The translations under genes were made by a program, and so were the position numbers. Below, in pieces: positions 1 to 64,000 of a stretch of 64,000 nucleotides of DNA (position 1 is its first letter; the number at the start of each line of letters is the position of its first letter). Origin of the DNA: Alphaproteobacteria bacterium (lineage in GTDB: Bacteria; Pseudomonadota; Alphaproteobacteria; Elsterales; Elsteraceae); NCBI GenBank assembly GCA_004292755.1, contig RDXE01000025.1, positions 248,001 to 312,000 of the forward strand, in the 5' to 3' direction. Under the pieces are notes generated by a model. That model did not search any database. It saw only the letters and a program-made list of their open reading frames with translations, and was not told the DNA's origin.

Positions 1-1
1 G

Positions 2-1027
2 ATCTCCGCAGCGTTGCAAATTGATCAGGTGCGATTGGAATTGGGGTACGGCCTGCTGGCCCTGATCAACTCCCCCAAGAGCCAGCGCCTGACCGACCAG
101 ATCAAGGCCCTCCGCCGTCAGTTGGCCGTGGAGTTGGGTTTCGTCATGCCGGCAGTGCGCATCCAGGACAATCTGCAACTGCCTGCCAACACCTATGTGA
201 TCCGGGTCAAGGAAATCGAAGCTGGCCGCGGCGACATCCGCCCGAACATGCTGCTGGTGATGGACCCGCGCGGCGAAACGATCACACTGCCCGGCGAACA
301 AACCACCGAGCCGACCTTTGGTCTGCCCGCCATGTGGATCAGCGAAGGCAACCGCGAAGAGGCCCTGTTCCGCGGCTACACCGTGGTCGACCCGCCAACC
401 GTCATCACCACCCATTTGACCGAGGTGGTGAAGGAAAACATGGCCGATCTGCTGTCCTATGCAGAGACGCAAAAGCTCCTGGGCGAAGTGGGCAAGGATT
501 ACCAGAAGCTGGTCGCCGATGTGGTGCCAACGGTGATCTCTGTCGGTGGCATGCAGCGCATCTTGCAGAACCTGTTGAACGAGCGGGTGTCGATCCGCGA
601 CTTGCCAACCGTCCTGGAGGCTGTGTCCGAGGCGAGCGCCTACACCCGCAACATTGGCCTGATCACGGAGCATGTGCGCACGCGGCTGTCCCGCCAGATC
701 TCCGAAGCCAACACCACCGAGAGCGGGTTCATCCCACTGTTGACGCTCTCGCCGGAGTGGGAGCAAGCCTTCGCTGAGTCCCTGGTTGGGGATGGCGAGG
801 ATCGGCAATTGTCGATGCAGCCCTCGCGCCTGCAGCAGTTCATCACCGGCACGCGCCAAGCCTTCGACCGCTACGCCCAGATGGGTGAGGCGCCAGTGCT
901 GCTGACCAGTCCGATGATCCGGCCCTATGTCCGCTCCATCGTGGAACGGTTCCGGCCGAACACGGTGGTGATGAGCCAGAACGAAATCCATCCGAAGGCC
1001 AAGATCAAAACCCTGGGCCAAATCTAA
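2..1027 (+). CDS. flhA: FlhA, flagellar export gate, C-terminal part (5' truncated by window)
   Basis: C-terminal cytoplasmic domain of FlhA, the inner-membrane gate protein of the flagellar type III secretion apparatus that docks chaperone-substrate complexes. The reading frame is open from the first bases of the window, so the N-terminal membrane domain (about half of the usual ~700 residues) lies upstream. Family-typical segments seen are LELGYGLLALI near the start, then VMPAVRIQDNL and NTYVIRVKEIE, and RFRPNTVVMSQNEI near the C terminus. It is followed by flhF and flhG on the same strand, the usual polar-flagellum order. I am confident in the family; only the missing start limits the annotation. 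Confidence 0.96.
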   Translation: MSAALQIDQVRLELGYGLLALINSPKSQRLTDQIKALRRQLAVELGFVMPAVRIQDNLQLPANTYVIRVKEIEAGRGDIRPNMLLVMDPRGETITLPGEQTTEPTFGLPAMWISEGNREEALFRGYTVVDPPTVITTHLTEVVKENMADLLSYAETQKLLGEVGKDYQKLVADVVPTVISVGGMQRILQNLLNERVSIRDLPTVLEAVSEASAYTRNIGLITEHVRTRLSRQISEANTTESGFIPLLTLSPEWEQAFAESLVGDGEDRQLSMQPSRLQQFITGTRQAFDRYAQMGEAPVLLTSPMIRPYVRSIVERFRPNTVVMSQNEIHPKAKIKTLGQI

Positions 1028-1039
1028 CCCCGACAGCGG

Positions 1040-1098
1040 AGGAGAGCGTGCCGAGACACCCCAGCCGCTACCCGCCGCCCGCCCCGCACTGAGCGGGG
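1040..1098 (+). promoter_or_regulatory. Possible flhF leader: 14-codon polyproline mini-ORF plus hairpin
   Basis: Between flhA and flhF a strong Shine-Dalgarno-like GGAGGAG (1039-1045) precedes GTG at 1048. This opens a 14-codon frame ending at TGA 1090-1092 and encoding MPRHPSRYPPPAPH. The last codons form the left arm of a 6-bp perfect hairpin (CCCCGC/GCGGGG, 1082-1098) whose right arm is the only purine-rich stretch in front of the flhF ATG. Translation of the mini-ORF could therefore open the flhF ribosome site, and a PPP stall could modulate it. The elements are seen in the sequence; the control function is inference and may be coincidental in such GC-rich DNA. Confidence 0.3.
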
Positions 1099-1107
1099 TT
1101 GCCGTCC

Positions 1108-2130
1108 ATGCGGATCAAGACCTTCACCGCCGCCTCAATGCCCGAAGCCATTCGCATGGTGCGGGAGGAATTGGGCGACGGTGGCATCATCATCAGTTCC
1201 CAGCGCGACAGTGCTGGCATCCGCGTGACCGCGGCAGTGGAAGACCTCGAGGCAGGTGCGGAGGAGGCTCCGCCCCCACCCGTCGATGTGCCGCTGGATG
1301 CGTTGGAGGCGATTGCCCAGGCGCTGGACCGTCACGGCACACCGGGTGACTTGGCTGAGCGCTTGCTGAAGGCAGCATCCCCCCTGGCAGAAAAGCTGGC
1401 CCGTGCGGCCTCTGCCCTGTCAGTCGATGCACCTGTGATGGTGCTGGCCGCAGCCCTTGATACGTTGTTTCGCTTCCAGCCACTGGCGGCAACGCAATCC
1501 ACTCCACTGGTGCTGATGGGGCCACCGGGCTCCGGCAAAACCGTCACCGTCGCCAAGCTTGCCACCCGCGCTGTCCTGGCTGATTTGCCGGTGGGTGTGA
1601 TCACCGCGGATACCATGCGGGCAGGCGCTGTGGACCAGTTGGGGGCATTCACCCGCATTCTGGAACTGGACCTGCTAACGGTACAGGACCGCCCCAGCCT
1701 GACCGATGCCATCGCTGCGGCTGGCGCTGCGACCGGCGATGGCTTGTTGCTGATCGACACGGCGGGCACCAACCCATTCGATGCCACGGCGATGGCTGAA
1801 CTGGATGCCCTGCTGGATGGGTTGGAGCTGGATCGGGTGCTGGTGCTGCCCGCTGGCACCGACACCGAAGAAGCAGCCGAGACCGCGCGCGCCTTCCAAC
1901 GCCTGGGCTGCAAGCGCTTGCTGGTCACGCGCCTGGACGCTGCCCGCCGCCTCGGCTCGGTGCTCGTGGCAGCAGATGTCGCGCGCCTGGGCTTTTGTGA
2001 TTTGTCGGTGACACCGCACGTCGCCGAGGGGTTGACCGCTATCAACCCCGTCTCGTTCGCGAAGCTGCTCCTGCCTGAGGTGCCGCCCGCGACCTCCGTG
2101 ATCGCTCAGCTAGGGGCAACCCGGCCATGA
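1108..2130 (+). CDS. flhF: FlhF, SRP-type GTPase for flagellar placement
   Basis: 340-residue FlhF, a GTPase of the SRP/FtsY family that sets the site and number of polar flagella. The N terminus (MRIKTFTAASMPEAIRMVRE) is typical. The GTPase domain carries the P-loop GPPGSGKT at about residues 138-145, the ADTMRAGAVDQL segment, DTAG near residue 217 and TRLDAARRLG near the specificity motif. The ATG at 1108 is chosen over an in-frame TTG at 1099 because it gives the family N terminus. Its stop overlaps the flhG start by 4 nt (ATGA), implying translational coupling. It is shorter than many FlhF proteins because the basic linker (B domain) is short. Confidence 0.93.
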   Translation: MRIKTFTAASMPEAIRMVREELGDGGIIISSQRDSAGIRVTAAVEDLEAGAEEAPPPPVDVPLDALEAIAQALDRHGTPGDLAERLLKAASPLAEKLARAASALSVDAPVMVLAAALDTLFRFQPLAATQSTPLVLMGPPGSGKTVTVAKLATRAVLADLPVGVITADTMRAGAVDQLGAFTRILELDLLTVQDRPSLTDAIAAAGAATGDGLLLIDTAGTNPFDATAMAELDALLDGLELDRVLVLPAGTDTEEAAETARAFQRLGCKRLLVTRLDAARRLGSVLVAADVARLGFCDLSVTPHVAEGLTAINPVSFAKLLLPEVPPATSVIAQLGATRP

Positions 2131-2918
2131 CCAGTCCGCCCGCCTCCACTGGTTCGCCAGAGACCGGTCGTACCGGCAACTTGATCGCCATCGCCTCGGG
2201 CAAGGGCGGTGTCGGCAAGACGTTTTTTGCGATCACCTTCACCCACGCGCTGGCGCGCCAGGGTCGCAAGGTGTTGCTGTTTGATGGCGACCTTGGCCTT
2301 GCCAATGTTGATGTCCAGCTGGGCCTGATGCCCAATCGCGATCTGGGTGGGGTGATCACCGGTCGCTTGACCTTAAGTCAGGCGAAGACGGCTTACCCGA
2401 CGGCGGGCTTTGATGTGATTGCTGGCCGCTCCGGCACTGGCAGCCTAGCGGCCCTCGCCCCCAGCCGTCTGGCAGTGCTCGGCAGCGACCTTGCCACCCT
2501 CGCGCGCAGTTACGACCATGTCGTGATGGATCTGGGCGCTGGGGTGGATCGCATGGTGCGTCAATTGGCAGGCTTCGCCAGTCGGCGGCTGGTGGTGGTC
2601 ACGCCAGAGCCAACCTCCCTTACCGATGCCTATGCCTTCATCAAGATCACCATCGCCGACGACCCGACCGCTGACCTGCGGATTGTCGTCAACCAAGCCC
2701 GGACCCAGGCCGAGGGTGACCGCACCTACGCCACCTTGCTGAAAGCCTGCGAGAGTTTCCTGCGCTACACTCCCCCCCTCGCGGGCGTGGTTCGGCGAGA
2801 TCGCAGGGTGATTGAATGCATACGGGCGCAGACACCATTGCTCAGCCGGTTTTCGACCTCGGACGCCGCGGTCGATATCCAGGCCATTGCCCAAAAGCTG
2901 GGCGCGCTCGGCACATAG
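2127..2918 (+). CDS. flhG: FlhG (FleN/YlxH), MinD-like ATPase
   Basis: 263-residue MinD/ParA-type ATPase that limits flagellar number by acting on FlhF. The deviant Walker A motif GKGGVGKT follows IAIAS at about residues 28-35. FDGDLGLANVDVQLG (switch I region) and VMDLGAG (Walker B) are also present. It starts in a 4-nt overlap with flhF and ends 1 nt before the next gene, so the three are one transcriptional and translational unit. Polar flagellation of the host is inferred from the flhF-flhG pair. Confidence 0.92.
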   Translation: MTSPPASTGSPETGRTGNLIAIASGKGGVGKTFFAITFTHALARQGRKVLLFDGDLGLANVDVQLGLMPNRDLGGVITGRLTLSQAKTAYPTAGFDVIAGRSGTGSLAALAPSRLAVLGSDLATLARSYDHVVMDLGAGVDRMVRQLAGFASRRLVVVTPEPTSLTDAYAFIKITIADDPTADLRIVVNQARTQAEGDRTYATLLKACESFLRYTPPLAGVVRRDRRVIECIRAQTPLLSRFSTSDAAVDIQAIAQKLGALGT

Positions 2919-2919
2919 C

Positions 2920-4830
2920 ATGGTGACCATTCCGCCCACGGCGCTGCCACCGGGCACCAGCGGCGCGCCAGCTCCAGCACCTCCCACGCCAGCCCCAGCG
3001 GCGGGTGTGCCAGGCGGCGCGCCTGCCGCCACCGGTCAACCCCTAGCGCCAAGCACCGCGACACTGGCGACGACTGCCCAGGCGGCGGTCGTCGTCTCCA
3101 CCACGGTGACCCAGCGTCAGCCGCAAAGCCTGCCCGGCATTTTGTTCCCACCGCCACAGACGCCACCGCCACCACCACCCACGCCATCGCCGCAAGCCGC
3201 GTTGCCCAGCGTGCCCGCAGCCCCGGCCTCTGCCGGTAGCGCGACGCCCGCTGCTGCGGTTGTGCAGCAGACCGTGGCGAACCTGCCGCTGCCGACCGGC
3301 GCGGCCGCCAGCGCGGGCAGTGGCATTCCCGGCACACCGCCACCGCTCGCCCTCGCCAACGGGACAGTGCCGCCGCCCGCCAATCTGGTGAAGCCACCGG
3401 CCTGGACAGCCGCCTTGCCGACAGGTGCCCAGGTGCCCGGCGTGGTGCTGTCCCGCTCAGCCGAGGGGTTGGCCGTGGTGCGCACGGCCCTCGGACCTGT
3501 TGCCATTGCGACCCCGCTGCCGCTGCAACCGGGTACACCCGTGACCCTGTCGGTGCAGACACCGGGTGCTGCGGGAACCGTACAGGTGCTGGCACCGCGC
3601 CAGCCAATCGTGATGCCGCCGGGCGCCGCCCCGCTGCCCGGTCAGACAGTCTCCGCCACCTTGATCCAGGCACCGCCAAATCAAGGCACCGCCGCCCTTG
3701 CCCTGCCCGGCAGTGGCGCGCAGGCCAGTCCCTTGCTGACGGCACAGTTGGCCGGTCAAGCTGTGGTGGAGGGTGCACCAGCGATCCCGTTTGGCTTGTC
3801 CGGCGCGGGAGACAGGGTGTCGCTGCGGGTGGTCACTGTGAACCAGCCAGCCGTTGCCAATCCAGCCCAGCCAGCCGGTGCGACGGCTGGAGCGGCGGGC
3901 ATTCTGGCCAATGCCGCTGCGGCTGCCCGGGCCGCCCTCGCCAGTGCCAGCGGCCTTGCCACGCCGCTGCTCGGTGCTTCTGCCCCGCCGGTCGCGACGG
4001 GGGGCGGTCCCGCGCTGACCGCTCAGGTGGTGGGCGCCACTGTGGCGGCACAGCCGGTGGTGCTGGCTGGCGGCTCGTTGCTGGCGCTGGAGACGGCACC
4101 TCTGCCGGTCGGTACCTCAATCACCTTGCAATCTGTGGCGCGGCTGCCCAGCGCAGGATCGGCCCCCCTTCCCCGTGGGACCGAGAGCCTGCTGGCCAAC
4201 TTGACCCAGTTGATGGATCAGGTGGACAGCCTGCCGGTTGCCGCGCAAACCGCACTGCTGGCCGCCATCCCGAAGCCGGGCCCGCGCCTCGCGGCCGAGA
4301 TGCTGCATTACCTGGGCGCGCTGCGGACGGGTCAGGCAGGCAACTGGATTGGCGAAGGCTTGAGGGTGGAGCTGGAAAAGTCCGGTCGTGGCCGGGCCGC
4401 CAAAGTGCTGGGTGATGACTTCCAGCAGGCGAGCAAAGACGTCTCAGCCCAATCCAGTGACTGGCGGGTCTATACCCTGCCGATTGCCCACCACCAGGTG
4501 GTGCAGCCGGTCCGCCTGTTCGTCCACCGGGCAGACGGGGATGAGGACGATGGTCGCGACCGCAGCGGCGACGGCACGCGCTTTGTGATCGACTTGGACC
4601 TCAGCGCCCTCGGTCCGATCCAGATCGACGGCTTTTCGCGCCCGCCGCGCCTGGATGTGGTGCTGCGCACGCCAACCGTCCTGCCGGAGCCGCTGCGCAT
4701 CGACATGCTGCAGATGTTCGCTGGCGCCACCCAGGCCCGCGGCGTGGTCGGCGCTCTCAGCTTCCAAGTCGCCCCGCGCGTCAATCCGCTGGTGCCAAAG
4801 CCAGTGGAGCGTCCTGGCTGGGTGGTGTGA
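2920..4830 (+). CDS. Pro/Ala-rich protein of flagellar operon, possibly FliK-like
   Basis: 636-residue protein starting 1 nt after flhG. The first ~430 residues are low complexity (Pro, Ala, Gly, Thr, Val; for instance PPPPPPTPSPQ). The C-terminal ~180 residues look folded, with FVIDLDLSALGPIQIDGF followed by LRIDMLQMFAGATQARGVVGALSFQV. A disordered Pro/Ala-rich N part followed by a compact domain containing an 'LDL..LG.I.V' motif is the layout of hook-length control protein FliK. That identity is inference from layout and operon context, not a firm match. The last 50 nt overlap the 3' end of the convergent XRE gene. No signal peptide is visible. Confidence 0.6.
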   Translation: MVTIPPTALPPGTSGAPAPAPPTPAPAAGVPGGAPAATGQPLAPSTATLATTAQAAVVVSTTVTQRQPQSLPGILFPPPQTPPPPPPTPSPQAALPSVPAAPASAGSATPAAAVVQQTVANLPLPTGAAASAGSGIPGTPPPLALANGTVPPPANLVKPPAWTAALPTGAQVPGVVLSRSAEGLAVVRTALGPVAIATPLPLQPGTPVTLSVQTPGAAGTVQVLAPRQPIVMPPGAAPLPGQTVSATLIQAPPNQGTAALALPGSGAQASPLLTAQLAGQAVVEGAPAIPFGLSGAGDRVSLRVVTVNQPAVANPAQPAGATAGAAGILANAAAAARAALASASGLATPLLGASAPPVATGGGPALTAQVVGATVAAQPVVLAGGSLLALETAPLPVGTSITLQSVARLPSAGSAPLPRGTESLLANLTQLMDQVDSLPVAAQTALLAAIPKPGPRLAAEMLHYLGALRTGQAGNWIGEGLRVELEKSGRGRAAKVLGDDFQQASKDVSAQSSDWRVYTLPIAHHQVVQPVRLFVHRADGDEDDGRDRSGDGTRFVIDLDLSALGPIQIDGFSRPPRLDVVLRTPTVLPEPLRIDMLQMFAGATQARGVVGALSFQVAPRVNPLVPKPVERPGWVV

Positions 4831-5593
4831 CGCCGAACAGCGCGGCGGTGGCGGCATCGGCAGGAAACAACAACTCCACCTTCAAATCTCTTACCGTCAG
4901 GTCCTCCAGACCCCCCAGTTGCGCCAGCACAGTCCAGAATGAGAGCCGCATGTCGCCCAGCCGCAACCGCGTGGGAACCACGGCCCGCGGCAACGGCTCC
5001 CCCTCTGGTGCGTCGGTCAGTGCCTCCTCCAGCTCCGCCAGCGCGGCCACCAGCGCAGGATCGCGGCCAAGTTGCAGGACTTCGGCGGCAACCCGCCGGG
5101 CCAAGTGGCGGACAACCTCACCGCGATTATCCAGAACGGCGCTGCGCACGGGGTCGGTCACAAACGCCAGCAAACTATCGCCCACGCTGAGAGAGATGGG
5201 TGCCAGCAAACGCTCGGCCGGTGCATTGACAGCCACCAGCCGCCAGAGCCGGTCCAGCGCCAACGCGGGCAATGGGGCATGGCGATGCAGCAGCGACATC
5301 AGGGCAGCCTCCACCGCTGCCCGCTCCTCAGGCTGCAAGGGTGCCGTTGGCATCGGGGCCGACAAGCCCGCCAGCCGGTAGAGATAGGGTCGCTCCTCCA
5401 TCGGGATTGTGATGGCATCGGCCAGCACGCGGATCATTTCCGCGCTGGGCTTCGCCCGCCCGGTCTCCAGAAAAGAGACATGGCGGGACGACACGCCAGC
5501 CGTCACTGCCAGCAGCAGCTGGCTGAACCCGCGCTTGCGGCGCCAGCGGCGCAGTGCCGCGCCGAAACTGGACTCGGCTGAACCCTCGGGCAT
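4781..5593 (-). CDS. XRE-family transcriptional regulator with MmyB-like C-terminal domain
   Basis: 270-residue regulator. A helix-turn-helix of the Cro/C1 type lies at about residues 10-65 (FGAALRRWRRKRGFSQLLLA, then VSSRHVSFLETGRAKPS). The rest resembles the MmyB-type ligand-binding domain: YLYRLAGLSAPMP, ALDRLWRLVAVNAPAERLL, LRLSFWTVLAQLGG-like segments. It points away from the membrane-protein gene at 5689, with 95 bp between the two starts, so it probably regulates that gene and itself. Its 3' end overlaps the flagellar operon gene tail to tail by 50 nt. The ligand is unknown. Confidence 0.88.
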   Translation of the reverse strand: MPEGSAESSFGAALRRWRRKRGFSQLLLAVTAGVSSRHVSFLETGRAKPSAEMIRVLADAITIPMEERPYLYRLAGLSAPMPTAPLQPEERAAVEAALMSLLHRHAPLPALALDRLWRLVAVNAPAERLLAPISLSVGDSLLAFVTDPVRSAVLDNRGEVVRHLARRVAAEVLQLGRDPALVAALAELEEALTDAPEGEPLPRAVVPTRLRLGDMRLSFWTVLAQLGGLEDLTVRDLKVELLFPADAATAALFGVTPPSQDAPLALAPAD

Positions 5594-5688
5594 CCCACCC
5601 CCTCCCCGTTACCTCTGAGGGAATTGTGGCACGGCCCTGTCGCGCGGCAAACCAGCGCTCACCACCCCCGTTTCGAGTTGGAGAGATC

Positions 5689-6114
5689 ATGACACCCGCA
5701 ACCAGCGCCATGGTTCAGCGCATCAACGCCATTGCCGTCATCGCCTTCGGCCTGCTGATCATCGCTGGCCTCGTGCCAGAGCTTGCAGCCCCGATGGTGT
5801 TGCTGACCGAGGGGGCGCTGTGGCCACAGCAGGCGCCCCCTGCCCTCACGGAGCCTGTGACACGCCTTTTTCTGGCCACCACTGGTGGCTTGACCGTAGG
5901 GCTGGGGGCCGCGCTGTGGCTGCTCGCCACCCGCCTCGCCCCGCACCAGCCGGCGCTGGCGCGCGGCATGGCAAGCTGGATCGTGGTGACATGGTACCTA
6001 GCCGACAGTGGTGCCTGTGCCCTGGCCGGGGCCTACGGCAACGTCGTCCTCAACACCCTCTTCGCAGCCGTTTTGCTGGCACCAATGGTGCTCCCCTCCC
6101 GCCACGCGGCGTAA
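5689..6114 (+). CDS. Small four-helix inner-membrane protein
   Basis: 141-residue integral membrane protein with about four hydrophobic segments (AIAVIAFGLLIIAGLV; LFLATTGGLTVGLGAALWLL; ASWIVVTWYLADSGACALAGA; LNTLFAAVLLAPMVL). The ATG at 5689 is preceded by TTGGAGAGATC, a good ribosome site. It is divergent from the XRE/MmyB-type regulator, its likely controller. In other bacteria such regulators often sit next to a short-chain dehydrogenase or a small membrane protein, but I do not recognise a named family here. Confidence 0.75.
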   Translation: MTPATSAMVQRINAIAVIAFGLLIIAGLVPELAAPMVLLTEGALWPQQAPPALTEPVTRLFLATTGGLTVGLGAALWLLATRLAPHQPALARGMASWIVVTWYLADSGACALAGAYGNVVLNTLFAAVLLAPMVLPSRHAA

Positions 6115-6129
6115 CCAGCTCCGACAGTT

Positions 6130-7374
6130 TCACAACCCCTCCACCAATCGGTAGAGGGTCATTTGCTCGGCGATACCCTTCATGGGACGGCTGCCGACGG
6201 CTTCCGTCGGCAGCGCGATACGCTGGGCGAAAGGCTCGGACATCAGCAGGTCGCAGCCAAATTCCTTCGTCAGGGATTCTATGCGGGCGGTGCGGTTGAC
6301 GGCGGGGCCGACGGCGTTGAAGCCCATGCGGTCGAACGCGCCAACATTGCCGTAGGCCACCTCGCCATAGTGCAGGCCAATGCCAAAACGGATCAGGGGC
6401 TGTCCCGCTCGGCTGCGTCGGGCATTGATGACCGCCAGCGCGGCTTGGGCATCGATGGCAGCGTCCACCGCGGACTGGCAGGCGCCGTTCAGATCGTCTC
6501 CGGCCTCAAACACTGCCAGCACGGCGTCGCCAATGAACTGCAGAATCTCCCCACCGCGCGCGGTGATCGCAGCGGTCACCACTTCGAAGTAGCTGTTCAA
6601 TGTTTCGATCAGCGCCTTCGACGACAGGTCTTCGGACATTTGCGTAAAGCCGCGCAGGTCGGAATACCAGAACGCCGCATCGATGCGCTCCACATCGCCA
6701 CGGCGGACATGGCCCGCCAGCACCCGCTGCCCGGTGCGCTTGCCAACATAGGTCTCCAACAGCGAGACCGCCATGTGGCGGTGGGCATGGGCGGCCAGCA
6801 GAGGGCCAAAGCTTTGGCCGAAGGCGACCAGGGCGGCCAAATCACAATGCACAAGACCGGGGTCTGCGAAGGCGAGGCTCAGATAGGCCAGCCGGTCATG
6901 CTCCATCGGGATGGGCAGGATGACGTAATCCACTGCCCCGGCATCGCGCAGCTCAAACAAGACGGAGTGGTCGCGCTCGGCATCCAGCTGACCCATCTGC
7001 CAGCGCAAGCCGGTTCCCACCAGGCGCATCAGGTGCACCGGGCTGTTTTGGTAAGCGCCCGTCTCAGATATCCCATGCCGCGCCTGGGTGGAGGCGACAT
7101 TGCCAGTGTCGGCGGTCCAGGCTGCCGACCACGCCGCCATCTCTGGATGCAAGGTCTGCGCGCCAACCCGCATGCGCATCACCGGTAGGCCTGCCGCGAG
7201 CAGACGGCTGCCGACCTCAGCAAACAACTCGGCGAAGCTTCCCAGCCGTGCCCCGTCTGTCGATAGCCAGTCGGCCACACTCAACAAATCCACACCACCA
7301 GCCTGGCTGAGAGCGGACAGCGAGACTGTGCGCGGCAATCGTGACTGGGCGGGCGAATCCTCTCCCGGCAGCAT
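6130..7374 (-). CDS. Class III adenylate/guanylate cyclase
   Basis: 414-residue cytoplasmic nucleotide cyclase. The C-terminal half is a class III cyclase homology domain: FWYSDLRGFTQMSE and FIGDAVLAVF carry the two metal-binding aspartates, and GIGLHYGEVAYGNVG, MGFNAVGPAVNRTARIE and the KGI loop complete the fold. The N-terminal ~200 residues hold no clear membrane segment and may be a sensory domain (seen: NSPVHLMRLVGTGLRW). The frame is open further upstream, but ATG 7374 follows AGGAGGGAG at good spacing. Product (cAMP or cGMP) cannot be decided from sequence alone. Confidence 0.9.
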   Translation of the reverse strand: MLPGEDSPAQSRLPRTVSLSALSQAGGVDLLSVADWLSTDGARLGSFAELFAEVGSRLLAAGLPVMRMRVGAQTLHPEMAAWSAAWTADTGNVASTQARHGISETGAYQNSPVHLMRLVGTGLRWQMGQLDAERDHSVLFELRDAGAVDYVILPIPMEHDRLAYLSLAFADPGLVHCDLAALVAFGQSFGPLLAAHAHRHMAVSLLETYVGKRTGQRVLAGHVRRGDVERIDAAFWYSDLRGFTQMSEDLSSKALIETLNSYFEVVTAAITARGGEILQFIGDAVLAVFEAGDDLNGACQSAVDAAIDAQAALAVINARRSRAGQPLIRFGIGLHYGEVAYGNVGAFDRMGFNAVGPAVNRTARIESLTKEFGCDLLMSEPFAQRIALPTEAVGSRPMKGIAEQMTLYRLVEGL

Positions 7375-7516
7375 TCCTGTCTCCCTCCTGGCACGCAAGG
7401 CCAAGTGACTGGCGGACAATAGCCTTACAAGCGCCGTTTGCGCTCGCCCGGCAAGGCGCCTACTGTGCCGTGCTATGCGACGCCGCCGCCAGCCCCGTCC
7501 ACGCTTTGACCCTGCC

Positions 7517-7708
7517 ATGACTCAGTCCGCGATGGAGCAATTCCCGCGGCTGGAGCAATCGATTGGTCGCTTGAATGACGATCTCGGCGGGCTTACGCGC
7601 TCGGCGGACCTGCTCGCGGGCCGCGTGCCCGCCTGGGTGGGCACTGCCCTCCGCGCTGGGCTGGTTCTGCTGGTGGCCTTGGTGGTGTTCCTAATTCAGT
7701 GGGTGTGA
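7517..7708 (+). CDS. Small tail-anchored membrane protein, 63 aa
   Basis: 63-residue protein with a polar helical N part (MEQFPRLEQSIGRLNDDLGG) and one C-terminal transmembrane segment (TALRAGLVLLVALVVFLIQ). It is divergent from the cyclase gene and ends 9 nt before the next coding start at 7717, so it probably shares an operon with that gene. Function unknown. The start is uncertain because the frame is open upstream to 7475; the ATG at 7517 gives the more ordinary composition. Confidence 0.55.
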   Translation: MTQSAMEQFPRLEQSIGRLNDDLGGLTRSADLLAGRVPAWVGTALRAGLVLLVALVVFLIQWV

Positions 7709-7716
7709 GGCGGCAG

Positions 7717-9564
7717 ATGCGTCGTTTGGGATTGATCCTCGCCGCCGTGGTGATGTTCGGTGCTGCCGTGGTGTTCGCTGCTGGGTGGTGGCTGGACCGC
7801 GAGACGCGGCGCGGGATCGACCTCGCGCTCGCCACCCTACCGGGTGGGGCCGTTGGGACCTATGCCAGCCTGGACCTTGATCTCGTCAATCAGGCGGCAG
7901 AGTTCCAGGATATCGTTGTGCTGCGCGACGGACGGCGGGTGGTGCAGGCCAGCCGTTTGCGAGTGATCGGCCTGAGCGCCGAGGCCACCGCTCGCCCCGG
8001 CCTGCACCCTATCGCCCGCCGCGTTGAGGCAGAGGGGGTGAAGGTTGCCCTTGATGATGATGATCTGGTCACCCTCGCCACCTTGACCCTTGAGCAACCT
8101 GCGCTTGACACGCAGCGCCTTGCTGAGTTGATGACTGGTCGCACGTCGCTCGATCCACTGGACTTGATCGGGTTGATCGGTGCGGTGCGCGCCGAAGCCA
8201 CTGCCGTGGCCCGCATTGCGGATCGCCCGGCAACGGCAGCGCGGGTGGTGGTGGTTGGCCTCACCGATCGAGACATCGAGCGGGTGGAGATTGACAGCCT
8301 TGGCATGGCCGGGGTGCGGGTGGAGCGCGGCCATGCCGACCGGGTCACTCTCTCTCTTGGCGGGCGTGCTGCAACCCGCGGCGGTGGCCCTGCCCTGCCC
8401 CTGCTGGGGCAGCTGAAGCTAACCGGCCTTGCGATTGGCGAGGAGACCGAGGGCGTGCGTGCCGCCACGCTTCTGGTGACGGGGGTTGCCCATCTGGGCG
8501 GCACACTGGCCCTGACCGACAAGGACCACATCGCGCTGCGAGTGGCCGAAGCGCTCTATCACCTTGCCATCGAGCGAGCGAGCGCGACCGATTGGATGGA
8601 ACTGACGGCGAAGGGGCAATCCCTCGTTAAGCGCCTTGATCTCGCCGGATGGCAGGCTGGCCGCCTCGCCCTGATGGAAGGTCGCGAGGGACGGGCCACG
8701 TTCGGCGACACCGTGCTGGTCTATCAGGAGAGCCGCGGCGCCGACATTGATGTTTCCCCGGTCCTGGCCGCGATCTTTGCCATTCGCTCTCAACCACCCG
8801 CTGCACCGGACCTTGAGCGGGTGATTGCCGCTGTCGGCGGGATAACCGGAAACTCCCTCAGCCGTGGGTTCAGTGTTGTCAATCCGAGCATCGGCGAGAT
8901 CAGCATTGATGTTATGCGGGGGCGGATGGCACCGCTTCGGTCGCCCGCAAACTGGCTGCCTGCAGTCATGTTTGATCTGGAGGCTGGCCGCTACACCCCG
9001 TCACCCGCGGTGAAAACACAGGCCGCCGCCCTGAAACTTCCGCTGCGAGACAGCTATGGCTTTGCGACGCGGCTAGAATTGGCCGGACCGGAGGCGGGGC
9101 GCAGGCTGGAGTTCACCTGGTCGCTGCTCAGCCCGGAATTGGCCGCGCTGGACCTCAAGCTGTTTGCCCTTGATCCCGGTGGTGCGCTTGGGCTGCCGCC
9201 CTTTCGGGCGGCTGAGGCTTTGGAGGCGCTGCTGATCGAAGCCGCCAGTCTGGACGTCACTGACCGGGGATTGCTGGAGGCGGGCCTCACCGCCGCCGGT
9301 GCTCAAATGAACATGGCAGCCCCCGGTGTGCGGTTAATGGTCATCATGGGGTTGTCAGCCTTTGCCCAGCAGCCAGGCCGTGGACCGGCCAGCCGGGCAG
9401 CGCTGGACGCAGTGACACGCTTTCTGGCTCAACCCTCCGCCACCCTCACCACGGCCTTCACGCCCAGCCGCCCGATGCGCATCGACGCCATCCGGCGGGC
9501 GATTCAAACCTCCCCGGCCGACGTGGTGGACAGTCTGAACTTGCAAGTGACGATAAAACCCTAA
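7717..9564 (+). CDS. Membrane-anchored periplasmic protein of unknown function (AsmA-like?)
   Basis: 615-residue protein with an N-terminal signal anchor (LGLILAAVVMFGAAVVFAAGWW) and a long periplasmic part rich in alternating beta-type segments (ASRLRVIGLSAEA, LTGLAIGEETEGV, SGLNLQV-like ends). The composition and the short anchor resemble AsmA/TamB-like or DUF2125-type periplasmic proteins, but no diagnostic motif is visible and I do not assign a family. It follows the 63-residue tail-anchored protein and is followed by a 48-residue membrane peptide, so these may work together in the envelope. Confidence 0.6.
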   Translation: MRRLGLILAAVVMFGAAVVFAAGWWLDRETRRGIDLALATLPGGAVGTYASLDLDLVNQAAEFQDIVVLRDGRRVVQASRLRVIGLSAEATARPGLHPIARRVEAEGVKVALDDDDLVTLATLTLEQPALDTQRLAELMTGRTSLDPLDLIGLIGAVRAEATAVARIADRPATAARVVVVGLTDRDIERVEIDSLGMAGVRVERGHADRVTLSLGGRAATRGGGPALPLLGQLKLTGLAIGEETEGVRAATLLVTGVAHLGGTLALTDKDHIALRVAEALYHLAIERASATDWMELTAKGQSLVKRLDLAGWQAGRLALMEGREGRATFGDTVLVYQESRGADIDVSPVLAAIFAIRSQPPAAPDLERVIAAVGGITGNSLSRGFSVVNPSIGEISIDVMRGRMAPLRSPANWLPAVMFDLEAGRYTPSPAVKTQAAALKLPLRDSYGFATRLELAGPEAGRRLEFTWSLLSPELAALDLKLFALDPGGALGLPPFRAAEALEALLIEAASLDVTDRGLLEAGLTAAGAQMNMAAPGVRLMVIMGLSAFAQQPGRGPASRAALDAVTRFLAQPSATLTTAFTPSRPMRIDAIRRAIQTSPADVVDSLNLQVTIKP

Positions 9565-9639
9565 CCCGCGTCTGGTTGACGCAGGGGCTCTGGTTCGGCC
9601 CTCTATCGCTGCAACCGCGCATCTCGTTGGAGGGCAGCC

Positions 9640-9786
9640 ATGGCCGCGCCGCAGAACTCACAGCCGATCACTGTTGAAACCGATACACCAGACTTCAAGC
9701 ACAGCCTGCCGATGCTTCTGGCCCAGGCGGGTGCCTGTGTCGCGCTGGCAGTGGTGCTGTTCGTGGTGGCGGTGCAGGTCGCCTAA
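9640..9786 (+). CDS. 48-aa single-pass membrane peptide
   Basis: Short frame with a convincing ribosome site (TTGGAGGGCAGCC before ATG 9640). It encodes a polar N part (MAAPQNSQPITVETDTPDF) followed by one hydrophobic helix (LAQAGACVALAVVLFVVAVQ) up to the stop at 9784-9786. This resembles many small alphaproteobacterial inner-membrane proteins. It lies 75 nt after the periplasmic protein gene and is convergent with the efflux lipoprotein gene. Function unknown. Confidence 0.5.
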   Translation: MAAPQNSQPITVETDTPDFKHSLPMLLAQAGACVALAVVLFVVAVQVA

Positions 9787-9831
9787 CGACACGGGTGCGG
9801 TGGCAGTGGGCCAACGCCGCCAACTGCCACT

Positions 9832-11259
9832 CTACCAGCTGCCCCCAAGAGCGCGCACCAAAGCAACGAGGCTGAGCAATTGCGCCTCGCGCGCCTGGAT
9901 CAAATCATCATCCGTCGATTGAAACTGGCGCTGAATGTCAAAGCGCTCAAACAGGCTGATTTCACCATCCTGGAAGCGTTGGTCGGCCGCACGCAGGCTC
10001 TCTTGAGCCAGTGCTAAAGCGCGGTTCAGAATATCAATCCGCTCACCCTCGGTTTGATAGCCGACAAGATTGCCTTCCACTTCCTGTAGGGCGACCAGCA
10101 GGGTTTGGTGAAACACCACAGCTGCTTCGACTTGGCGCGCTTCTGCCAGTTCGATATTGGCGCGGATCCGTCCGCCATCGAACAGCGGCATCAGCAAAGC
10201 AGCGCCAATGCTGTAGGCCAGCGCGCCCGGCAGCGACGACAGCACAGCCGCTTGCGGGCCAAAGCCTGCCGTCAGATTGAAGCGCGGGTAGAATTCCGAG
10301 GCGGCAACCCCGATGCGCGCTGTTGCCGCTGCCAGATCACGCTCCGCACGACGCAAATCTGGGCGCCGCTGCAACAGTTCCGACGGCAGACCAAGCTCCG
10401 GCAGCGCCGGTGCAGGTGGCAGGGGCTGACGCTCAATCAATTGATCCAGCCGGTCCGAGGGTGCCTGCCCTCCCAGCACGGAGATGCGGTGAATGGTCCG
10501 CTGCATGGCAGCGCGCAGCACCGGCACCCGCGCGCGGGCGCGCTCATACTCCGCTTCGGCCTCAATCACGACGATGCGGGTGGTTGCCCCCTCGGCCTGA
10601 AGGCGCCGGGTCGCATCCAGAGTCTCGCCAGCGGTTTTCACCCCCCGCTCCGCGACGTCGAGACGCGCTTGCAGAGCACGCAACTGGATGTAGTTGCGCA
10701 CCATCTCCCCCGACAGCGACAACCGGGCATCGGCCAGAGAGGCTTCTGCCGCCAGCGTCGCTGCATCGGCTGCTTCGAAGGTGCGGTCCCGGCGACCGAC
10801 CATGTCCAGTTCCCAACTGGCATCGACACCGACGCGGAAGGCATTGCGGGACTGGGCGCGATCCCCGCGCCGCTCCGCATCCTCTGGCAGACCGCGCCGC
10901 TGGCCGGAGGTGGTGAAGTTGAGGGTTGGCAGATACTGCGCCGATGCTCCGTCGCGCTGGGTCACTGCCTGACGCAGGCGGGCTAGCGCGATGCGGACAT
11001 CATTGTTGTTGGCAAGGCCTCGCTCCACCAACTCCGTCAAAACCGGGTCGTCAAGCCGCCGCCACCAGGGTTGCAATTGCGGGAGAGGCTGGGCGGGGTC
11101 CGGCGCCACGGTCATCGGCGCAGCCACCGGCTGGGCAATCACGGCGTCGCCGCGGAAGGCCCCTGGCACAGCGGTTTCTGGCGGCACATAGTCCGGTCCG
11201 GCTGTGCAACCAGCCAGCACCAGTGCGACACCGCAGACAGATTTGGTTAACGCCCGCAT
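9832..11259 (-). CDS. RND-type efflux outer-membrane lipoprotein (OprM/NodT family)
   Basis: 475-residue TolC-superfamily lipoprotein, the outer-membrane channel of a tripartite efflux system. A lipoprotein signal ends in LVLAGC with GPDYVPP following, the hallmark of the OprM/NodT group. Two outer-membrane efflux repeats follow, with ELVERGLANNNDVRIALARL and RRPDLRRAERDLAAATARIG, each in the right relative place, and FYPRFNLTAGFG. No RND pump or membrane-fusion gene lies within the window, so it must pair with a system encoded elsewhere. Confidence 0.93.
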   Translation of the reverse strand: MRALTKSVCGVALVLAGCTAGPDYVPPETAVPGAFRGDAVIAQPVAAPMTVAPDPAQPLPQLQPWWRRLDDPVLTELVERGLANNNDVRIALARLRQAVTQRDGASAQYLPTLNFTTSGQRRGLPEDAERRGDRAQSRNAFRVGVDASWELDMVGRRDRTFEAADAATLAAEASLADARLSLSGEMVRNYIQLRALQARLDVAERGVKTAGETLDATRRLQAEGATTRIVVIEAEAEYERARARVPVLRAAMQRTIHRISVLGGQAPSDRLDQLIERQPLPPAPALPELGLPSELLQRRPDLRRAERDLAAATARIGVAASEFYPRFNLTAGFGPQAAVLSSLPGALAYSIGAALLMPLFDGGRIRANIELAEARQVEAAVVFHQTLLVALQEVEGNLVGYQTEGERIDILNRALALAQESLRAADQRFQDGEISLFERFDIQRQFQSTDDDLIQAREAQLLSLVALVRALGGSW

Positions 11260-11317
11260 CCGCGAACACTACGGAACTCGGCTGCCTCTGTCACCTGTCG
11301 GTGCACGAATCGCCTGC

Positions 11318-11740
11318 CTAGATGAACAACAACTGCCCGCGATCCCCGGCGGCCAGAAAACTCGCAGCCCCCGCGACACTAGCACCCCAGACGGGGTCAA
11401 GGCGGGCCGCAGGCACGCGAGAAATCCGCAAGTCCGCCTCACATGCAATCACTTGGACGCCCAAGTCCCGACAGGCATCGCGTAACTCCTCAAATCCAAC
11501 GGTACCAGCCTCCTGTCGGTCATCATCTTCCTCGGCCCCTGGCAATTCGCGCCAGCCGTCGGGCAACAGCGCCCGCACAGCCGTGCCAGCAAAGAACAGC
11601 GTCGCGCGCCGCCCCATCGCTGCCGCCGTCGCCGCCAGCACCAGGGCATAGTGAACGCGGCTATAGGCATCGGCATGAACCGCGATGGCGAGCGGTGGTT
11701 TGGAGGCCGCAGGGCTGTCGGCCATGGCGTTGTCTGACAT
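11318..11740 (-). CDS. DsrE/DsrF-like small protein
   Basis: 140-residue protein with a DsrE-like Rossmann-type layout: LAIAVHADAYSRVHYALVLAATAAA, RRATLFFAGTAVRALLPDGW, then ELRDACRDLGVQVIACEADLRI. Such proteins bind or relay sulfur or act in redox and membrane functions. A single cysteine stands in the VIACEADL strand, the position equivalent to the active Cys of some family members. The start at 11740 (MSDNAMADSP) is chosen because upstream residues are Arg/Gly-rich and atypical. It is divergent from the PGPGW-type gene. Confidence 0.65.
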   Translation of the reverse strand: MSDNAMADSPAASKPPLAIAVHADAYSRVHYALVLAATAAAMGRRATLFFAGTAVRALLPDGWRELPGAEEDDDRQEAGTVGFEELRDACRDLGVQVIACEADLRISRVPAARLDPVWGASVAGAASFLAAGDRGQLLFI

Positions 11741-11815
11741 GCCGCCAGCATCGCGAGGCCCGCAACTGCTGTCCACACCCCTTCTTATCCGCTGCGGACT
11801 CCCCATCTGACGGGG

Positions 11816-12088
11816 ATGCGATTGAAAACCAAACTCTACACGGCCCTGGGCTGGAGCATTGTCGCCTTAGGCGTGGTGGTTACCCCCTTGCCGGGACCCG
11901 GCGGGGTGTTTGTGATTGGCGCGGGAGTGGTGGTCCTGCTGCGCCATGCCCCAGGTGCCAAGCGCAGCTTTGTGAAAGCACAGAAGCGCTACCCCTGGGC
12001 ACTGACGCCGATCCGTCGTGCCTTAACCTTCGGGTGGTTTGGCAAGCGGGCTGGCAATCGTGCCGTGCGCCGCAGAGCTGCTGCCTAG
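11816..12088 (+). CDS. PGPGW-family small transmembrane protein
   Basis: 90-residue membrane protein: a hydrophobic helix (LGWSIVALGVVVTPLPGPGGVFVIGAGVVVLL split by the PLPGPGG turn), then a basic C-terminal tail ending in RRRAAA. The PGPG turn between two hydrophobic stretches is the signature of the PGPGW family, function unknown. A TTG at 11822 is an alternative start, better spaced from GGGG at 11812-11815 than the ATG at 11816. Its stop lies directly at the 3' end of the convergent pth gene. Confidence 0.7.
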   Translation: MRLKTKLYTALGWSIVALGVVVTPLPGPGGVFVIGAGVVVLLRHAPGAKRSFVKAQKRYPWALTPIRRALTFGWFGKRAGNRAVRRRAAA

Positions 12089-12089
12089 C

Positions 12090-12665
12090 TCACACAGAAC
12101 GCAGGGCGAGGGCCAACTTGTTGCTGAAGGCCGCTTCGTCAGCCGACAGCAACAGGGCGGCATGATCCGCCACGGCATCCAGCAGCGGGTCTAGCCAGAT
12201 GCGATCTTGGGCGGTGAAGTCCCCCAGCACGTGGCCGGTCATCCGCTCTTTAGAGCCCGGATGTCCGATGCCCAGGCGCAGGCGCCGATAAGACGTGCCG
12301 ATGTGCTGATCGATGGAGCGCAGGCCGTTGTGACCGCCATGGCCGCCGCCACGCTTGGTGCGCGGCTTGCCTGCAGCCAGGTCCACCTCGTCATGGATGA
12401 CAATGACGGCCTCGGGCGGAATCTTGTAGAACCGGGCAGCCGCCCCCACTGCCTCGCCGCTGACATTCATGAACGTCAACGGCTTGAGCGCCAGCACCCG
12501 CTCGCCGCCAAGGGCCCCCTCAGCAATCTCGGCCGAGAATTTTGAGGAGCGGTAGCCAGAAAAGCCATGGCGCCGGACGATTGCGTCCAGCGCCATGAAG
12601 CCAATGTTATGACGGTTGCCTGCGTAGTCCCGCCCCGGATTGCCGAGGCCAACCAGCAGCCACAC
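12090..12665 (-). CDS. pth: Peptidyl-tRNA hydrolase
   Basis: 191-residue Pth, which frees tRNA from dropped-off peptidyl-tRNA in the cytoplasm. [22 protein letters not shown] contains the conserved Asn and catalytic His, and [29 protein letters not shown] has the catalytic Asp and the substrate-binding loop. Length and order match the family. It lies 12 nt downstream of rplY on the same strand, an arrangement common in proteobacteria, and the two are probably co-transcribed. Confidence 0.97.
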
Positions 12666-12677
12666 CGTGCCGGGTCC

Positions 12678-13259
12678 TTACGCTGCTTCCGACTTGGTCG
12701 GCGGCACAATCGTCGCCACCGTGAAGTCGCGGTCGGTGATGGTTGGGCGCACACCTTCGGGCAGTTGGAACGCGGAGATGTGGATTGAGGTGCCGATGTC
12801 GATCGCCGAGATGTCGAGCGTCAACGCCTCGGGGATCGAGTCGACCCGGCAGAGCAACTCAACTTCGTGGCGGACGATGTTCAGCACGCCGCCCTTCTTG
12901 AGGCCGATGCTCTTGTCCATGTTCTTGAACACCACCGGCACCATCACCTGGATGGTTGCATCGGCTGCGACGCGCAAGAAGTCCACATGGGCCGGACGGT
13001 CCGTCACCGGGTGGAACTGCACATCCTTCGCCATCACGCGATGGCTGTCAGAGCCAACCTGAACGTCGAACAGGTGGGTGCGGAAGCCCGGCTTGTGCAT
13101 TTCGCGCAGCAAGTCGCGCGGATCAACCGAGATGAGCACGGGCGACACGCCGCCGCCATAAATCACCCCAGGAACGCGACCGGACCGACGAACGGCCCGG
13201 GCGGCCCCTTTCCCAGCCCGGTCACGCGCTTCCGCAGAAAGCGCAATCACTTGAGTCAT
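12678..13259 (-). CDS. rplY: 50S ribosomal protein L25/general stress protein Ctc
   Basis: 193-residue L25 of the long TL5/CTC form. The N-terminal 5S-rRNA-binding domain carries RDRAGKGAARAVRRSGRVPGVIYGGG, followed by FRTHLFDVQV and the C-terminal beta domain (LPEGVRPTITDRDFTVATIV). ATG 13259 (MTQVIALSAEARDR) is preferred to the upstream in-frame codon. It precedes pth in the same direction. Confidence 0.95.
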   Translation of the reverse strand: MTQVIALSAEARDRAGKGAARAVRRSGRVPGVIYGGGVSPVLISVDPRDLLREMHKPGFRTHLFDVQVGSDSHRVMAKDVQFHPVTDRPAHVDFLRVAADATIQVMVPVVFKNMDKSIGLKKGGVLNIVRHEVELLCRVDSIPEALTLDISAIDIGTSIHISAFQLPEGVRPTITDRDFTVATIVPPTKSEAA

Positions 13260-13381
13260 GACACACAATCCTAATCTAGGTGCCGGTCAGGGACCGATCC
13301 CAAAACCGGACGCGCCGGCCTCCAGGGGTGCCAGCGCGCGGGCGGGCTTATACCGCCGCCACGGTCTGCTGTCGAGAGGGG

Positions 13382-15226
13382 TCAGGCAGCCTTGACAGTG
13401 TCGAGGAAGCCATCCACCTCGCGCCGCAGCAAGGCCGCCTCGCGGGTCAGTGCCGTCGCCGCGGCAGACACGTGACTGGATGCTGTATGGGTTTCCGAGG
13501 CAGAGGCCGAGACTGCGACAATGGTTGCGGACACCTCAGCCGTGCCCGTCGCCGCGTCCTGGACATTGCGGGCAATCGCCTGGGTCGCCTCGCCCTGCTC
13601 GTCCACAGCGTCGGCAATCGCGCGGGAGATTTCATCAATTCGCGCGATGATCCGGGTGATCGCCTGAATGCGCGTGACCGCTAGGGAAACAGCGGTTTGG
13701 ATACCGCTGATTTGCTCCTGAATCTGATCCGTCGCGGCCGACGTTTGTGTGGCCAGGGTTTTCACTTCCCCTGCCACCACAGCAAAGCCGCGCCCCGCCT
13801 CGCCCGCACGGGCGGCCTCAATGGTCGCGTTCAGCGCCAGCAGGTTGGTTTGTCCAGCAATGCCGGTGATCAGTTGGACGATTTGTCCAATGCTGTCGGC
13901 CCCGCGCGCCAACTCCTTCACCACCGCGCCGGTCTCTTCGGCCTCAGCGGAGGCTTCAGTTGCAATGCTGGCCGCAGCGCGAGCCTGCCGACCGATTTCC
14001 GAGATCGCCGTCGACAGTTCTTCAGACGCCGCCGCCAGGGTTTGCACGTTGGCCGACGCCACTTCCGCACCACCTGCCACGACGGCAGACTGTTCCGACG
14101 CGTGCTGCGCCGAGGTTGCCAGCACCGACGACGCCCGGTCCATCTGGCGGGCAGCCTCTGCCACGCTTTCAATCACACCGCTCATGGTGGATTCAAAGCT
14201 GCGGGAGGCTTCCTCCAGCCGATCAGCGCGCTCCACCGCAGCACGGTGGGCGGCATTCGCCTCTTGCTGCAGGCGATGCAGGTTCACACTGTTCTCTTTG
14301 AAAACCATGAAGGCGCGCGCCAGCTCGCCAATCTCGTCCTCGCGATCAGCCGTCTTGACCGAAGCGCCGAGGTCACCGTTGGCCAAGGCAGTCATCGCGT
14401 CGGCTTGTTCGATCAACGGGCGGATCGCGCGCCAGGAATTGATCGCATAGGCCGCCAGGGATGCCACCAAGCAGGTGGCAAAGCCCAACAGGATCAGCCA
14501 TGCCGGAATTTCTTCCATCAGCGCTTCGACGTCAGCACCCGCAGCCTCCACGTCCGCCACACCCTTGGCGAGACGTTGGCTGATGTCCTGCTTCATCAGA
14601 TTGTCGCTGATACCCACCAACACCTGAGTGATATGCCGGTCCATGGACGCGGGGTCACGGGCGCGGTCCAGCGCCTCGGTAATCACCGCCTTCACCGGCT
14701 CCGCGGCGGCGTTCGGTAAGTCCCACTCGCGCGTGCCGACAAAGCGGTTGCCATCCTCGAACCGCCCCAGGATCACGCGAACGCCAGACGGGCTGAGCGG
14801 GATGACTTCGGCATGGCCGGGCTTGCGCAGATCGCGGCGCTGGTCGCGGTTGTAGCCCCGCGCCCCCATGTCATCACTCGCCACGTCCCGCGTTTCAACT
14901 GCACCCATCTGGGTCAACGCTGCGGCAATGGTCTGCGACGGATCGAGCGCCAGCCGCGCTGGCAGGTCCGTCAGCGTGCGCTGATAGGTGTTGAGAACAG
15001 AGCGATACTCCAGGTTCAGGGCTGCCACGGCGGCTTGCCGACGGTCCTGACGGCGCTCCAGCGATTCGAACAGCGCCAGCGTGGCCGCCGTGGTCAACAT
15101 CGCAGCGATCAGGATCGCCGCTGACATCGCCAACACCAACTGCCGGTTCAGACTGCGCGCAACCGCGGCGCGAACACCGCGTCGACGGCCTGATGCGGAC
15201 CCAGCCGCGGATGACGTATCGGCCAT
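13382..15226 (-). CDS. Methyl-accepting chemotaxis protein
   Basis: 614-residue chemoreceptor. It has a first transmembrane helix at about residues 28-50 ([20 protein letters not shown]), a periplasmic sensor of ~190 residues without a recognised motif, and a second helix around residue 240 ([21 protein letters not shown]). A HAMP domain follows ([36 protein letters not shown]), then the signalling domain with the hairpin tip ([41 protein letters not shown]). It likely feeds the flagellar chemotaxis system, of which cheZ is elsewhere in the window. No che operon neighbours it. Confidence 0.95.
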
Positions 15227-15574
15227 AACCTATCCATACTCGCTCAGAACGACGAAATGCTTGACGTGCCCTGCCCGCAGTCAAGCTCGTGGAAATTGGA
15301 CAGCGACAATGACTCTTCATCGACTCGTCAGATGTTGGTTTTGTGACACAATCCCGCTGCACTGCACTCGGCTGGACAGAACCAAGCGCGCTGCGCTACA
15401 GGATCGCGAACCACGGGTGGTGGCTGCGGCGGAATGACTTGCCTTTGGAAAATCAAATGGTTGGTTGGGTATCCCCGCCGTGGGATCGGCCTTGGTCGGT
15501 GCCAGACCTAGCCGAACCGCGCCTCTGCGCGCGGACCTGACTGCATGCGCGCCCGGGCGCGAGGGGGAATGATC
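15227..15574. other. 348-bp intergenic region between chemoreceptor and ALDH genes (divergent)
   Basis: No coding sequence with a plausible start and composition was found. It must hold the promoters of both divergent genes, but I see no confident -35/-10 pair. The only structured element is the palindrome listed separately at 15548-15561. Confidence 0.6.
15548..15561. promoter_or_regulatory. 14-bp perfect palindrome before ALDH start
   Basis: CGCGCCCGGGCGCG is its own reverse complement and ends 13 nt before the chosen ATG of the aldehyde dehydrogenase gene, just upstream of GAGGGGG. It could be an operator or an RNA hairpin that affects translation. GC-rich DNA makes short palindromes more likely by chance. 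Confidence 0.25.
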
Positions 15575-17074
15575 ATGGATGTGGCGGAGCTAATTCAACG
15601 TTTGGGTGTGCCGACTGCGGCACTGAACCGCGGTGGTCGTCCTGCCCGCTCACCGATTGATGGCAGCACCCTCGCCAGCGTCGCTGACACCACTCCTGCG
15701 GAGGTGCAGGCCACCATCGCGCGGGCGAGTGCGGCGTTCGTCGCCTGGCGCCAGGTGCCAGCGCCCCGGCGTGGCGAGCTGATTCGCCGCTTGGGCGAGG
15801 TCCTGCGTCAGGAGAAGGAGGCGCTGGGCGCCCTGGTCACTCTGGAAGCCGGCAAGATCGTCCAGGAAGGCCTGGGCGAGGTGCAGGAGATGATCGACAT
15901 CTGCGACTTCGCCGTCGGTCTGTCGCGCCAACTCTATGGCCTCACCATTGCCAGCGAGCGCGCAAACCATCGAATGATGGAGACGTGGCATCCAATCGGG
16001 CCAGTGGCCATCATCACGGCATTCAACTTCCCCGTCGCCGTGTGGTCGTGGAATGCAGCGCTGGCGCTGGTGTGCGGCGATCCAGTGATTTGGAAACCGT
16101 CGGAGAAAACCCCGCTCACCGCCCTTGCGACCCAGGCGCTGTTCGAGCGGGCCGCAGCCTCCATGGCGGACCTGCCGCCCGATCTCGCCCAACTGGTGCT
16201 GGGCGGTGCCGAGGTTGGCGAGGCGCTGGTCACCTCCCCCAGCATACCCGTGGTCAGCGCCACCGGCTCCACCCGGATGGGCCGCATGGTTGGGCCGCGG
16301 GTGGCAGAGCGGTTTGGCCGCTCGATCCTGGAGCTGGGCGGCAACAATGCCGCCATCATCTGCCCCTCGGCCGACCTGGACCTTGTGGTGCGCGGCGTGA
16401 CCTTTGCGGCCGTGGGCACCGCCGGGCAGCGCTGCACCACGCTGCGCCGCCTGCTGGTGCAGACGGACATTAAGGCCACCTTGGTGGAGCGGCTGGCTGC
16501 CGTCTATCAGCGCCTGCCCGTGGGTGACCCGCGCACCCCTGGCACGCTGGTTGGCCCGTTGATCGACGCCGCGGCGTTTGAGGCAATGCAGGCCGCCCTG
16601 GCCGAAGCCCGTGACGCGGGTGGCACGGTCTATGGTGGCGAGCGTGTCATGGTGGCGGGGGAGGAAAGCTATTACGTTCGCCCCGCGCTGGTTGACATGC
16701 CGTCCCAGGCGCCGGTCGTGCTGCGGGAGACCTTCGCGCCGATCCTCTACACCATCGGTTGGCAGAGCTTTGAGGAAGCCATCGCGCTGCACAATGGCGT
16801 GCCCCAGGGCTTGTCCTCCTCCATCTTCACCCGCGATCTGGCGGAAGCAGAGCGTTTCCTGTCCGCGGCAGGGTCTGACTGCGGCATCGCGAATGTCAAT
16901 ATCGGTCCCTCAGGCGCCGAGATTGGCGGCGCCTTTGGCGGGGAGAAGGAAACCGGCGGCGGGCGCGAAAGCGGTTCGGACAGCTGGAAGGCCTACATGC
17001 GCCGGGCAACCAACACGATCAACTATGGCCGCGACTTGCCCCTGGCCCAGGGCATCCAGTTCGACGTCGGCTGA
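15575..17074 (+). CDS. ALDH7-type aldehyde dehydrogenase (aminoadipate semialdehyde/P6C dehydrogenase)
   Basis: 499-residue NAD-dependent aldehyde dehydrogenase. Catalytic Cys lies in GQRCT (Cys about 287), the general-base Glu in LELGGNNA (about 253), and FNFPVAVWSWN is the cofactor-binding segment. TFAAVGTAGQRCTTLRRL is characteristic of the ALDH7 group (antiquitin, AmaB), which oxidises alpha-aminoadipic semialdehyde / piperideine-6-carboxylate in lysine catabolism. The start at 15575 is preferred over ATG 15569 because GAGGGGG is then correctly spaced. No other lysine-degradation gene is next to it. Confidence 0.9.
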   Translation: MDVAELIQRLGVPTAALNRGGRPARSPIDGSTLASVADTTPAEVQATIARASAAFVAWRQVPAPRRGELIRRLGEVLRQEKEALGALVTLEAGKIVQEGLGEVQEMIDICDFAVGLSRQLYGLTIASERANHRMMETWHPIGPVAIITAFNFPVAVWSWNAALALVCGDPVIWKPSEKTPLTALATQALFERAAASMADLPPDLAQLVLGGAEVGEALVTSPSIPVVSATGSTRMGRMVGPRVAERFGRSILELGGNNAAIICPSADLDLVVRGVTFAAVGTAGQRCTTLRRLLVQTDIKATLVERLAAVYQRLPVGDPRTPGTLVGPLIDAAAFEAMQAALAEARDAGGTVYGGERVMVAGEESYYVRPALVDMPSQAPVVLRETFAPILYTIGWQSFEEAIALHNGVPQGLSSSIFTRDLAEAERFLSAAGSDCGIANVNIGPSGAEIGGAFGGEKETGGGRESGSDSWKAYMRRATNTINYGRDLPLAQGIQFDVG

Positions 17075-17083
17075 GGCGGCACG

Positions 17084-17803
17084 GTGCTCAGCGCGGCAGG
17101 CATCTGGGATGGCGTGGCCCCGGCGGTGTTGTTCGTCGTCTGGGTCACCTACCAATGGCTGTTTGGCTCCACCAAGCCCCGCGCCAACAGCTTGAATGCT
17201 GGCATGGCGGAGATGCGGGTGGCCTGGATGCGTGCGGTGTTGGCGCGTGACAACCGCATTATGGATGGTCAATTGGTGGGGCATTTGTTGACCTCCGCGA
17301 CGTTTTTCGCCTCCACGACTGTGTTGGTGCTGGCCGGGCTGGTCAGCGCCCTTGGCGCTGCCGATGACGTGTACGCGGCCGTGCTGCGCCTGGCGCTGAT
17401 TCCAGGCCGTGGCCAGGGGTTCTTGGAGGCCAAGATTCTGCTGCTGATCGCCATCTTTATGTATGGCTTCTTTCAGTTCACCTGGGCGGTACGCCAGTTC
17501 AACTATTTCATCGCGGCGCTGGGCGCTGCCCCGGCACCCAAGGACTTGGCCGAGGAGATGGTGGACGGGGTGGCGCGTGATATGGCCGCCCTGTTGTCCC
17601 ACGCGGTGATGAGTTTCAACTCCGGCATCCGCGCCTATTACTTCGCGCTCGCCACCTTCGGCTGGTTTCTACACCCGCTGGCGATGATCGCGCTGACCGT
17701 TGCCGTCGCCCTCATTCTCGTGCGCCGCCAAACCGGCGCCGGTGCCGCCCAGGCCGTTGGCGCCTTGGGCGGACGGTTGGGCGGCAGGTTACCAATCCTT
17801 TAG
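17084..17803 (+). CDS. DUF599 family membrane protein
   Basis: 239-residue integral membrane protein starting with GTG 9 nt after the ALDH stop. Four or so transmembrane helices are visible (PAVLFVVWVTYQWLF, FFASTTVLVLAGLVSAL, ILLLIAIFMYGFFQFTWAVRQFNY, PLAMIALTVAVALILV). MRAVLARDNRIMDGQLVGHL, FFQFTWAVRQFNY and NSGIRAYYFALATFGWFL are typical of DUF599. Function is unknown; co-transcription with the ALDH gene is likely from spacing. Confidence 0.85.
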   Translation: MLSAAGIWDGVAPAVLFVVWVTYQWLFGSTKPRANSLNAGMAEMRVAWMRAVLARDNRIMDGQLVGHLLTSATFFASTTVLVLAGLVSALGAADDVYAAVLRLALIPGRGQGFLEAKILLLIAIFMYGFFQFTWAVRQFNYFIAALGAAPAPKDLAEEMVDGVARDMAALLSHAVMSFNSGIRAYYFALATFGWFLHPLAMIALTVAVALILVRRQTGAGAAQAVGALGGRLGGRLPIL

Positions 17804-18112
17804 CGCACCGCCGACCGCAAAGACCGGGCGAGCGCTTTCAGGACTGCCGAGGCAGACTGACTATCCTCAGGATCAACCATCTGGTTGTGATCCAGCAGAG
17901 TCAACACTGCCGACAAGTGCGGCATGTCCTGCGGCCAAATGTCGGGGTCAAAGACCGGCACTCGACACCCCCAATCTACGATCTAACCGTCACGCCGCTG
18001 CGAGCGTAGGAATCAAAACTCAATCGTTCAATCGTCTTTTTGTCCCGGTACCAATCTCCAAAGCTGTATCGATTACAGTGTGTCTCGCTCTTTTTGACGA
18101 CTCTGCTGCCCG
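17804..18112. other. 309-bp intergenic region between convergent genes
   Basis: It separates the DUF599 gene from the convergently oriented septoil-knot gene. I see no plausible gene and no strong terminator hairpin. Two short copies of CAAAGACCGG (17819 and 17952 region) are present but not otherwise organised. Confidence 0.5.
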
Positions 18113-18433
18113 CTACGGCACCCCTGGGAAGGACGTGACCATCTGAATCTTCAAGTCTGGAAAGCTGGTCACATACTGGATCTTCAAGTCAGGAAACGAG
18201 GTGACAAACTGCCATTTGCCGCATCGGTCAGGAAAACTGGTCACCACCTGAACCTTCAGGTCGGGAAAGCTGGTCACCACCTGGACCTTCAAATCCGGGA
18301 AGCTGGTGACCACTTGAACCTTTCCAAACAAACGTTTGCCATTCAGGGTACAGGCGGATTTGTCCACTCGGCTGGCAGCAGACAACGGCAGGCTCAGCAG
18401 CACCATGGCAGCCACAATCAAACCAGTGCGCAC
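18113..18433 (-). CDS. Small exported repeat protein, 7(1) septoil-knot type
   Basis: 106-residue protein with a signal peptide (MRTGLIVAAMVLLSLPLSAA, cleavage near residue 20) and a mature part of about 86 residues. The mature part is almost entirely six copies of an 11-residue unit VTSFPDLKVQV (residues 39-104), one enlarged by RCGKWQF. Cys28 and Cys71 could pair. From memory of the family, this VTSFPD repeat with C-T-L-N-G-K at the front and a central CGKW marks the 7(1) septoil-knot domain, a roughly 80-residue knotted beta protein of unknown function. GTG 18433 is chosen because AAGGGGG lies 6 nt upstream and it supplies a proper signal peptide. It is divergent from the DUF3616 gene. Confidence 0.8.
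   Translation of the reverse strand: MRTGLIVAAMVLLSLPLSAASRVDKSACTLNGKRLFGKVQVVTSFPDLKVQVVTSFPDLKVQVVTSFPDRCGKWQFVTSFPDLKIQYVTSFPDLKIQMVTSFPGVP
18129..18331 (-). repeat. 33-nt coding tandem repeats (six units)
   Basis: The units encode the VTSFPDLKVQV repeats. Nearly every copy uses different synonymous codons: Phe TTC/TTT, Pro CCG/CCC/CCT/CCA, Leu TTG/CTG, and Ser from both AGC/AGT and TCG/TCC sets. The array is therefore old and held at protein level, not a recent slippage product. Confidence 0.85.
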
Positions 18434-18596
18434 CGCTACCCCCTTGTGATCTTTGACAGCGGCACTGTGAGTTCGCGGGCGGACCCGGTCAACTCCAGCA
18501 GTGGGTCGCCTATCCACAGATGAGTCACTGCGCTGACGCACACCTGTCGCGGACCTTCGTGTAGGCACCACCCCGATTGTCACGACCGCCATCGGG

Positions 18597-21500
18597 ATGC
18601 GCCAGATGTCTCAACTCGCCCTGTGGACCTTCAACGCCGGTGCACCCTTTGCGCTGGGGACTGCGATCTCCGCCGCTCAGGATATGGTGCCAGGCACGCC
18701 ACGCCTGACCCCCTATGGTGGTGCCACCTACACCGCCGCAGGGGTGACCGGCACGGCCTATAATGACGGCACCACCAACCACAGCGACGGTCAGGCGCTG
18801 TCCTGGGCGGCGACTGGCACAAATGATACGTCCAACGGCTACTCTATTGTGATGGAGCTTAGTACCGTTGGGGCAACGGGCATTGACGTCCGGCTTGACT
18901 ATAACTCCAACGCCGCTGGCACGAACCGGCTGGACTTCCTGTACAGCCTAGATGGGTCAAACTGGGTTCGCCACGTCAACAACCAGTCCATCACCCGCAA
19001 TGGTACCTGGCAGTCGCTGGACATGACGGGCACCTTCCCGACCATTCTGGACAATCGCGACCGGGTGTTCATCGCGATTGCAGACCCTAGCGCCAGCAAC
19101 CAAACCTCCTTCGACAACATCCAGGTCAATGGCACCACGCTCGCCAATGCCAATGCGCCGCGGATCACGGGAATGCCCAGCGGCATTGCGACTGACCGGC
19201 TGGACCAAACCGATGTGGCGCGCACCCGCGGCTATACCATCACCCTGACCGATGCCGACACCGCCACCAGCGCCTTGACCGTCACGGCCACCAGTTCAAA
19301 CCAAGCTGTGCTGGCCGACAGCGCCATCCGTATTGCGGGGTCCGGCGCCACCCGCCAGGTACTGTTCGACGCAACCGGCACTGGCGTTGCCACGGTTACC
19401 CTCACGGTGAGCGATGGGGTGTTGAGCACCACCCGCACGGTAAGCGTTGCAGCCTCCGGCGTGGCAGTGAATACCAGCACGGCTACCACCCACTTCTTGT
19501 CCGGTGCGGCAGATCTGTCGACGGCGGTGACGCTGAACGGCCAGATCATCACAGCCAATGACGAGGATCAGATCATTCGCGTGTACACGCCGGGCGCCTC
19601 TGGCGCACCGGTGGCATCGCTGCCGCTGCAACCGATTGACCCAGCTCCGCGCAGTGCGCCGCTCAGCCTGACCAACTCCGGCGACGGCATCACCCGTGAG
19701 ATGGACATTGAAGGCTCCACCCTGGTGGGCAACCGAATTTGGTGGATTGCCTCGCACTCCACCAATTCCGATGGCACCTCCAACCGCATCAATCGAGAGC
19801 GTTTGTTTGCCACCGATGTGACGGGGACAGGTGCCAACACCGCGCTGTCCATTGTTGGGCACTACAGCCATCTGGAGACCGACCTCTCCAACTGGGACAC
19901 CAACAACACCCACGGCCTGGGCGCCAACTTCTTCGGGATCAATGCCTCGCGTCAAACTGGGGTCGTGCCAGAGGCCGCCAATGGCAGCGGCTGGAACATC
20001 GAAGGCCTGACCCTGTCGCCCGACAATGGCGCCCTGTGGGTGGCAATGCGGGCGCCGATCGTTCCGGCTACGGCGCGCACCCAGGCGCTGATCGTGCCGG
20101 TGACCAACTATGACGCCATCATCAATGCCACCGGTGGTACGGCGGGCACGGCTGTGTTTGGCACACCAATCCAGCTGGATCTTGGGGGCCGCGGCATCCG
20201 CTCCATCGAGCGTGCAGCCGACGGCACGTATCTCATCGTGGCGGGGCCCGCAGGCTCCGTCGGGGCCGCCCCGAATGACTTCCGGCTGTATCTGTGGAAT
20301 GGGCAGGCAAACTCCGCCCCGCAGCAGCAAATGGTCAATCTGTCGGGCCTGCTGAATGGCGGCAGCATTGAGGGGATTGTGCAACTGCCGCCGTCCCTGT
20401 CCCCCGGCTCTACCGTGCAGCTGCTGCTGGACATGGGCGATGCCCAGTTCTACGGCGACGGCACCAGCAACAAGGAGCGTGTTGAGCCCGACCAACGCCG
20501 CTCGGCCGTGGTCACAGTGCGTCTAGATGGCACTGACCTTGTGGTGCCAGCGACCACCGTCACCAACACGACCGTGGCTGGCACTCAGATTGACGCGCCT
20601 GTGGGCACCAGCGTCACGCTGGCCCCCGGTACTGGCCAAGCGCTTGCACCCAGTGCAGCAACCACAGGGCTGCAAACTGCAGCCCAGGCATTGCTTCCCG
20701 GAACAGCAGACAGCAGCGACGCGCGCGCCGCCATCGCTGCCTTCACCAGCAGTGCAGGCACCCAGGCGATCACGGTCAGTGAAGTGTCGCTGAGCGCCAC
20801 CACTGCGACACCCACCGTGGTCTCGATCGCGGGGTCTGCTGGGCTCGACGCCCTGGTCCTCTCGGCCGATCGGCTGCCCAGCGGCAGCCAAATCATCACC
20901 ACTGCTGTGGACATGGTGATCGTCGGCGGCCCCGTCAGCGTGACCACCACCACGGTCGGCGCACACCTCATCGGGGATGAGGCGAACCAAACCTTCCGGC
21001 TGGCCACTGGTGCGGAGACGGTGACGGCAGGCCCCGGCGATGACCTGGTCTTCCCAGGCCGCGGCAATGATTCCGTTGAGGGTGGCACCGGTGTGGATGT
21101 TGTCGTACTTGCGGCTGAACGCGGACAAACAACCATCCGCCAGTTCGGCCTGTTCGCCAGCGTAACCAGCGCCGATGGCACCGATCGTCTGGCCCGGGTG
21201 GACAGTGTGCAGTTCACCGATGGCACGCGCACGGTGCTGATCCCCTCCGCCATGTCCGAGCTTGCACCAAGCAGCCAGACCGTGATCGCCCAACGCGGGT
21301 TCGATGCGGCGTTCTATCTGGCTCGCAACGCCGATGTGCTGGCGACCATTCAGCTGCCTGCCGGTGATCTGCAAGCCCAGGCCGCCGCCATGTGGCAAGC
21401 GGCGCGCACCCACTACGCCCAGTTCGGCTGGCGCGAAGGGCGCGACCCCAACAGCCTGTTCCAGACCAGCTCGTATCTCAGCAGCAATCCTGACGTTCGC

Positions 21501-21677
21501 GCCGCAGGGATTGACCCGCTGGACCACTATCTGGCGTTCGGGGCCCGCGAAGGCCGCGTGCTGACGGACTTCAACGCCAGCGCCTATACGGCTGCCAACG
21601 CCGACGTTCGGCTCGCCGGCGTTAACCCGCTGGAACACGCCCTGCAGTTCGGGTTCAGCGAAGGCCGCGCGGTCTAG
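18597..21677 (+). CDS. Large exported DUF3616 protein with C-terminal NPDV-type repeats
   Basis: 1026-residue protein without a Sec signal, so probably secreted by a type I system. Order of parts: N-terminal beta-sandwich (LALWTFNAGAPF to about 190), a cadherin/Ig-like segment (GYTITLTDADTATSALTVTA, about 210-285), and a DUF3616-like propeller (about 365-620, with NRIWWIASHSTNSDGTSNR, GWNIEGLTLSPDNGALW, GIRSIERAADGTYLIVAGP). A single RTX-like stretch follows (AGPGDDLVFPGRGNDSVEGG, about 810-835). It ends in three copies of a ~45-residue unit (YLSSNPDVRAAGIDPLDHYL, FGAREGR; about 902-1026), common at the C terminus of alphaproteobacterial secreted proteins. ATG 18606 is an alternative start. 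It is followed by a terminator-like hairpin. Confidence 0.8.
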   Translation: MRQMSQLALWTFNAGAPFALGTAISAAQDMVPGTPRLTPYGGATYTAAGVTGTAYNDGTTNHSDGQALSWAATGTNDTSNGYSIVMELSTVGATGIDVRLDYNSNAAGTNRLDFLYSLDGSNWVRHVNNQSITRNGTWQSLDMTGTFPTILDNRDRVFIAIADPSASNQTSFDNIQVNGTTLANANAPRITGMPSGIATDRLDQTDVARTRGYTITLTDADTATSALTVTATSSNQAVLADSAIRIAGSGATRQVLFDATGTGVATVTLTVSDGVLSTTRTVSVAASGVAVNTSTATTHFLSGAADLSTAVTLNGQIITANDEDQIIRVYTPGASGAPVASLPLQPIDPAPRSAPLSLTNSGDGITREMDIEGSTLVGNRIWWIASHSTNSDGTSNRINRERLFATDVTGTGANTALSIVGHYSHLETDLSNWDTNNTHGLGANFFGINASRQTGVVPEAANGSGWNIEGLTLSPDNGALWVAMRAPIVPATARTQALIVPVTNYDAIINATGGTAGTAVFGTPIQLDLGGRGIRSIERAADGTYLIVAGPAGSVGAAPNDFRLYLWNGQANSAPQQQMVNLSGLLNGGSIEGIVQLPPSLSPGSTVQLLLDMGDAQFYGDGTSNKERVEPDQRRSAVVTVRLDGTDLVVPATTVTNTTVAGTQIDAPVGTSVTLAPGTGQALAPSAATTGLQTAAQALLPGTADSSDARAAIAAFTSSAGTQAITVSEVSLSATTATPTVVSIAGSAGLDALVLSADRLPSGSQIITTAVDMVIVGGPVSVTTTTVGAHLIGDEANQTFRLATGAETVTAGPGDDLVFPGRGNDSVEGGTGVDVVVLAAERGQTTIRQFGLFASVTSADGTDRLARVDSVQFTDGTRTVLIPSAMSELAPSSQTVIAQRGFDAAFYLARNADVLATIQLPAGDLQAQAAAMWQAARTHYAQFGWREGRDPNSLFQTSSYLSSNPDVRAAGIDPLDHYLAFGAREGRVLTDFNASAYTAANADVRLAGVNPLEHALQFGFSEGRAV

Positions 21678-21700
21678 CCGGGCACCAGTCAGCCCCTCTC

Positions 21701-21728
21701 CGCGCCGGGTATCAAGGCCCGGCGCGGC
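21701..21728. terminator. Bidirectional terminator hairpin
   Basis: A perfect 10-bp stem CCGCGCCGGG/CCCGGCGCGG with an 8-nt loop sits between the convergent DUF3616 and radC genes. No U-tract follows on either strand, so termination efficiency is uncertain, but position and symmetry fit a shared terminator. Confidence 0.6.
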
Positions 21729-21730
21729 AC

Positions 21731-22483
21731 CTACAGCAGTCCCGAACTCTTAAAGCTGGTATAGCCGCGGCTGCCGATGACCAAGTGGTCGTGGACCTCG
21801 ACGCTGATGGCCTTCAGCGCCTTCACCAATTCGTTGGTCATGGTGATGTCATCGCGCGAGGGGGTCGGGTCGCCGGAGGGGTGGTTGTGCACCAGGATCA
21901 CCGCTGAGGCGTGGCGGTCCAGCACACGTTTCACCACTTCGCGGATGTAAACAGGGGTGTGATCCACAGTGCCCACGGCCAACTGCTCATCGGCGATCAG
22001 CACATTTTTCTTATCCAGCAACAGGACATGGAAGCGCTCCCGCCGGTCGTGGGCAAGGCTGGCGGTGCAATAATCCAGCAGTGCCTGCCAATTGCTGATC
22101 ACCGGCTGGTTCAGCACTTTCAAGCGGGCAAGGCGGACGGCGGCGACTTCGATGGCTTTGAGGGCGGCGACGCCAGCCTCCCCCATGCCCTTGACGCTGG
22201 CGAGGGCGTCCGGCTCAGCCGTAATGGCACCGACAAAGCCATCGAACCGCTCCAACAACGCCTTCGCAATGGGCTTGGTATCGATGCGCGGCATGGCACC
22301 CTGGAGGATCAACTCCAGCAGTTCATAGTCCGGCAGGGCGTCGGCGCCAGCAGCCAGGAATCGCTGGCGCAACCGTTGGCGATGGCCTGCCGCACCCGGT
22401 GGCGCGTCGCCCGCACCCCGCTCGGCGAAGCCCCGCTCGGGCTCGGCACCTGGCTCGCCATCGCGGGACGGCACCTCTGCCAT
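21731..22483 (-). CDS. radC: RadC family JAB-domain protein
   Basis: 250-residue RadC-family protein. A helix-hairpin-helix region near residues 70-125 (VKGMGEAGVAALKAIEVAAV) precedes the JAB metalloprotease-like domain. Metal ligands appear in ILVHNHPSGDPTPSRDD, and the partner Glu should be in the IADEQLAVGTVDHT region. Function in DNA repair is not well supported for the family. The gene starts 5 nt after map ends and is probably co-transcribed with it. The Ala/Gly/Glu-rich N-terminal ~35 residues are variable. Confidence 0.93.
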   Translation of the reverse strand: MAEVPSRDGEPGAEPERGFAERGAGDAPPGAAGHRQRLRQRFLAAGADALPDYELLELILQGAMPRIDTKPIAKALLERFDGFVGAITAEPDALASVKGMGEAGVAALKAIEVAAVRLARLKVLNQPVISNWQALLDYCTASLAHDRRERFHVLLLDKKNVLIADEQLAVGTVDHTPVYIREVVKRVLDRHASAVILVHNHPSGDPTPSRDDITMTNELVKALKAISVEVHDHLVIGSRGYTSFKSSGLL

Positions 22484-22488
22484 GGTCG

Positions 22489-23304
22489 TTACGCGTACGG
22501 TGGCAGATGCAAACCGGCAGGCGAGGTGGTGAAGATCTCCACACCCGTCTCGGTCACGCCGACAGAATGCTCAAACTGAGCAGACAGCGAGCGATCCTTG
22601 GTGACGGCTGTCCAGCCGTCAGCCAACACCTTCACCGCCCAGTGGCCCGCATTGATCATCGGTTCCACGGTGAAGAACATGCCTGGCTTTAACTCAGGTC
22701 CAGTGCCGGGCTTGCCGAAATGCAGGATGGAGGGGGCATCGTGGAACACCCGGCCCAGCCCATGGCCGCAGAAATCCCGCACCACGCCATAGCGATGGCG
22801 TTCGGCATAGGCCTGAATCGCAGCGCCAATATCGCCAACAGTGCTCCCCGGCTTCACCGCTTCAATGCCGCGCATCATCGCTTCATAGGTCACTTCGATC
22901 AGCTTGCGCGCTTTGATCGGCACCTCACCCACGGTGTACATGCGGCTGGTGTCGCCATGCCAGCCATCCAGGATCACAGTGACGTCGATGTTGATCACAT
23001 CACCAGCATCCAGGCGCTTGTCGCCGGGAATACCATGGCAAACGACGTGATTGACTGAGGTGCAGATCGACTTCGGAAACCCACGATAGCCAAGCGGTGC
23101 CGGAATCGCCCCGCGCTTGGTGATGAAGTCGTGGCAGAAATCATTCAGCGCCTGGGTGGTGACACCTGGGACAACCAGTGGGGTCACCGCATCAAGGGTC
23201 TCGGCGGCCAAGCGTCCGGCCTTGCGCATGGCCTCGAACTGCTCCGGGCTATGCAGTTTGATGCTGGTCACCTCATCACCCCACACGTCTTCTTGATCCA
23301 TCAT
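22489..23304 (-). CDS. map: Type I methionine aminopeptidase
   Basis: 271-residue MetAP that removes initiator Met from nascent proteins. Metal ligands can be read in order: two Asp in NIDVTVILDGWHGDTSRMY, His in CGHGLGRVFHDAP, Glu in FTVEPMIN and Glu in QFEHSVGVTETGVE. CTSVNHVVCHGIPG carries the substrate-binding His. The start at 23304 (MMDQED) is chosen because upstream in-frame codons encode an atypical extension. It is followed by radC, part of the sfsA-map-radC order common in alphaproteobacteria. Confidence 0.96.
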   Translation of the reverse strand: MMDQEDVWGDEVTSIKLHSPEQFEAMRKAGRLAAETLDAVTPLVVPGVTTQALNDFCHDFITKRGAIPAPLGYRGFPKSICTSVNHVVCHGIPGDKRLDAGDVINIDVTVILDGWHGDTSRMYTVGEVPIKARKLIEVTYEAMMRGIEAVKPGSTVGDIGAAIQAYAERHRYGVVRDFCGHGLGRVFHDAPSILHFGKPGTGPELKPGMFFTVEPMINAGHWAVKVLADGWTAVTKDRSLSAQFEHSVGVTETGVEIFTTSPAGLHLPPYA

Positions 23305-23466
23305 TTGGGCGGCCCTCATCAACGCCGTGCGCGCCAACGGCCCCGCGACCAACCGGTGACCGCCAATGCTGGCAGCCCACGCTTTGCGGCCAAAGCACGG
23401 TGACGACACTCAAAACCACAATCCCTGCGCATGCAACCCCTGCTGCGCTGGGTCTGTTCTGGCTTG

Positions 23467-24153
23467 CTACACCAGCATTGGCAGAGGCTGGCGCACCTCC
23501 ACCGCGTCTGGCGTCACCAGACAATCATACACGAGTGCCTCAACTCCCGCCGCGCGTGCACGCGCGAAGGTGGATGCGTAGACTGGGTCAATATCGGCGG
23601 CGAGGGCAAAGCCCGTGCAGTCGCCGCGCTGCACCACATACACCATCACCGCTCGCGCGCCCCCTTGAACCATGGCCGACAACTCCTCCAAGTGCTTCGC
23701 TCCGCGCGCGGTGACGCAGTCAGGGAATTCGGCCAAGCCTGGCTGGCGCATGAGGTGAACATTCTTCACCTCAACATAACAGTCGGGCCGCCCCGTGCCA
23801 GTCAGCAAAAGGTCGATCCGGCTGTTGGCGCCGTAGGCAACCTCCCGGCGCTGCTGGTCATAGCCAGCGAGAGCAGGCAGCTGACCCGCCGCCACAGCCT
23901 CAGCGACAAGACGGTTCGGGTGGTTGGTGTCGATGCCGACCAGATGGTCCCCAACCCGCGTCAGCACCCAGCGATAGGGCAGCTTGGTGCGGGTCGGGGT
24001 CAGCCAAACCTCGGCATCGGGGTCGGCAAGACCGGTCATCGCGCCCGGGTTGGGGCAATGCACGGTCACCTCCCGCCCGTCCAGCACCACATCGGCCAAA
24101 AACCGCTTGTAGCGCCGCAGCAGGCGGGCCGGGATCAGCTTGGGTAGCTGCAT
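23467..24153 (-). CDS. sfsA: SfsA (sugar fermentation stimulation protein homologue)
   Basis: 228-residue SfsA, a small protein with a PD-(D/E)XK-like nuclease fold and OB domain; its biological role is unclear. Typical segments are [53 protein letters not shown] (the conserved E-x-K) and [10 protein letters not shown]. Its ATG overlaps the ggt stop in TGATG, so translation is coupled to ggt. Confidence 0.93.
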
Positions 24154-25895
24154 CAGCGGCCGACGGCCACTCCTTCGCGCCGCGGGTCAGCGCCACCGAC
24201 CAGCCGCCCCGGTGCCACCAGGATCGCCTGCAGACCAGAGGTCAGATCGCCCACTGTCACCTGGTGGCCCATCGCTTCCAGATCGGCCTTCAGCGCCTCG
24301 GCCGGGGTGCCCTTCTCCAACTCCGTCGGGCCATTGCGGTTGAGGATGTGCGGCAACTCGATGGCGGCCTGCGGATCCATTTCCCAATCGACCATCGCGA
24401 CGATCGCCTTCGCGACATAGCCGATGATGCGGGAGCCGCCGGGCGAGCCAACCACACCGCGCAACGTGCCGTCGGTGTTCAACAGCACCGTTGGCGCCAT
24501 GGAGGAACGCGGCCGCTTGCCGGGTTCCACTCGGTTGGCGACAGGCACACCCTCCCGTTGATCGATGAAGGAGAAATCGGTCAACTGGTTGTTCAGCAAG
24601 AAGCCGCGCACCATCCGCCGCGCACCAAAACCATCCTCAATCGTCGTGGTCATGGAGACGGCGTTGCCGTCCTGATCAATCGCGACCAAGTGGCTGGTCG
24701 ACGGAAACTCCAAGGTCTCACCCGGTGCTAGGTCGGCCCGCCGCTGCGGCGGGGTGCCTGCTGTCGCCCGCCCCATGGAGCGCTGACGATTGACCAGTTG
24801 CGCGCGTGTGATCAGGTACCCGTCATCCAGCAAGCCCGCGACCGGCTGCGGCACGAAATCCGGATCGGCCAGATAGGTGTCCCGATCCGCAAAGGCGAGG
24901 CGGCTTGCCTCAGCAATCAGATGGGCGGAGACCGTGGTATTCGGGCCTGCATCCCGCAAATCAAACCCGCTGAGGATGCCGAGGATCTGCTGCACCGCCA
25001 CACCACCGGACGACGGCGGCCCCATGCCGCACACCTGGACGGCACGATAGGGCCCGCACACCACCGGGCGCGGCTTGACTTGGTAGGCAGCCATGTCTTC
25101 AAGGCTCAACCGACCGGGGTTGCGCCCACTGGTGACGGAGGTCACAACCGCGCGCGCCAGCTCACCGGTGTAGAAATCATTAGCGTCCGCCAGAATGCGC
25201 CGCAGCGTGTCGGCATAGGCTGGGTTGACCAACCGGGTGCCTGCGGGCTTCGGCGTGAAGTCGGTGCGGTAGAAGTAGGCGCGCGCCTCGGGGTCACGCA
25301 GCAGATAGGGGTCAGCTGCGACCAGTGCGGCCAAACGTGGCGAGATTTCAAACCCACGCTCGGCCAACTCGATCGCTGGCTGGAACAAACGGGCCAGCGG
25401 CAGCTTGCCATGGGCGCGATGCACCTCATGGATCAACTTCGGCACCCCTGGCACACCGACGGAGCGGCCACCGACCACGGCGTCGTAAAAGCGCATCGCT
25501 TGCCCGGCGTCGGTCTGGAACAGCTTGCCATCGACCGCACGCGGTGCTGTCTCCCGCGCGTCATAGCTGACAAGCGACCGGTCAGCCGCGCGGAAATGCA
25601 GCATGAAGGCGCCGCCACCGATGCCGGAGGATTGTGGCTCCACCAGTCCCAGCACCAACTGCATGGCAATCGCAGAATCAGCCGCGGTCCCCCCGTCGGC
25701 CAGCACCGCAGCCCCAACTTCTGCCGCGATCGGGTTGGCTGCAGCAGCCATGTACCGCTCGGCGACCACGGCGCTGCGGGCGGCGGCACGACCAGAGGCC
25801 CCCTCGGGCGCCGCTGGCGGCTGACTTGGAGTCTGCGCCAGTGCTGGCATCGCCAGCACACCACTCACCACCACGCCCACTGCGATCCGCATCAT
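24153..25895 (-). CDS. ggt: Gamma-glutamyltransferase
   Basis: 580-residue periplasmic gamma-glutamyltranspeptidase, acting on glutathione and related peptides. A Sec signal peptide ends near AMPALAQ. The autocleavage and nucleophile Thr lies in [28 protein letters not shown], and [19 protein letters not shown] is the conserved oxyanion/Gly-rich segment of the small subunit. [13 protein letters not shown] and [17 protein letters not shown] are also typical. ATG 25895 follows GGGAGG at good spacing. It lies directly upstream of sfsA with a 1-nt overlap, which looks like an addition to a conserved sfsA-map-radC block. Confidence 0.95.
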
Positions 25896-26092
25896 TCTTG
25901 CCTCCCGGCGCCAAAAACGCCCCGCGAAGGACGATTTCAGATCACACACGCGCTGTCACGGGCGTTGTTGCTAAGTGTTGTTTTTAGGCGCCTGGGTCGA
26001 TCTGGAGCCAAGCGAAGGCTCGACCACACCGATGGACAATCGCGCGAATACATCTATCGTTGCAGCATACAAAACGGGCCGGAGAAGAACGG

Positions 26093-26620
26093 ATGCCAAC
26101 CTTACAGTGTGTGCCCGACGATCTGCGTGCAGTCTATCACGTTCGCGAATGGCGCAATGCCGCCGACGTCTTGCAAACAGCCTGCCCTGAAGAGTGGCAG
26201 GATATTTTGGATTGCCTGCGACAGTTTCGCCTCCTGCGCTCTGAGGTCATTCAAGCGGGAAAAGCAATTTAGAACGGCACTCGTTGTTGATGACGTTCAT
26301 TGGGATAGCCCGACACACAAGGTCGATTGCTTCAAAGGCCGTATTGCTTTGGAGGTTGAGTGGAACAACAAAGACCCGTTTTTTGACCGTGACCTGAACA
26401 ATTTTCGACTTCTGTTTGATCTGCTGGCAATCGACGTCGGCGTTATCATTACCCGAGGGACCGAGTTACAGCGGATATTCAATCGGCTCGGCAAGGGATC
26501 ATCCTAGGGCAACTCAACAACGCACGAGGAAAAATTGATCCCGCGCCTTAACGGTGGCGGCGGTGGCGGCTGCCCGATTCTTGTGTTTGCAATTTCGGAG
26601 AAGCTATACGTTGACGATAC
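26093..26620 (+). pseudogene. Decayed BglII/BstYI-family type II restriction endonuclease
   Basis: The N part reads MPTLQCVPDDLRAVYHVREW to SEVIQAGK from ATG 26093 (ribosome site GGAGAAG) and ends at TAG 26270-26272. The rest is in another frame: KQFRTALVVDD, DSPTHKVDCFKGRIALEVEW, NNKDPFFDRDLNNFRLLFDL, IDVGVIITRGTELQ, then LGKGSS and an in-frame TAG at 26505-26507. Beyond it the same frame resumes with GNSTTHEEKLIPRLNGGGGG and CPILVFAISEKLYVDD. The strings match the BglII/BstYI endonuclease family, including the E-x-E catalytic region. A frameshift, probably with a deletion of about 20 codons near 26258, and one nonsense change (Tyr expected) disable it. GC is 47% over 26341-26460 versus about 65% nearby, so it was acquired. 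No methyltransferase is adjacent. Confidence 0.88.
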
Positions 26621-26717
26621 TCCACAAACTACCGGCAGTGCACGACACCGTTCCGACAAGCGCCACATCACCACAAGCGCTTGCCCAGCGGCCGCGGGTG
26701 CCCTACCTCTCGGGCTT

Positions 26718-27482
26718 ATGACTGATCAGCCCCCAATCGTTACCGCTGCCGTGCTGGTGATCGGCAATGAGATCCTGTCTGGCCGCACCCAGGATGCCAA
26801 CACCCATTGGCTGGCCGGACGCCTGACCGAGCTTGGCATTCGCCTGCGGGAGGCACGGGTGGTAGCGGACGATGAGGCAGAGATCATCGCCGCCGTGACG
26901 GCACTCAGCCAGCGTTACACCTATCTGTTCACCACTGGTGGCATCGGGCCCACCCATGACGACATCACCAGCGCTGCGATTGCCAAAGCCTTCGGAGTTG
27001 GCTTTGGGCCAGACCCACGTGCGCTGCGCATTCTGGAAGATCATTACGCTCCCGACCAACGCACGCCCGCCCGTATGAAGATGGCAGAGTTGCCCGAGGG
27101 GGCGGAGTTGATCCTCAACCCTGTTTCCAAGGCGCCAGGATTCCGCCTAGGCAATGTGTTTGTGATGGCGGGCGTACCCTCAATCATGCGGGCGATGTTT
27201 GATGGCATTGCGGGTGGACTGGTCGGAGGTGCCAAGGTGCTGTCGCGCACCGTTTCCTGCCCCCTTGGCGAGGGCGTGATCGGTGGCCCTCTTGGTGCGT
27301 TGCAGGCCCGCTATCCCAACGTCGACCTCGGCTCCTACCCCTGGTTCCGCCACGGCGTTTACGGTACCAGCCTCGTCGCCCGTGGCACTGACCCTGCGGC
27401 GCTGGAAGAAGTGGTCGGCCACCTCGCCGCCTTGATCGAAGCTGCAGGTGGCCAGCCGACCATCGACCCAGTGGACGGGTAA
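26718..27482 (+). CDS. Molybdopterin-binding/CinA N-terminal-type protein (MoaB-like)
   Basis: 254-residue cytoplasmic protein of the competence/damage-inducible A type lacking the C-terminal deamidase domain. The MoCF-biosynthesis fold is clear: AAVLVIGNEILSGRTQDANT, LTELGIRLREARVVADDEAE, YLFTTGGIGPTHDDITS, GFRLGNVFVMAGVPSIMRAM. ATG 26718 (MTDQPPIVT) is the natural start; the frame is open upstream only because the pseudogene remnant is in the same frame. In other alphaproteobacteria this gene is often next to sfsA-map; here ggt and the pseudogene intervene. Confidence 0.9.
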   Translation: MTDQPPIVTAAVLVIGNEILSGRTQDANTHWLAGRLTELGIRLREARVVADDEAEIIAAVTALSQRYTYLFTTGGIGPTHDDITSAAIAKAFGVGFGPDPRALRILEDHYAPDQRTPARMKMAELPEGAELILNPVSKAPGFRLGNVFVMAGVPSIMRAMFDGIAGGLVGGAKVLSRTVSCPLGEGVIGGPLGALQARYPNVDLGSYPWFRHGVYGTSLVARGTDPAALEEVVGHLAALIEAAGGQPTIDPVDG

Positions 27483-27654
27483 CAGCCATCCACCAACCCC
27501 TGGGACGATCAACACGATCTCTCAGCGGGTGACACCACCTTGCAATCGGCGCGTCACAGTCGCTGGTCGCCGCGATGCCGAGACTCCAGTTGAACCCTCC
27601 ACCGCGCACGACCGCATCAGAGAGACAGGGAACCCCGGCCCTCGTCTTCACCAG

Positions 27655-28554
27655 CTAACGCAGTCCAGCGAGACTGACGCTCGCCTCAGCCTCCAGCCAG
27701 TCGCTCAAGCGGCGGGTGCGGGCATCGCCAATCAAGGCAGGCGACCAGGATAGCACCAGCCGCTTGGAGCATGGTCGCATTTCAGACGCGGGCAACACCC
27801 GTTGCAGGCGGCCATCGGCCAGGGGATCGGCAACCAACAAGCTGCGGCTGAGCACAGCGCCCGCCCCGGCAACGGCAGCCGCCTGGGCGGCGCCAAGATC
27901 CCGAAAGCTAAGGCCCCCAGCCCGCTGCGCCACCGTTGGCAGCCAAGTGCGCCAATCCCACTCAACAGCGAGAGGGGCGTCCGGTGTTGCCTTCCACACC
28001 AACGGCAGAGCGGCAAGATTGCCGCCCGCTTGCGCCAGTAAAGCAGGGGCTGCGACTGGAAACACCATCTCGGGCGGTAACAAGCGCTGGGTGCTGCTGG
28101 CCCGCGCCTCGGCACTGGGCAACCAGAGCAGGCGAAGTTCGGCCTCCACCCCCGTCAGCTCGCTCCAGGAGGTGGCAGGCAGCAGTTCGATGCGCGCAGC
28201 AGGCGCGGTGCCAGCCGCGAAGCGCTGCAAGCGCGGCGCGAGCCACCACGTCGCCACTGCTGCACTGGCCGCAAGGCGCAGGGGCGCATCACCCCCGCGG
28301 GCAACGGCAGGCAATCGAGCCAGCAAATCCAAGGCGGCAATCAACTCTGGCAGCAAGGCCGCCCCTGCGGCTGTGGGTTGTAGCGGCGGCGTGCGGTCGA
28401 TCAGGCGCTGGCCCATCGCGTGTTCCAGCCGCCGAATCTGGTGGCTGACGGCACTCTGTGTCAGCCCCAACTCGGCCGCAGCGCGCGCAAACCCGCCGAG
28501 GCGAACCACAGCCTCGAAGGTGACCAGAGGCTGAAACGGCGGCAGGTGCCGCAT
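27655..28554 (-). CDS. LysR-family transcriptional regulator (GcvA-like)
   Basis: 299-residue LTTR. The winged helix-turn-helix spans about residues 5-65: PLVTFEAVVRLGGFARAAAE, LGLTQSAVSHQIRRLEHAMG, QRLIDRTPPLQPTAAGAALL. An effector domain follows. The HLPPFQPLVTFEAV start is typical of the GcvA branch. ATG 28554 is chosen because AGGAG lies 8 nt upstream. It is divergent from the DMT-family exporter at 28658, which it probably regulates from the 103-bp spacer. Confidence 0.92.
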   Translation of the reverse strand: MRHLPPFQPLVTFEAVVRLGGFARAAAELGLTQSAVSHQIRRLEHAMGQRLIDRTPPLQPTAAGAALLPELIAALDLLARLPAVARGGDAPLRLAASAAVATWWLAPRLQRFAAGTAPAARIELLPATSWSELTGVEAELRLLWLPSAEARASSTQRLLPPEMVFPVAAPALLAQAGGNLAALPLVWKATPDAPLAVEWDWRTWLPTVAQRAGGLSFRDLGAAQAAAVAGAGAVLSRSLLVADPLADGRLQRVLPASEMRPCSKRLVLSWSPALIGDARTRRLSDWLEAEASVSLAGLR

Positions 28555-28657
28555 CCCATGAACTCCTGTCATGTCTTGGTGAGTGGCGATCATTAGGCGC
28601 CGACACGATGTGGTGCTGCAATGGCGCCGTCCCCCAGCACCCGGAGTTCAGCGCGCC

Positions 28658-29590
28658 ATGCCCCCTCGCTCCTCTGCCCTGCCGCTCAGTGGATTGCTGG
28701 CCGCCGCGGCGGCGGTGGTGTTGGGGGCGGGATGGCAGATCGCCACCCGTGCGGGTGTGCGCACCAGCATGACCCCGATTGACCTCGCCCTGCTGCGCTA
28801 CACCGTGCCCGCCCTCTTGCTGGCACCGGTGTGGTGGCGCTTGTTGCGACACTGGCCCGACGGCCTGTCCTTCAGCCGCGTCGCTCTTATGCTCGTCGGC
28901 GGCGGCCTGCCCTTTGGGCTGTTGGCGATGGCCGGGGCCAGGTTCGCCCCCGCAGCCGACATGGGAACAATGATGGCGGGTGCGATGCCACTCGCCGTGG
29001 CGCTGGTTGCCGCGCTGTGGCTACGCGAGGCGATCAACACACGCCGGGCCATTGGCCTATTCCTGGTGATGGCAGCGATGGTGCTGGTGCTGGTGCCATC
29101 CCTGCTCGCCAATGCCGATGGCCGCTGGCAGGGACATTTGCTGTTCCTCAGCGCAGCCGCGGCATGGGCGACGTACACTGTGGCCTATCGCGCCAGTGGC
29201 CTGGAGCCATGGTGCGCGACGGCTTTGCTGGCGCTGGGGTCGGCAGTGGCCATTGTGCCGCTGTGGTGGCTGGCGGGCAGCGACCTCACCCGCGTGCCGG
29301 CCGTTGAGCTCGTCTGGCAAATCTTGTGGCAAGGCGTGTTGGCAGGCGTGGGCGGAGTGTGGGCCTATGGTGCGACGGTCGCCGCACTTGGCGCCCAGCG
29401 TGCGGGCCTCTCTGGAGCGCTGGTACCACCCACCGTCACGCTAGGAGCGCTGATTCTGTTGGGGGAAGTGCCCAGCCCCACAACTCTGATCGCCGTCGTG
29501 CTTGCGACGATGGGCGTGGTGGTGGCGGGCTGGCCCGGCAGCACTGCAGAGCATGCCAAGTCCCACGCTACACCCTCCTCCAGGGATTGA
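28658..29590 (+). CDS. DMT-superfamily transporter (EamA/RhaT type)
   Basis: 310-residue inner-membrane protein with about ten transmembrane helices in two EamA repeats; examples are LSGLLAAAAAVVLGAGWQIA, ALMLVGGGLPFGLLAMAGARF, MMAGAMPLAVALVAALWLRE, RAIGLFLVMAAMVLVLVPSL and ILLGEVPSPTTLIAVVLATM. Members export or import metabolites such as amino acids; the substrate is not readable. It is divergent from a LysR regulator. ATG 28658 gives a short polar N terminus before the first helix. Confidence 0.9.
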   Translation: MPPRSSALPLSGLLAAAAAVVLGAGWQIATRAGVRTSMTPIDLALLRYTVPALLLAPVWWRLLRHWPDGLSFSRVALMLVGGGLPFGLLAMAGARFAPAADMGTMMAGAMPLAVALVAALWLREAINTRRAIGLFLVMAAMVLVLVPSLLANADGRWQGHLLFLSAAAAWATYTVAYRASGLEPWCATALLALGSAVAIVPLWWLAGSDLTRVPAVELVWQILWQGVLAGVGGVWAYGATVAALGAQRAGLSGALVPPTVTLGALILLGEVPSPTTLIAVVLATMGVVVAGWPGSTAEHAKSHATPSSRD

Positions 29591-29646
29591 GCCCCGCCCC
29601 GTTTGCGCATACTGTCCCGCGTCCGCGCGACAAGACCGGCGCTGCT

Positions 29647-29733
29647 GGGGACATGGCGGAATCGGTAGACGCACCGGACTTAAAATCCGGAGGCCGCAAG
29701 GCTGTGGGGGTTCGAGTCCCCCTGTCCCTACCA
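29647..29733 (+). tRNA. tRNA-Leu (anticodon UAA)
   Basis: 87-nt tRNA with encoded CCA. The acceptor stem GGGGACA pairs with TGTCCCT (first pair G-U), and the anticodon arm is CCGGA-CTTAAAA-TCCGG with anticodon TAA. The long variable arm (GGCCGCAAGGCT region) and T arm GGGGG-TTCGAGT-CCCCC follow. The long variable arm and anticodon both say leucine. Confidence 0.98.
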
Positions 29734-29744
29734 AACAGCGCGCG

Positions 29745-29764
29745 GGAGGGGTGGAAGTCCCTCC
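29745..29764 (+). terminator. Weak hairpin after tRNA-Leu
   Basis: GGAGGG/CCCTCC stem of 6 bp with an 8-nt loop starting 12 nt after the tRNA. No U-tract follows, so this is only a possible terminator or processing signal. Confidence 0.35.
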
Positions 29765-29973
29765 TCTCCGGGCAGGATGACTGATCTTACGGCCACGCTT
29801 GCTCTACCTCGCCGTCGCCCGGCGGCGGGGTTGGCTCGTCGCCAAGGGACGGTGTCGTCTGGGCGGTACTCGGTACAACCAGCCTCTGCAAGCCGGGCCA
29901 AGGGACCCTCACTGCGGTGACCGGGCATCCCGACGGACGCGTCGCAGGCTGGTAAAGCGTTTGGGAGGGGGCG

Positions 29974-30834
29974 ATGTGGGCTTGGGTGGGGCTTGGGCTG
30001 GGCATGCTGCTGGCCGGATGCGCGGCTGTGGCGGAGCCCGCCAGCGGTCGCGGCCTGGAGCAAACCTTGCGGGTTGCGGTGCCAGGCACAGGGGCCGAGA
30101 TCACGGTCCGGCTGTGCCTACCCGCGGGCGCCGAGGTTCCACGATTGGTCCTGATCAACCATGGCTCAACCCCCAATGCCGACCTGCGCCAGCGACAGCA
30201 GCCGCTGGCCTGCGATCATCCGGCAGCGGCGTGGTTTCTCGCCCGCGGCTATGCCGTGGCGGCACCCCTGCGGCGGGGCTATGGCGCTGCAGGCGGGGCT
30301 TGGGCGGGTGACTTCGGTCCCTGTACCGCCCCAAACTATCGCCACGCCGGACGGGAAACGGCACGAGACATCCGGGCGGCCATCAACCATTTGGTCACGC
30401 TCCCCAGCGTTCAGGCGGATGGCGTTATTGTGCTGGGCCATTCCGGTGGCGGTTGGGGTGCCTTGGCCCTGGCGGCTGAGCCTCCAGTCGCCCTCGGCGC
30501 GATCATCAACATAGCGGGTGGGCGCGGCGGGCGCGCCGGTGGGCGGCCTAATGTTAACTGCCAACCGACAGCGCTGGTCGCCAGTGCGGGCGAGTTCGGC
30601 GCCACCGCACGCGTGCCCAGCCTATGGCTCTACACGGCCAACGACAGCTTTTTTGACGTTCCGCTGGCCCAGCGGATGCTGGAGGCCTACCGCGGTGCGG
30701 GTGGCCAAGCGGAGTTCCATGCGCTGCCCGCCTTTGGCAGCGACGGACACCAGCAATTCTTCGCCGTCGAAGGGCCCGCAGCGTGGGGGCCCGTCGTGGC
30801 GCAGTTCCTCGCCCCCTACCCAAGCCGACGGTAA
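29974..30834 (+). CDS. Alpha/beta-hydrolase lipoprotein
   Basis: 286-residue putative lipoprotein (signal ending LLAGC, Cys16) with an alpha/beta-hydrolase domain. LVLINHGSTPN carries the oxyanion HG, VIVLGHSGGGWGALAL the nucleophilic Ser, and LYTANDSFFDVPLAQRML and GSDGHQQFF the likely acid and His. It resembles dienelactone hydrolase/prolyl oligopeptidase-type esterases; the substrate is unknown. GGGAGGGGG precedes ATG 29974. The lipobox suggests anchoring in the envelope. Confidence 0.85.
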   Translation: MWAWVGLGLGMLLAGCAAVAEPASGRGLEQTLRVAVPGTGAEITVRLCLPAGAEVPRLVLINHGSTPNADLRQRQQPLACDHPAAAWFLARGYAVAAPLRRGYGAAGGAWAGDFGPCTAPNYRHAGRETARDIRAAINHLVTLPSVQADGVIVLGHSGGGWGALALAAEPPVALGAIINIAGGRGGRAGGRPNVNCQPTALVASAGEFGATARVPSLWLYTANDSFFDVPLAQRMLEAYRGAGGQAEFHALPAFGSDGHQQFFAVEGPAAWGPVVAQFLAPYPSRR

Positions 30835-30898
30835 AGTCCCATCTCCCCTGGGCGAACCGGTGTCACACCCCGCCCCTCTCGCCAAGGCTGCCCCGTCC

Positions 30899-31519
30899 AT
30901 GACGCTGTTGATTGACCCCTGGACCTTCCCCGAACCGTCCACACCCTTTGACGACGGCGCTGCTGTCCGCACGCTGGTGCTGGGCGGTGGCTGCTTCTGG
31001 TGTACCGAGGCTGTGTATGTGGAATTGGCCGGGGTTACCCGCGTGCGGCCGGGGTATGCTAGTGATTCGTTGGCGAAGGCCGATTATCGCACGGTGTGCA
31101 GCGGCACCACCAACCATGCCGAGGTGATCGAGATCACCTATCAGCCACCGGTGATCCCGCTTGGTCGGTTGCTGAAGCTGTTCTTCGCCATCGCCCACGA
31201 CCCGACGCAGAAAAACCGCCAGGGTGCGGATGTCGGTCGCCAGTATCGCTCGGTGGTGTTTTACAGTTCCGAGGCAGAGCGGCTCTACATCACCCAATAC
31301 ATGGCAGAGATCGCCCAGGCACGACTGTTTTCCGCCCCCCTGGCCACCACCGTGGAGCCGTTGGAGGCGTTTTACGCCGCTGAGCCCGAGCATCACGGCT
31401 ATGCCCGGCGCAACCCTGGCAGCCCCTATATCCGCGCGGTGTCTGATCCTAAGGTTGCGAAGTTGCGCAAAACCCACGCGCCGCTGCTCGCGCCCGCACC
31501 CACTGGTCAGCGCAGTTGA
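30899..31519 (+). CDS. msrA: Peptide-methionine (S)-S-oxide reductase MsrA
   Basis: 206-residue MsrA that repairs methionine-S-sulfoxide. The catalytic motif GGGCFWCTEAV lies near residue 30, followed by VRPGYASDS and TNHAEVIEITY, HDPTQKNRQGADVGRQYRSV and EPEHHGYARRNPGSPYI. The usual GYAGG loop reads GYASD. ATG 30899 is chosen; a GTG at 30860 is in frame but has no ribosome site. It is followed by the CDGSH gene on the same strand. Confidence 0.95.
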   Translation: MTLLIDPWTFPEPSTPFDDGAAVRTLVLGGGCFWCTEAVYVELAGVTRVRPGYASDSLAKADYRTVCSGTTNHAEVIEITYQPPVIPLGRLLKLFFAIAHDPTQKNRQGADVGRQYRSVVFYSSEAERLYITQYMAEIAQARLFSAPLATTVEPLEAFYAAEPEHHGYARRNPGSPYIRAVSDPKVAKLRKTHAPLLAPAPTGQRS

Positions 31520-31588
31520 TGCAGGGTGCCATTCAGTGGCACAAGCGGGGGTGACCGATCCACGCGATCCTTGAGGGGGACCTAGATC

Positions 31589-31843
31589 ATGATCGAGACC
31601 GCACAGCCGATCCCTGCCGCCCGCAGCCCGATTTCCGTGCAGGTGGAGGCTGGCAAGACCTATTGGTGGTGCACCTGTGGCCGCTCCAAGAAGCAGCCCT
31701 TCTGCGATGGTGCCCACAAGGGAACTGGCCTGACCCCCCTTACCTACACCGCCGAGGCCGCGGGCGAATTGTGGTTCTGCGCCTGCAAGGCAACCCAGGG
31801 GCAGCCGCTGTGCGACGGCAGCCATAACACCCTGGCCCCGTAA
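31589..31843 (+). CDS. Double CDGSH iron-sulfur protein
   Basis: 84-residue protein with two CDGSH-type 2Fe-2S motifs: WCTCGRSKKQPFCDGAHKG and FCACKATQGQPLCDGSHNT, each with C-x-C and the CDG(S/A)H. This double arrangement matches the MitoNEET-like small bacterial members (as in CISD3) that act in redox or iron handling. GAGGGGGA lies 10 nt before ATG 31589. It sits between msrA and a SRAP protein, a stress-type context. Confidence 0.94.
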   Translation: MIETAQPIPAARSPISVQVEAGKTYWWCTCGRSKKQPFCDGAHKGTGLTPLTYTAEAAGELWFCACKATQGQPLCDGSHNTLAP

Positions 31844-31867
31844 CGTCCGCCCCTTAGAGCCACGGCG

Positions 31868-32569
31868 ATGTGCGGCCGCTACCTGCTGACGGCGCCACCC
31901 AGCGACTTGTCAGACCTGCTGCCGCACCCATCGGCCACGCTGCTGTGGCCGAATGTGCCATCGCGCTGGAACATCGCGCCGACGCAACGCATCCTTGCTG
32001 TGCTGCGCGAGGCCGACGGCGACATGGTCGCCCGGCTAATCCGTTGGGGCCTGGTGCCCCATTGGAGCCGGGATCGCGGTGGTCCGCCGCTGATCAACGC
32101 CCGCGCCGAGACGTTGGACACCAAGGCGAGCTTCCGGGATGCCGCCCGGCGTCGGCGCTGCTTGATCCCAGCCTCAGGCTTCTATGAGTGGGTCAGCCGC
32201 GACGGTGCCAAGCACCCCCATGTGATCCACCTCACCAGCGGCCAGCCGTTCTGGTTCGCAGGTCTGTGGGACACATGGACCGGGCCGGATGGGCCAGTGA
32301 TCAGCACCGCCCTGATCACCGTCGCCGCCAACCGCGACTTGGCTGCGCTGCACCACCGCATGCCGGTGATCCTGCCGGGCGCGGATGCCGCGGCGGTGTG
32401 GCTCGACCACCCGGCCGAGGCAGCGCGCGCCAGTCTGGTCCCGCTGCCCGAGGGATTGCTGACCATCCGCGCAGTCGGACCACTGGTCAATTCGGTGCAA
32501 ACCGACGACCCCCGGTGTCTGGAGCCACCTGTCGCCCCACCACCGACGCGTCAGGGCAGCCTGTTCTAA
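31868..32569 (+). CDS. SRAP-domain protein (YedK/HMCES-like)
   Basis: 233-residue SOS-response-associated protein that crosslinks to abasic sites in single-stranded DNA through Cys2. The N terminus MCGRYLL is exact. WGLVPHW, INARAETLDTKASFRDAARR, CLIPASGFYEW and LHHRMPVIL supply the conserved Asn, Glu and His. It follows the CDGSH gene by 24 nt. Its end is 3 nt from the end of the convergent prs gene. Confidence 0.95.
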   Translation: MCGRYLLTAPPSDLSDLLPHPSATLLWPNVPSRWNIAPTQRILAVLREADGDMVARLIRWGLVPHWSRDRGGPPLINARAETLDTKASFRDAARRRRCLIPASGFYEWVSRDGAKHPHVIHLTSGQPFWFAGLWDTWTGPDGPVISTALITVAANRDLAALHHRMPVILPGADAAAVWLDHPAEAARASLVPLPEGLLTIRAVGPLVNSVQTDDPRCLEPPVAPPPTRQGSLF

Positions 32570-32572
32570 GGA

Positions 32573-33523
32573 TTACGCGAACAGGGAGGAGACCGATTGC
32601 TCCTCACTCACCCGGCGGATGGCTTCGGCCAACAGCGGGGCGATGGTGATCTGCCGAATGTTCTGGGCCACCCGCACGGCTTCGGTTGCCTGGATCGAAT
32701 CCGTTGTCACCATCATGTCGATCGGGGCCGAGGCGACGCGGGCAACCGCACCACCCGATAGCACACCGTGGGTAACATAGGCTGAGACAGACGTCGCGCC
32801 GGCTTCCCGCAAGGCAGCGGCCGCATTGCACAGGGTGCCAGCGCTATCGACAATGTCGTCGACCAGCACGCAGCGGCGGTCGCGGACATCGCCGATGATG
32901 TTCATCACTTCCGACACGCCAGCGCGCTCGCGACGCTTGTCGATGATCGCAAGGTCAGCATCCAGACGCTTGGCCACCTGACGGGCCCGCACCACACCGC
33001 CGACATCGGGCGAGACGATGGTGAGGTCCGGGCAGTCCGTCGCGCCCTCGCCGCCGTACTTCTCGATCATGTCCTTGGTGAACACAGGTGCGGCGTAGAG
33101 ATTGTCCAGTGGGATGTCGAAGAAGCCCTGAATCTGCCCAGCATGCAGGTCGAGGGTCAGCACCCGGTCAGCACCCGCCGTGGTGATCAGGTTCGCCACC
33201 AGCTTTGCCGAGATTGGCGTGCGGGGGCCCGACTTCCGGTCCTGGCGTGCATAGCCATAGTAGGGAATCACAGCCGTGATGCGCTTGGCCGAGCCGCGCT
33301 TCAGCGCATCCAACGTGACCAGCAATTCCATCAAGTTGTCATTGGCGGGATAGGATGTGGATTGGATGACAAACACATCTTCGCCGCGTACATTCTCATG
33401 AATCTCAACAAACACTTCCATATCAGAGAAGCGCCGCACACTCGCCTTGGTCATCGGTAAATTCAGCACCGCGCAAATCGCTTCGGCGAGGGGGCGGTTA
33501 GAATTGCAGCTCAGGATTTTCAT
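32573..33523 (-). CDS. prs: Ribose-phosphate pyrophosphokinase
   Basis: 316-residue class I PRPP synthase. Visible are [20 protein letters not shown], the flexible region [40 protein letters not shown] and the PRPP-binding loop [17 protein letters not shown]. It supplies PRPP for nucleotide, His and Trp synthesis. It is transcribed alone from 33523; a short GGGGC/GCCCC hairpin (33543-33556) lies in its 5' leader. Confidence 0.97.
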
Positions 33524-33699
33524 GATGCCGACCCGCCGCTAAGGGGCCTCCGCCCCAGGACAACAGAATTATCCCCGGCATCAAGGATGATAGCCGGTTG
33601 ACCGGCGCGGACCCTACACCGGCTGTCCTTGAACTGTAAACCGCACGCGACCCCATGCGACAAACCCATGCGCTCACTGGCAGGACAAAGCCGCGACGG

Positions 33700-34581
33700 C
33701 TAGCGCCGCGGGATGGTCTGGGCAGCTTCGATCAGCGCATCAATGCCATCCCAGGCCGCTTCGGCGATGGTCAACGCCAATTCGCCCCAGCGACCGTCCA
33801 GGCGCCCGGCGGGAACCTGATTGCGCTGCTCCACAGCCCCCACCTCGCTACCGTCGGGCTGGCTCAACACCCAGCGCAGCACCACGGCCTGCCGCCCATC
33901 ACGCGGCGGGCTGAGGGCGACAGTGGCGCGCAGCTGGGCGGTGCGCGGACCGATGGTCTGGACGACGGGGATGCGATTCTGGCGCATCACCACTTCCACA
34001 GCGGCTTTCAGCGCTGTTGCACCGTCGCCAGGGGCGCCCTCGATACGGGCGACGGCAATGGATTCGGCGACGGCAGCCTCCACCACCTCTGGTCCCGACA
34101 GCAGCGGCGCGATGGCGCTGGCAAGGGTGCGGGCGAAGGCGGTCACCCCACCTGGCACCGGCCGCCCCGCTGCATCCAGCGCGATGGAGCCGCGGGGTTC
34201 CGCCAGCGTGCGGCCTGCCCAGGATTCCAGGCGCCACGCTGTTTCCACTTGCCCAGGGCGCACAAGGCTGGCGCCGCGCAGGCGGCTGCTGCCGCGGTTG
34301 CCCACACCAACCGCTGCCGGGACACCGATCCCGCGCAATTCTGAGGCAACGGCCTCCGCCACCACTCGACCGAACTCAGGCGGCACGCCATCCAGTGGCG
34401 CGACGCTGACGCCAAGGGCAGGGGCTAGGTCCAACAGGGGATTGGCGACGCGGACGGCTTCATCGCTGCGGAAGGGCTGCGGCAGTGGTTGGCAGCCAGC
34501 CAGCGCAACAGCCAGAACCGCAGCCCAGGCTGCCTGGACCACTGCCCCGCGCCGGTTCTCCCTCACACCGGGATCACGCAT
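33700..34581 (-). CDS. Putative lipoprotein at the end of the envelope operon
   Basis: 293-residue lipoprotein candidate: the basic N terminus leads into VVQAAWAAVLAVALAGC with Cys about 30, followed by QPLPQPF. The rest has alternating helices and strands (LLDLAPALGVSVAPLDGV, VQTIGPRTAQLRATVALSPP, VLRWVLSQPDGSEVGAVEQ) typical of periplasmic proteins. I do not recognise a family. Its start lies inside the tiny ORF at 34563-34634 in another frame, so it is coupled to the upstream genes. Confidence 0.7.
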   Translation of the reverse strand: MRDPGVRENRRGAVVQAAWAAVLAVALAGCQPLPQPFRSDEAVRVANPLLDLAPALGVSVAPLDGVPPEFGRVVAEAVASELRGIGVPAAVGVGNRGSSRLRGASLVRPGQVETAWRLESWAGRTLAEPRGSIALDAAGRPVPGGVTAFARTLASAIAPLLSGPEVVEAAVAESIAVARIEGAPGDGATALKAAVEVVMRQNRIPVVQTIGPRTAQLRATVALSPPRDGRQAVVLRWVLSQPDGSEVGAVEQRNQVPAGRLDGRWGELALTIAEAAWDGIDALIEAAQTIPRR

Positions 34582-34634
34582 GAGACCAACAGCCCCAACA
34601 GGCAGAACAGCATCAAGAACAACAGGTGAGGCAT
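34563..34634 (-). CDS. Tiny ORF (23 codons) coupled between pgeF and lipoprotein
   Basis: ATG 34634 overlaps the pgeF stop as TGATG. The product is MPHLLFLMLFCLLGLLVSC plus four residues (VIPV): one hydrophobic stretch ending in a lipobox-like LVSC. Its stop at 34563-34565 is 17 nt inside the next gene. It could be a real small membrane peptide or a coupling device that brings ribosomes to the next start. The overlap pattern supports translation; function is unknown. Confidence 0.4.
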   Translation of the reverse strand: MPHLLFLMLFCLLGLLVSCVIPV

Positions 34635-35395
34635 CACATCACCGCGATGGCGGAGATTTGGCGACCATAGTCTGGCTCGCCCGCCAGAGTGGTACGGCGA
34701 TAGCTGAACCAGCGTGCGGGATCGGCGCACGTGTCGGCATCCAACCGGTCAACCGCACCCAGACCCAATCCCTGCAACCGGGCTTCCAGATAGCGCCCCA
34801 AGTCAAAATGTGCGCGCTGGCGCCCCGGAGGACAGGCGAACCAACGGGCATTGGCGGGGTCCGCTTCGACAAAGCGCGCCTCAAACTCCGGGCCCACCTC
34901 ATAGCTGGCGGCACCGATGCAGGGGCCAATCGCGGCCAGAATGCGGCTGCGGTCAGCCCCCTCGCCCTCCATGCGCACGACGGCAGCATCCACGATACCG
35001 GTGAGCGCACCCTTCCAGCCCGCATGGGCTGCAGCCACCACGCGGGCAACCGGGTCTACCAGCAAGACCGGCGCACAATCCGCCGCCAGGGCACCAACCG
35101 CGAGGCGAGGCGTGCGGGTGACAACGGCGTCGGCTTCCACCGGGCGCTGCGGCCAAGGACCGGTCACCACCACCGCCTCGGCACTGTGAATTTGATACAG
35201 GCTGACCAGATGGTCGCCCGCAACCCCCAGGCGGGCCGCCACCCGGCGACGATTCTCCGCCACCGCGGCCGGGTCATCACGACTGCCGAGGCCAACATTG
35301 AGCGAGGCGTAGAGGCCCGTGCTCACCCCACCCTCGCGACCAAAGAAGCCGTGAACGATCCCTGGCACGGCGGCCAACAGCTGAGACTGCATCAT
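34634..35395 (-). CDS. pgeF: Peptidoglycan editing factor PgeF (YfiH/laccase-domain)
   Basis: 253-residue multicopper-polyphenol-oxidoreductase-fold protein that removes wrongly built peptidoglycan precursors. GIVHGFFGREGGVS, DCAPVLLVDP, AAAHAGWKGAL and GPCIGAASYEVG contain the metal-binding Cys and His. ATG 35395 overlaps the preceding stop as ATGA, the preferred start over the longer frame from 35425. It follows lgt and the MidA-type gene as in many alphaproteobacteria. Confidence 0.93.
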   Translation of the reverse strand: MMQSQLLAAVPGIVHGFFGREGGVSTGLYASLNVGLGSRDDPAAVAENRRRVAARLGVAGDHLVSLYQIHSAEAVVVTGPWPQRPVEADAVVTRTPRLAVGALAADCAPVLLVDPVARVVAAAHAGWKGALTGIVDAAVVRMEGEGADRSRILAAIGPCIGAASYEVGPEFEARFVEADPANARWFACPPGRQRAHFDLGRYLEARLQGLGLGAVDRLDADTCADPARWFSYRRTTLAGEPDYGRQISAIAVM

Positions 35396-36447
35396 GGCGT
35401 GCTCAATCCCGGTAACGGCATCCAATCCCGATGGGCAAAGCCGATCACTTTGAACAGGCTGCCCATCTGAGACGGCTCAATCAAGCGGCGCAGGCTGCTG
35501 CGCAAACGCCCCGCAGCGCCTGGGTTGCTGGCGATCAGGTGTTCGGTCCGCTCCACAATGCCAAGACTGCGCAAGAACATCCCCTGCTCCACCACGGGCG
35601 TGACCTCGGCCCCGACCTCTGCTGCAGCCAGGGCGATGGCCTGGAAATCAACATGGGCGGTCAGGTCCGCCTCGCCAGGGGTGGCGAGCACGGGGTGGGT
35701 CGCGTGGCGTTTGACGGCCTGCAGCGTCTCCCCCAGCGCTGGGGTGGCGTAGCCATAGTCGATCAACAGGGCGGCCCCACCCTGCTGCACCAGCCGCGCT
35801 GCCAACTGGCGGGTGACGGCGCGCGCGGCGAGGCCCAGTTCGACGACGCTCCCCTCCTCCGCCTGGGCGATGGCGGGGCTGATCTCTGCTGCCAGCGGCG
35901 ATGGCGCCTCGGCCAACGCCCACTGCCAACTGCCATTGGCGGTGACGGTTACCAGCCGCTCCCGCCAGTTGCCCTGGTGATAGACCAGATGATGCACTGG
36001 CAGGGCATCCAGAAACTCATTCCCCAGCACGATCAGCGGGCAGGCGGGCAGCGTGGCGGTGTCCTCGTGATGCTGGGCGTGGGGGATGGCGCTGCGCTGT
36101 GCGGCGCGCAGGGTCGGGCTGGTCTCCACCAGATGGACAGCAAGGGTGCGGTGCCACTGCGGCGCAGTTTTCGCAATTGCGCGCAAGGCATCGGCCATCA
36201 ACGTGCCGCGCCCCGGTCCAACTTCGACCAGTGCAAGATCGGCCGGACGCCCGGCCTGCTGCCACAGGGCAACGCACCACAGGCCCAGTAACTCCCCGAA
36301 GGTCTGGCTGACTTCGGGTGCAGTGATGAAATCGCCCGAGCGGCCAAAGGGATCGCGGGTGGCATAGTAATGCTCGCTACACAGCGCCATGTAGCGCGCC
36401 ACGCTGAGCGGTGCCTCAGCAGCCAGTCGGGCTGCCAGTGTGCTCAC
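35392..36447 (-). CDS. MidA/NDUFAF7-type SAM-dependent methyltransferase
   Basis: 351-residue protein of the NDUFAF7 family, which in mitochondria methylates an arginine in complex I. HYYATRDPFGRSGDFITAPE and VSQTFGELLGLW are characteristic, and LVEVGPGRGTLMADALRA is the SAM-binding motif. Near the C terminus are SNPGAAGRLRSSLRRL and MGSLFKVIGFAH. GTG 36447 overlaps the lgt stop as GTGA. A role in respiratory complex I assembly in the host is inferred from family knowledge. Confidence 0.93.
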   Translation of the reverse strand: MSTLAARLAAEAPLSVARYMALCSEHYYATRDPFGRSGDFITAPEVSQTFGELLGLWCVALWQQAGRPADLALVEVGPGRGTLMADALRAIAKTAPQWHRTLAVHLVETSPTLRAAQRSAIPHAQHHEDTATLPACPLIVLGNEFLDALPVHHLVYHQGNWRERLVTVTANGSWQWALAEAPSPLAAEISPAIAQAEEGSVVELGLAARAVTRQLAARLVQQGGAALLIDYGYATPALGETLQAVKRHATHPVLATPGEADLTAHVDFQAIALAAAEVGAEVTPVVEQGMFLRSLGIVERTEHLIASNPGAAGRLRSSLRRLIEPSQMGSLFKVIGFAHRDWMPLPGLSTP

Positions 36448-37232
36448 GCCGCGCGGCGGCGGGCGTACCACACAAAACCAAGCCCCACGATCACCATCGG
36501 GATCGAGAGCAACTGGCCCATGGTGGTCCCGAACATCAGGAAGCCAAGCTGGGGGTCGGGCTCGCGAAACACCTCGCCAATCAAGCGAGCGATGCCATAG
36601 CCAATCAAGAACACGCCGATGGTGGCGCCGGGGGCCCGCTGGCGCAGGCCCAAACGATTGGCCAACGCCAGCACTGCCAACAGCAGCACCCCCTCCAACG
36701 CAGCTTGATACAGCTGGCTCGGGTGGCGCGGGAGTGGCCCGCCGGAGGGAAACACCATCCCCCAGGGGACGTCAGTGACCCGTCCCCACAACTCGCCATT
36801 GATGAAGTTGGCGATCCGCCCGAGGCCCAATCCGATGGGTGCGACCGGGGCAATAATGTCACCAAAACTGAGCAAATCGAGCTGATGGCGCCGAGCGAAC
36901 AGGATGGTGGCGATCACCACGCCCAGGAACCCGCCATGGAAGGACATCCCCCCCTCCCACAAGCGGAGGAGGCGAAGCGGGTCCTCCAGATACAAGCCCG
37001 GCTGATAGAACAGGCTGTAGCCGAGTCGCCCGCCGAGAATCACCCCGATCACCGCCCAGAACAGATAGTCATCCACCAGCTTCACATCGATGGGGCGCGG
37101 CGCCGTGGTTGCCATCCGGCGCGCCCAGCGCCAGCCCAACAGAAAGCCTGCGATATAGGCCAAGCTGTACCAGCGGATCGGCAACGGGCCGAGCCAGATG
37201 GCAACCGGGTCAATCCCTGGAAACTCCAGCAT
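36444..37232 (-). CDS. lgt: Prolipoprotein diacylglyceryl transferase
   Basis: 262-residue inner-membrane enzyme that attaches diacylglycerol to lipoprotein signal Cys. About seven transmembrane helices are present. FPGIDPVAIWLGPLPIRWYS is the family N terminus, MSFHGGFLGVVIATILF carries the essential His, and GLGRIANFINGELWGRVTD is the signature with conserved Arg and Asn. Starts in a TGATG overlap with hldD. Lipoproteins in this window (efflux channel, hydrolase, operon-end protein) are potential clients. Confidence 0.97.
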   Translation of the reverse strand: MLEFPGIDPVAIWLGPLPIRWYSLAYIAGFLLGWRWARRMATTAPRPIDVKLVDDYLFWAVIGVILGGRLGYSLFYQPGLYLEDPLRLLRLWEGGMSFHGGFLGVVIATILFARRHQLDLLSFGDIIAPVAPIGLGLGRIANFINGELWGRVTDVPWGMVFPSGGPLPRHPSQLYQAALEGVLLLAVLALANRLGLRQRAPGATIGVFLIGYGIARLIGEVFREPDPQLGFLMFGTTMGQLLSIPMVIVGLGFVWYARRRAA

Positions 37233-38218
37233 CAGCGGTATGGATCCTCTGCCAGGAGGTAGTCGCGGACATAGACCGTGACCCCAACCTCCAGATCGGT
37301 GAACGGCCGGTCATACCCAGCCGCACGCAACCGGTCCATACGGGCTTCTGTGAAATATTGATAGCGCTCGCGCAGGTCGCCCGGCATGTCGATGTAGTCG
37401 ATGCGCTCCGGCAGGGTCATGGCAACAAACACGGCGCGCGCCAGGTCCGCAAAGCTGCGCGCACGGCCGGAGCCGACATTGAACAACCCACTGACGTCCG
37501 GTCGTTGCCACAGCCACAGCATCACGGCCGTGACATCGCCAACCCACACAAAGTCCCGCAGCTGGCCACCATGGGCGTAGTCCGCCCGGTGGGAGCGGAA
37601 CAGGCGGGCCGGGCGACCGTCCTGAATCTGGCGCACCAATTGGGGCACCACGCTCATCTGCCCGCCCTTGTGGTATTCGTTCGGGCCATAAACGTTGAAG
37701 AATTTCAGCCCCGCCCATTGCGGTGGTCGCGCACCGTTGGAGGCCAGGATGCGTGCCACCCGTCGGTCAACCAAGTGCTTGGACCAGCCATAGGGGTTCA
37801 TCGGCTTCAACCGCGCCAGGGCATCAAGGCTCGGATCATCCTCAAACCCATCCGCCCCGTCGCCATAGGTGGCGGCGGAGGAGGCATAGATCAGCCTGAC
37901 TTGATGGCGGGCGCACCAATCCCATAGCCCAAGCGTGGTCGCGACATTCTCGCGCACGATCAGATCAACGTCGCGCTCCGTTGTGGCCGAGATCGCGCCC
38001 ATGTGGAACACGCCCTCGATTCGCCCGACGTTGGCGTCCAGAACTGACATCAACTGTTCGGGCGGCACCAGGGCAGCCACTTCATGGCGGGCCAGATTGC
38101 GCCACTTGTCGCCGTCGCCGAAGCGGTCGACCACGAGGATTTCGCTGTGACCGGCCGCATTCAGCGTCGCGACCAAATTTGAGCCGATGAAGCCGGCCCC
38201 GCCCGTGACCACGATCAT
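37232..38218 (-). CDS. hldD: ADP-L-glycero-D-manno-heptose 6-epimerase
   Basis: 328-residue NADP-dependent SDR epimerase making the heptose donor for LPS inner core. GGAGFIGSNLVATLN binds the cofactor. DRFGDGDKWRNLARHE, MGAISATTERDVDLI and NPYGWSKHLVDRRV (catalytic Tyr-x3-Lys) and KFFNVYGPNEYHKGGQMSV are family-typical. ATG 38218 is the natural start. It leads an operon of overlapping genes down to 33700. Confidence 0.96.
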   Translation of the reverse strand: MIVVTGGAGFIGSNLVATLNAAGHSEILVVDRFGDGDKWRNLARHEVAALVPPEQLMSVLDANVGRIEGVFHMGAISATTERDVDLIVRENVATTLGLWDWCARHQVRLIYASSAATYGDGADGFEDDPSLDALARLKPMNPYGWSKHLVDRRVARILASNGARPPQWAGLKFFNVYGPNEYHKGGQMSVVPQLVRQIQDGRPARLFRSHRADYAHGGQLRDFVWVGDVTAVMLWLWQRPDVSGLFNVGSGRARSFADLARAVFVAMTLPERIDYIDMPGDLRERYQYFTEARMDRLRAAGYDRPFTDLEVGVTVYVRDYLLAEDPYR

Positions 38219-38361
38219 GGGTCGATATAGGCCCCTCCTGCCACCGTCTGCAACTGTCCGCTGATCGATGGTTGCCTCAGGAACGGCACCCGCGGCAAAT
38301 GCCACTGGTGATCCACGGGTTGCCAGATCCAATCGTTGTATGGTACCCAAAGACTATCAAA

Positions 38362-38384
38362 AACACTCGTTTACAGCGAGTGTT
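38362..38384. promoter_or_regulatory. Inverted repeat in the hldD/chemoreceptor spacer
   Basis: AACACTCG and CGAGTGTT flank a 7-nt spacer and are perfectly complementary. On the minus strand the right arm is followed by TTTTGATAG, so it could be a terminator in that direction, or an operator for the divergent genes (starts 38218 and 38474). Two further short inverted repeats follow within 80 nt (GCTGCG/CGCAGC and CCAGC/GCTGG). Confidence 0.4.
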
Positions 38385-38473
38385 CACAATGCCGCTGCGA
38401 CTGATCGCAGCTCTAGACTGTCATATTTACATGCTATCAGCGCCAGCACACACGCTGGACTGTGGAGATACCC

Positions 38474-40135
38474 ATGACTCTAACCATTCGAGCCCGAACA
38501 GTGCTGGTTGCAGCTTTGGGCGTCGTCCTTAGCATCAGCGTGTGCGTCGGCGTGGTGCTGCGCGAGGTGAACGCCTCGTACGAACACCAGGCCCTTCAAA
38601 TCCTCGAATCCAAAATCGCCCTGGGTGTTGCCTTGATCAACGACCTCGGGCCGCTGGTCAGCGAGGGAGAAACGCTGCGCGCTGGCACAACCGTGCTAAA
38701 TGGCGACAATACCGTGGTGGATCGCCTGAAGGCGATTGCCGGTGGTGCGGCAAGCCTGTTCCATCGCGATGTCCGCATCGCGACCAATGTTGTCCGCCCC
38801 GACGGCACCCGCGTTGTCGGCACCAAGCTGGCCGAGGGGCCGGTGTACGACACGGTGCTGCGTCAGGGTAAGCCGTTCCGCGGCTGGGCCAATGTTCAAG
38901 GCACGATGTTCTTAACGGCTTACGACCCGCTGAAGTCTGCCAATGGCCAAGTGGTTGGCGCTTTGGTGGTGGGCGTGACGGAGAAGGACCTGCCTTCGGT
39001 GTGGGGCGTTGTGTGGATTGCGGTGATCGCTGCGACCGCAGTCGGCACCGTCGTCATCGCGGGCTTGTGGTGGCTGACCCATCGCAGCTTGCAGCCCTTG
39101 AGTGATTTGCGCCGTGCCATGCTCACCATCGCCGATGGCGATCTCATGGTGTCGGTGCCCGGCCAGGACCGCCGCGATGAAGTAGGCAGCATGGCAGGCG
39201 CGATTGAGGAGTTTCGCCAACGCCTCTCCCATCTGCGTGCCGCTGAACAGGAGGCTGCGGAGGCGCGCCAAGCCGCGGAAGCCGCCCGCGTCCAGGCGAT
39301 GGATGCCGCAGCGAAAACTGTGGCAGACACCATCGGCGGCGTGGTCCGGCACCTGGACACGGTGACCCGTCAGATCGACAGCGAAGCCAAGGCGCTGGTG
39401 CATACGGCCGATGTTATCGCCGATCGCGCCAGCGACGTGTCTGGCGCCGCCAATCAAGCGACCAGCAATGTGCAAACCGTGGCCGCAGCCGCCGAGGAAA
39501 TCACGGCCTCCATTGCCGAGATTGCGCGTCAGGTGGAAAGCTCGACGGGCATTGCGACCGAGGCGGCCAATCGCGCCGAAGCGACCCAGAGCGACGTGGA
39601 AGCTTTGGCAATGATGAGCGGCGACATCGGCTCCATCGTCCGGTTGATCGAGGAGATTGCCGCCCAAACCAATCTCCTGGCGCTGAATGCCACCATCGAA
39701 GCTGCCCGCGCTGGCGAGGCCGGGCGCGGCTTTGCCGTAGTCGCGGAGGAGGTGAAGCGCCTTGCCAACCAGACTGCACAAGCAACAGTCGACATCGCCC
39801 AGCGCATCGAAGCCATCCGCGAGGCGACTGGCACCGTCGGCGGCTCGATTGGCACCCTGGGCGAAACCGTGCGCCGCATGCACAGCATCTCGCTGTCCAT
39901 CGGTGCCGCGATTGAGCAGCAAGCCGCCGCCCTCTCGGAGATCAGCCGCAACGCCGTCGAAGCAGCCGATGGCACCGGTGTCGTCACCCGCACCATTGAA
40001 TCTGTGGCAACGGGAGTGGGCGAGACCCGCGGTGCGGTCCAGTCCATCGCCTCAGGCGTGAGCGTGCTGGTGGATCAGGGCGTGGCGCTGCGGCAGTCGG
40101 TCGACACCATCGTCAACCGCCTTCAAGCGGCGTAG
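38474..40135 (+). CDS. Methyl-accepting chemotaxis protein with Cache-type sensor
   Basis: 553-residue chemoreceptor. TM1 ([20 protein letters not shown]) is followed by a ~150-residue periplasmic domain of single-Cache type ([59 protein letters not shown]). TM2 follows ([22 protein letters not shown]), then HAMP ([20 protein letters not shown]) and the signalling domain ([40 protein letters not shown]). GGAGA lies 7 nt before ATG 38474. Cache sensors of this type bind small organic acids; the ligand here is unknown. Confidence 0.95.
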
Positions 40136-40412
40136 CTGCGCATCCAACCTGCTGCCCGCCGCGGTCCGATGGCTGATACAAATCAGCGCATGCACGGCAT
40201 CTCGCTGGCGATAGCGCGGCTGTCCAGCAGCAAACCGCCGTGCTAGCGGGGTCTGCCGCAGCGCAATGGGGGGGGGCCGTCATCGGCCGCAGGTGCCACA
40301 CTGCGGCCACCAAGCCCGCACAGGGTAACACTCGCATCGTGGGGCATGCTGGCTGGTTGCATTTCCGCCGCCACCGTGACTCTCTTGCGCCGGACAACAG
40401 TTGGACACCGCC

Positions 40413-40757
40413 ATGACTTCCTCCTCCCCCTTCGGTCCCAACAACCCCCTGTTCGACGACATGGCGCGCGTAGCGTCCGGGGCGATGGGTGCCTTCTCAG
40501 GTGTCCGCCAGGAAGTGGAGGTGCTGTTCCGCCAACAGATGGAACGCTTCGTCGCCTCGCTGAACCTGGTCCCGCGCGACGAGTTCGATGCCATGGCGGA
40601 CCTGGCGCGCTCTGCGGCGGAGCAGGTGGAGGCATTGAACGCCCGCGTTGCGACGCTGGAAGCAGCACTGGGTGCCGCGGCCGCGCCGAGCACCGGTGCC
40701 ACCTCCGCCGCGCCGGAGGAGCCAAGCGTCCAGCGCACACCCGAATCGACTGACTGA
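40413..40757 (+). CDS. ubiK: UbiK-type ubiquinone biosynthesis accessory factor (BMFP domain)
   Basis: 114-residue protein with a helical BMFP domain (FDDMARVASGAMGAFSGVRQ, VRQEVEVLFRQQMERFVASL, LVPRDEFDAMADLARSAAEQ) and coiled-coil EALNARVATLEAAL, followed by an Ala/Ser/Pro-rich tail. The family (YqiC/UbiK) assists the ubiquinone biosynthesis complex and fuses membranes in vitro. In related genomes this gene is commonly close to lgt and proC, which fits here. Confidence 0.9.
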   Translation: MTSSSPFGPNNPLFDDMARVASGAMGAFSGVRQEVEVLFRQQMERFVASLNLVPRDEFDAMADLARSAAEQVEALNARVATLEAALGAAAAPSTGATSAAPEEPSVQRTPESTD

Positions 40758-40960
40758 TTCTGGACAGTGACCGGCATACCTTCTATGGGTCCCGCCCCAA
40801 GGAATGCTTGGCTCCGCAGCCCCTCCGCTTGCACAGACGTGGGCTCCTGGGGCAGTCTCGCCACCGGGTGGACCAGAGGTGGGTTCACCCCAGATGTCGC
40901 CGCCGGTCTCCGGGACACGACGTCTCTCGCGCAATCGCCGCCGACGAGGAGGTCTCCGGC

Positions 40961-41464
40961 ATGAGCATCGCTCTCGACCATGGCCAGGACCCTGTCGCCC
41001 ACCCGCTCGACGTTCTGGAAGAGTTGGTCACGGCCAATGACTGGCCATTTGATCGCCCATCCGAAGATGAACTGGTCGCGGAAATTCAGGGCCGCTGGTG
41101 CGACTATCGCCTGTATTTTCTGTGGCGGGACGATGTGGCCGCCCTGCACTTCACTGCAGCCTTTGACACCAAGGTTCCGCAGACCCGTCGTCGCGAAGTG
41201 AATGACCTCCTGGCCGCTCTCAATGAAAAGCTGTGGCTGGGTCATTTCGACGTGAACCCGGACGATGGTATGCCGATGTTCCGGCACACGATGCCGTTGC
41301 GCGGTCAACGCGGCGTCGGCATCGAGCAGCTGGAGGACATTGTCGACACAGCGGTTACCGAGTGTGAACGCTTCTTCCCCGCCTTCCAGATGGTGGTGTG
41401 GGGCGGTAAGTCGGCCTCGGAAGCGTTGGAAGCTGCCTTGTTCGAGACGGTTGGCGAGGCTTAG
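40961..41464 (+). CDS. YbjN domain protein
   Basis: 167-residue cytoplasmic protein with the YbjN (type III secretion chaperone-like) fold: HPLDVLEELVTANDWPFDRP, SEDELVAEIQGRWCDYRLYF, FDTKVPQTRRREVNDLLAAL and MPMFRHTMPLRGQRGVGIEQ. GAGGAGGT lies 10 nt before ATG 40961. It is followed after 7 nt by proC. The link to proC and ubiK is conserved in alphaproteobacteria; the molecular role is not established. Confidence 0.92.
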   Translation: MSIALDHGQDPVAHPLDVLEELVTANDWPFDRPSEDELVAEIQGRWCDYRLYFLWRDDVAALHFTAAFDTKVPQTRRREVNDLLAALNEKLWLGHFDVNPDDGMPMFRHTMPLRGQRGVGIEQLEDIVDTAVTECERFFPAFQMVVWGGKSASEALEAALFETVGEA

Positions 41465-41471
41465 GCGCTCG

Positions 41472-42254
41472 ATGACGTTGCTGTTGGTTGGCTGCGGCAA
41501 GATGGGGGGAGCCATGCTGAAAGGCTGGCTCGCCGCGGGTCGTACCGACATCCTGGTGGTTGACCCTGTGGCTCAGGGTCTGGATGTGCCGACGGTTGCA
41601 AGCTTCGATCAGGTCCCTGCCGATTTGCAGGCTCAGACGGTCGTGCTGGCCGTCAAACCTCAGATGATGGACCAGGTGATGCCCGCCGCTGCCCGCCACT
41701 TGGCGCCGGGCGGCATGGCAGTCTCCATCGCCGCTGGCAAAACGCTTGGCTACTTCGCCCGATGGCTGGGAGCGGCAGCGTGTGTGCGCGCCATGCCCAA
41801 TCTGCCCGCTGCAATTGGCCGCGGGATCACCGTCGCTGTGCCCAACAGCGCGGTCACCTTGGAGCAGCGCGCGGATGCGGATGCCCTGCTGGCAGCCTGC
41901 GGCGCTGTTGAGTGGGTGGACGACGAAGCACTGATCGACCCGGTCACCGCTGTCTCGGGCGGTGGTCCGGCCTATGTGTTCTTGTTGGTGGAGACATTGG
42001 CGAAGGCGGGCGTTGCCTCAGGCCTGCCTGCCGATTTGGCGGAGCGTTTGGCGCGGGCCACTGTGGCGGGCAGTGGTGCCCTTCTGGACGCTGACGCCAA
42101 CTCCGCAGCACAGCTGCGCCAGAACGTGTCCAGCCCCGGTGGCACCACTCTCCAGGCCCTCGCCGTGTTGATGGCAGAGGATGGGGTTCAGCCGCTCTAC
42201 GATCGCGCCATCGCAGCTGCCAGCCGTCGCGCCGGGGAACTGGCGACCAGCTAA
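41472..42254 (+). CDS. proC: Pyrroline-5-carboxylate reductase
   Basis: 260-residue enzyme for the last step of proline synthesis. LLVGCGKMGGAMLKGWLAAG is the NAD(P)-binding motif, AVKPQMMDQVMP and CVRAMPNLPAAIGRGITV follow, and VSGGGPAYVFLLVETL and NVSSPGGTTLQALAVL are the C-terminal helical-domain signatures. It begins 7 nt after the YbjN gene and is probably co-transcribed with it. Confidence 0.97.
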   Translation: MTLLLVGCGKMGGAMLKGWLAAGRTDILVVDPVAQGLDVPTVASFDQVPADLQAQTVVLAVKPQMMDQVMPAAARHLAPGGMAVSIAAGKTLGYFARWLGAAACVRAMPNLPAAIGRGITVAVPNSAVTLEQRADADALLAACGAVEWVDDEALIDPVTAVSGGGPAYVFLLVETLAKAGVASGLPADLAERLARATVAGSGALLDADANSAAQLRQNVSSPGGTTLQALAVLMAEDGVQPLYDRAIAAASRRAGELATS

Positions 42255-42333
42255 ACGTCTGGCGCTGCTTGAGGCGGTGACTGCCAACGCCATATCCTCT
42301 CCTCAACAGGCTTGGCGCAGCCGGGGGGAACGC

Positions 42334-43608
42334 ATGCGGCAGTGGGTGGCAGGGGTTTTGGGATTGATGATGCTGGCGACGCCAAGTGCTGCGCAGGAAC
42401 TGCGCGGTCACGGTGGTCCGGTGCGGGCAGTCGCCATCTCCCCCGACGGCATGCTGGCGGTTTCTGGCAGCTTTGATACCTCCGCAATCGTGTGGGGCCT
42501 GGCCCACGGCACCGCGCTGGCGGTGCTGCGGCATCACGAGGCGTCTGTCAACGCTGTGATCGCGCTGCCCGATGGCCGCTTCGCCACCGGCGGCGAGGAC
42601 GGTAAAGTGGCGCTCTGGCGACCCGGTCAGCCAACACCCGAGCGGGAGGTGGCTGGCACCGAGGCGCCAGTCGGCGGGCTGGCAGTCAGCCGTGATGGCC
42701 AGAGCCTCGCGGTCGCAGGATGGGATGGCCGGGTGCAGGTACACCCGCTGGGCGGCGGCGCACCACGGGTGCTGACTGGTCACCAGGGTCCGGTCAGCAG
42801 TGTTGCCTTCGCCTCCGATGGTGCTGGCCTGATCACCGCAGGGCATGACGGTACTCTGCGCTTCTGGCCAGCTGGCAGCGGACCGGAGCGGGTTGTGCGC
42901 ATGCCGACGCCGGTGAACGCAGTCGCCGTTGGTCCGGATGGCAGCATCGCCATCGGCAGCGCCGATGGTCAGGTTCGCCTGCTCGCCCCCGATGGCACGC
43001 TGCGCCACGAAGTTGAAGCGCAGCCGACCCCAATTGTGGCGCTGGCCCTCTCCCCCGATGGCCGCACGGTCGCCGCCGCTGGGCTGCGCGGCGCGGTGAT
43101 GGTGATCGACAGCGTAACCGGCGCCACCCGCGCCCGCATGACGGGACCGGGTCTGCCGGTCTGGTCGCTCGCCTTCACGCCAGATGGCAGCCAGATCATC
43201 ACCGGCGGCGGCGACCGGCTATTGCGCCGGTGGGAGGTGGCGACTGGTCGCCCCATCGGCCCGATCTCTCGCCCGCAGGCGGACACGGTCGCGGCGGATG
43301 CCGATCCGCGGGGAGCGGAGGTGTTTCGCGCCTGCGTCGCCTGCCATACCCTGACCGCCGATGATGGCAATCGCGCGGGCCCCACATTGCACGGTGTGTT
43401 TGGTCGCCGGATTGCCACCGCACCTGGCTATCAGTTCTCCGACGCCCTGCGGGGGATGGATATTGTGTGGACGGCCGAGACCATCTCCCGCCTGTTCGAA
43501 ATCGGGCCAACAGCCTACACGCCGGGCACGAAAATGCCCGAGCAGGTGATCACCGATCCCGAAGACCGCGCCGCCCTGATCCGCTTCCTTGACCGCACCA
43601 CACGGTGA
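42334..43608 (+). CDS. Periplasmic WD40-repeat protein fused to c-type cytochrome
   Basis: 424-residue exported protein. Signal peptide ends near TPSAAQ. Residues ~22-325 hold about seven WD40-like blades (LRGHGGPVRAVAISPDGMLA, SGSFDTSAIVW, LPDGRFATGGEDGKVALW, LAFTPDGSQIITGGGDRLLR). A class I cytochrome c domain with CVACHTL (Cys334-His338) and a Met ligand candidate in GTKMPEQVI follows. GGGGGGAA before ATG 42334 supports the start. The fusion suggests an electron carrier docked on a propeller platform. The partner is unknown, and no oxidase or dehydrogenase gene is adjacent. Confidence 0.9.
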   Translation: MRQWVAGVLGLMMLATPSAAQELRGHGGPVRAVAISPDGMLAVSGSFDTSAIVWGLAHGTALAVLRHHEASVNAVIALPDGRFATGGEDGKVALWRPGQPTPEREVAGTEAPVGGLAVSRDGQSLAVAGWDGRVQVHPLGGGAPRVLTGHQGPVSSVAFASDGAGLITAGHDGTLRFWPAGSGPERVVRMPTPVNAVAVGPDGSIAIGSADGQVRLLAPDGTLRHEVEAQPTPIVALALSPDGRTVAAAGLRGAVMVIDSVTGATRARMTGPGLPVWSLAFTPDGSQIITGGGDRLLRRWEVATGRPIGPISRPQADTVAADADPRGAEVFRACVACHTLTADDGNRAGPTLHGVFGRRIATAPGYQFSDALRGMDIVWTAETISRLFEIGPTAYTPGTKMPEQVITDPEDRAALIRFLDRTTR

Positions 43609-43611
43609 CCC

Positions 43612-44166
43612 ATGGGCCGCACCTATGACACTCTGACCGAGGCACATCAGGCCTTCCTGGCGGCGCAGAAGGTATTCTTCGTGGCCACGGCTGCGCCGGG
43701 GGCGCGGGTGAATCTGTCGCCCAAGGGGCTGGATTGTTTGCGAATCCTGTCCGATCGAGCGGTCTGCTGGCTGGATGTCACCGGCAGTGGCGCTGAGACG
43801 GCTGCCCATCTGGCAGCCGATGGCCGCCTCACTGTGATGGCATGCGCGTTCGAGGGCTCCCCCCTGATCCTGCGTCTTTATGGCCGTGGTACCAGCCTGC
43901 CCCGCGGCAGCGCTGGCTATCAGGCCTTGCTCTCAAGCGCCTTCGCCGACCGGGAGCCGCCGGGTGCGCGCCAGATCGTGCGCTTGGACTTTGATCTGGT
44001 GCAAACCTCCTGCGGGTTTGGCGTGCCGCTGATGAGCTTTCAAGAGGACCGCCAAACCCTGCTCACCTGGGCCGAGGGCCAGGGTGAGGACGGGTTGCGC
44101 GCCTATCGCGCCAAGAAGAATGCCAAGAGCTTGGACGGGTTGCCGACTGGGTTGGTCACGGACTGA
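43612..44166 (+). CDS. Pyridoxamine 5'-phosphate oxidase-like flavin/haem-fold protein
   Basis: 184-residue protein starting 3 nt after the WD40-cytochrome stop. FLAAQKVFFVATAAPGARVN, LSPKGLDCLRILSD and CWLDVTGSGAETAAHLA show the split-barrel FMN-binding fold of the PNPOx-like family; GARQIVRLDFDLVQTSCGFG and RKNAKSLDGLP-type ends are common in this subgroup. The cofactor and substrate are unknown. Tight spacing suggests it is transcribed with the cytochrome gene. Confidence 0.85.
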   Translation: MGRTYDTLTEAHQAFLAAQKVFFVATAAPGARVNLSPKGLDCLRILSDRAVCWLDVTGSGAETAAHLAADGRLTVMACAFEGSPLILRLYGRGTSLPRGSAGYQALLSSAFADREPPGARQIVRLDFDLVQTSCGFGVPLMSFQEDRQTLLTWAEGQGEDGLRAYRAKKNAKSLDGLPTGLVTD

Positions 44167-44272
44167 CGGTCTTTCAGCCGCTGGGGCCTGCTATGCACAC
44201 CATCCTCGACCTGTCCGGGGATGGCGGCGTTGACGGCTGGCGCGGGTTGGCAGCGCCCGATATCATCGCGCA

Positions 44273-45007
44273 ATGCTTGGCTTTCCGCTCCCGATCGATC
44301 AGTTAAAGCGCCTTGAGGCACTTTTGGATGAGGCCGAAGCTTTGCTGAGGCCCTATGGCTTGTTCTACGCCGACAACCTGTTAACGGTGGGGCGCATGAT
44401 CGGGTTTCTCGAAGACCCGAGCTTTCGCAACGCACTGATGAGTGCGGACCCAACCCGCACTTTTTCCGTGATGGCCTGGCGCATTCATGTGCTGTGCTGG
44501 GCTGCAACGCTTGGTCTGAAACAACCAGGCGATCTAGTCGAGTGCGGCGTCCTTGAGGGATTCTCAATGGATGCTGTCGCGCGATATATCGATCTCGAGC
44601 AGACTGGTCGCGGTCTTTTTCTTTACGACCTCTTCGACGGTGCTGGCGGTGTCGGGCGCGGTGTCGCCCTGCCGCAACACGACAGCGACCTTGCTTGGCG
44701 TGTTGAGCAGCGTTTCAAACAGTATTCGCGAGCCAAAGTCGTCGCTGGGTTTGTGCCCGACAGTTTCCAAATCGCAGTACCAGAGCAGATTTGCTTCCTG
44801 CATATTGACCTGAACGATGCCGATGCGGAAACCGCAGCGCTCGACTCGCTGTGGGACCGTCTGTCGCCCGGTGCGGCGATTGTCTATGACGATTTTGGAT
44901 GGCGCAGCCACGCTGCACAACACGCCGCAGCCACCCGCGCCATGGCGGAGCGCGGGGTATCCATCCTGGAATTGCCAACCGGTCAAGGCTTGGCGATCAA
45001 GCCGTGA
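44273..45007 (+). CDS. TylF/MycF-type O-methyltransferase
   Basis: 244-residue class I SAM-dependent methyltransferase. LVECGVLEGFSMDAVARYI is the SAM motif. FLHIDLNDADAETAALDSLW and PGAAIVYDDFGW supply the Mg-binding acidic residues of TylF/MycF sugar or macrolide O-methyltransferases. Without a macrolide cluster, a glycan or surface polysaccharide is a more likely target (inference). GC is lower (about 55%) than around it. Its 3' end overlaps the convergent TPR gene by 11 nt. Confidence 0.85.
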   Translation: MLGFPLPIDQLKRLEALLDEAEALLRPYGLFYADNLLTVGRMIGFLEDPSFRNALMSADPTRTFSVMAWRIHVLCWAATLGLKQPGDLVECGVLEGFSMDAVARYIDLEQTGRGLFLYDLFDGAGGVGRGVALPQHDSDLAWRVEQRFKQYSRAKVVAGFVPDSFQIAVPEQICFLHIDLNDADAETAALDSLWDRLSPGAAIVYDDFGWRSHAAQHAAATRAMAERGVSILELPTGQGLAIKP

Positions 45008-45581
45008 ACAGGCCGCAGCTTCGATAGCAGATCATTTGGCAAGGCTCCGACTCCAGGTCATCCAAGATGGACGCGGCTGGTTGGCGGTCCAGGGTGCGAG
45101 CCGTATACAGGTTGGTCAACACCGCCATCATGGTTGGAGCCAACAGACGGGCGCGTTCCAGTGCAGCAACACTTGCCGCTGCCTCCCCCTGGTCGATTAA
45201 ATGGTAGCCAAGTTTGTACCATCCCATCGCGTCGTCTGGATGGCGATTGGTCCAGTCCCGCCAATACTCGATGGCCCGCCCGCGCTCTGCGCGCCGGACC
45301 AACGCATTGGCAAGATGATCCAGCACTTCGATGTTGTCCGGTAGCTGCGCCACTGCCGCTTCCAGGACCAACACAGCAACATCTGTTCGGCGATGCGCAA
45401 TCATCAGGGCTGCCTGGGCCAGAGCACTCCATGCCGTCACTGGTTGCGTCAGCCACGTCTGGAGCAGTTGGTTGGCAACAAGTTGACCATGGCTCTGCTC
45501 GACGGCAGCGAGTGTCTCAAGAGCGCGCGGCCCATCTATGCTGGGGGCAACCAAGGTTTCAAATGCTTCATTCAGCGTCAT
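44997..45581 (-). CDS. TPR-like repeat protein
   Basis: 194-residue helical protein with tetratricopeptide-type repeats: VLVLEAAVAQLPDNIEVLDH, LANALVRRAERGRAIEYWRD, HPDDAMGWYKLGYHLIDQG and AASVAALERARLLAPTMMAV. The W-LG-Y-A-F-P pattern is recognisable. It may be an accessory protein for the neighbouring methyltransferase or a fragment of a larger TPR glycosyltransferase family, but this is inference. Confidence 0.65.
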   Translation of the reverse strand: MTLNEAFETLVAPSIDGPRALETLAAVEQSHGQLVANQLLQTWLTQPVTAWSALAQAALMIAHRRTDVAVLVLEAAVAQLPDNIEVLDHLANALVRRAERGRAIEYWRDWTNRHPDDAMGWYKLGYHLIDQGEAAASVAALERARLLAPTMMAVLTNLYTARTLDRQPAASILDDLESEPCQMICYRSCGLFTA

Positions 45582-45678
45582 GGCGACAGACTACGTTACT
45601 GCCGAAAGGACCGCCAGCAATGATGCCGTCGCGCCAAATCGGACACTGCCGATAGGGCGCCCGGCCAAGGCAGGTAAA

Positions 45679-46443
45679 CTACTTGCGCAGATCCTGAAAC
45701 AGCGCGTCGATATCCACTTGGCTGTTACCGCGACCTTCCAATTGTGGGCCGTTCAGCAGATGGGCGTCGGGGCGGGTGTCGTCGAGGCTGGTATCATCCA
45801 CGGGCTGAACCTCGCTCAACTCCTCCTGTCCCCAAATCTGCACCATCGAGTTGATCCGGGTTTCCAGATAGCGCAGCACGTTCACAACTTTGGTGATGCG
45901 CTGGCCCGTGATATCCTGGAACGAACAGGCCATCAGGATGTCCATCGACAGCGCGCTCAGTTCCTCGGCCACCACGCTGTTTTCGATCTCGCCCGCATCG
46001 ACGATCTCGCTCATTCGCTCGGCTTTGGTGATGATCTCGGTGGTTGCGCGCTCCGTCGCGGTCACAATCGCGTCCAGTTCTTCGGTGGCCGAGAGAATCC
46101 GGTTGCCGCTTTGTGCGCTCTCTGGCTTCAGCGCTGCGATCTCGCGCTTTGCCTGGACGATGACGGCCGACATTTCCTGCAATTCGCGCCGCAACACTTC
46201 CAAGCTGGTATCGCGCGATGGCGGCAGCGGCCCTTGAATCTGGCCGCGCAAGCCCTCCACCATGGCGGTCAGGCGCCGCAGCTCGGCTGCGACACCGTCG
46301 TCGGACGGGGTGTCATTCAGATCGGCGCCGCACTCCGCCAGGATCGCACGAAAGCGATCCCGCTCGCGCACCAGCGCTTGACCCTGCGGCGTGCGCAACA
46401 GCAAGCGCAGAATGTCTGCCAGATCCCGTGTCGGTCCGCTCAT
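45679..46443 (-). CDS. cheZ: CheZ-like chemotaxis phosphatase
   Basis: 254-residue CheZ that dephosphorylates CheY-P. The long helical part and the active-site string MACSFQDITGQRITKVVNVL (about residues 171-190) match the family, with Asp and Gln in QDITGQ for catalysis. The C terminus (QVDIDALFQDLRK) resembles the CheY-binding tail. ATG 46443 is chosen over an upstream in-frame codon. It completes the flagellar/chemotaxis theme of the window, though it stands away from other che genes. Confidence 0.92.
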   Translation of the reverse strand: MSGPTRDLADILRLLLRTPQGQALVRERDRFRAILAECGADLNDTPSDDGVAAELRRLTAMVEGLRGQIQGPLPPSRDTSLEVLRRELQEMSAVIVQAKREIAALKPESAQSGNRILSATEELDAIVTATERATTEIITKAERMSEIVDAGEIENSVVAEELSALSMDILMACSFQDITGQRITKVVNVLRYLETRINSMVQIWGQEELSEVQPVDDTSLDDTRPDAHLLNGPQLEGRGNSQVDIDALFQDLRK

Positions 46444-46637
46444 GCACCTATCCCCCGGCCCACCCGCCGGGCCGTCGAAGAGATTTTGTGCGCCGCCACG
46501 TCGCACTTGTCCAGGGTGCACTTGGACAATGGGAAGTTTCCGAGGCCCTTAGTCCCAGCGCGGTTGCACCGCGACAAGCCGCAGGATAGAAGCCCCGCGA
46601 CGAGCTTTTGTGTCGCTCCAGCCGGTGAGGATCAGCC

Positions 46638-48317
46638 ATGGCCGCCTACCAATACGTCTACGTGATGAAGGGCATGTCCAAGGTGTTTCCCGGCGGCAAA
46701 AAAGTGCTGGAAGACATTTGGTTGTCGTTCTTGCCTGGGGCCAAGATCGGAGTGATCGGCCCCAACGGTGCCGGTAAGTCCACCATCATGAAAATCATGG
46801 CCGGCCTTGATCGCGAATTTGGCGGTGAGGCTTGGGCGGCGGAAGGCGCGAAGGTTGGCTATCTGCCCCAGGAGCCGCAACTTGACCCGACCAAAGATGT
46901 GGCCGGGAATGTCATGGATGGGTTGAAGGACATCAAGGCCCTGGTCGACCGCTTCGACGCTGTCTCTGCCCGCTTTGCGGAGGAGTTGTCGGATGACGAG
47001 ATGAACGACCTGATCACCGAGCAAGCCGACCTGCAGGAAAAAATCGACGCCGCTGATGGCTGGAATCTCGATCGTATGGTCGAGATTGCGATGGATGCAC
47101 TTCGCTGCCCGCCAGGCGAGGCGAGTGTGGAAAACCTGTCCGGTGGTGAGCGCCGCCGGATCGCCCTGGCACGCCTACTGTTGTCGAAACCCGACCTGTT
47201 GCTGCTGGACGAGCCGACCAACCACTTGGACGCCGAATCCGTGGCGTGGCTGCAGCGCCATTTAAAGGACTACGCGGGCACCATCGTCGCCGTCACCCAC
47301 GACCGCTACTTCCTGGACGAGGTGGCGGAGTGGATTCTCGAAGTGGATCGCGGCAAGGGCTATCCCTTCCACGGCAACTATTCCGGTTGGCTGGAAGACA
47401 AGCAGAAGCGCCTGGAACAGGAACAGCGCACCGAAGACGCACGCCAGAAAACCCTGGCCCAGGAGCTGGAGTGGGTGCGTGCTTCACCCAAGGCCCGGCA
47501 ATCGAAGTCCAAGGCGCGCATCGCGTCATACGAGACACTGCTGGCGCAGTCGAAGGAAAAGGCGCCCGACAGCGCCCAGATCGTCATCCCGCCCGGCCCC
47601 CGCCTGGGCTCAGTGGTGATCGAGGCCGAGGGGCTGGTGAAGGGCTTTGGAGATCGGCTGCTCATCGACAGCCTGTCGTTCAAGCTGCCGCCGGGCGGCA
47701 TCGTCGGCGTGATCGGACCGAACGGCGCCGGCAAGACCACCCTGTTCCGCATGATCACGGGCCAGGAACAACCCGATGGCGGCACCTTCCGCGTCGGCGA
47801 CACGGTCAGTCTGGGCTATGTTGACCAGTCGCGCGACAGCTTGGATGCCAACAAGACCGTGTGGGAGGAAGTTTCCGGCGGTCACGATGTGCTCGATCTC
47901 GGGCGGCGCCAAATGCCCAGCCGCGCCTATGTGGCACTGTTCGGCTTTCGCGGCCCGGATCAGCAGAAAAAGGTCGGCGTGCTGTCGGGTGGTGAGCGCA
48001 ACCGCGTCCATCTCGCCAAGATGCTGAAGTCGGGCGCCAACCTGATCCTGCTGGACGAACCGACCAACGACTTGGACGTCGACACACTGCGTGCTTTGGA
48101 AGAAGCCTTGCTGGACTTCCCCGGCTGCGCCGTGGTCATCACCCACGATCGTTGGTTCCTGGATCGTATCGCCACCCACATCCTGGCGTTTGAAGGCGAC
48201 AGCCAAGTGGTGTGGTTCGAGGGTAACTTCGACGCCTACATCGAAGACAAGAAGCGCCGCTTGGGCGAGGATGCCGTGCAACCGCACCGCATCAAGTACC
48301 GCCCCTTAACCCGATAA
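46638..48317 (+). CDS. ettA: EttA, energy-dependent translational throttle (ABC-F)
   Basis: 559-residue ABC-F protein that binds the ribosomal E site and couples early elongation to ATP/ADP ratio. Two nucleotide-binding domains: [16 protein letters not shown] with [16 protein letters not shown] and [19 protein letters not shown]; then [16 protein letters not shown] with [15 protein letters not shown] and [38 protein letters not shown] is the usual EttA start. A strong hairpin follows the stop. Confidence 0.97.
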
Positions 48318-48339
48318 GCGATACACTCTGCGCGTGACA

Positions 48340-48362
48340 GACGGGCGGCAGCGCCGCCCGTC
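48340..48362 (+). terminator. Strong hairpin after ettA
   Basis: GACGGGCGGC-AGC-GCCGCCCGTC is a perfect 10-bp stem with a 3-nt loop, 23 nt after the ettA stop. A U-tract is absent (CCTGCAATCC follows), so it may terminate through another mechanism or act as an RNA stabiliser. Confidence 0.6.
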
Positions 48363-48469
48363 CCTGCAATCCAGAAACGCTCTTTCGACCTGGTCGCCGG
48401 ATCGGATACGGTCTTGCGGTCCGTCGACGGTATGGTCGGGACCAACCGTAGCGTGCGGAGGAAGTGCGG

Positions 48470-50572
<2,103 letters not shown>

Positions 50573-50647
50573 TCCAGCGGCAAAACACGCCTTGCCCGCC
50601 CCATCATCCCCCTGGCGCGCAACGCGCCGTCATCCCATCTTCTCGCC

Positions 50648-50851
50648 ATGACTGACACCGACTCCCGCCGCCGCCGCAATCGCTTCTTGATCCTGTGGGT
50701 GGTTGGCTCCGGCCTGTGGTACGCGCTGGTTGCGATCCTGCAGGCTGCCATCCGCCCTGCTCCCGGCTTTGCCGTGGTGGCGCCGATCCTTGTTGGCGGG
50801 CCGCTGCTGGCGCTGGCCGCTGGGTTGTTGATCTTGCGCTGGCGCCGTTAA
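50648..50851 (+). CDS. Small two-helix membrane protein, 67 aa
   Basis: 67-residue protein: basic MTDTDSRRRRNRFL, then two hydrophobic helices (ILWVVGSGLWYALVAILQAA and VVAPILVGGPLLALAAGLLIL) and a basic end RWRR. ATG 50648 is 75 nt after the Amt-kinase stop. Function unknown; it may be read with the Amt-kinase. Confidence 0.6.
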   Translation: MTDTDSRRRRNRFLILWVVGSGLWYALVAILQAAIRPAPGFAVVAPILVGGPLLALAAGLLILRWRR

Positions 50852-50858
50852 GGTGTGA

Positions 50859-52328
50859 CTACCTTGCGGATGCGCCACCGAGGGCCTGGGCGCGTTCTGG
50901 TCCCGTTTGACACTGAAGCAGGTCCTCAACCGCACGGGCCATCCGCTCGCCAATATCCCCCGGGGCCATGAGGGGGGACGTTCGAACGCGGTCGCGCGCG
51001 TCTCGACGCCACGCATCCAAATCCGCTGGGTCGTTGGCCAGAGCAATGGCGCGCGCGACATACTCCGCATGGTTGGTTGTCACCAAGTCAGAGCGACCAA
51101 CGTTTGATAGCATGTATTGCCCGATACACGCGTTCGGCTCTGGCTGCGCAAGTGTAACAACGGGCACGCCCTGCCACAGGGCATCCAACGTAGAGACACC
51201 GCCGTTGAATGGAGATGTGTCCAGCGCAATGTCCACCTGTGAGTAAAGGTCTAGAAAGTCTCTTGTGCTGGCTTGGAACGATAGTAGTTCAACACGGTCT
51301 GAGTCGATCCCTGCAGCGTCCAACAGTCGGGCAACATGAGCCCGTAGTGGTGCGTAGCGGTAGGATTGATTTGCAATCATAAGCCGCGAACCCGGAACAG
51401 AATCCAGAATTTTCTTCCAGGCTTGCACCATATCGAACGTTATCTTACTCGCTCGATTAAATGTGCCAAATACAATTCCTCGGCTCCGCGTTCTTGGTGC
51501 ACTTGTCACTGGTGGCGCTGACGACGATACACCGAATAAAACAGCTGGGCCATTCGTCTTGATCACTGCCTCATACTGAATCTGTTCATGAACTGGCGTC
51601 ATCAGCCCGATGTCCTGCAACGAGGCATCAACCAGTTCAGGGCCGAAGGTGGAGTACGTGTGCATCCACAAGGCAATCCTGCGGGCCGGACGCGCGCGCA
51701 TCATCCGAAACGGTGCATGGGCAACGAAGCCCAGCGGCCAGAACAACACATCAAGATCGTCGGCGGCGATGTCCCAAATGGCTGAGTCGAGATTGCCAGC
51801 AGGCCGTGCGACCTCAACCATTTGCACGATGCTGTCATCGATGGGAGCAAGACCATCTGCATATAAATGAACTGCAAACAGGTCACGCGGCAGAGCCTCG
51901 ATTGTTGGACGGAATACTGTTTGGGTGTAGTGATTGGTCTCCGACCAATCGCCACCAGCAAACCCCACGCGCAGACGTCCGTCACGGCGTGATCGCCTTG
52001 GTCGTGGTGCTGGCTTAACAGCCTCCACCCACGTCTGCCCATGAATCTGCCACCAGAGATCAACCGACCGACGATGCAGGAGGTAGTCTGGTCGTGACTG
52101 ATGAAGTGAAAACCAAGCAAGATCAATCGTCGAGGTAATGCGTTCGGCGGGATCGAGGAAATCTATAATCTCCTGATACAATGCAACCACGAGATCAGCA
52201 TTTTCTATACAGTGCTTATGAATATAAGCGCGCAGAGTCAGTGCTGCCTGATGGGGCCCAAGTGTATCGCAAAGACGCTTGAATTCTTGAATGATATCAG
52301 ACTTGGGCGCTGTCGATAAGTGGTCCAT
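50859..52328 (-). CDS. SPINDLY/OGT-type glycosyltransferase (GT41-like), copy 1
   Basis: 489-residue protein with a helical N part (about 1-110) and an O-GlcNAc-transferase-like catalytic region. LRVGFAGGDWSETNHYTQTV begins the first Rossmann fold. FGTFNRASKITFDMVQAW, KILDSVPGSRLMIANQSY, DLYSQVDIALDTSPFNGGVS, TLDALWQGVPVVTLAQ and NVGRSDLVTTNHAEYVARAI follow OGT-C. Classical TPR repeats are not evident. GC is 42% over 51361-51480, far below the host level, which suggests acquisition. ATG 52328 follows GAGGT. A paralogue lies directly upstream on the same strand; a role in flagellin or surface-protein glycosylation is inference. Confidence 0.88.
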   Translation of the reverse strand: MDHLSTAPKSDIIQEFKRLCDTLGPHQAALTLRAYIHKHCIENADLVVALYQEIIDFLDPAERITSTIDLAWFSLHQSRPDYLLHRRSVDLWWQIHGQTWVEAVKPAPRPRRSRRDGRLRVGFAGGDWSETNHYTQTVFRPTIEALPRDLFAVHLYADGLAPIDDSIVQMVEVARPAGNLDSAIWDIAADDLDVLFWPLGFVAHAPFRMMRARPARRIALWMHTYSTFGPELVDASLQDIGLMTPVHEQIQYEAVIKTNGPAVLFGVSSSAPPVTSAPRTRSRGIVFGTFNRASKITFDMVQAWKKILDSVPGSRLMIANQSYRYAPLRAHVARLLDAAGIDSDRVELLSFQASTRDFLDLYSQVDIALDTSPFNGGVSTLDALWQGVPVVTLAQPEPNACIGQYMLSNVGRSDLVTTNHAEYVARAIALANDPADLDAWRRDARDRVRTSPLMAPGDIGERMARAVEDLLQCQTGPERAQALGGASAR

Positions 52329-52483
52329 ATCTACCTCACCGTGCGAAAAAGGTGGTGCTGTCTGCACAATCTTGCACCGACCGGCCTATGCCAGACTGGG
52401 CCGCATGACACCACCGACCAGGGGGCGGCCGTCCACCCAGCAGCATGCCGCACCAGATGGCGAACGCACGCGAGTGCACTCTC

Positions 52484-54040
52484 TCAGCCTCCCCTGGCGA
52501 CAGCGCGATCTGGTGCTGAGGGAGTGGCCAATACAGTGCGCACCACGTCAGCGAAGCGGTCTGAGAAGTCACCTGGTCTTATCAATCTGGAGGCAAGCAA
52601 ACGGTCCCGCGCGGTGTCCCGCCAATGATCAAGCGCACCCCCTTCGTCGGCTAGCGCAATCGCGCGGTGAACATACGACGCATGATCATTGGTGACCAGA
52701 TCGTGCCGCCCTACATGGGAAAGGAAGTACCGTCCCATGCAGCCATTCGGATCTTCTGAGCACAACGTCACGACAGGGACTCCTTGTGAAATAGCGTCAA
52801 GCGTTGTAATACCACCATTAAATGGCGCAGTATCCAAAGCAATGTCTACCGTTGAATAAAGACCAAGATACTCCGCGGTCTCGCTGGTAAACGGAGCGAT
52901 CGCGACACGTTCCAGATCGACTCCCGCATCGGACAGGAGACTCAGGACCGATTTCCTATGATTGACATGTTGGTAGGTAAAATTCGCGAGAAGTAAAGTT
53001 GACTTTGGCACAGAGTCTAAAATCTGCGCCCAGGCCAACGCCAATTCCGCCGTTATCTTGTTGGCGCGATTAAATGCACCGAACACGATATGTCCAACCC
53101 GGTGACGCGGCGCCGTAACCACGGGGGGCGCGTCAGCTGACACACCCAACATCAAGACCGGCCCATCCGACTCCACGACAACCTCATGAAGAGTCTGAGC
53201 ATGCACGGGTGTAACCAAATCCCGATCTTGCACCACGGCATCAATCAATTCAGGGCCAAACGTTGTATAGCAGTGCATCATTGACGCTATTCTTGTCGCT
53301 GGTCGCGCTCGCAGCAGCTGAAACGGTGAATACGCACCAAAGCCATTCAGATAGAATAAAACATCAAGGTCATCAGCAGCAATATCCCAAGCCGCAGAGT
53401 TAAGATCTCCCAAGGGCTTGGCGTGTTCGACGAGCGAAACCAGAGTTTCTGGAAGTGGGTGACTGCCCTCCGCATACAAGAAAACCGCAAACTGATCCTT
53501 CGGCAGAGCTGCCAGTGTTGGCACTATCGCCGTGTTAAAGTAATGGGGGTTCCGCAACATCATCTGAGCCAAGAACCCAATCCGCAACCGCTGATCCCGA
53601 CGGGGTCGCCGTGGTTTTGGCACTGGCTTGACATCCGCAACCGATGCGCGCCCTGACCCAATCCACCATTGGTCAACGCAGCGGCGGTGTAAGGCATAGT
53701 CTGGTCGCGATCCGTGAACGCTGTTCCATGCCATCTCGAGCAAGCAGGCTTGGCGGTAGTTTTCCGGCAGGTGGTCCAGAGCCAGCGCTGTCAACGCCAT
53801 GGTGCGATCCGGATCGCACTGGACCGTTGTCCTGTCCATTGCGTCCCAAGCCTGCATTGCCGCGGCAGCGGCGCCATCGGCTGCCACAAGCTCTCGCCAG
53901 ATGTCCGAGAAAGCCGCCACGGGGGCATCGTCAAACACCGTCACGGCCCACTCCTGACTGGTCCTGATTCGGCTGGTCGGGTCGCCCTGACGCCGAGAGC
54001 GGACGGGCAGAGTCTGCCGAAACCCTGAGCCAGTGTCCAT
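52484..54040 (-). CDS. SPINDLY/OGT-type glycosyltransferase (GT41-like), copy 2
   Basis: 518-residue paralogue of the gene at 50859, with the same order of motifs. Seen: GSRPDYALHRRCVDQWW, RLRIGFLAQMMLRNPHYFNT, FGAFNRANKITAELALAW, ILDSVPKSTLLLANFTYQHV, YSTVDIALDTAPFNGGITTL, AISQGVPVVTLCSEDPNG and VGRHDLVTNDHASYVHRAI. The two proteins are clearly related yet divergent, so the duplication is not recent. GAGGG lies 8 nt before ATG 54040. The N-terminal ~35 residues are basic and could be untranslated if a later GTG is used. Confidence 0.86.
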   Translation of the reverse strand: MDTGSGFRQTLPVRSRRQGDPTSRIRTSQEWAVTVFDDAPVAAFSDIWRELVAADGAAAAAMQAWDAMDRTTVQCDPDRTMALTALALDHLPENYRQACLLEMAWNSVHGSRPDYALHRRCVDQWWIGSGRASVADVKPVPKPRRPRRDQRLRIGFLAQMMLRNPHYFNTAIVPTLAALPKDQFAVFLYAEGSHPLPETLVSLVEHAKPLGDLNSAAWDIAADDLDVLFYLNGFGAYSPFQLLRARPATRIASMMHCYTTFGPELIDAVVQDRDLVTPVHAQTLHEVVVESDGPVLMLGVSADAPPVVTAPRHRVGHIVFGAFNRANKITAELALAWAQILDSVPKSTLLLANFTYQHVNHRKSVLSLLSDAGVDLERVAIAPFTSETAEYLGLYSTVDIALDTAPFNGGITTLDAISQGVPVVTLCSEDPNGCMGRYFLSHVGRHDLVTNDHASYVHRAIALADEGGALDHWRDTARDRLLASRLIRPGDFSDRFADVVRTVLATPSAPDRAVARGG

Positions 54041-54079
54041 CACGATAGCCCTCTTGGGTTGAACTCGCTATAGAGGCGC

Positions 54080-55405
54080 ATGTCCCGCATGTGGTCGCAG
54101 CTTGGTGCAGCGTTCCCCAGTGCCGCTGCCGTGCGCGCGGCCTATGGCGATCGGCGGCTGTTGGCAGTGCTGCTGATGGGGTTCTCCTCTGGCTTGCCGC
54201 TACCCCTCACCTTCGGCACCCTGAGCTTCTGGATGGCGGAGGTCGGCGTCTCCCGCACCTCGATCGGCCTGTTTGCGCTGGTGGGCACGGCGTACAATCT
54301 GAAGTTCCTGTGGGCACCGATCATTGACCGGGTGCCGCTGCCGATGTTGACAGCTGCGCTTGGGCGCAGGCGATCCTGGGCGCTGGTGATCCAACTCCTG
54401 CTAGCCGTCGCGATTCTGGCGCTGGGCTTGAGCGACCCGCGGGAGAATTTGGTCGGCATGGCGTTGGCTGCTGTGGCTGTGGCGTTCTTGTCCGCCAGCC
54501 AGGACATCGTGATCGATGCCTTCCGCATTGAGATGCTGAGCCCAGAACAACAGGGAGCCGGCGCTGCGGCCACCCAATGGGGCTATCGCTTCGGCATGAT
54601 CGCCTCCTCCAGCGGGGCGCTGTTCCTGGCGGCCGGGTTTGATTGGCCCGTTGCTTTTGCCACCATGGCGGTTCTGATGGGTGTCGGCATGGCGACAGTC
54701 TGGCTGACTGCTGAACCGGCTGTGCCCGCAGCACCAGCGCCGCGGCGAGGCGTGCGCGGGTTCTTTCAGGATGCCGTGATCGGCCCGTTTGCTGACTTCA
54801 CCCGCCGCCCGCTATGGCTTGTGATTCTGCTGTTCGTGGTATTCTATAAATTTGGCGATGCGCTTGCCAACACGATGGCCAACATTCTGTATGTTGAGTT
54901 GGGCTTTACCCGCGTTGAGGTTGCCACTGTTTCAAAATTCTTTGGCATCTGGTCCACCCTTGCAGGTGTCGCAGTGGGGGGTGTTGTGGTGGGCTGGCTT
55001 GGGTATTATCGTAGTCTGTTGCTGTGTGGTGTGCTGCAAATGTTGTCAAACCTAAGCTTTGTCTGGCTGTACTATGCTGGCAATGATGTTGGTGTGCTAA
55101 CTGTCGCGGTGGCGCTGGAGAATTTCTGCGGCGGCCTGGGCTCGGCGGCGTTTGTTGCCTATCTGTCCAGCCTGTGTTCGGTAGCCTTCACCGCCACTCA
55201 ATACGCGTTGCTGTCGTCGCTGGCCGCTGTTGGCCGCACCACGCTGTCGGCTGGCAGTGGAGGGTTGGTTGATGCGCTGGGCTGGGTGCCTTTCTTTGGG
55301 ATCAGCCTTGCGGCCGCACTGCCCGGCCTCATCTTGCTGGTCTGGTTGATGCGCCGTCTAGAGCCCCCGCCCAAGCAGGCCGCGGTTCTGGCTGACGCCG
55401 AGTGA
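54080..55405 (+). CDS. ampG: AmpG-type muropeptide transporter (MFS)
   Basis: 441-residue 12-helix permease importing GlcNAc-anhydroMurNAc peptides for cell-wall recycling. GFSSGLPLPLTFGTLSFWMA, VGTAYNLKFLWAPIIDRVPL and LSASQDIVIDAFRIEML are characteristic AmpG strings, and QWGYRFGMIASSSGALFLAA and VEVATVSKFFGIWSTLAGV support the fold. It is divergent from the second glycosyltransferase gene. Its stop overlaps the next frame (GTGA), so the rhomboid gene is probably in the same operon. Confidence 0.9.
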   Translation: MSRMWSQLGAAFPSAAAVRAAYGDRRLLAVLLMGFSSGLPLPLTFGTLSFWMAEVGVSRTSIGLFALVGTAYNLKFLWAPIIDRVPLPMLTAALGRRRSWALVIQLLLAVAILALGLSDPRENLVGMALAAVAVAFLSASQDIVIDAFRIEMLSPEQQGAGAAATQWGYRFGMIASSSGALFLAAGFDWPVAFATMAVLMGVGMATVWLTAEPAVPAAPAPRRGVRGFFQDAVIGPFADFTRRPLWLVILLFVVFYKFGDALANTMANILYVELGFTRVEVATVSKFFGIWSTLAGVAVGGVVVGWLGYYRSLLLCGVLQMLSNLSFVWLYYAGNDVGVLTVAVALENFCGGLGSAAFVAYLSSLCSVAFTATQYALLSSLAAVGRTTLSAGSGGLVDALGWVPFFGISLAAALPGLILLVWLMRRLEPPPKQAAVLADAE

Positions 55406-55416
55406 GCGGAGAGCGC

Positions 55417-56037
55417 ATGCGGGAGCCCATGATGAATGTACCCCCGGCCACGGCTGCGCTCGCCGCTGTGATCCTGCTGGTGCACGGCATCCGGGAGTTT
55501 TTGTCGGATCGGGTCAACCTTGCGCTCGACCTCGTGTTTGGTGTCGTGCCGCTGCGGTATGGACACCTGCCATTTGACTGGCCGGCCGTGGTTGCCCCAG
55601 TCACCTATGCCTTCCTCCATGGCGGCTGGCTGCATCTCGGGATGAATGTCGTCACCCTGCTCGCGTTTGGCGCGGGTGTGGAGCGCCTGATCGGAGCCCG
55701 GCGGATGCTGGTCGGCTTCTTGGTAACCAGCCTGATCGCGGCGGCCGCCCATGTGGTGGCCTATGACGGCGATTTGATGCCGATGATTGGTGCCTCCGGC
55801 GGCATCTCCGGCTTGTTTGCCATTGCGATCATCCTGATGCGGCGCCAAGGCCGGATTGAGGGGTCGCTGACGGCGTTGGCCCTGGTTTGGATTGGCATCG
55901 CCGTGGTCACTGGGCTGGTTGGCGTGCCGGGGGATGACACAGTGCAGGTGGCATGGGTCGCCCATGTCGGCGGGTTCGTTGCTGGCTTGGGTATCGCCTC
56001 CTTCCTGACCCCACCGCGGGAACGACGCTGGTATTAG
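55417..56037 (+). CDS. Rhomboid-family intramembrane serine protease
   Basis: 206-residue membrane protease. About six helices: TAALAAVILLVHGIREFL, VAPVTYAFLHGGWLHLGMNV and VTLLAFGAGVERLIGA precede the catalytic motif GASGGISGLFA (Ser nucleophile). VAWVAHVGGFVAGLGIASFL holds the catalytic His. HGGWLHLGMN contains the conserved His-His-Asn oxyanion region. A GTG at 55402 overlapping the ampG stop is the other start; ATG 55417 is preferred since GGAG lies 5 nt upstream. Confidence 0.93.
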   Translation: MREPMMNVPPATAALAAVILLVHGIREFLSDRVNLALDLVFGVVPLRYGHLPFDWPAVVAPVTYAFLHGGWLHLGMNVVTLLAFGAGVERLIGARRMLVGFLVTSLIAAAAHVVAYDGDLMPMIGASGGISGLFAIAIILMRRQGRIEGSLTALALVWIGIAVVTGLVGVPGDDTVQVAWVAHVGGFVAGLGIASFLTPPRERRWY

Positions 56038-56105
56038 CACGACACGCACCACAGCCTTGCATTCCAAGCATTTGGGCACAGAGGCCGGGTGGCTAGAATG
56101 GTTCG

Positions 56106-57341
56106 ATGAGCGATCAAACCCTGCCCAATTCCGCCTCGCCTCGCCCTGCTGCGTCTCAGGATGCAGCCATTATTGCGCTGGTGGGCTCGGCCCATTTCTT
56201 CAGCCATTTCTTTCAATTGGCGCTGCCAGCGCTGTTCCCGCTGCTGCGACCGGAGTTGGGGGTCAGCTACACCCAGCTTGGGTTGGTCATGACGCTGTTC
56301 TACAGCGTCTCCGGCGTGCTGCAGGCGTTCGCGGGCATCCTGGTGGATCGTTATGGCGGCCATCGGTTGATCGTGTTCGGCGTTTCAACCATGGCGCTTG
56401 CCACGGCTGGAATGGCCTTTGCCACTGATTACTGGATGCTGCTGGCGTTGGTCACAGTGTCGGCAATTGGAAACTCCATCTTCCACCCGGCTGACTTGTC
56501 GATCCTGTCGCTGAAGGTCTCCAAGGCGCGGATGGGGCGGGGATTCAGTGTCCACCAACTGTCTGGCACCCTTGGCTATGCCACCTCCCCCGCGATTGGG
56601 TTGGCTCTGGCAACGGCGTTTGATTGGCGCACAGCACTGCTGGGGCTGTCGCTCGCGGGCTTGGTTGCAGTGGCGATTCTGGTGCGCGCTGCACCGCTGC
56701 TGGACACCAGTGACCGCCGTCAGGCGACTGCGACAAGCTCTGAGGCGGCCAGCTTCTTCCAACTGTTCAGCTATCCAGCCATTTTCCTGGGCTTTGCGTA
56801 CTTCCTGACCACAGCCGCGGCGGGCAAGGCCGTGGACACGCTGGGCGTCAGCGCGCTGTCCAAGATGTATGAGTTGCCGCTGGCAACCCTGGCTTGGGGG
56901 GTGACTGTCTACCTGCTGGGCAGTTCCGCTGGCATTCTAGCTGGTGGTGTGCTCGCCGACCGGACGGAGCGTCACGACTTGGTTGCTGTGGGCGGCCTGG
57001 CGTTGGCGGCCTCGCTGGTCCTGCCGATCGCCTCTGGCTCGATGCCGTTTGTACTGACCCTGGTGCTGCTGGCAGCCACGGGCTTTGCAGCCGGAGCAAC
57101 CGGCCCCTCGCGCGATTTGTTAATCCGCGGGGCCTCGCCCAAGGGGGCGACCGGCAAGGTGTTTGGCTTGGTCTATTGCGGGCTAGACGCAGGCTCCGCC
57201 CTGTCGCCTTTCGTGTTCGGCCTGCTCCTGGATCGCGGGATGCCAACTGCATTGTTTGCGGGCATGGCTATCCTCTATGCCGTCACCATCACAACCGCCC
57301 TAGCGGTCAAGCGCCAAGCCGTGCAGCAGGCCGCGGAGTAA
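56106..57341 (+). CDS. MFS transporter (fosmidomycin-resistance-like)
   Basis: 411-residue 12-helix major-facilitator protein. SAHFFSHFFQLALPALFPLL, GLVMTLFYSVSGVLQAFAG, LVDRYGGHRLIVFGVSTMAL, NSIFHPADLSILSLKVSKAR and GRGFSVHQLSGTLGYATSPA resemble the FSR subfamily. A drug or metabolite role cannot be fixed. It is convergent with the RTX gene, whose stop is 12 nt away. Confidence 0.88.
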   Translation: MSDQTLPNSASPRPAASQDAAIIALVGSAHFFSHFFQLALPALFPLLRPELGVSYTQLGLVMTLFYSVSGVLQAFAGILVDRYGGHRLIVFGVSTMALATAGMAFATDYWMLLALVTVSAIGNSIFHPADLSILSLKVSKARMGRGFSVHQLSGTLGYATSPAIGLALATAFDWRTALLGLSLAGLVAVAILVRAAPLLDTSDRRQATATSSEAASFFQLFSYPAIFLGFAYFLTTAAAGKAVDTLGVSALSKMYELPLATLAWGVTVYLLGSSAGILAGGVLADRTERHDLVAVGGLALAASLVLPIASGSMPFVLTLVLLAATGFAAGATGPSRDLLIRGASPKGATGKVFGLVYCGLDAGSALSPFVFGLLLDRGMPTALFAGMAILYAVTITTALAVKRQAVQQAAE

Positions 57342-57353
57342 CGCCATCCGTGG

Positions 57354-60338
57354 TTACGCGATGTCGGCAGCCACGAGCGCAGTGGTGGTGCCGACAATCG
57401 TCAGCGTGATGTTGGAGAAGGTGTAGACCAACCCATTGGTGCCGATCACGGGCGCGCCCATCGCGGTCAGTCCGGCAGCGCCAGTCCAAGCGCCATTCAT
57501 GTAGGTTAAATTGATCAGGTCGGTTCCTGGTGTGAAGTCGGCAACAAGAATTGCGCCAGTGCTCATCACCCGGAAGAGATCGTTGCCATTGCCGCCCCAG
57601 GCAATATCACCATCGCGCAGGGACAGATCATCGCTGCCATCGCCACCGATCAAGAAGTCCTGCACGAAGTCAGTGCCGCCGGTGATGGTATCGTTGTCGG
57701 CACCGCCGTCCAAAACATCGGTGTCATCACCACCATCCAGACTGTCCGCCCCAGCACCACCGACGATACTGTCGTCGCCAGCGTCTCCCGACAGGCTGTC
57801 AGCGCCGTTCTGACCATACAGAAGGTCCGCACCAGTGCCGCCGGTGGCAAGGTCGTTCTGATCGCCGCCGACGATCACGTCGTTATCCATGCCGCCATGA
57901 AGGGTGTCGGCATCAACCCCGCCGAACAAACTGTCGGCGCCATTACCGCCGGTGAGCACATTGGTGCCAAGTTCACCCACAAGCACATCAGCGCCGTCGG
58001 CACCATCCAGCGTATCACCACCGGTGCCGCCAAACATGGTGTCAGCCAGGGTGCCGCCCGTGATCTTGTCGTTGCCGCTTTCACCGAGATAGGTGCGGGC
58101 AGTCGCACTGCCCGCAGACACGATGAAGCTTCCCCCTCCTTGCAGCAGAACTTCCTCAACATCGGAAAACAGCGCTAGTGCTCCAAGGTCGATGGTGCCG
58201 CCACCAGTCAACACCACACGATCTGTCCCGCCAGAGAGACCAAACTGCTGGGTGTTGCTGGCGACGTCGGCCAGACTGGCGACAAAGGTATCGTTTCCAT
58301 TCCCAGGGGATCCGAGCCCAATCAGAGACTTGCCTGCCGGCAGGGTTATGCTGTTCCCACCAACACCGGAAATCACTCGTTCAACGCCGAGCAGCAAGAC
58401 CCCCGCAAACGTGGTGGAGCCGTGAACGATCAGATCGTCGGTCCCGGCAGCGTCCAAATCAATCGAGGCCAGTCCTGTCAGCTGTGCAGCGGTGAGTGTC
58501 AGGCTATTACTGTTATTCGTTGGAACCTCAATTGTGTCGATTCCAGCCATGCTGATGGGTGGGGAAGCCAGATTTGGCGTGTGAAAGGACAGGCGCAGCA
58601 CGTCACCAGTGCCGGGGCCACCGTCGATGGTGTCATTCACAAGGTCAGTGGCGGCGGTATAAACAATCAGATCATTGCCATCGCCGCCGTCCAGCCGGTC
58701 ACCCGACGCGCTGCCGTACAGGGTATCAGCGCCTTGACCGCCGAACTGAGTGTCGGCCAGGGCGCCCCCACTCAACGTATCAGCACCCGTGCTGCCGATG
58801 TAGTTCAGCGACTGCGTGTTGCTGGCTTTGAAGTGCACAGTATTGGCACCAAACGCCTGCACATCCTCCGCTCCCGTGACCGTGGCAAAGGTGGAGAAGT
58901 CAATCGTGCCACCGCCCGTGATTTCCAGGCGATCCGCGGTTCCCGCGCCGAAGTTAAAGGTCTGCACCCCGGAGATAACATCGGCGGCCGCTGCTCGGAT
59001 CACATCGGAATTGCCAGCGGTCCCCTCAGCCTGCAGCGTGACACCGGTGGGTAGCACCAGCAGATTATTCGCGGTGCCAAGGCGCAGAATCTCAATGCTG
59101 GTCAGGGTGCGGGTGGAAAAGTCACCATGGCCGCTGTTAACCACCACGAGATCTGTGCCAGCGCCCCCTTTGATCGCCACCACATCGGCTAACACCGCTG
59201 GGGTGAGCGAGAGCGCAAATCCACCGGCATGGGTGCCGACGATGGTTTCCACGGTGTTGAAGACTGTCGCCGTACCAAGATCAATATTGGCATCGTCGAA
59301 CTGCAGAGTATCAGCATTGGCGCCGCCAACGATGTGCTCACCTGCAGCCCAATCACCGACGCCAATCAGGATCAGGTCATTGTCCGTTTGACCATGGATC
59401 GTGTCGGCACCGGCACCACCGATCAGCGTATCGTCGTTGGCGCCGCCAATCACGAAGTCGGCGCCTGCTCCCCCCTCAACACTGTCGCTGCCAGCACCAC
59501 CATCAAGGGTCTCGGCCCCAGTGCCGCCGATCAGAGTTTCCGCACCTGCGGACCCAACCACCGAGCCGTTGAAGGCGACCGACAGTTTGATTGCGCCAGC
59601 AGAGATCGATTCCCGCACAATGCTGGCGGCAGTCAGGCTGCCCAAGGTGATATCGACCATGCCAGTGGAGGCTGCGCCGATCTTCAGCGTGCCGGTGGCG
59701 AGGTTGACATGGTTCAGGCTGTCGAAATCAGCCATCTGGTTGATGGTAACGGCGATCGGCGACGCCCGGCGCGGGTTGACCACCAAGCTCTCAACACCAA
59801 CGAGATCCATAGTGGCGCCAAGGGTGACACTCGCCTCGTCACCAATTACGTAAATTGTGTCAAAACTGCTGCCACCATTAATTGTTGCCGTTGCAAGATG
59901 CGTGGCATTGAACACATCAATGGTATCAGCACCAGTGCCAGCCGTGATGTTGGCATTGGCAACAGTTAAGGACTTCGTATCTCCAGCAAGATCTGTATAG
60001 TTACCGACACCAGCAAAGTTGCCAGTACCATTAACGATGCCCAGAAAAAAGTTTGATATCGATCGATTGATGTTTACACCACTGACAATCACTTCACTAA
60101 CGCTACTGTTCATCAGCACAAAACTATTGAAGCTGGGGTGTGCGGCGATCCTGCCCCCTAAATGACTGATCGTATCGGTTAAGTTGCCTTGAATGGTAAC
60201 TTCGTTTGGTGTGCTCTCGCTAGCAACGAAGGTGAACGTTTCCAGTACGGACACGCCCGCCCCGGTGCGCCCACCCAACACAAACGTGTCTCCGGCGGAG
60301 GGGTTCGACGTCGGGGTGAATTTGAGCGAGTTGTACAC
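57354..60338 (-). CDS. Large RTX (hemolysin-type calcium-binding) repeat protein
   Basis: 994-residue protein without a Sec signal, so a type I secretion substrate by family rule. The N-terminal ~230 residues contain parallel-beta-like segments (SNFFLGIVNGTGNFAGVGNY). RTX nonapeptide blocks follow at three places: AGAETLIGGTGAETLDGGAG, SDSVEGGAGADFVIGGANDD, then GDRLDGGDGNDLIVY and, after ~residue 760, the long array GGTLADTMFGGTGGDTLDGA to GGDGSDDLSLRDGD. The C terminus (VYTFSNITLTIVGTTTALVA) would be the export signal. The start is GTG 60338 or GTG 60344 after AGGAGG. One line near the start (60061-60120) has 42% GC. No T1SS transporter lies in the window. Confidence 0.93.
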   Translation of the reverse strand: MYNSLKFTPTSNPSAGDTFVLGGRTGAGVSVLETFTFVASESTPNEVTIQGNLTDTISHLGGRIAAHPSFNSFVLMNSSVSEVIVSGVNINRSISNFFLGIVNGTGNFAGVGNYTDLAGDTKSLTVANANITAGTGADTIDVFNATHLATATINGGSSFDTIYVIGDEASVTLGATMDLVGVESLVVNPRRASPIAVTINQMADFDSLNHVNLATGTLKIGAASTGMVDITLGSLTAASIVRESISAGAIKLSVAFNGSVVGSAGAETLIGGTGAETLDGGAGSDSVEGGAGADFVIGGANDDTLIGGAGADTIHGQTDNDLILIGVGDWAAGEHIVGGANADTLQFDDANIDLGTATVFNTVETIVGTHAGGFALSLTPAVLADVVAIKGGAGTDLVVVNSGHGDFSTRTLTSIEILRLGTANNLLVLPTGVTLQAEGTAGNSDVIRAAAADVISGVQTFNFGAGTADRLEITGGGTIDFSTFATVTGAEDVQAFGANTVHFKASNTQSLNYIGSTGADTLSGGALADTQFGGQGADTLYGSASGDRLDGGDGNDLIVYTAATDLVNDTIDGGPGTGDVLRLSFHTPNLASPPISMAGIDTIEVPTNNSNSLTLTAAQLTGLASIDLDAAGTDDLIVHGSTTFAGVLLLGVERVISGVGGNSITLPAGKSLIGLGSPGNGNDTFVASLADVASNTQQFGLSGGTDRVVLTGGGTIDLGALALFSDVEEVLLQGGGSFIVSAGSATARTYLGESGNDKITGGTLADTMFGGTGGDTLDGADGADVLVGELGTNVLTGGNGADSLFGGVDADTLHGGMDNDVIVGGDQNDLATGGTGADLLYGQNGADSLSGDAGDDSIVGGAGADSLDGGDDTDVLDGGADNDTITGGTDFVQDFLIGGDGSDDLSLRDGDIAWGGNGNDLFRVMSTGAILVADFTPGTDLINLTYMNGAWTGAAGLTAMGAPVIGTNGLVYTFSNITLTIVGTTTALVAADIA

Positions 60339-60469
60339 GCGCACTCTCCTCCTCGGGCTGGCAACGCCAGAACCTCGTGAACAAACCTAATGCTTACTGC
60401 ACGGAACAACCAACCGCGACGTATCACAACCAACCAGACGATCTACGCAGCACCGTCTAGACACCCGCC

Positions 60470-61369
60470 TCAGTGGGCAAGGATGGTTTCCACCAGGGCC
60501 GCAACGGCTGCCGCCTCCTCAACCCGCGCTAGCGGGTGCGGCTTCGTGCCGTCAACCAAGTCAACCAGCGCCGCCACCTGACTGGTCAGGGCGGGGCGCC
60601 GGTCTTCCACGACACCGTCGCGAACGAACCGGTACCAATCCGCAATTCCCGCCGCCCCAGCGCTGCCAACCACGTCGAACCGATTGTCATCGGCCAGCGA
60701 CCCGCCAATGGCCGCGTCCACAGTCAGGGACGTCTCGCCAAAGCGCAGGGTCGCTTCAACCTGCACCTCCATCCCCTGCGCGTCCCGCACAACAGTGGCC
60801 GACAGCACGCGACCGGGGCCAAACAAACGGTGAGCGAGAAACAGGAAGTGAGAGCCCACCTCGCGCAGGAACCCACCCTCCTGGGGCGCCGCCAACCACG
60901 CTGACGCCCCCGCCTGCCAGGGCCGTGGCCAAGCAGCGAAGCGCAGACGCAGATGGGCCGAGAGGTCAGCGCCCAAGGCCCCCGATGCCACCAGGGCAGC
61001 AAGGCGCTGGGTGACCTCGGCTGTGGCAAAGGGGAAATTCACCGCCGCCCGCGCTTGCCCTGTGGCCTCGGCCAGCTGCTGCGCCTCTACTGGGTCAGCT
61101 GTCAGCGGCTTCTCACAAAACACGGCCTTGCCCGCGGCCAGCGCTGCCAGCAATTGCGCACCATGAGCAGCCGGAGGCGAGGCGATGTAGACCAACTCCA
61201 CCTCTGGCAGGGCCAGCAGAGCATCGACATCCGGCACCCGCGCCACGCCGGGTACCTCGCCCGCGGCGGGATCGAACCCAGCGACCACCTGAAATCCGCC
61301 ATGCTCGCGCAGGGCGGCCAGCATGCGGTGCCCCATGATGCCCAACCCGATAAGGCCAACCCCGATCAT
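60470..61369 (-). CDS. Gfo/Idh/MocA-family oxidoreductase
   Basis: 299-residue NAD(P)-dependent dehydrogenase. MIGVGLIGLGIMGHRMLAAL binds the cofactor, FCEKPLTADPVEAQQLAEAT carries the Lys-Pro of the EKP motif, and GGFLREVGSHFLFLAHRLFG carries the catalytic-His region. Members act on sugars and related polyols; the substrate is unknown. ATG 61369 is preceded by GGAGGGGG and overlaps the pdeM stop (ATGA), so it is co-translated with pdeM. Confidence 0.93.
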   Translation of the reverse strand: MIGVGLIGLGIMGHRMLAALREHGGFQVVAGFDPAAGEVPGVARVPDVDALLALPEVELVYIASPPAAHGAQLLAALAAGKAVFCEKPLTADPVEAQQLAEATGQARAAVNFPFATAEVTQRLAALVASGALGADLSAHLRLRFAAWPRPWQAGASAWLAAPQEGGFLREVGSHFLFLAHRLFGPGRVLSATVVRDAQGMEVQVEATLRFGETSLTVDAAIGGSLADDNRFDVVGSAGAAGIADWYRFVRDGVVEDRRPALTSQVAALVDLVDGTKPHPLARVEEAAAVAALVETILAH

Positions 61370-62124
61370 CTGTCCCCCTCCGACGTCACAACGCGCTGCG
61401 ATGGTCCCGCCCGTGTGGCAGACCACCGATAGGGTGCGCTGCGCGTGTTGACTGGACGCTCCAGCCGCTCGGCTGCAAGGCGGCTTACGCGATCACGCCC
61501 GCACATCAAGACCTCGAACGCAGGGCCGATCACACGGGCGAGCGCGGGGTCCCGGACATCCAATCCGCCGGTGAAGCTGCCAAAGGCGGGCAGGATTAGG
61601 TGCCGCGGCGTGAGCACGAAACAGCGCCGGGCGACGGAGCCGCCGCGCACCCAAACCCGTGCCTTCGGGTGCCAGTGACCCGAAACCTCGCCCATCGCAC
61701 CGCTGGCATCGTGGCGGAACGACAGCGGACCGATCTCGGCACTGCTTGCGATTTGCCCGCCCCAGGGCCCCTTCGGCTCCGGATCGTGATTGCCAACCAG
61801 CCATAGCCAGTCGAGCCGACGCACCAGTGCCGCCAGGCGCTCTGCAACAGAAGGGTCGATCCGGTGATGAGCATTGCGGTCATGGAAGCTGTCGCCCAGG
61901 GCCAACACCCGTTGCGGCTGCAGGCGGCTGACCACGCCTTCCAGCTGCAGCACTGTCGCCAAGGTATCGTAGGGGGGCAGCGGGACACCGCGCGCAGCAA
62001 AGGCCGAGCCTTTTTCAAAGTGAAGGTCGGCCACAGCCAGCACACGCTGCTGCGGCCACCACAGCGCCCCCTCGGGCGTGGCGACCAAATCAGCGTGATG
62101 AAAGCGAAACGGCAGATCGACCAT
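61366..62124 (-). CDS. pdeM: PdeM-type metallophosphoesterase
   Basis: 252-residue calcineurin-like phosphoesterase of the 'ligase-associated DNA damage response endonuclease' PdeM group. Metal-binding motifs run in order: VADLHFEKGSAF, ALGDSFHDRNAHH, LVGNHDPEPKGPW and VSGHWHPKARVW. Family partners are an LHR-type helicase, a ligase and an exonuclease; none is in this window. ATG 62124 is chosen over a TTG at 62154. Divergent from the GNAT gene. Confidence 0.88.
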   Translation of the reverse strand: MVDLPFRFHHADLVATPEGALWWPQQRVLAVADLHFEKGSAFAARGVPLPPYDTLATVLQLEGVVSRLQPQRVLALGDSFHDRNAHHRIDPSVAERLAALVRRLDWLWLVGNHDPEPKGPWGGQIASSAEIGPLSFRHDASGAMGEVSGHWHPKARVWVRGGSVARRCFVLTPRHLILPAFGSFTGGLDVRDPALARVIGPAFEVLMCGRDRVSRLAAERLERPVNTRSAPYRWSATRAGPSQRVVTSEGDR

Positions 62125-62216
62125 ACCGCTTGGGCGTCCCCCGAATGGCGCCAAAACACAAGCGCAAACTCACTCCGATTGACGCGCATGGGCGACTGAC
62201 GGCACCGTCCCGACCC

Positions 62217-62732
62217 ATGACTGACTGGTTGCTGCGCCCCGCCCGTGATGGCGACGCCGACGATGTGATCGCCGTGATCTCACGTTGCTTTGACCTTTAC
62301 CCCGGCTGCGTCACCGATGTGGATGGCGAAATGCCGGAGCTTCGGCGAATCGCCTCCGCCTACACCGACGTCGATGGGGCGATCTGGGTGATCGAACAGA
62401 GGAGCCGCGTGGTCGCCTTGATCGGCATCGCCGAGGCGGCCGCCCGCCCTGGCACAGGCCGGGGAATGGAGATTCATCGGCTATATGTCGATCCCGATAC
62501 AAGACGACAGGGCTTTGGCCGCCTGCTGCTGAGCGAGGCAGAGCGATACGCCGTCACGCGCGGCGCCCGCTTCCTGGAGGCGTGGAGCGACATTCGCTTC
62601 ACCGATGCCCATCGGCTGTATGAGCGGATGGGCTATCGGCGCCGACCCGAAATCCGCATTCTTGGCGACTTATCCAACAGCGCTGAATACCATTTCGACA
62701 AACTTAGTCTAGCAGAGGCCGCTAGCCGGTAG
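62217..62732 (+). CDS. GNAT-family N-acetyltransferase
   Basis: 171-residue acetyltransferase. LLRPARDGDADDVIAVISRC is the usual start, and MEIHRLYVDPDTRRQGFGRL followed by LLSEAERYAVTRGARFLEAW is motif A (acetyl-CoA-binding Q-x-x-G-x-G/A). HRLYERMGYRRRPEIRIL is motif B. The substrate is unknown. ATG 62217 gives the standard N terminus. Confidence 0.92.
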   Translation: MTDWLLRPARDGDADDVIAVISRCFDLYPGCVTDVDGEMPELRRIASAYTDVDGAIWVIEQRSRVVALIGIAEAAARPGTGRGMEIHRLYVDPDTRRQGFGRLLLSEAERYAVTRGARFLEAWSDIRFTDAHRLYERMGYRRRPEIRILGDLSNSAEYHFDKLSLAEAASR

Positions 62733-62794
62733 ACGGGCTGCCACCCACCACGTCACAGTGCGGCGGGAGTTGTAGCAGAGCTATGACGGCATAG

Positions 62795-64000
62795 ATGGCA
62801 CGGCCCGAATACTTGAGCACGCGGATGGCCGCAGACCTGGAACGCCGGATCGGCGTTCCGGTGAGCCACGCGGCTGTGCCAACCGATGGATCAGCCGATC
62901 TGCAGCGGCTGGACGGCGCGCTGGTTGCGATTTCCGCCGACCGCGCCGTCGTACTGCCGCCGGTGGAACCAGACACGCCGATGCCCTGGGGCGATGGCAG
63001 CTTGCTGCCGATCTGGATCGACAGTCTGGTGGCCCTGACCGATGGACCCGTGATCGCCGTGGATATCCCGGCGCCCAACGGCGTGGCTGACATCTCGGGC
63101 TCGGTGCGGCTCCACCGTCCGCGCGGCCAACCGCTTGGGACGGCGCTGCGCCGGGGCGATCTGGTGGTGCCGATCACCGACGCTATTCTGCAATTGCGCG
63201 ATGGCACGGGGCTGCATGTGCTGGCAGGATCCCGCCTGCTGATGGCACCCGCTGGTGCCGGGGCAGTGGTTGCGGTGCTGTTGTCCGGCATGGCACGCCT
63301 CACCGGCAGCGGCATGATCGAAAGCCCGCTTGGCCAGATTGTCTGGCATCAAGTTGACGCCACTGTGCGCCTTGACCCCGTCGCCTCGGTTGAGTCGCAG
63401 GTGGAAGTGGTGCGCTGGCATCATCCCGAAGGGTTCATCGCTGCGGGCGCCGCCCGCGCCCTGCCCCACGCCCGCGGGCTGTGCTGGCAGCAGCGCGAGT
63501 GGCACGTGGTCACAGCAGCGCCCCCTCCCTCGCCCTTCAGCACGCCGCCTGTGCTGGAAGATGCACCACCCCCCGCGCCGGTCGCGCCAATGGGGATGGA
63601 CATGGCCCCGCTGCCAGCGCCAACCACGTGGCAAGACCCGCCGCCCCCACCGCCGGCGCAGGCACCGACCGGCCGTGCCCAGTCGCCCCCAGCAGCCGAG
63701 CGCGGCAGCATTGCCGCCCCAGCACCGCGCACACCCGAGGCACCGGCCAATCGACCGCTCGACCCCCTGCCGCAGCGAACCCGCCCCCAGCGCACCCAGC
63801 CGACGGCCCCCGCGCCGCAGCCTGCCCCACCCGCGTCCCGCGTTCCGGCGCGCGTTCGCCTGGAGGTGCAAAATGGTGTGCTGGAGTGCCAGCCCATGTT
63901 AGGGGTGTCAGTGACTGGCAATGCCTCCAAAAAGCTGCAGCTGGTCGGGTCGCTGGGTGATGTTAATCGTGTGATCGCCACGCTGCGCGTTGGCGGGATC
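62795..64000 (+). CDS. FecR/cadherin-like surface protein (3' truncated by window)
   Basis: Open from ATG 62795 to the window edge with no stop (402 codons). Residues ~115-200 form a FecR-like domain (LRRGDLVVPITDAILQLRDG, TGLHVLAGSRLLMAPAGAGA, SGMARLTGSGMIESPLGQIV). Residues ~236-350 are Pro-rich (APPPSPFSTPPVLEDAPPPA). From ~353 a cadherin-like start appears (VRLEVQNGVLECQPMLGVSV, TGNASKKLQLVGSLGDVNRV, IATLRVGG). This order suggests a large adhesin or surface protein whose body lies beyond the window. The ATG has no strong ribosome site; another at 62825 is possible. It is not a shadow frame: minus-strand frames opposite it lack family motifs. Confidence 0.72.
   Translation, partial: MARPEYLSTRMAADLERRIGVPVSHAAVPTDGSADLQRLDGALVAISADRAVVLPPVEPDTPMPWGDGSLLPIWIDSLVALTDGPVIAVDIPAPNGVADISGSVRLHRPRGQPLGTALRRGDLVVPITDAILQLRDGTGLHVLAGSRLLMAPAGAGAVVAVLLSGMARLTGSGMIESPLGQIVWHQVDATVRLDPVASVESQVEVVRWHHPEGFIAAGAARALPHARGLCWQQREWHVVTAAPPPSPFSTPPVLEDAPPPAPVAPMGMDMAPLPAPTTWQDPPPPPPAQAPTGRAQSPPAAERGSIAAPAPRTPEAPANRPLDPLPQRTRPQRTQPTAPAPQPAPPASRVPARVRLEVQNGVLECQPMLGVSVTGNASKKLQLVGSLGDVNRVIATLRVGGI

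Follow-up and report, generated by a model that had tools for sequence, protein, structure and literature searches.

A chromosomal gene for a six-unit relative of the knotted protein Q9PR55 with a predicted signal peptide

Introduction

The 64,000-nucleotide stretch of alphaproteobacterial DNA analyzed here (the window) encodes a small, strictly repetitive protein, which a preliminary description of the sequence had called a relative of the septoil-knot (7_1) protein. This raises the question whether the protein belongs to that family and what it might do for its carriers. To our knowledge, no protein structure has been solved with a knot more complex than the 7_1 of Q9PR55, a knot for which we know of no role, and the earlier statement that the family has no known biological role still stands.

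The Window Encodes a Relative of Q9PR55

The knot-family gene lies on the minus strand of the window at 18113-18433. Its GTG start codon at 18433 has a ribosome-binding-like AAGGGGG a short way 5' of it, and its 106 codons are followed by a stop codon ending at 18113. The mechanically called open reading frame opens further 5', at ATG 18592; we favor the GTG, because the lengths of homologs and the signal peptide fit this start. Since more than 100 relatives have the same architecture, a chance reading frame is excluded. The GC content of the gene is 54%, compared to 64% for the window.

On the sequence itself, the preliminary description was accurate: a signal-peptide start is followed by six VTSFPD-type units with a CGKW insert. 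The predicted Sec signal peptide comprises residues 1-20 (MRTGLIVAAMVLLSLPLSAA; 18374-18433, minus strand, as are all features of the gene), with a putative cleavage site. The cysteines are residues 28 (18350-18352) and 71, predicted to be disulfide partners. The units start at residues 42, 53, 64, 77, 88 and 99. Units 1 to 3 (VTSFPD; 18293-18310, 18260-18277 and 18227-18244) are separated by the C71-G-K-W74 insert (18212-18223) from units 4 and 5 (VTSFPD; 18188-18205 and 18155-18172) and unit 6 (VTSFPG; 18122-18139). The six units thus consist of the same amino acids except for the final D or G, whereas all six 18-base DNA sequences differ. The use of different synonymous codons, including both Ser codon families, had been pointed out before and was borne out by counting: Ser is encoded by AGC, AGT, TCG and TCC, and the codon is shared in 34 of 85 same-residue comparisons (0.40).

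The sole significant sequence match in the PDB was UU089.1 (Q9PR55) from Ureaplasma (entries 8iwa, 8iwb, 8iwc, 8jrm and 8w68; phmmer E-value = 5.9e-15), and a profile built from 62 sequences retrieved Q9PR55 at an E-value of 4.3e-17. In the PDB, 8jrm bears the title "Solution structure of a 7_1 knotted Q9PR55". Further, residues 11-106 of the protein matched positions 9-103 of the 103-position profile of phrog_6462 (PHROGs v4, unknown function) with an E-value of 3.4e-35, and phage homologs matched the same profile with E-values of 1e-22 to 1e-50. No Pfam or NCBIfam family scored above the cut-off for the window protein. BA_2335-like and DUF6893 were rejected as candidates, giving only weak repeat matches in some members. 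On the basis of sequence and model (see below), the window protein is a clear relative of Q9PR55 and a member of the UU089.1 knotted beta-strand family, which PHROGs lists as phrog_6462.

The preliminary description had also named PF19647 as the family accession and had proposed that a family match well below an E-value of 1e-5, together with a knotted model, would support its assignment. Kinship with the septoil-knot protein is supported by the match to Q9PR55 and by a confident knot-family fold, but the accession does not hold: PF19647 is DUF6150 in the Pfam copy used, the window protein has no match to it, and a search with PF19647 in 8 genomes carrying relatives gave no match to the knot gene.

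Architecture Is Nearly Invariant and Units Change Together

Pattern scanning of species-level genomes yielded at least 365 relatives, 80 of which were fetched. They occur in about eight phyla (Pseudomonadota, Myxococcota, Spirochaetota, Cyanobacteriota, Bacteroidota, Bacillota, Synergistota and Fusobacteriota). The six-unit build recurs among the first 85 proteins, every one of which has Gly at the end of its last unit. An N-terminal hydrophobic stretch is conserved in 119 of 123 homologs, in agreement with the signal peptide predicted for the window protein. Both cysteines are present in 118 of these 123 proteins, neither in 4 and a single one in 1, and the Trp of the insert is invariant across the alignments. 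The six-unit architecture and the Cys pair, which is kept or lost together, are therefore nearly invariant. The four Cys-less members are labeled Negativicutes or Synergistes, which are anaerobes, and the absence of cysteines there would fit the loss of a periplasmic disulfide.

Several loci depart from the common form. Three very diverged members from one alphaproteobacterial genus (L129, L130 and L131) have lost SFPD and retain the Cys pair, CGxW and the final Gly. At another locus, a full-length knot gene is accompanied by an upstream truncated copy (L021:2514-2702 and 4070-4396), as if recombination between repeats had removed the middle: the truncated paralog (L021_2) lacks the four middle units and keeps only units 1 and 6, and may thus be a naturally occurring variant without the knot. 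A tandem of two members, one typical and one strongly diverged, is found at L059:1295-1609 and 1686-2036, and genome G404 (L123 and L132) contains two copies as well.

Within one protein, units are more alike at positions 2, 3 and 4 than expected when unit columns are permuted among proteins, and this holds after thinning to <60% identity, although the permutations leave some relatedness in place. At position 2 (T/N/E/D/S), the residue is the same in 0.37 of unit pairs versus 0.19 expected. Changes from S to A or from SF to IA affect most units of a protein, resulting in proteins with IAP in all six units (L004), AFP in all six (L023 and L024) or GED in several (L100). Codons do not follow this pattern. 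Codon identity among units within a gene was 0.51 against a null of 0.50. When near-identical genes were compared in pairs, the fraction of shared codons was 0.74 between orthologous units and 0.42 between other units. These values rule out recent gene conversion as the source of the likeness; old conversion with later synonymous saturation may have been its source. As the units are alike in the protein while their codons are not homogenized, selection at the protein level is the best explanation, and packing in a quasi-symmetric core is probably its basis.

The co-change of variable positions could also be read as the mark of a structural protein of the surface or matrix, or of a ligand binder with six equal faces, whose matched units form a repeated binding surface. 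We regard this as unlikely: the conserved V, S, F, P and D look structural, core packing may itself explain the co-change, and no ligand-binding motif was recognized.

The Gene Is Patchily Distributed and Lacks a Universal Partner

Among the genomes sampled, the knot gene was carried by 12 of 385 from Alphaproteobacteria, including that of the window, and by 12 of 242 from the cyanobacterial class. All 12 cyanobacterial-class homologs have the six-unit architecture of the exported type with Cys...CGxW. None of eight relatives from the same genus or family carries the gene. In a tree of the family, phyla are intermixed and many forks are unresolved. The family is widespread yet patchy.

In the single congener, the two genes that flank the window's knot gene lie about 150 bp apart and the knot gene is absent; in the window their spacing is 793 bp (17804-18596), with the knot gene inside this intergenic stretch. 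Therefore, the gene was either gained in the window lineage or lost in the congener. No second copy of the intergenic stretch was found in the genome, and promoter and terminator scans returned nothing. Translations of window positions 11.4-26 kb, read by eye, revealed chromosomal genes (pth, rplY, aldehyde dehydrogenase, radC and map) and no prophage around the knot gene. The adjoining plus-strand gene (18597-21677) encodes a protein of 1026 aa with weak DUF3616, RTX-repeat and phytase-like matches and occupies the same place in the congener. On the 3' side of the knot gene, at about 17803-17975 on the minus strand, a short open frame ending in ...LSAVLTLLDHNQMVDPEDSQSASAVLKALARSLRSAVR is possibly a gene remnant.

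Clustering of neighbors across 16-kb loci revealed no universal partner, only clade-specific ones, and the knot proteins had no match among the anti-phage defense proteins of PADLOC. A conserved operon occurs in Myxococcaceae, where the knot gene lies 6-11 nt 5' of a gene for a trypsin-like lipoprotein, and genes for a caspase-fold protein and a CsgG/LpoB-TPR protein come next (for example L008:7995-14467, with relatives L010-L012, L020 and L022). Together with the resistance of Q9PR55 to ClpAP, this operon would suit a secreted protein that either inhibits proteases or, itself resistant to proteolysis, partners with a protease at the cell surface. Such a role seems distinctly unlikely for the family, since the operon is confined to one clade, other lineages have unrelated neighbors and no protease beside the knot gene, and nothing resembling a reactive loop was recognized.

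One Phage Lineage Carries the Gene as an Optional Tail-Operon Insert

IMG/VR contained 21 loci with a knot-family gene, while a separate phage collection gave no match. In Leptospira-type phage contigs, so assigned because of a matching plasmid-borne copy in Leptospira weilii, the knot gene lies inside the tail operon, co-directional and tightly packed, in two different tail modules. In one lineage it sits between the gp25-like and baseplate J genes, in the other between the genes for a Pam3_gp18-like plug and a gp41-like hub. Such packing, with hub, spike, gp25-like and baseplate J genes as neighbors across both modules, is what would be expected of a structural or assembly part of the phage tail, in the baseplate region, of which chromosomal copies would be relics or domesticated descendants. 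However, among 26 contigs whose baseplate J is at least 75% identical, the knot gene is present between gp25-like and J in only 14; in the remaining 12 it is absent without a tblastn trace, and the order of gp25-like and J is unchanged. The phage knot proteins also retain signal peptides, although tail parts assemble in the cytoplasm, and in phage L003 the gene and its tail-gene neighbors face in opposite directions. We thus hold a tail component to be very unlikely.

In the lineage with the gp25-like and J site, the phage homologs are optional inserts in a conserved morphogenesis operon (14 versus 12 of 26 contigs), as is characteristic of morons. Being optional, apparently exported and sometimes inverted, the phage gene looks more like cargo than like a tail part. 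In a published survey of transposable Leptospira prophages, which describes their structural modules, a word search turned up nothing on morons, signal peptides, knots or superinfection (PMC8705779). Most chromosomal copies are isolated, with housekeeping genes of unrelated function as neighbors, so that the setting in phages may be a poor guide to what the protein does in general.

Predicted Fold and Knot Type

AlphaFold2 modeled the mature window protein from 62 sequences with six strands at high confidence (pLDDT 95.5, pTM 0.83). In a Foldseek search of the PDB, all matches with an E-value <0.001 were Q9PR55 chains; the superposition on 8iwa_A was moderate (TM 0.58/0.63, probability 1.00, rmsd 3.3 A, 51% identity). 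A Foldseek search of BFVD returned nothing significant. For the most diverged phage form (L169) the AlphaFold2 model is of low confidence (pLDDT 52), and its fold is therefore unproven.

The homolog P73136, a Synechocystis protein, is probably of the six-unit exported form, because all cyanobacterial-class homologs found have that form. In published AlphaFold topologies, Q9PR55 is a 7_1 knot with a core at residues 27-83, and P73136, of 112 residues, is a 5_1 knot with a core at residues 45-94, a pair of homologs with different non-trivial topologies that was described as unprecedented (Brems et al. 2022, PMC9278004). If P73136 has the six-unit form, its core would have its counterpart near residues 39-88 in the window protein. 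For the window protein, 5_1 would be a better guess than 7_1, because its six-unit exported form resembles the cyanobacterial one and its superposition on Q9PR55 is only moderate.

Short identical repeats can also form solenoids, but an unknotted short beta-solenoid that resembles the knot through its repeat sequence only is highly improbable, given that Foldseek ranked Q9PR55 chains first and gave no other significant match, that the alignment with Q9PR55 continues through the irregular middle part, that the number of units is fixed at six, unlike in most solenoids, and that P73136 is reported as 5_1 (PMC9278004).

Discussion

We consider it probable that the window gene encodes an exported, disulfide-stapled, very stable six-unit knotted module and that it is an accessory gene moving horizontally; any protective role is a separate matter. 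The chain would be secreted through Sec and its signal peptide removed. The mature chain would then fold compactly, its six short strands forming a quasi-symmetric bundle with SFPD turns between them, probably closed by a Cys28-Cys71 disulfide, and its backbone would probably be a torus knot, 5_1 being likelier than 7_1. The resulting module, either periplasmic or extracellular, would be very stable and resistant to proteases and unfolding. This step draws on the stability of Q9PR55, which Hsu and colleagues are said to have found in 2024 to be monomeric and exceptionally stable, both chemically and mechanically. The gene itself would be accessory, mobile between lineages and outside any fixed pathway.

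Its benefit might lie in protecting the envelope of the carrier, as lysogenic-conversion or superinfection-exclusion cargo in phages, with chromosomal copies having been domesticated. A protective role is a guess that we hold to be rather unlikely. Quite unlikely, too, is the fuller proposal that the family is a phage-borne, exported factor for superinfection exclusion or envelope protection, carried as an optional tail-operon insert and repeatedly acquired by chromosomes, with its units kept equal by structural coupling in a torus knot and not by gene conversion. If it were true, the most complex protein knot would gain its first biological role.

The window protein adds a member to a known, rare kind of protein. 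New are the distribution over at least 365 relatives and about eight phyla, the near-constancy of the six-unit architecture and of the jointly kept or lost Cys pair, the co-change of units without codon homogenization, the congener site without the knot gene and the optional insertion in the tail operon of one phage lineage. The comparative set describes a large family of fixed six-unit architecture whose members are predicted to be exported and probably contain a disulfide. Because whole unit sets change (SFPD to AFPD or IAPD, partly to GED) while codons stay different, the family is a natural test of unit co-evolution in a knot. Handles on function are offered by the Myxococcaceae operon and by presence and absence of the gene at two kinds of site, in phages with and without it at the same position and in the congener.

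Compared to known systems, the window protein does not match the PF19647 (DUF6150) model. Its match to phrog_6462 extends over nearly its full length, but the window copy is chromosomal and no phage genes were seen nearby. P73136, compared by its published description, is of similar length. Q9PR55 has the VTSFPD repeat as well, is 51-55% identical where the two proteins align and is the best Foldseek match. It differs in having five recognizable units, no CGxW insert and a two-residue insertion in its alignment with the window protein, whereas the latter has six units, a predicted signal peptide and a Cys pair.
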